Assembly (NCBI GenBank): GCA_029570205.1
Contig: JAKQSI010000097.1
Span: forward strand, 1-15,879
Reading direction: 5' to 3'
Length of the DNA: 15,879 nucleotides
Source of the DNA: Candidatus Omnitrophota bacterium
Lineage (GTDB): Bacteria > Hinthialibacterota > Hinthialibacteria > Hinthialibacterales > JAKPRU01
A model generated the notes under the pieces. That model worked only from the letters and a program-made list of their open reading frames with translations. It had not been told where the DNA came from and searched no databases. Below, piece after piece: positions 1-15,879 of the stretch (position 1 is the first letter of the stretch; each line of letters begins with the position of its first letter). The position numbers were made by a program, and so were the translations under genes.

Positions 1-165
1 TCTGTCTGTTGCTCTCTCCAGGAAGCCCCATCCGGCCCTTTTGGGGTGCGGGTTTCTCTGTTCATCCTGACTTGCATGGTCTCATCTCTTCAAGAAACCA
101 CTCGCCGCGATTATTCTCGCGATATCCAACCGGTCTCACCCTTCTTCCGAAAGGCTTGTGAGAAA

Positions 166-368
166 TGCGGGTTAAGTCTCCCCGTTTTTGTCCCGTACAT
201 CCAGCTCTACGAATTCGAGGCGCTTCTGCCGGCCGATCCGCAAAAACTGAATCGGCTGGCCCGCTTGTGGCCGCGAAGATCAGTCTCGTCACTCTTCGGA
301 ACAAGTGTCCCCATTTCAACGAGTGGGTCGGGAAGATCGAAAAACCTGGACAAGACACAAGTGTCTGA
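166..368 (+). pseudogene. DUF4276 family remnant, frameshifted and internally deleted
   Basis: No intact gene is present in 1-461. Two short stretches in different frames match different parts of the DUF4276 family (proteins of roughly 200 residues often encoded beside ABC-type ATPases). Frame 1 (about 166-270) reads PVFVPYIQLYEFEALL followed by ADPQKL, which resembles the central family motif. Frame 3 (about 258-368) reads GPLVAAKI followed by RNKCPHFNEWVGKIE, which resembles the C-terminal end of the family and runs to a TGA at 366-368. The roughly 60-80 residues that normally separate these motifs are missing and the frame changes at about 260-270, so this is a decayed gene. The N-terminal part is not recognisable. 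The assignment rests on remembered family motifs, not on a search. Confidence 0.55.
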
Positions 369-461
369 TCTGGCCTTGTGAGAGTTTATGTTTTACTCTT
401 GTGAAGAAATCCCATCGGCGGTTTATTCTTACCCCAAGGGGATCGAAAAAAGGCAGGGAAT

Positions 462-863
462 ATGTGTCCGCATTGTCAGGAACCGCTTATTGTGTTGGAA
501 TTGGAGGGTGTCGAGATTGACTATTGCGTGGTCTGCGGCGGGATTTGGCTGGATGCAGGGGAACTGGAGTTGATAGCAGAACGCGCGGGTGCAGAGCCGG
601 GCGGCCTGTCGGCGGCCCTCGAATCTGCCTCCCCGAAAGGCAAGACGAAACGAGCCTGCCCCCGATGCGGCAAGATTCTTCAAACGGTGCAGGTGGGGGA
701 TGTGGAACCTGAGCGCTGCCGCCGTGGGCATGGTCTTTGGCTGGATCGAGGCGAATTGCAGGCTCTGGTGAGTCGTTTTGCCTCGGGAGAAGAGGCCGCT
801 GTCGCCCAATTCTTGTCGGAACTTCTACAGCAGGAAATTCAAACCAATCAGGAAGGAGCATAG
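462..863 (+). CDS. Small double zinc-finger protein (zf-TFIIB type)
   Basis: This is a 133-residue cytoplasmic protein with two copies of a zf-TFIIB-like zinc-binding unit. The first has C2-x2-C5 and C22-x2-C25 followed by GGIWLDAGEL. The second has C66-x2-C69 and C86-x3-H90 followed by GLWLDRGEL. The conserved W-L-D-x-G-E-L tail after each metal site is typical of the family. The second unit replaces its last cysteine with histidine. The ATG at 462 has an AAAGG ribosome site 8 bases upstream. The stop at 861-863 lies 4 bases before the lemA start, so the two genes are surely co-transcribed. The molecular role of this family is not established. Linkage to LemA and an HtpX-like protease suggests membrane-protein quality control, which is inference. 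Confidence 0.85.
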   Translation: MCPHCQEPLIVLELEGVEIDYCVVCGGIWLDAGELELIAERAGAEPGGLSAALESASPKGKTKRACPRCGKILQTVQVGDVEPERCRRGHGLWLDRGELQALVSRFASGEEAAVAQFLSELLQQEIQTNQEGA

Positions 864-867
864 ACAG

Positions 868-1443
868 ATGACGGCATCCGTATCGGCAATTGGAGCGCTG
901 TGGGGAATCGGCGTAATTCTTGTCGTGTTGATTGTGGCATTCATTATCATTTACAACGGGCTGGTTCGTCTGCGGGTCGAGGTCAAGAATGCCTGGGCGC
1001 AGATTGATGTCCAGCTCAAACGTCGGCACGATTTGATTCCGAACCTGGTGGAAACAGTGAAAGGATACGCCGCCCACGAGCGGGGAACCCTGGAAGAGGT
1101 TATTCGCGCCCGGTCCCAGGCGGTTGCCGCAACGGGCGTGCCGGAGCGCATGAAGGCGGAACAGCAGCTCTCCGGGGCGCTGGGACGGCTGATGCTGCTG
1201 GTGGAGCAGTATCCCGATCTCAAAGCGAATCAAAACTTCCTGGCCCTGCAAGAGGAACTGACCTCCACCGAAAACAAAATCGGGTTTGCCCGTCAGTTCT
1301 ATAACGACACAGTAATGCGATACAACACGAAGATTCAGACCATTCCGACCAATTTTGTTGCCGCCATTGGTGGGTTCTCACAGGAGGCCTTCTTTGAGGT
1401 AGAGGAGGCCGCGGAACGTCAAGCGCCGCAGGTGAAGTTCTGA
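868..1443 (+). CDS. lemA: LemA family membrane protein
   Basis: This is a 191-residue protein starting at ATG 868, chosen because GGAAGGAG at 851-858 gives a well placed ribosome site and because the protein then begins directly before its single membrane helix (about residues 8-30). The family core follows: YNGLVRLRVEVKNAWAQIDV, then KRRHDLIPNLVETVKGYA, and later FARQFYNDTVMRYNTKIQTIP, all hallmark LemA segments. The expected topology is N-terminal helix in the inner membrane with a helical coiled bundle. LemA function is poorly defined. In many bacteria it sits next to an M48/HtpX protease or a TPM-domain protein, as here, where the HtpX-like gene starts 8 bases after its stop. Confidence 0.93.
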   Translation: MTASVSAIGALWGIGVILVVLIVAFIIIYNGLVRLRVEVKNAWAQIDVQLKRRHDLIPNLVETVKGYAAHERGTLEEVIRARSQAVAATGVPERMKAEQQLSGALGRLMLLVEQYPDLKANQNFLALQEELTSTENKIGFARQFYNDTVMRYNTKIQTIPTNFVAAIGGFSQEAFFEVEEAAERQAPQVKF

Positions 1444-1451
1444 GACCGGCC

Positions 1452-2858
1452 ATGTGGGATGCCATCCGAAGCAACCAGCGGAAATCCATGGCGCTCATCA
1501 TTCTGATGGGGGTCCTCCTGGTATTGCTGGGATTTGTCATCGGGATGAGTGTCGATCCGCAGATAGGGGGAGCATACGGCGCAATTGCAGCCGTGGGAAT
1601 CTGGATGGTGATGTGCTTTGTGGCGCTGACGGGTGGAGACCAGATTCTCCTGATGAGTTCCAATGCCCATCAGATCGAGAAGCGGGACGCGCCGCAACTG
1701 TACAATATCGTGGAGGAGATGACCATTGCCGCCGGACTGCCGAAAATGCCCGCCGTGTATATCGTCGACGATCACATCCCGAATGCGTTTGCAGTCGGCA
1801 GAAAACCCGAAAAAGCAGCGGTGGCAGTGACCACGGGACTTCTGAAACGGCTCAATCGCGACGAACTGCAAGGGGTGGTGGGGCATGAAATCGGGCATAT
1901 CCGCAACCTGGATGTCCGGTTCATGACCATCGCATCGGTGATGCTCGGCAGCATTATTTTGATCTCAGATATTTTTGTCCGATCCGTGTTCTATGGAGGA
2001 CGGGTCCGGTCTTCGCGGTCCTCTCGCAGCCGGGATAGCGGCGGCGGGCAGTTGCAAGCCATTCTCTTGATTGTGGCGCTCCTGATGGCGATTCTTGCGC
2101 CGATTTGTGCGCGGCTGCTGTATTTGGCCTGTTCACGTCGAAGGGAATACCTGGCAGACGCCTCATCGGCACGATTGACGCGATATCCCGAAGGGCTGGC
2201 TTCGGCGCTGGAGAAGATATCGGGTCGTATGCTCGGTGCGCTGAAAGTCAGTCGGGCGCTGGCTCCGCTGTATATTGTCAATCCACTTCAGGGCCGGTCG
2301 GTTTTCAGCCTGTTTTCTACTCATCCTCCCACGGAGAAGCGCATTCAGATTCTGCGCAGTATGGCCGGGGGAGCGGGATTCCTGGACTACGAGAAAGCCT
2401 ACGCGAAAGTCTGGGGCGAGAGGAAACGTTGTATCGGCGCGGAAACGCTTCAATCGGAAGGGGAGCGAATTCCTATTCGCGCCCCCATTGCCGACATCGG
2501 GAATCGGCAGGATGCGGTGAAACAGGCACAGGAAGTCGGCGATCTTCTGGGGCGGATCTTGAATTTCCTGCTGATCCCATGCGCTTGTGGCGTGCGGATC
2601 AAGATTCCTCCCGAATTCAATCGACCGGAGATTGTCTGCCCCCGCTGTGGGCGGAAACATCCTCTTTCCGAGGCACAGAAACTCACCGAATTGACCGACT
2701 CCCCAACCGGCGATCCGGTGGTCTTTCAGGGGCAGAGAACGGGTTGGAAGTCTGTGCAATGCTCGTGCGGCAAGAACATTCAGATCAGTCCCAAGTTCTC
2801 GGGCAACAGCATTCGTTGCTCCCAATGCGGGCAGGAGATTCAGGTGATTTCGAAATAA
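1452..2858 (+). CDS. HtpX-like M48 membrane metalloprotease with two C-terminal zinc ribbons
   Basis: This 468-residue protein is an integral membrane zinc protease expected to cut misfolded membrane proteins. There are two N-terminal membrane helices (about 13-32 and 38-60). The catalytic motif is HEIGH at 145-149, with the third zinc ligand probably E232 in RREYLADASSA. Two more hydrophobic segments lie at about 159-178 and 202-225, and the M48 motif STHPPTEKRI is at 289-298. A Ser/Arg/Gly-rich stretch at 184-199 separates the last two helices. The chain then extends about 150 residues beyond normal HtpX length and ends in two copies of C-x-C-G-x3-I-x-I-x-P-x-F-x6-C-x2-C-G-like ribbons (C377, C379, C396, C399 and C437, C439, C456, C459). 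It is the last gene of the zf-TFIIB-LemA-protease operon. The protease call is secure; the role of the ribbons is unknown. Confidence 0.93.
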   Translation: MWDAIRSNQRKSMALIILMGVLLVLLGFVIGMSVDPQIGGAYGAIAAVGIWMVMCFVALTGGDQILLMSSNAHQIEKRDAPQLYNIVEEMTIAAGLPKMPAVYIVDDHIPNAFAVGRKPEKAAVAVTTGLLKRLNRDELQGVVGHEIGHIRNLDVRFMTIASVMLGSIILISDIFVRSVFYGGRVRSSRSSRSRDSGGGQLQAILLIVALLMAILAPICARLLYLACSRRREYLADASSARLTRYPEGLASALEKISGRMLGALKVSRALAPLYIVNPLQGRSVFSLFSTHPPTEKRIQILRSMAGGAGFLDYEKAYAKVWGERKRCIGAETLQSEGERIPIRAPIADIGNRQDAVKQAQEVGDLLGRILNFLLIPCACGVRIKIPPEFNRPEIVCPRCGRKHPLSEAQKLTELTDSPTGDPVVFQGQRTGWKSVQCSCGKNIQISPKFSGNSIRCSQCGQEIQVISK

Positions 2859-2875
2859 TTTTGCGACCCAGACAT

Positions 2876-2932
2876 GAATGCCCGGGCTATTATCCTGCTG
2901 TCCGAAGGACGCCCGAAAATAGCCCGGCATTT
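2876..2932 (+). terminator. Hairpin after the protease gene, possible terminator or interspersed repeat
   Basis: An inverted repeat pairs ATGCCCGGGCTATT (2878-2891) with AATAGCCCGGCAT (2918-2930), 13 base pairs with one bulge. A small inner hairpin (GTCC-GAA-GGAC) sits inside the loop. It lies 20 bases after the protease stop codon, a sensible place for transcription end. There is no run of T after the stem, so it is either a Rho-independent-like structure of poor quality or another of the palindromic repeats common in this window. Confidence 0.4.
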
Positions 2933-2999
2933 CAATGCCGCGTGTCAATCCCGGGCCAATTACGCGCCCCACGTTTTCTCCATTCCCGCCGGCAGACTT

Positions 3000-3027
3000 T
3001 TGAGACAGAGGCCGGATTGGATATATT
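3000..3027 (+). promoter_or_regulatory. Predicted sigma70-type promoter for the DUF362 gene
   Basis: TTGAGA (3000-3005, 5 of 6 matches to TTGACA) and TATATT (3022-3027, 5 of 6 matches to TATAAT) are separated by 16 bases. The expected start at about 3034 would give a leader of about 120 bases before ATG 3154. A small hairpin GGCAT-AAA-ATGCC (3032-3044) lies at the start of that leader. The 295-base gap between the protease and this gene holds no coding sequence that I can support. Confidence 0.45.
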
Positions 3028-3153
3028 GTGTGGCATAAAATGCCGTGCCATCCCGCGTGGGGTTCCCTTTCGGATTTCCTGTTTCGATGATCCGACTTTG
3101 TACGGTATCCTCCTGGCAGAGGGCATTAATCTTTCATCATGGAGAAACAAACA

Positions 3154-4323
3154 ATGGCATCAACAGTCTATTTTGGAAGCGCCCGCCAGGCGCAACTTGT
3201 TCCCGAAGAAACGCTTCCTTTCAAGCTGGAGCGCATCATCGAAAAACTGCAAATCCGCGATCGCGTGAAAGATGAGGTGGTTGCGATCAAAATGCACCTG
3301 GGAGGAAATGTCGGTTATTCTACGATCCATCCGGTTTTTGTGCGGAGGGTGGTGGACGCCGTGAAACAAGGCGGCGGGAAACCCTTTGTGTGTGATCTCT
3401 CCCGGGCGGTGTTGACGGCACACACCCGTGGGTATACGGCGGAGACGGTCGGATGCCCCATCGTTCCGACGGATGGGCCGAATGAAAAGTATGTCTATTG
3501 GTACGAACGTCCGTTTATGAATATCGACCGCTGGGGAATGGGCGGGTTCATGCACGATGCCACATTCCTGATCGACCTCGCGCATATCAAGGGGCATCCG
3601 AGCTGCGGCTTCGGCGGGTGCATGAAAAATCTTGCGCTTGGGGGATTTGTCTATGAAACGCGCGGCAAGATTCACGATACCAGTCATCACAAAAAATACT
3701 GGTTTGCGGAAAAGTGCCCGGATGATGCGATCCGAAAGAAGATCATCGAGGGCTGCCCGCTTAACGGGATTATCGAAGACCGGAACGATCCGAGAGAACT
3801 CCATCTGCACGTTGAGAACTGCAATCAATGCAAACGCTGCCTGAACATCGCCCCGCAAGGCTCCCTGGAGATTCGGCCCGATACGTTTGCAGCATTTCAA
3901 CAGGCGTGTGCGATCGCGGTGGACATTGTATTATCGACCTTTGCCCCGGAAAAGCGGGTGTTTCTGAGTGTCGCGAATCAGCTGACGGCGGTCTGTGATT
4001 GTTTCGGATTTACGGGGATGTCGGTTCTGCCGGATATCGGCGTGTTCGGGTCGGACGATCCGGTTGCCATTGAAACGGCCGTTTTGGATAAGGTCGCCGA
4101 GTTGAAAGTGATTCCGGAGAATCTCCCCCGCTGCATGGAACATCAGCCGAATGCGGGGCATCCGTTTCAGCAGATTCATGGGCCGTACAAAGACCCATAC
4201 ATCATGGTCAGAGAATGTGAGAGGCTGGGTCACGGCACAACGGATTATGAACTGGTGGATATCATGCCGGTGAGAGAAAGCGGCGTGATGGACACCTTTA
4301 TTGATACCAGCGACGCGGCATAA
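3154..4323 (+). CDS. DUF362 domain protein with partial iron-sulfur motif
   Basis: The protein has 389 residues, taking ATG 3154 because GGAG at 3141-3144 is 9 bases upstream; an in-frame ATG at 3139 lacks a good ribosome site. It has the DUF362 layout: KMHLGGNVGYSTIHP near residue 47, then KGHPSCGFGGCMKNLALG (about 146-163), a ferredoxin-like cysteine cluster CNQCKRC (C223, C226, C229), and VFGSDDPVAIETA near 297. In a full [4Fe-4S] motif a fourth cysteine would follow after three residues before a proline; here that position is A233. No signal peptide is seen, so it is probably cytoplasmic. DUF362 proteins are inferred redox or metal-cluster proteins with no agreed reaction. The oxidoreductase gene follows 100 bases downstream on the same strand. 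Confidence 0.88.
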   Translation: MASTVYFGSARQAQLVPEETLPFKLERIIEKLQIRDRVKDEVVAIKMHLGGNVGYSTIHPVFVRRVVDAVKQGGGKPFVCDLSRAVLTAHTRGYTAETVGCPIVPTDGPNEKYVYWYERPFMNIDRWGMGGFMHDATFLIDLAHIKGHPSCGFGGCMKNLALGGFVYETRGKIHDTSHHKKYWFAEKCPDDAIRKKIIEGCPLNGIIEDRNDPRELHLHVENCNQCKRCLNIAPQGSLEIRPDTFAAFQQACAIAVDIVLSTFAPEKRVFLSVANQLTAVCDCFGFTGMSVLPDIGVFGSDDPVAIETAVLDKVAELKVIPENLPRCMEHQPNAGHPFQQIHGPYKDPYIMVRECERLGHGTTDYELVDIMPVRESGVMDTFIDTSDAA

Positions 4324-4423
4324 GAGCGCCTTTTCGATTGACAAAACGCGATTGGAGTGCAAGCATTCCGCCCTGGAAAAACAATTCCTGTTTCGAAAAT
4401 CTTTTTGTCGGCAGGTGTGCACT

Positions 4424-5722
4424 ATGAAAAATCTCAGCAAACTTTTATCTAGCCGCAGGTCTGTTTTGAAAGGCATTACCGCTACAGCGTTGACCGCGCC
4501 GTTTATCGTGCCTTCCACCGTGCTGGGAGCAGGAGATCGTCCCGCACCCAGTGAACGAATCACCATTGGTTCGATCGGCGTCGGGGGCAGGGGAACCGAC
4601 GTGATGAAAAGTTTTTTGAAACATCCCGAGGCACAGGTTGTAGCAGTCTGCGACCCGTTTCGGAACCGGAGGCTGGAAGCCTGTGAAATTGTGGATACGT
4701 ATTACGAACAAAAAGGCTGCAAGGATTACAACCATTTCCGTGACCTTCTCGCTCGCGACGATATTGACGCGGTCTGTATCGCCACACCGGATCATTGGCA
4801 TGTTCTGATCGGCATCGCCGCCGCCGAGGCAGGTAAAGATATGTATGTGGAGAAACCGCTCAGCCTGACACACGCCGAAGGGCGTGCGATATGCGATTCG
4901 GTGAAAAAGCATAAACGGGTATTTCAGCACGGCACTCAGCAGCGTTCCGATGCCAAGTTCCGACTTGCCTGCGAATTGGCCCTGAACGGGTATCTCGGCG
5001 AGCTGAGGGTGATCGAAGTCGGTTCTCCCGCCAGTGGGGAACTCGAAATGCAGCCGGAAATGCCCATTCCGGAAGGATTCGACTACGATCTCTGGCTCGG
5101 CCCTGCGCCTTGGAAACCGTATACCGAAAAGCGGTGCATCACTCCTTACTGGTATTACATTTCGGATTATTCTCTCGGTTTTATTTCCGGGTGGGGTATT
5201 CACCATATCGACATCGCCCAATGGGGCAACGGAACCGATGATACCGGCCCGGTTGAAATTGAGGGTGTCGGCGTGTTCCCCAAAGGCGGTCTCTGCGATA
5301 CCGCAACGGCGTGGATTGTGGAGTTGAAATATGGGAACGGTGTAACCTGCATTTTCGCCGATGAGAACCGGTATGAACATGGCATTCGATTTGTCGGCAC
5401 GAAGGGCTGGGTGCATGTGCGCCGATCTGCCATCCGATCCGTTCCTGAGAATCTGATTCAGACAAAGATCGGCCCGAATGAGATTCATCTGTACGAAAGC
5501 AAAGATCATCAGGGCAATTTCCTGGAATGTATCAAGACACGGAAAGAGACCGTTTGCCCCGTGGAAACCGCACATCGTTCCATGGCCATCAGCTGCCTGA
5601 GCCAGATCGCAATCCTGCTCAGACGAAAATTGGAGTGGAATCCCCAAAAGGAACGATTTGTGAATGACCGAGAGGCCAATCGCATGTTGGCCCGCGAAAT
5701 GCGCAGCCCGTGGCATCTCTAA
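4424..5722 (+). CDS. Tat-exported Gfo/Idh/MocA family oxidoreductase
   Basis: This is a 432-residue NAD(P)-dependent sugar or polyol dehydrogenase-like protein. The start at ATG 4424 is supported by AGG at 4413-4415 and because it opens a twin-arginine signal: S-R11-R12-S-V-L-K followed by a hydrophobic stretch to about residue 35. The nucleotide-binding fold begins at ITIGSIGVGGRG (46-57). The family motif EKPLS is at 143-147, HGTQQRS is near 169, and WGIHHIDIAQWG spans about 257-268, where the catalytic histidine and aspartate are expected. This matches the secreted Gfo/Idh/MocA group abundant in planctomycete-like and candidate-phylum bacteria. The substrate cannot be read from sequence. 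A TTGACA at 4338-4343 lies in the 100-base upstream gap but has no clear partner -10 box. Confidence 0.92.
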   Translation: MKNLSKLLSSRRSVLKGITATALTAPFIVPSTVLGAGDRPAPSERITIGSIGVGGRGTDVMKSFLKHPEAQVVAVCDPFRNRRLEACEIVDTYYEQKGCKDYNHFRDLLARDDIDAVCIATPDHWHVLIGIAAAEAGKDMYVEKPLSLTHAEGRAICDSVKKHKRVFQHGTQQRSDAKFRLACELALNGYLGELRVIEVGSPASGELEMQPEMPIPEGFDYDLWLGPAPWKPYTEKRCITPYWYYISDYSLGFISGWGIHHIDIAQWGNGTDDTGPVEIEGVGVFPKGGLCDTATAWIVELKYGNGVTCIFADENRYEHGIRFVGTKGWVHVRRSAIRSVPENLIQTKIGPNEIHLYESKDHQGNFLECIKTRKETVCPVETAHRSMAISCLSQIAILLRRKLEWNPQKERFVNDREANRMLAREMRSPWHL

Positions 5723-6015
5723 TCTTGGATAATTGAAATCCCGGGTGGGTAACGGGTTTCCCTGCAGGAAGAATGAGGAAAGAACCCAAGGGGCCGGGCG
5801 CACAACCGCGCTTCGACACCGTGCAGCGTGTGTGCGCAGCCCAGGAGGCTTCGGCCCCTGCCGCCCGATCCGATGAGTCCGATCCGAATGGTCCGATTCG
5901 GGTTATCCGCCGCTTCGCAGGAAGTCGGCCCGACATACCCGCGATTGGCAGTCAACCCCACAGCGACTGCCGTGCCCATTTCCAAAAAATCCCTTCGGAT
6001 GAATTGACCCTTCAT
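5719..6015 (-). pseudogene. Truncated Gfo/Idh/MocA oxidoreductase, N-terminal fragment
   Basis: Reading leftward from ATG 6015 (AGGAG 6 bases upstream), the first 60 or so residues form a Tat signal, FIRRDFLEMGTAVAVG, then a Rossmann start TIRIGLIGSGGRGRSLL. This is the normal beginning of a secreted Gfo/Idh/MocA enzyme. A weak continuation (HGVEARLCA, comparable to a GVEVVAVCD-type strand) takes it to about residue 75, after which the frame is unrelated sequence and stops at 5719. A full enzyme would need about 400 residues, so more than 300 are lost. It is not a recent copy of the intact neighbour, because the signal peptide and fold sequence differ. The two genes meet tail to tail with a 4-base overlap, suggesting a deletion or rearrangement here. 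Confidence 0.75.
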
Positions 6016-6055
6016 TACGCACTCCTGAGCCGGGAAAAAGACATCAATACTTACC

Positions 6056-6108
6056 CACGTACCCTCCCCGACTCAAGGACGTTGCCTTCGGGAGAGGACG
6101 GGTGTGAG
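6056..6108. repeat. Imperfect inverted repeat downstream of the pilin-like gene
   Basis: ACCCTCCCCGA (6061-6071) faces TCGGGAGAGGACGGGT (about 6087-6102) as an imperfect stem. Sequences of this kind, with CTCTCCC facing GGGAGAG, are common interspersed repeats in environmental genomes. Its place 45-90 bases after the pilin stop (- strand) would also suit a terminator. The 428-base gap 5723-6150 otherwise holds only the truncated oxidoreductase. Confidence 0.35.
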
Positions 6109-6150
6109 AGAATTAAGTCCAATCAATTCAAACTACTGTTGTGGATGACA

Positions 6151-6693
6151 TCAAAGCGGGGTTCGAACTTCTTCTCTGCCCACCCCGGAAGCGCCCTTGG
6201 GGACCAACCGGTAAATTCCGCCCACGCTCTGGACCCCGTTGCTGGCATCATACGGTGAACCGTACGCATGAGCCGGTCCTACACCCATCAGCAACGCCGC
6301 CGAGGAACCGCGAAAACTCTCTCCTACGCCGGGAAGCAGCTTGGCAGTATCCTCGGACCATTTAAACGGTTCAATATGAATCAGCCCGCCGTGCAGAGAT
6401 CTCGTTTCCGGCGTGTTCTTGAATACGTCCCACATCGGATGTGAGATGTATGCAACGGGCGTAGTTAGCCCGTTATGAGCATTGGAGTAATCGCTGTGCA
6501 TGACGTTCATATTGTTGTCCAATGCGTACATAAAACAGGCTTCCGCCAGCGCTTTCTCCTCCGAGACGCATTTGGAGACCTTGGCACGGATCTGTGCATT
6601 CAGGAAATTGGGCACAGCGATGGCGGCGAGTATTCCGATGATCGCGACAACGATGAGGAGTTCGATCAACGTAAATCCGGATTTGTGGTGCAT
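6151..6693 (-). CDS. Type IV pilin-like / type II secretion pseudopilin-like protein
   Basis: This 180-residue protein has a class III signal: short basic leader MHHKSG, prepilin peptidase site G6|F7, then TLIELLIVVAIIGILAAIA with the conserved glutamate at mature position 5 (E11). Downstream, NFLNAQIRAKVSKCVSEEKAL continues the N-terminal helix in the manner of the pilin-like proteins that are highly multiplied in Sumerlaeota, Hydrogenedentota and similar phyla. The C-terminal globular part (SHPMWDVFKNTPETRS onward) is not recognised beyond this. A strong GGAGG (6701-6705 on the complement) lies 7 bases before the start. It is alone, with no secretion or pilus assembly genes nearby, so it is probably one of many stand-alone pilin-like genes. 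Confidence 0.9.
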   Translation of the reverse strand: MHHKSGFTLIELLIVVAIIGILAAIAVPNFLNAQIRAKVSKCVSEEKALAEACFMYALDNNMNVMHSDYSNAHNGLTTPVAYISHPMWDVFKNTPETRSLHGGLIHIEPFKWSEDTAKLLPGVGESFRGSSAALLMGVGPAHAYGSPYDASNGVQSVGGIYRLVPKGASGVGREEVRTPL

Positions 6694-6726
6694 GATGTAT
6701 CCTCCCGATGGTTCGAATCTGGCTTA

Positions 6727-6755
6727 ATTTTCGTTCAAACGGCATCGATTGTCAA
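6727..6755 (-). promoter_or_regulatory. Predicted promoter of the pilin-like gene
   Basis: On the - strand, TTGACA (6755-6750) is followed after 17 bases by GAAAAT (6732-6727), 4 of 6 matches to the -10 consensus. It lies within the 219-base gap before the pilin start at 6693. The -35 hexamer is inside a tandem repeat and therefore occurs a second time at 6776-6771. Confidence 0.4.
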
Positions 6756-6785
6756 TATCCTTATATCGATTGTCAATATCCTTAT
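6744..6785. repeat. 21-bp perfect tandem duplication carrying TTGACA
   Basis: Two adjacent identical 21-base units (6744-6764 and 6765-6785), each beginning ATCGATTGTCAATATCC, lie upstream of the pilin-like gene. Each unit contains TGTCAA, the complement of a consensus -35 box, and an ATCGAT palindrome. It could be a duplicated regulator site or a replication slip. Confidence 0.85.
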
Positions 6786-6912
6786 ATGGTATCTTATGTC
6801 TGTTTTCTGTAAGATCACGGGCACGTTCTTCAAATTCGGACGGACATGGAACCCGGCGCAAGTGTTCAATCTGCCCTATCCGAAATGAGCGAGATTTGGG
6901 GTACGGGTCGCT

Positions 6913-9900
6913 TCATTCTACCCGTTTAAACCCGGAGTTCAGCAGACCGGCAACGCTGCTTGGATGTTCTCCTCGCGTTGTGTATGGCGGCTTGTCTCCC
7001 TGGGCGCGATATCGAACAATGCCGACATAGGGCGGAGACATCTGCGGATACCGGAAGGACTCGGGTTCCTCGGCCAGCTTGCGCATCGCCTTGATCGCAC
7101 CGGCGCGGATCAACTCCCCCGCTCGGGCGGGCGAGAGATGCACAGCGCTCAGCTTGGCGCGACGGTATTCCTCGGTACTGAGATCCTCCAGTCCGTCCGG
7201 GAGCAGACCGCGTTTGACCGACACAGTAACCACGCCCGGGGTAAGCGCTTCCGCCTCTTTCGTAAAAGCCTCCTCACCACAGGCCAGAATAGTGGGAACA
7301 CCCAGTTCCATCGCGCAAAGGGCCATTTGTCCGTATTCCCCCACAGACAGTCCGTTAATTGTATAGTCGATTACATTATGGCTTCCCGTGTGGGTCATAT
7401 GCGAGTAGGAGGTCCCGGCCTTGGCGTGCTGGCCGACAATGGCGTAGGCATCGAACGAACGATCCAGCCCCCAAGGCCATATCGGACTTGTATGCCCGCG
7501 CTGCAACTGCGCACGCGCGTCCAGAAGTTCCGGGTCGATTGCGCCGTGGCCATGGCCATCCACCACGATGACTTCCGTCGCTCCTTCTTCAAAAAACCCT
7601 TCAATCGCAGCATTGGCCTCCTCCGTAGTCAGTCGCTTTCCTTTCTCATAGTATCGACCCTCCGGTCCTACCCAATCCTCCACATTCATCACCCCAGCGC
7701 ATCCCTCCATGTCGGTCATCAGCATGATTTTCATTTTTTTGTGCTTTCCCTCAGTTTTTGGAATCGGTTGTGGATCATGACTCGCCGCCGAAGTCGTACC
7801 GTGGGAGTCCACTTTCAACAACCACACCTCCGACAGTCGCGAATGCTGACGCCAGTTCAAATGTTCTTCGCCTGTGGGCGTGTCCCAGGTTAAAACCAAT
7901 TTTCGGTCGCGAACGGATTCACGCGGAACATGAAACTCCTTAAATTCGCCCATTTCAACTTTACCGTCTACGGTGGGATTGACGCGGACGCCATCTACTT
8001 TCAAAAGCAACTGACCGTATCCTGTAAGTCTCACCATGTATGTCCCATCGGGGTCTAACCCTTCGTAGACAACGCCCAGCGGCCAATTCATGCTGGTCTG
8101 CCAGGATAGTCGTGCCCGACTTTTTCCTTCGTCCCACCACCAGAATGTCGGTTCCGGGTGCGCTTCTTCTCCCGGTTCGGTTGTAACTTCCTCACAGCGT
8201 AATACATGAGGCGATTTCGCCGTGTTTCCGACATCATCATAGTAGCTGCCGGGGCCGGGGCATTCCCAGGAGGCAATCACATCCAGGCGTCGGCATTTCT
8301 CCTCTTCGGAGTTGAATGCGCGAATCTTCTTGAACTCGTCCTCAAGCCACCAGCGGTTGTTCAACGGGTAGTCGATAAAATCAAGAAAAGCGCCTCGTTC
8401 CGCGCCGCTGGCGTGATATTTCTCTACACTCGTCTGAAGTCCACAGGATTGGAATAGTTGTTCGCAAAGATCGACTATTCGCGCTCGTAATTCCGGGCTG
8501 ACAGGATCGGTGACCGCGCGGTTCAGCGCCGTCATGGCATCCGTCATAGCCGCATCGGCTCCACGTTGACCGCAGTCGGCGAGAATGCGGTTGGCCTCCT
8601 CTTCCAGTTGCATCTCGTTAATCAAACGATGCCGCGTATAGGCATCGTAATACGCACGCACAAGACACATCTGCCAACGCCAATTGCCCGCCAGGTCGGG
8701 CATTTCTTTCTCAAGTTGTTGCCAGTAGAGAAGTGTGCCCTCGACCGATCCGTTGTGGATAAGCGGTCCGCGCCAGTTCTTTTCCAGAGCGAGGATTCCA
8801 TCCGCCGCTTTTTCCTCTACACGGGGATCGAAAAACACACGCGCATACTCCACCAGAATATCACGGACCTTTGTTTCCGGGTCCCAGCTCCGCGCACTCC
8901 AGATCGTTTTGTTTACATCATCATGCACCCCATCCGAGTAGGAGATAAATCCGTCGCTGTATGGAGCAAACCAATTATGAATGTAAGCGTATTGAGTGGG
9001 ACGGGGATTGATAGCCTCTCGTCCGAGAGTGAGAGCATACGCCTGGTCCCACCAGGGAACGGGGTATTGACAGATTTTGTTGTGCGTAATGTCCGGATAG
9101 AGCCGGTACTTGTACTTCTCAGGCAGCATCTTGCGGACTATGGGAATCGGGGGGCTGGACGGGCCGCCGACCAGTCCGCCCAGCCAATCAGGAGACTGCG
9201 TGTTGATGGAATCGAAAATTTCAGTGATCTGTTTGGCATTGAACCATTGCAGCGAAAGCCACACGCGGGCATTCGGATGAATCGGGAGTAACCGTTTGGC
9301 GATATCTTCGAGGAACGGAAGCACCAATTCCGGCGGATTGTGCCCCGGATCGCCACCGGGAAAGAACACCCCGGTGAGTTCAGGACAGTCTCGGTACAGT
9401 TCCTCGTGTTTGTCTAACGCCTCTGCGCGGGCTTTCCTGTCGCGGAGATCGTATTCCGCAGGTGTCCAGACCCAGTAATCCAGGCCGTAGCGCGCGCAAA
9501 TCTCGCTCATTTTCCGATTCATTTCACGGCGGGGCACTTTCATCACGGGCGTCTCGCGATCATCCTCGAAAGGAATATTTTCTACGCTATTGATCCCGAA
9601 GAAGGCGAGTTCCCGGATGTATTGATCAAATTGCTCGACCGTCCAGGCGTCCCATGAGTTCGCCTGTGCGCGATAACCCAGCTGATGGCCGCGAATGGGA
9701 TACGCCGGTGCGGTGGCGATATCCAATGTGGAAGAGAAAAGCGCCCGGTCTTTGCCCCAGTCCAGGTGGCGGAGGAAAGCGCCGACAGCGTACAAAACAC
9801 CGCGCTCATCCGCGCCGATCAGCCATACGACGGGCACGGAAGATTGGGATGTGTCCACACACAGGCGGTATCCTTCCGGTCTGCATTCAGGAAGATTCTG

Positions 9901-10278
9901 CCCCTCACGCGCAAGGATATTCCGACCGTCCAACACACCGGGTGTGCGATTGGTCAGAACGATAACAGGTCGGTCGACGGGCCACGTGTTTACAACGGTC
10001 CATTGGATCCCCGTGTGTTTCTCCACTTCTTCCCGGAGAACCTGTGCCGCCGTTGATTCCGCTTCGTTTTCTCCCACGAGGATCACGGCCTTGCTCAAAT
10101 CAATCGTTTTTGCCCAGGAAGGACGTTGGGACATCCCGAAAATCAAAAGCAGGAAAAAGGAAGATATAACAAGAGCACGATAGACCCGCACCTTCTTCTC
10201 TACCGGTTGATTATCGGAGGATTGCATCGTTTCCGGCCACGGCAGGACAAAGCGTTGTTTTGTTGAGTGGGATTCCAT
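6913..10278 (-). CDS. Exported glycosidase-like protein joined to an M55 D-aminopeptidase
   Basis: The frame gives 1121 residues from ATG 10278 (GGAG 6 bases upstream; an in-frame ATG at 10290 has no good ribosome site). A membrane signal or anchor lies at about 34-52. Residues 57-185 look like the small N-terminal alpha/beta domain found before GH20- and GH67-type barrels (IVLTNRTP, LIGADERGVLYAVGAFLRHL). Residues 192-500 look like a glycosidase barrel (RGHQLGYR, FFGINSVENIPF, VFFPGGDPGHN, YPDITHN, FAPYSDGFISYSDG), family uncertain. A helical region and a beta-sandwich-like region (about 690-830) follow. Residues 849-1121 are a complete M55 peptidase. Numbered from M849, its metal ligands D8, E10, H61, H103 and E133 and H115 line up with Bacillus DppA (D8, E10, H60, H104, E133; H115 as proposed nucleophile). 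M55 enzymes release D-amino acids such as D-Ala from peptides. The junction is a seven-A run, so this may really be two coupled genes. Confidence 0.85.
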   Translation of the reverse strand: MESHSTKQRFVLPWPETMQSSDNQPVEKKVRVYRALVISSFFLLLIFGMSQRPSWAKTIDLSKAVILVGENEAESTAAQVLREEVEKHTGIQWTVVNTWPVDRPVIVLTNRTPGVLDGRNILAREGQNLPECRPEGYRLCVDTSQSSVPVVWLIGADERGVLYAVGAFLRHLDWGKDRALFSSTLDIATAPAYPIRGHQLGYRAQANSWDAWTVEQFDQYIRELAFFGINSVENIPFEDDRETPVMKVPRREMNRKMSEICARYGLDYWVWTPAEYDLRDRKARAEALDKHEELYRDCPELTGVFFPGGDPGHNPPELVLPFLEDIAKRLLPIHPNARVWLSLQWFNAKQITEIFDSINTQSPDWLGGLVGGPSSPPIPIVRKMLPEKYKYRLYPDITHNKICQYPVPWWDQAYALTLGREAINPRPTQYAYIHNWFAPYSDGFISYSDGVHDDVNKTIWSARSWDPETKVRDILVEYARVFFDPRVEEKAADGILALEKNWRGPLIHNGSVEGTLLYWQQLEKEMPDLAGNWRWQMCLVRAYYDAYTRHRLINEMQLEEEANRILADCGQRGADAAMTDAMTALNRAVTDPVSPELRARIVDLCEQLFQSCGLQTSVEKYHASGAERGAFLDFIDYPLNNRWWLEDEFKKIRAFNSEEEKCRRLDVIASWECPGPGSYYDDVGNTAKSPHVLRCEEVTTEPGEEAHPEPTFWWWDEGKSRARLSWQTSMNWPLGVVYEGLDPDGTYMVRLTGYGQLLLKVDGVRVNPTVDGKVEMGEFKEFHVPRESVRDRKLVLTWDTPTGEEHLNWRQHSRLSEVWLLKVDSHGTTSAASHDPQPIPKTEGKHKKMKIMLMTDMEGCAGVMNVEDWVGPEGRYYEKGKRLTTEEANAAIEGFFEEGATEVIVVDGHGHGAIDPELLDARAQLQRGHTSPIWPWGLDRSFDAYAIVGQHAKAGTSYSHMTHTGSHNVIDYTINGLSVGEYGQMALCAMELGVPTILACGEEAFTKEAEALTPGVVTVSVKRGLLPDGLEDLSTEEYRRAKLSAVHLSPARAGELIRAGAIKAMRKLAEEPESFRYPQMSPPYVGIVRYRAQGDKPPYTTRGEHPSSVAGLLNSGFKRVE

Positions 10279-10347
10279 TTTTCTCTCCATTCCGATTACT
10301 TTTCAATCTGCTCAGATGCCGGATACTCGGCGCCTGAGACACCGCAA

Positions 10348-10376
10348 ATTATGGCAGAAAAATAGAATTGGGTTAA
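10348..10376 (-). promoter_or_regulatory. Predicted promoter of the glycosidase-M55 gene
   Basis: On the - strand, TTAACC (10376-10371, 4 of 6) and CATAAT (10353-10348, 5 of 6) are 17 bases apart. Transcription would start near 10341, about 63 bases before ATG 10278. The 200-base gap to the MFS stop at 10480 otherwise shows only a TCCCATGGGA palindrome (10377-10386) just upstream of the -35 box, which could be a regulator site. Confidence 0.4.
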
Positions 10377-10479
10377 TCCCATGGGACCCGACCTGCAATA
10401 ACTACGGACGTTATCGAACGACCGGAAGAAATCCTCAATTTCCGCCCGCAAGAAAACATGTCGGCAACTCTGTCCTGCC

Positions 10480-11682
10480 TCACAGATCAAGGGTCAACCG
10501 CTTCTGGAAAGAATGAAGCAACGGCAATGAGGTCAACTGAGCGGCCACGGAAAAAACAGCCAGGACGATCAGAGAGCGATCATACAGAATGCCCATCACC
10601 GCACTTCCCACAAACCAGGCCAAACCGAAGCCTGCGTTGAACACCCCATATCCGGTTGCCCGGCGGTCTGGGGGTACCAGATTCGCCACAATGGCGCGGA
10701 TAATTGATTCTTGTGCGCCCATACCGATACCCCACAGCGCCATTCCCGCAATCAAACCGCCGCTGCCGGACAGGAAAACAAGGGGAGCGCTCCACGCCGA
10801 CACCACCACAACCGTCAACAGCGCCGGCAGGCCCTTCCGGTCATACAAATAGCCGACAAGGAGCGCGCTCAAGGCATCCACTCCCATGGCCCCCGCATAG
10901 ATCAACGGGATCCATTTATCCTGGAGGACTTCCGCCTTCTTTATGTGAAAAGCCACTAACGAGTAATCCGTAAATCCCACCGCGATACAGGCGGCGGCAG
11001 CAAGGTAAAGCCAGAAAATCGGGCGAAGCGCGCCGATCTCGATTGCCTTCAGAGTCGGTTCAAGGTTCTGCGGTTCGGGGTAAGTGATCCGAACGACGAC
11101 AAGAACCAGCAATGCCAGGACAGCTGGAATGAGCAACACAGCAAACCCGAACGGATAGCTGCCTTTCCAGGCCAGAACCGCCGCTACGATTCCCGGACCG
11201 ATGATCGCTCCAATTTGATCCATAGCTTCATGGAGGCCAAACGCCCACCCCCTACCGAGGCCATAAGCCGCATGAGAAAGCATCGCGTCCCGGGCCGGGG
11301 TTCTGATTGCTTTCCCGAACCGCTCTGCCATGATAAGGACCGCGGCCAGGGGCCAATTTCCTGCGAGAGCCAGCGCAGGCACGGCCAGCAGGTTGATCGC
11401 GTATCCGGTAATCGTGATCAGCCAGTAGCGTTGAGTCCGGTCGCTGATGACGCCGGATACGATTCTCAACCCATACCCGATACATTCACCAAGCCCGGCG
11501 ATCACCCCGACAGCGGTCGCGCTCGCTCCCAGGATCGCCAGATACGGCCCGGTGATGCTTCGGGCCGCTTCATAGGTCATGTCGGCAAACAGGCTGACAA
11601 CCCCAAGCGCCAATACGAACCTCAAAGCGGAGGAATGATGTCTCTGCTCTTGCGAAGATTCCGTGTCCGATTCGGCAGTCAT
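10480..11682 (-). CDS. Major facilitator superfamily transporter
   Basis: This is a 400-residue polytopic inner-membrane protein with about 10-12 hydrophobic helices, the usual length for an MFS carrier. The first helix region contains FVLALGVVSLFADMTYEAARSI, and the loop between helices 2 and 3 has GVISDRTQRYWLI, the MFS signature with D-R-x-Q/G-R. A second such loop, YLYDRKGLPALL, opens the C-terminal half, and VANLVPPDRRATGYGVFNAGFGLAWF resembles the helix 10-11 segment of efflux-type carriers. I chose ATG 11682, with AAAGG 8 bases upstream, over an upstream TTG at 11712 that would overlap the glycosyltransferase gene. The gap to that gene is then 16 bases, so they form an operon. The substrate is unknown. 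Confidence 0.92.
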   Translation of the reverse strand: MTAESDTESSQEQRHHSSALRFVLALGVVSLFADMTYEAARSITGPYLAILGASATAVGVIAGLGECIGYGLRIVSGVISDRTQRYWLITITGYAINLLAVPALALAGNWPLAAVLIMAERFGKAIRTPARDAMLSHAAYGLGRGWAFGLHEAMDQIGAIIGPGIVAAVLAWKGSYPFGFAVLLIPAVLALLVLVVVRITYPEPQNLEPTLKAIEIGALRPIFWLYLAAAACIAVGFTDYSLVAFHIKKAEVLQDKWIPLIYAGAMGVDALSALLVGYLYDRKGLPALLTVVVVSAWSAPLVFLSGSGGLIAGMALWGIGMGAQESIIRAIVANLVPPDRRATGYGVFNAGFGLAWFVGSAVMGILYDRSLIVLAVFSVAAQLTSLPLLHSFQKRLTLDL

Positions 11683-11698
11683 GTCATTCGCCTTTCTT

Positions 11699-13378
11699 TT
11701 ACTCGTATGCAAACGACTCGATTAGATCATCCGCTCGGTCTTTGCGGATCAGGAAACGGCAGAACACGCCATACCAAGTCCATTCAGCGGGGATTTTGTC
11801 GGTGATCTGTTCCAATGGGATGTAGTTCTCACTCAGGTAGTCTAGCATAAACGGGGCCCGTTCGCGAACCAGGTCCATCCCCCGCGTGATACTTTCCCCC
11901 TCGGCAGCGCCCAGGATCAAAACCACCGGCCTCTCGGTGCGCAAGTCCAACATGAATTCCTCATGGAATCGTTCCGGGATGAACTCGCGCAGTTTCGCTT
12001 TAAACAGGGGCGAATTATGGTAATAGCGCGAACCTGGAAGGCGATGCGCCAGGAAATAAACCGAGTTAGGCGACCCTCCCAGCAGAAGGATTCGATCCTC
12101 CGGTAGAGTTAATTGACGAATTCCATCCGCGACAGCCTTTTGCAACACAATCGGCCCGTGTTCCCGCTTCTGCATTTGAATCAGGCGGATTACATCTCTC
12201 CCATATCCATACGCGGCGGTTGCGGTGAGTATTCCAAGAAAAGCAACTAGCGCCATGCGTCCGACTCGTAGCCGAATCCCTGTGGCTTTTCGAGCGCGAA
12301 TGTCTATTTCTACGGATTGCGCCAGAAGGCCAATCAGCAAACAGGATGACACAGCGGCCTGGACATAATAATGCTCATAGTCCTCCCCGCTCAGTTCGGC
12401 AGAACACAAATCCAATCCGAACAGCAGAATCAACGGAACGAGGAATCTCCCGGCCGGGAATTGCAACCTCCCCAAGGCTCCGAGCGCCAGGATGGGGGCG
12501 ACCAGGTAAGGTCCTGTGTTCAATAGGAACTGGAACACCTGGACGAAAGTCCGCCGACCAACCGGCGGGGCATCACCTCCATGGATGTAAGCGAGATTGA
12601 ACAGATAGCTCGTCTCAAAATAGACCCACCATGCCCCATGCAAAAGGAAATAGAGAGAAATCAGTATCTCCGGGACGATCAGCCCCAGAAAGAACGCGCC
12701 GATATGTTGCAGGCGCACCTTGGGTGAGATTCCCTCGCAAGCCGCTTCTCTCCATAGGACCCACATAAACACAAGCGCCGAGAGAAGGAATGTCTGGCGG
12801 AACTGGCCCGCAACGCCGAGGGAGAGGCCTGCGAGGATGAGCGTTAGAAAGGTAACTCCGCTTCCCTTACCCCGATCCTCACCGGAAGGGAGAGTGAGAA
12901 GATATGTGGAGATCGTCTCGCATCGTTTCATTGGTACAAGAACCAGGAAATAGGCAAGCGCCAGCCACGGGAGTGCCAATTCCTCGGTCAGACCGCCGGA
13001 ACGGATAGTCACGGGTGCGCCGGTATAGAACATATAAAAGGCCAGGATGATTGTCGCCGTAACCGACGAAAAAAGACATCTGCACAGAATCCAGAACAGG
13101 CTCGCAGAGAGAGCAATCCAGATCGTTTCGTGAATCTTCACCGCGAGTCGGTTGAACGGAAACAGGCGCAGCGGAATCGAATGGAAATAGAAAATCCCGG
13201 GCGGTTTATGATCCCAGAAATCCCGGTATGGCAGCTCCCCCATGGCACACATCTGCGCTCCGGTGAGAAAAAGCCCCTCATCGTGCAGTATGGGCGAAAG
13301 CAGGGTGTGAGCGCGCAGAACGGCGTACGCCAGGAAAACGGCCACATAAACCCACAGAAAGCGCCGAAAGGAAATCAA
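11699..13378 (-). CDS. Family 39-like membrane glycosyltransferase (PMT/ArnT type)
   Basis: This 559-residue membrane protein is expected to transfer a sugar from a polyprenyl-phosphate carrier to a protein, lipid or glycan on the periplasmic side. The first periplasmic loop has the family signature HDE (32-34) followed by GELPYRDFWDHKPPGIFYF (about 47-65). Around ten further hydrophobic segments follow, then a soluble C-terminal part (about 430-559). The start is TTG 13378, supported by GAGG 7 bases upstream. Residues 158-178, between two membrane segments, read TYLLTLPSGEDRGKGSG and look like a palindromic repeat that was absorbed in frame. The gene precedes the MFS transporter gene and follows a block of repeats. 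The acceptor is unknown. Confidence 0.88.
   Translation of the reverse strand: MISFRRFLWVYVAVFLAYAVLRAHTLLSPILHDEGLFLTGAQMCAMGELPYRDFWDHKPPGIFYFHSIPLRLFPFNRLAVKIHETIWIALSASLFWILCRCLFSSVTATIILAFYMFYTGAPVTIRSGGLTEELALPWLALAYFLVLVPMKRCETISTYLLTLPSGEDRGKGSGVTFLTLILAGLSLGVAGQFRQTFLLSALVFMWVLWREAACEGISPKVRLQHIGAFFLGLIVPEILISLYFLLHGAWWVYFETSYLFNLAYIHGGDAPPVGRRTFVQVFQFLLNTGPYLVAPILALGALGRLQFPAGRFLVPLILLFGLDLCSAELSGEDYEHYYVQAAVSSCLLIGLLAQSVEIDIRARKATGIRLRVGRMALVAFLGILTATAAYGYGRDVIRLIQMQKREHGPIVLQKAVADGIRQLTLPEDRILLLGGSPNSVYFLAHRLPGSRYYHNSPLFKAKLREFIPERFHEEFMLDLRTERPVVLILGAAEGESITRGMDLVRERAPFMLDYLSENYIPLEQITDKIPAEWTWYGVFCRFLIRKDRADDLIESFAYE
12845..12907. repeat. Repeat-like insertion inside the glycosyltransferase gene
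   Basis: On the coding strand this segment reads as CTCTCCCTTCCGGTGAGG with a purine-rich second half, and it translates to LLTLPSGEDRGKGSG. That is the typical translation of a common interspersed CTCTCCC/GGGAGAG repeat, similar in style to 6056-6108. It lies in the loop between two hydrophobic segments, where homologues usually have only a few residues. Assignment is by resemblance only. Confidence 0.4.
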
Positions 13379-13443
13379 CAGATAGCCTCACTAGACGACG
13401 GCATCACCCGGAAACTCCCCAACTCCGGCCATCTGCCGATGCA

Positions 13444-13464
13444 GGGGCAATTTATGAATTCCCC
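13444..13464. repeat. Palindromic repeat unit a
   Basis: GGGGCAATT (13444-13452) and AATTCCCC (13457-13464) form a stem with one extra base and a short TATG loop. It resembles the widespread GGGGCAATTCATGAATTGCCCC-type repeat. It is the first of four stacked palindromes in the 198-base gap between the glycosyltransferase and the sugar-binding protein genes. Confidence 0.6.
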
Positions 13465-13475
13465 TTACGGCCGTC

Positions 13476-13495
13476 ATTTCGGCGAAAGCCGGAAT
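13476..13495. repeat. Palindromic repeat unit b (GAAA-loop hairpin)
   Basis: ATTTCGGC-GAAA-GCCGGAAT is an 8-base stem with one mismatch and a GAAA loop, flanked by CGTC and CCAG. It closely resembles the common CGTCATTCCCGCGAAAGCGG-type interspersed repeat seen in many proteobacterial and environmental genomes. Confidence 0.6.
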
Positions 13496-13515
13496 CCAGC
13501 GGAAGAATCGGGTGA

Positions 13516-13534
13516 CACAGGCTTCCAGCCTGTG
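13516..13534. repeat. Palindromic repeat unit c, identical to one inside the sugar-binding gene
   Basis: CACAGGCT-TCC-AGCCTGTG is a perfect 8-base stem with a 3-base loop, preceded by AATCGGGTGA. The same 19 bases occur at 14626-14644, preceded by AATCGGGTGG. This repeated unit with a conserved flank is REP-like. Confidence 0.85.
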
Positions 13535-13537
13535 ATC

Positions 13538-13572
13538 GGTGTAGGGGCCGACGCATGCGTCGCCCCTACACC
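13538..13572. repeat. Palindromic repeat unit d
   Basis: GGTGTAGGGGC (13538-13548) then CGACGCA face TGCGTCG then CCCCTACACC (to 13572), an almost perfect 17-base-pair palindrome with one extra base in one arm. The right end lies 4 bases from the stop codon of the sugar-binding protein gene (13577), so it may also serve as its terminator. Confidence 0.75.
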
Positions 13573-13576
13573 TTGT

Positions 13577-14671
13577 CTATTTCTTTCCCGCCATCCCCAT
13601 AACCTTAACCAGGTATTGATAGTCGATCAGATCCAGCGGGGTTCGGGTGTAATCCTCCACGGGTTTGCCGTCCAGGTGATCTTTCGCAACCCGCACACCG
13701 TACGCTCCCATCCGTTCGGGATGCTGCTCAATCGTGGCAAACATTTTTCCTTCGAGAATCGCCTCACGGGCGGCCTCCAGGTTGTCGTAGGCTGTAACCG
13801 CAACTTCCCCCGTTTTGCCCCCTGCCTCCAGAGCCGCAATTGCGCCAAGCGCCATGTTGTCGTTTGCGCAGAATATGCCTCGCAGGTTGGGATGTGCGGT
13901 CAGGATATTCGATGTCACATTAAATGCCTGCTCGGTCTCCCAATTCGCTGTCTGACTTGCCACGAGTTTGATTCCGGGCACAGGCTGGATTACAGAGAGA
14001 AATCCGGCTTTGCGCAGTTCCGCATTAGTGACACCGGGGATACCCTCCAGCATAGCGATTTCTCCCACTGCCCCCATCTTTGCGACCAGGGCATGAGTCG
14101 CAATACACGCGCCAAGTTGATTGTCCGAACCGACAAACGGGCAGGTGAATTCCTGCTGTTTCATGGCATCCTTGTCAAGCGGATTATCAATGTTGACTAC
14201 ATAAATCCCTTCCGACTGGGCGCGTTTCAAAACCGGAACCAAACCTTGCGAGCTGGCGGGAGCAATCACAATGGCATCCACCTGCTTGACAATAAAATCC
14301 TCAACCAGGCCGATCTGCCTGTCGATATCCGTTTCCCGCTCTACCGAGGCCGGAAGAAGCGTGACGCCCAGTTTTTCTGCTTCCGTTTTCGCCCCTTCCT
14401 CCATGGCGTGGAAAAAGGGGTTGGTGACCGCTTTCATCACCAGAGCAATTCGATAACTCTTTGCGTCAGCTTCATTACTGAAGCCGCACAGCGCTATTCC
14501 GCAAAATAAAATGATGGCGAGCACAAGACCGGCAGGGCGGGTGCTTGGATGACGAAGCAATCTGAAATCGGGGCACACCGGCAAAATGCCGGTGCCACCC
14601 AGAGAAGATCCCAATAATCGGGTGGCACAGGCTTCCAGCCTGTGAAGAAGTTTTATCAAGAATCGTTTCAC
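13577..14671 (-). CDS. Periplasmic sugar-binding protein of a ribose-type ABC transporter
   Basis: This is a 364-residue protein of the periplasmic-binding-protein class seen in RbsB. The start is GTG 14671, backed by a strong GGAGG (14685-14681 on the complement) 9 bases upstream. The mature part begins with KSYRIALVMKAVTNPFFHAMEEGAK (from residue 71), then DAIVIAPASSQGLVP, NIDNPLD, and CANDNMALGAIAALE, all typical of the sugar-binding family. The signal peptide is odd: the hydrophobic core is at 48-62 (LVLAIILFCGIALCG), ending ADA at 70, so the basic leader is about 45 residues long. Residues 10-32 of that leader are encoded by two palindromic repeats. The permease gene lies 28 bases upstream. 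The sugar cannot be deduced; the family covers ribose, xylose, galactose and others. Confidence 0.93.
   Translation of the reverse strand: MKRFLIKLLHRLEACATRLLGSSLGGTGILPVCPDFRLLRHPSTRPAGLVLAIILFCGIALCGFSNEADAKSYRIALVMKAVTNPFFHAMEEGAKTEAEKLGVTLLPASVERETDIDRQIGLVEDFIVKQVDAIVIAPASSQGLVPVLKRAQSEGIYVVNIDNPLDKDAMKQQEFTCPFVGSDNQLGACIATHALVAKMGAVGEIAMLEGIPGVTNAELRKAGFLSVIQPVPGIKLVASQTANWETEQAFNVTSNILTAHPNLRGIFCANDNMALGAIAALEAGGKTGEVAVTAYDNLEAAREAILEGKMFATIEQHPERMGAYGVRVAKDHLDGKPVEDYTRTPLDLIDYQYLVKVMGMAGKK
14576..14594. repeat. Palindromic repeat unit e, inside the sugar-binding protein leader
   Basis: CACCGGCA-AAA-TGCCGGTG is a perfect 8-base stem with a 3-base loop, flanked on the right by GGTGCCACCC. 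It is inverted relative to the neighbouring unit at 14626-14644, whose flank is GGGTGGCAC. The two units form a head-to-head pair, a REP or BIME-like arrangement, within the translated leader. Confidence 0.8.
14626..14644. repeat. Palindromic repeat unit f, inside the sugar-binding protein leader
   Basis: CACAGGCT-TCC-AGCCTGTG, identical over 19 bases to 13516-13534 and sharing the AATCGGGTG flank. It is translated as part of residues 10-16 of the sugar-binding protein. Confidence 0.85.
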
Positions 14672-14699
14672 GACGGAACACCTCCGCAGAAGTTGTCTA

Positions 14700-15635
14700 T
14701 CAGGTCAGTTTACGGCGATAGTAATCGAGAAGCACCGCAACGACAATGACACACCCGATCACAATTTTCTGCCAAACAGACGCAATGTCGATCAAAGTCA
14801 ACCCGTTACGCAATACCCCCATCAGGAGCGCCCCGAACAGAGTCCCCACTACAGTTCCCCGCCCGCCGAATAAACTCGTACCGCCGATGATTACCGCCGC
14901 GATAACATCGAGTTCCTGGCCCTCGCCGACAATCGGGGACGCGGAATCCTGCCGCGCAATAGTAATAATGGATGCCACTCCCGCGCAAAAACCCGACAGG
15001 AGAAACGCGCCCATTTTGATTTTGCCGACCGAAGCACCGGATAATCGTGCCGCCACCGGATTCCCCCCCACAGCGACAACTTTTCGCCCGAATGCTGTCT
15101 TACTGAGTACAACCTGGCCCAAAACCACCGCTGCCAATGCCTCCAGCGCGGGAAACGGCAGCCCGAGCAGAGAACCTTTGGCAATAACCGTGAATTGCTC
15201 AGGGAATCCGTACAGCGGTTTCGCGTCTGTCAATAGAAGAGCCATCCCCCGGTCGATATACAGAAGGCCCAGCGTGACAATAAATGAAGGCAGTCCCCAA
15301 GTTACCACGATTCCACCGGCGATCAGCCCGCTGATTGCGCCCGTAAGCATTCCCGCGCCCAGGGCCGTCGGGATGGAATGCCCGGCTTCCAGCAGTATCC
15401 CGCTGACCATCGCGCAAAGCGCTAATAGCGACCCGACAGACAGGTCGATCTCTCCCGTCGTGATCACAAAGGTCATCCCTACCGCCATGATGAGCGTGAC
15501 CGATGTCTGGGTCAGGATATTCGACAGGTTTTTCCAGGTCAGGAAATACTCCGTCTGAAATGCAAGGAGGACTCCCAGCAGGAGCAGCACAATCCCAACT
15601 CCCAGGCGATCCAATATGCGAAAGAATAAAGACAT
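14700..15635 (-). CDS. Ribose-type ABC transporter permease (RbsC-like)
   Basis: This 311-residue inner-membrane permease has about 8-10 hydrophobic segments, the usual length for the BPD_transp_2 family. Recognisable family segments are VGMTFVITTGEIDLSVGSLLAL (about 52-73), GLPSFIVTLGLLYIDRGMALL, FGRKVVAVGGNPVAARLSG, and the cytoplasmic coupling loop DVIAAVIIGGTSLFGGRGTVVGTLFGALLMGVL near the C-terminus. ATG 15635 has GGAG 10 bases upstream. It is followed 28 bases later by the sugar-binding protein gene. The ATPase normally found in such operons (RbsA) is not in the window and must lie elsewhere. Only about 240 bases of upstream sequence are visible, with no clear promoter. Confidence 0.94.
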   Translation of the reverse strand: MSLFFRILDRLGVGIVLLLLGVLLAFQTEYFLTWKNLSNILTQTSVTLIMAVGMTFVITTGEIDLSVGSLLALCAMVSGILLEAGHSIPTALGAGMLTGAISGLIAGGIVVTWGLPSFIVTLGLLYIDRGMALLLTDAKPLYGFPEQFTVIAKGSLLGLPFPALEALAAVVLGQVVLSKTAFGRKVVAVGGNPVAARLSGASVGKIKMGAFLLSGFCAGVASIITIARQDSASPIVGEGQELDVIAAVIIGGTSLFGGRGTVVGTLFGALLMGVLRNGLTLIDIASVWQKIVIGCVIVVAVLLDYYRRKLT

Positions 15636-15713
15636 GTTTCATTCTCTCCGGGAATTGTCCTCCCCAAGAGCAAGGGGAAAGCGGCGTCCTTCAGTCACCC
15701 CCAACCCTGAACG

Positions 15714-15761
15714 ACCGGTCACATGGGTAACACTTTAAACCGGTCACATGGGTAACACTTT
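15714..15761. repeat. Two 23-bp direct repeats, IS-end-like
   Basis: Two identical 23-base units at 15714-15736 and 15739-15761, each starting ACCGGTCACATGGGTAACAC, are separated by AA (period 25). Read on the other strand they contain GTGTTACCCATGTGACCGGT, a style I associate with ends of IS481/IS3-superfamily elements. No transposase is recognisable in the remaining 118 bases. In 15744-15879 the - strand has a 45-codon open frame that ends TEKVLPM at a stop inside the repeat and could be the C-terminal end of one. Confidence 0.6.
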
Positions 15762-15879
15762 TTCTGTCCGAGATGCCAGGTTTTGGATCGCTCGCCCTTT
15801 TTTTCTGGTCCGGTAATCCAGGTATACTGGCTGTTGCTCGTCCGGAGGATAGGGCTCCGCTGGAGAGCGACCCGAGCGC

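Follow-up and report, generated by a model that had tools for sequence, protein, structure and literature searches.

The locus considered here raises the question of whether a glycosidase-like module and a peptidase M55 module are truly joined in one protein, or whether their apparent fusion depends on a single base within a run of seven A residues. The two modules are encoded on the minus strand of the window, that is, the whole stretch of 15,879 nucleotides analysed in this work, which comes from the 131-contig draft genome of a Candidatus Omnitrophota bacterium. A previous, sequence-only reading had proposed three options, namely a true fusion, a coupled gene pair with a sequencing error, or a slippage site; only the first of these withstood the comparison with the congeneric genome G001 reported below.

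The fused gene maps to positions 6913 to 10290 of the minus strand, where translation of the window from 10290 down to 6913 gives a single frame that stays open for 1125 codons (1125 aa). Re-reading of the minus strand from 7743 to 7726 returned CAC AAA AAA ATG AAA ATC, in agreement with the junction sequence and with the placement of the A7 run and of the ATG given earlier. The run (positions 7734 to 7740, minus strand) takes in the first base of the M55 ATG, and the re-reading also bore out that, with one A fewer, the upstream frame ends at an immediate TGA overlapping the M55 ATG. AAAAAAATGA occurs once in the window against 0.08 occurrences expected, and the A7 runs in the window number 2 against 3.3 expected, hence they are not enriched. 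As for the ATGA at the junction, it arises trivially wherever Met precedes a codon with A in first position: the fusion gene has 26 in-frame ATG codons, and 10 of them are part of an ATGA.

On the same strand, some 220 bp beyond the 3' end of the fusion gene, positions 6151 to 6693 encode a type IV pilin-like protein with an N_methyl motif. Further on, a 98-aa ORF (5719 to 6015, minus strand) opens, by eye, with a Tat-like leader, after which a Gfo/Idh/MocA-type Rossmann fold begins; it has no Pfam match and no further domain. This ORF, which looks like a remnant, converges on a complete Gfo/Idh/MocA gene at 4301 to 5722 (plus strand).

The two modules and their structural relatives

Residues 33–60 of the translation (KKVRVYRALVISSFFLLLIFGMSQRPSWA; positions 10111 to 10194, minus strand) form a probable export signal or signal anchor, with a helix predicted at residues 31–53. 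They are followed by a glycosidase-like module (residues 61–828; positions 7807 to 10110, minus strand), assigned on the basis of a Pfam GH20b match (5.9e-07) and of a fold match. Specifically, the module is laid out as a GH20b/GH67N-like N-terminal domain, an alpha/beta barrel, a helical part and a C-terminal beta domain. In VIA-align comparisons, residues 61–828 matched GH115 alpha-glucuronidases with Z scores of about 20–22 (4c91_B, Z 21.8 and rmsd 14.2; 4zmh_A, Z 20.8 and rmsd 7.5), nearly tied with GH84 rows (Z 18–20), and a hexosaminidase chain was also matched; GH67 and GH20 enzymes were among the Foldseek matches of this half. The fold shared with GH115 (4c91, 4zmh), GH84, GH67 and GH20 enzymes thus extends over the whole of residues 61–828, including the C-terminal beta domain, whereas sequence identity to the GH115 chains is about 10–12%. 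No Pfam match to GH115 or to any other catalytic domain was obtained in the N-terminal half encoded in the window. Because Pfam detects GH20b alone in this half, and GH67N in some homologues, the term glycosidase is a fold-level statement.

The family to which the N-terminal half belongs is multi-copy: some twelve paralogues or more occur in a Hydrogenedentota-labelled genome and several in that of the window, and members were seen in G062, G013, G012 and G000 (C20, C100 and C42). In the profile libraries used, no named family corresponds to these GH115/GH84/GH67-like proteins.

The peptidase M55 (DppA-like) module lies at positions 6916 to 7734 of the minus strand (residues 853–1125). From its ATG to the end there are exactly 273 residues, and PF04951 matches them with an E-value of 6.9e-49 (167 bits against a cut-off of 25); both the count and the match sustain the earlier description of a complete, full-length M55 domain starting at this ATG. 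DppA has the metal ligands D8, E10, H60, H104 and E133, together with H115. The corresponding residues of the M55 module are D8, E10, H61, H103, E133 and H115, as had been noticed before for D8, E10, H115 and E133, and they are invariant in 24 aligned sequences, including the stand-alone M55 proteins L070–L073. In addition, residues 853–1121 superimpose on 1hi9_A with Z 30.2 and an rmsd of 1.9 over 239 residues (VIA-align).

The M55 module therefore has in common with Bacillus subtilis DppA (PDB 1hi9) the full-length domain, the five metal ligands plus H115, and the fold. Nevertheless, it belongs to a divergent group, with 30% identity to DppA and a score of 106 against a cut-off of 430 for the NCBIfam DppA equivalog. 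Moreover, DppA, which is cytoplasmic and decameric, is a stand-alone protein, whereas the M55 module described here makes up the C-terminal half of a fusion that is probably exported. At L080 and L082, in genomes of the sample around a Lentisphaerae-labelled genome, two or three M55 genes lie in tandem.

The structure model shows the helix at 31–53, the folded module at 61–828, a low-confidence stretch at 830–849 and the folded M55 module. The low pLDDT of the linker is weak evidence of disorder, since the linker is covered by three sequences only. In the folding alignment, rows with M55 only had their first ~30 residues in the wrong place, which probably lowers the confidence at residues 863–879.

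The frame across the junction in congeners and stand-alone homologues

The fusion was found in all three genomes of the genus that were compared, with open frames of 1129, 1142 and 1129 codons and no inner stop. The two congeners, G001 and G002, are metagenome-assembled genomes, and their orthologues (84% and 97% identical, with frames of 1142 and 1129 codons, respectively) are fused over the full length. G002, a separate assembly, also carries the A7 run. In G001 the junction reads CGC AAG GAA ATG AAA ATC, with the homopolymer broken (AAGGAAATG), while the frame and the linker length are unchanged and no indels separate it from the window; the slippery run is therefore not conserved among orthologues. 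It follows that no homopolymer error can create the G001 fusion, and a sequencing error or a conserved slippage site becomes very unlikely, given that G001 is fused in frame without such a run. The view that the outcome hinges on one A finds no support for the same reason. An alignment of homologues had been proposed as a check, and it revealed both congeners fused with a linker across the junction, one of them lacking the homopolymer.

Over residues 827–852, the window and G001 differ by 11 synonymous and 7 non-synonymous changes, with no indel in 26 codons. The resulting dN/dS of ~0.09 is like that of the flanking domains (0.095 and 0.07), and the neutral expectation for the linker codons is rejected (P about 6e-4). 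In addition, the surroundings of the gene differ in G001, where positions 6910 to 10123 of the window are all that aligns, whereas G002 is collinear with the window over 11.4 kb. This difference indicates that the fused frame has been kept as a unit.

The inter-domain linker (positions 7735 to 7806, minus strand; residues 829–852) lies past the end of the stand-alone homologues. All 19 stand-alone homologues of the N-terminal half (38–69% identity; 16 from other genera and 3 paralogues in the same genus) share a conserved EVWLLK-like end and have their stop no more than about six residues from it; in the fusion this end corresponds to residues 821–826, some 24 codons ahead of the M55 Met. Consistently, the structural match to GH115 enzymes ends at residue 828 and the DppA match begins at 853. 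Related M55 proteins elsewhere are stand-alone, and most of them start at the homologous Met. The same modules, but each as a separate gene, are found in L040 of genome G013, a homologue of the N-terminal half (69% identity over residues 30–826), and in the M55 homologues L070–L073 (64–66% identity). No M55 gene was detected in the 20 kb around L040, and no homologue of the N-terminal half within about 1.5 kb of L070–L073. Throughout the flanks examined, no homologue of the N-terminal half adjoined a stand-alone M55 gene, nor the reverse, so that an intermediate split state was not found.

Taken together, the ends of the N-half homologues, the end of the GH115 match and the starts of the M55 proteins indicate that the fusion crosses ~72 nt of former spacer or inserted DNA, rather than an overlapping stop and start. 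The ATGA had previously been interpreted as a coupled-gene overlap; this is contradicted by the upstream homologues, which end ~24 codons earlier, and by the three orthologues, which stay open. In neither set does the upstream gene end at the downstream start codon.

In conclusion, at the level of sequence, a single frame is kept in three genomes, its linker is codon-constrained and the M55 active-site residues are intact. On these comparisons the gene is a single continuous fusion, and the A7 run is to be regarded as incidental coding for Lys-Lys-Met, since G001, a close relative, has the fusion and no such run.

Alternative readings of the junction

It might be argued that the fusion is made and that ribosomes also start at the internal ATG, yielding a second, cytoplasmic M55 protein and thus a dual location. 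We consider this unlikely. The ATG does occupy the position at which stand-alone M55 genes start, and it is preceded by a moderate Shine-Dalgarno-like purine stretch (-6.1 kcal/mol in the window, -4.9 in G001). However, the site ranks third among 24 in-frame ATGs of the gene and ninth among 26 in G001, and the five stand-alone M55 genes checked have stronger sites, from -6.9 to -10.5 kcal/mol.

A programmed or phase-variable slippage site, giving both the glycosidase alone and the fusion, is extremely improbable, even though seven A's stand in a row and the +1 frame meets a stop at once: G001 lacks the run, and A7 runs show no enrichment. Furthermore, in a reporter study of E. coli RNA polymerase (PMC6260861), runs shorter than seven T's or eight A's gave no detectable slippage, and poly(A) gave none of the deletion type. 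The E. coli threshold of eight A's exceeds the A7 run, and by analogy it may also apply to the window's organism.

Finally, it is scarcely credible that the locus holds two coupled genes with an ATGA overlap, joined because sequencing or assembly got one base of the A run wrong: a homopolymer does sit at the junction, where one A fewer brings a TGA over the ATG, but G001 is fused without it, the separately assembled G002 has A7 and is fused, and the overlap has no counterpart among the upstream stand-alone homologues, whose ends lie ~24 codons before it.

Distribution, origin and significance of the fusion

Among 14 genomes of the phylum, the fusion was seen in the three of this genus and nowhere else, and it was not seen in samples of 387, 68 and 297 genomes around Lentisphaerae-, Hydrogenedentota- and Acidobacteria-labelled genomes, respectively. 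Among about 830 genomes sampled, the architecture was seen in this genus only. No M55 frame longer than 486 codons was present in the Acidobacteria-labelled sample, no relative was found in viral contigs, and plasmids gave M55 matches only, all below 60% identity. Our search found no open-access paper combining 'glycoside hydrolase' and 'peptidase M55'.

One further candidate fusion, an M55 domain within a 1051-codon frame (L098 of G354), was rejected: its upstream part is low-complexity, Arg/Pro-rich and unrelated to the N-terminal half, and looks like a spurious long frame. G354 has a second long M55 frame, of 710 codons.

In the trees, each half of the three fusions forms one clade (support 1.0) nested among stand-alone relatives. 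The N-terminal halves group with L040, a stand-alone protein from the same class (support 0.99). The M55 halves group with the stand-alone L070–L073 (support 0.88), which come from the sample around the Lentisphaerae-labelled genome. On the simplest reading of these trees, two genes with separate inheritance were fused once, and the M55 part may have been acquired by lateral transfer.

All the above makes it very probable that the fusion is genuine and was made once, in the ancestor of the genus, from a secreted glycosidase-like gene, a linker and a complete M55 gene. A secreted GH115/GH84/GH67-like glycosidase gene would have lost its own stop codon, and the linker, leading in frame into an M55 D-aminopeptidase-type gene, would stem from about 24 codons of inserted or previously non-coding DNA. 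The product would be one exported polypeptide carrying two independently folded enzymes on a flexible tether, which could attack adjacent bonds in a glycan-peptide substrate outside the cytoplasm. Specifically, the N-terminal module would work on the glycan, and the M55 module would trim N-terminal residues, D-configured or other, off peptides that are still attached or already released. We infer both the export and the catalysis of either half. The earlier suggestion that the M55 half is exported only if fused fits this gene, because most of the closest stand-alone M55 proteins have no leader and start at the homologous Met; as a general rule it fails, since the M55 proteins L016 and L017 have hydrophobic leader-like N-termini of their own.

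A more elaborate arrangement can be imagined, in which a secreted two-enzyme machine would consist of a DppA-like M55 ring with a GH115-like glycosidase on each subunit, accompanied by free cytoplasmic M55 from the internal start, so that one gene would serve two compartments; we regard this as a long shot.

With the genuine fusion as the preferred reading, the seven-A junction is settled and poses no frameshift puzzle. The gene is an example of a rare architecture, kept in one genus, in which M55 follows a GH115/GH84-like module in the same protein; mechanistically, this rare domain combination is ordinary. The pairing also gives a hint that M55 proteins of this group may work outside the cytoplasm, on a substrate composed of glycan and peptide.
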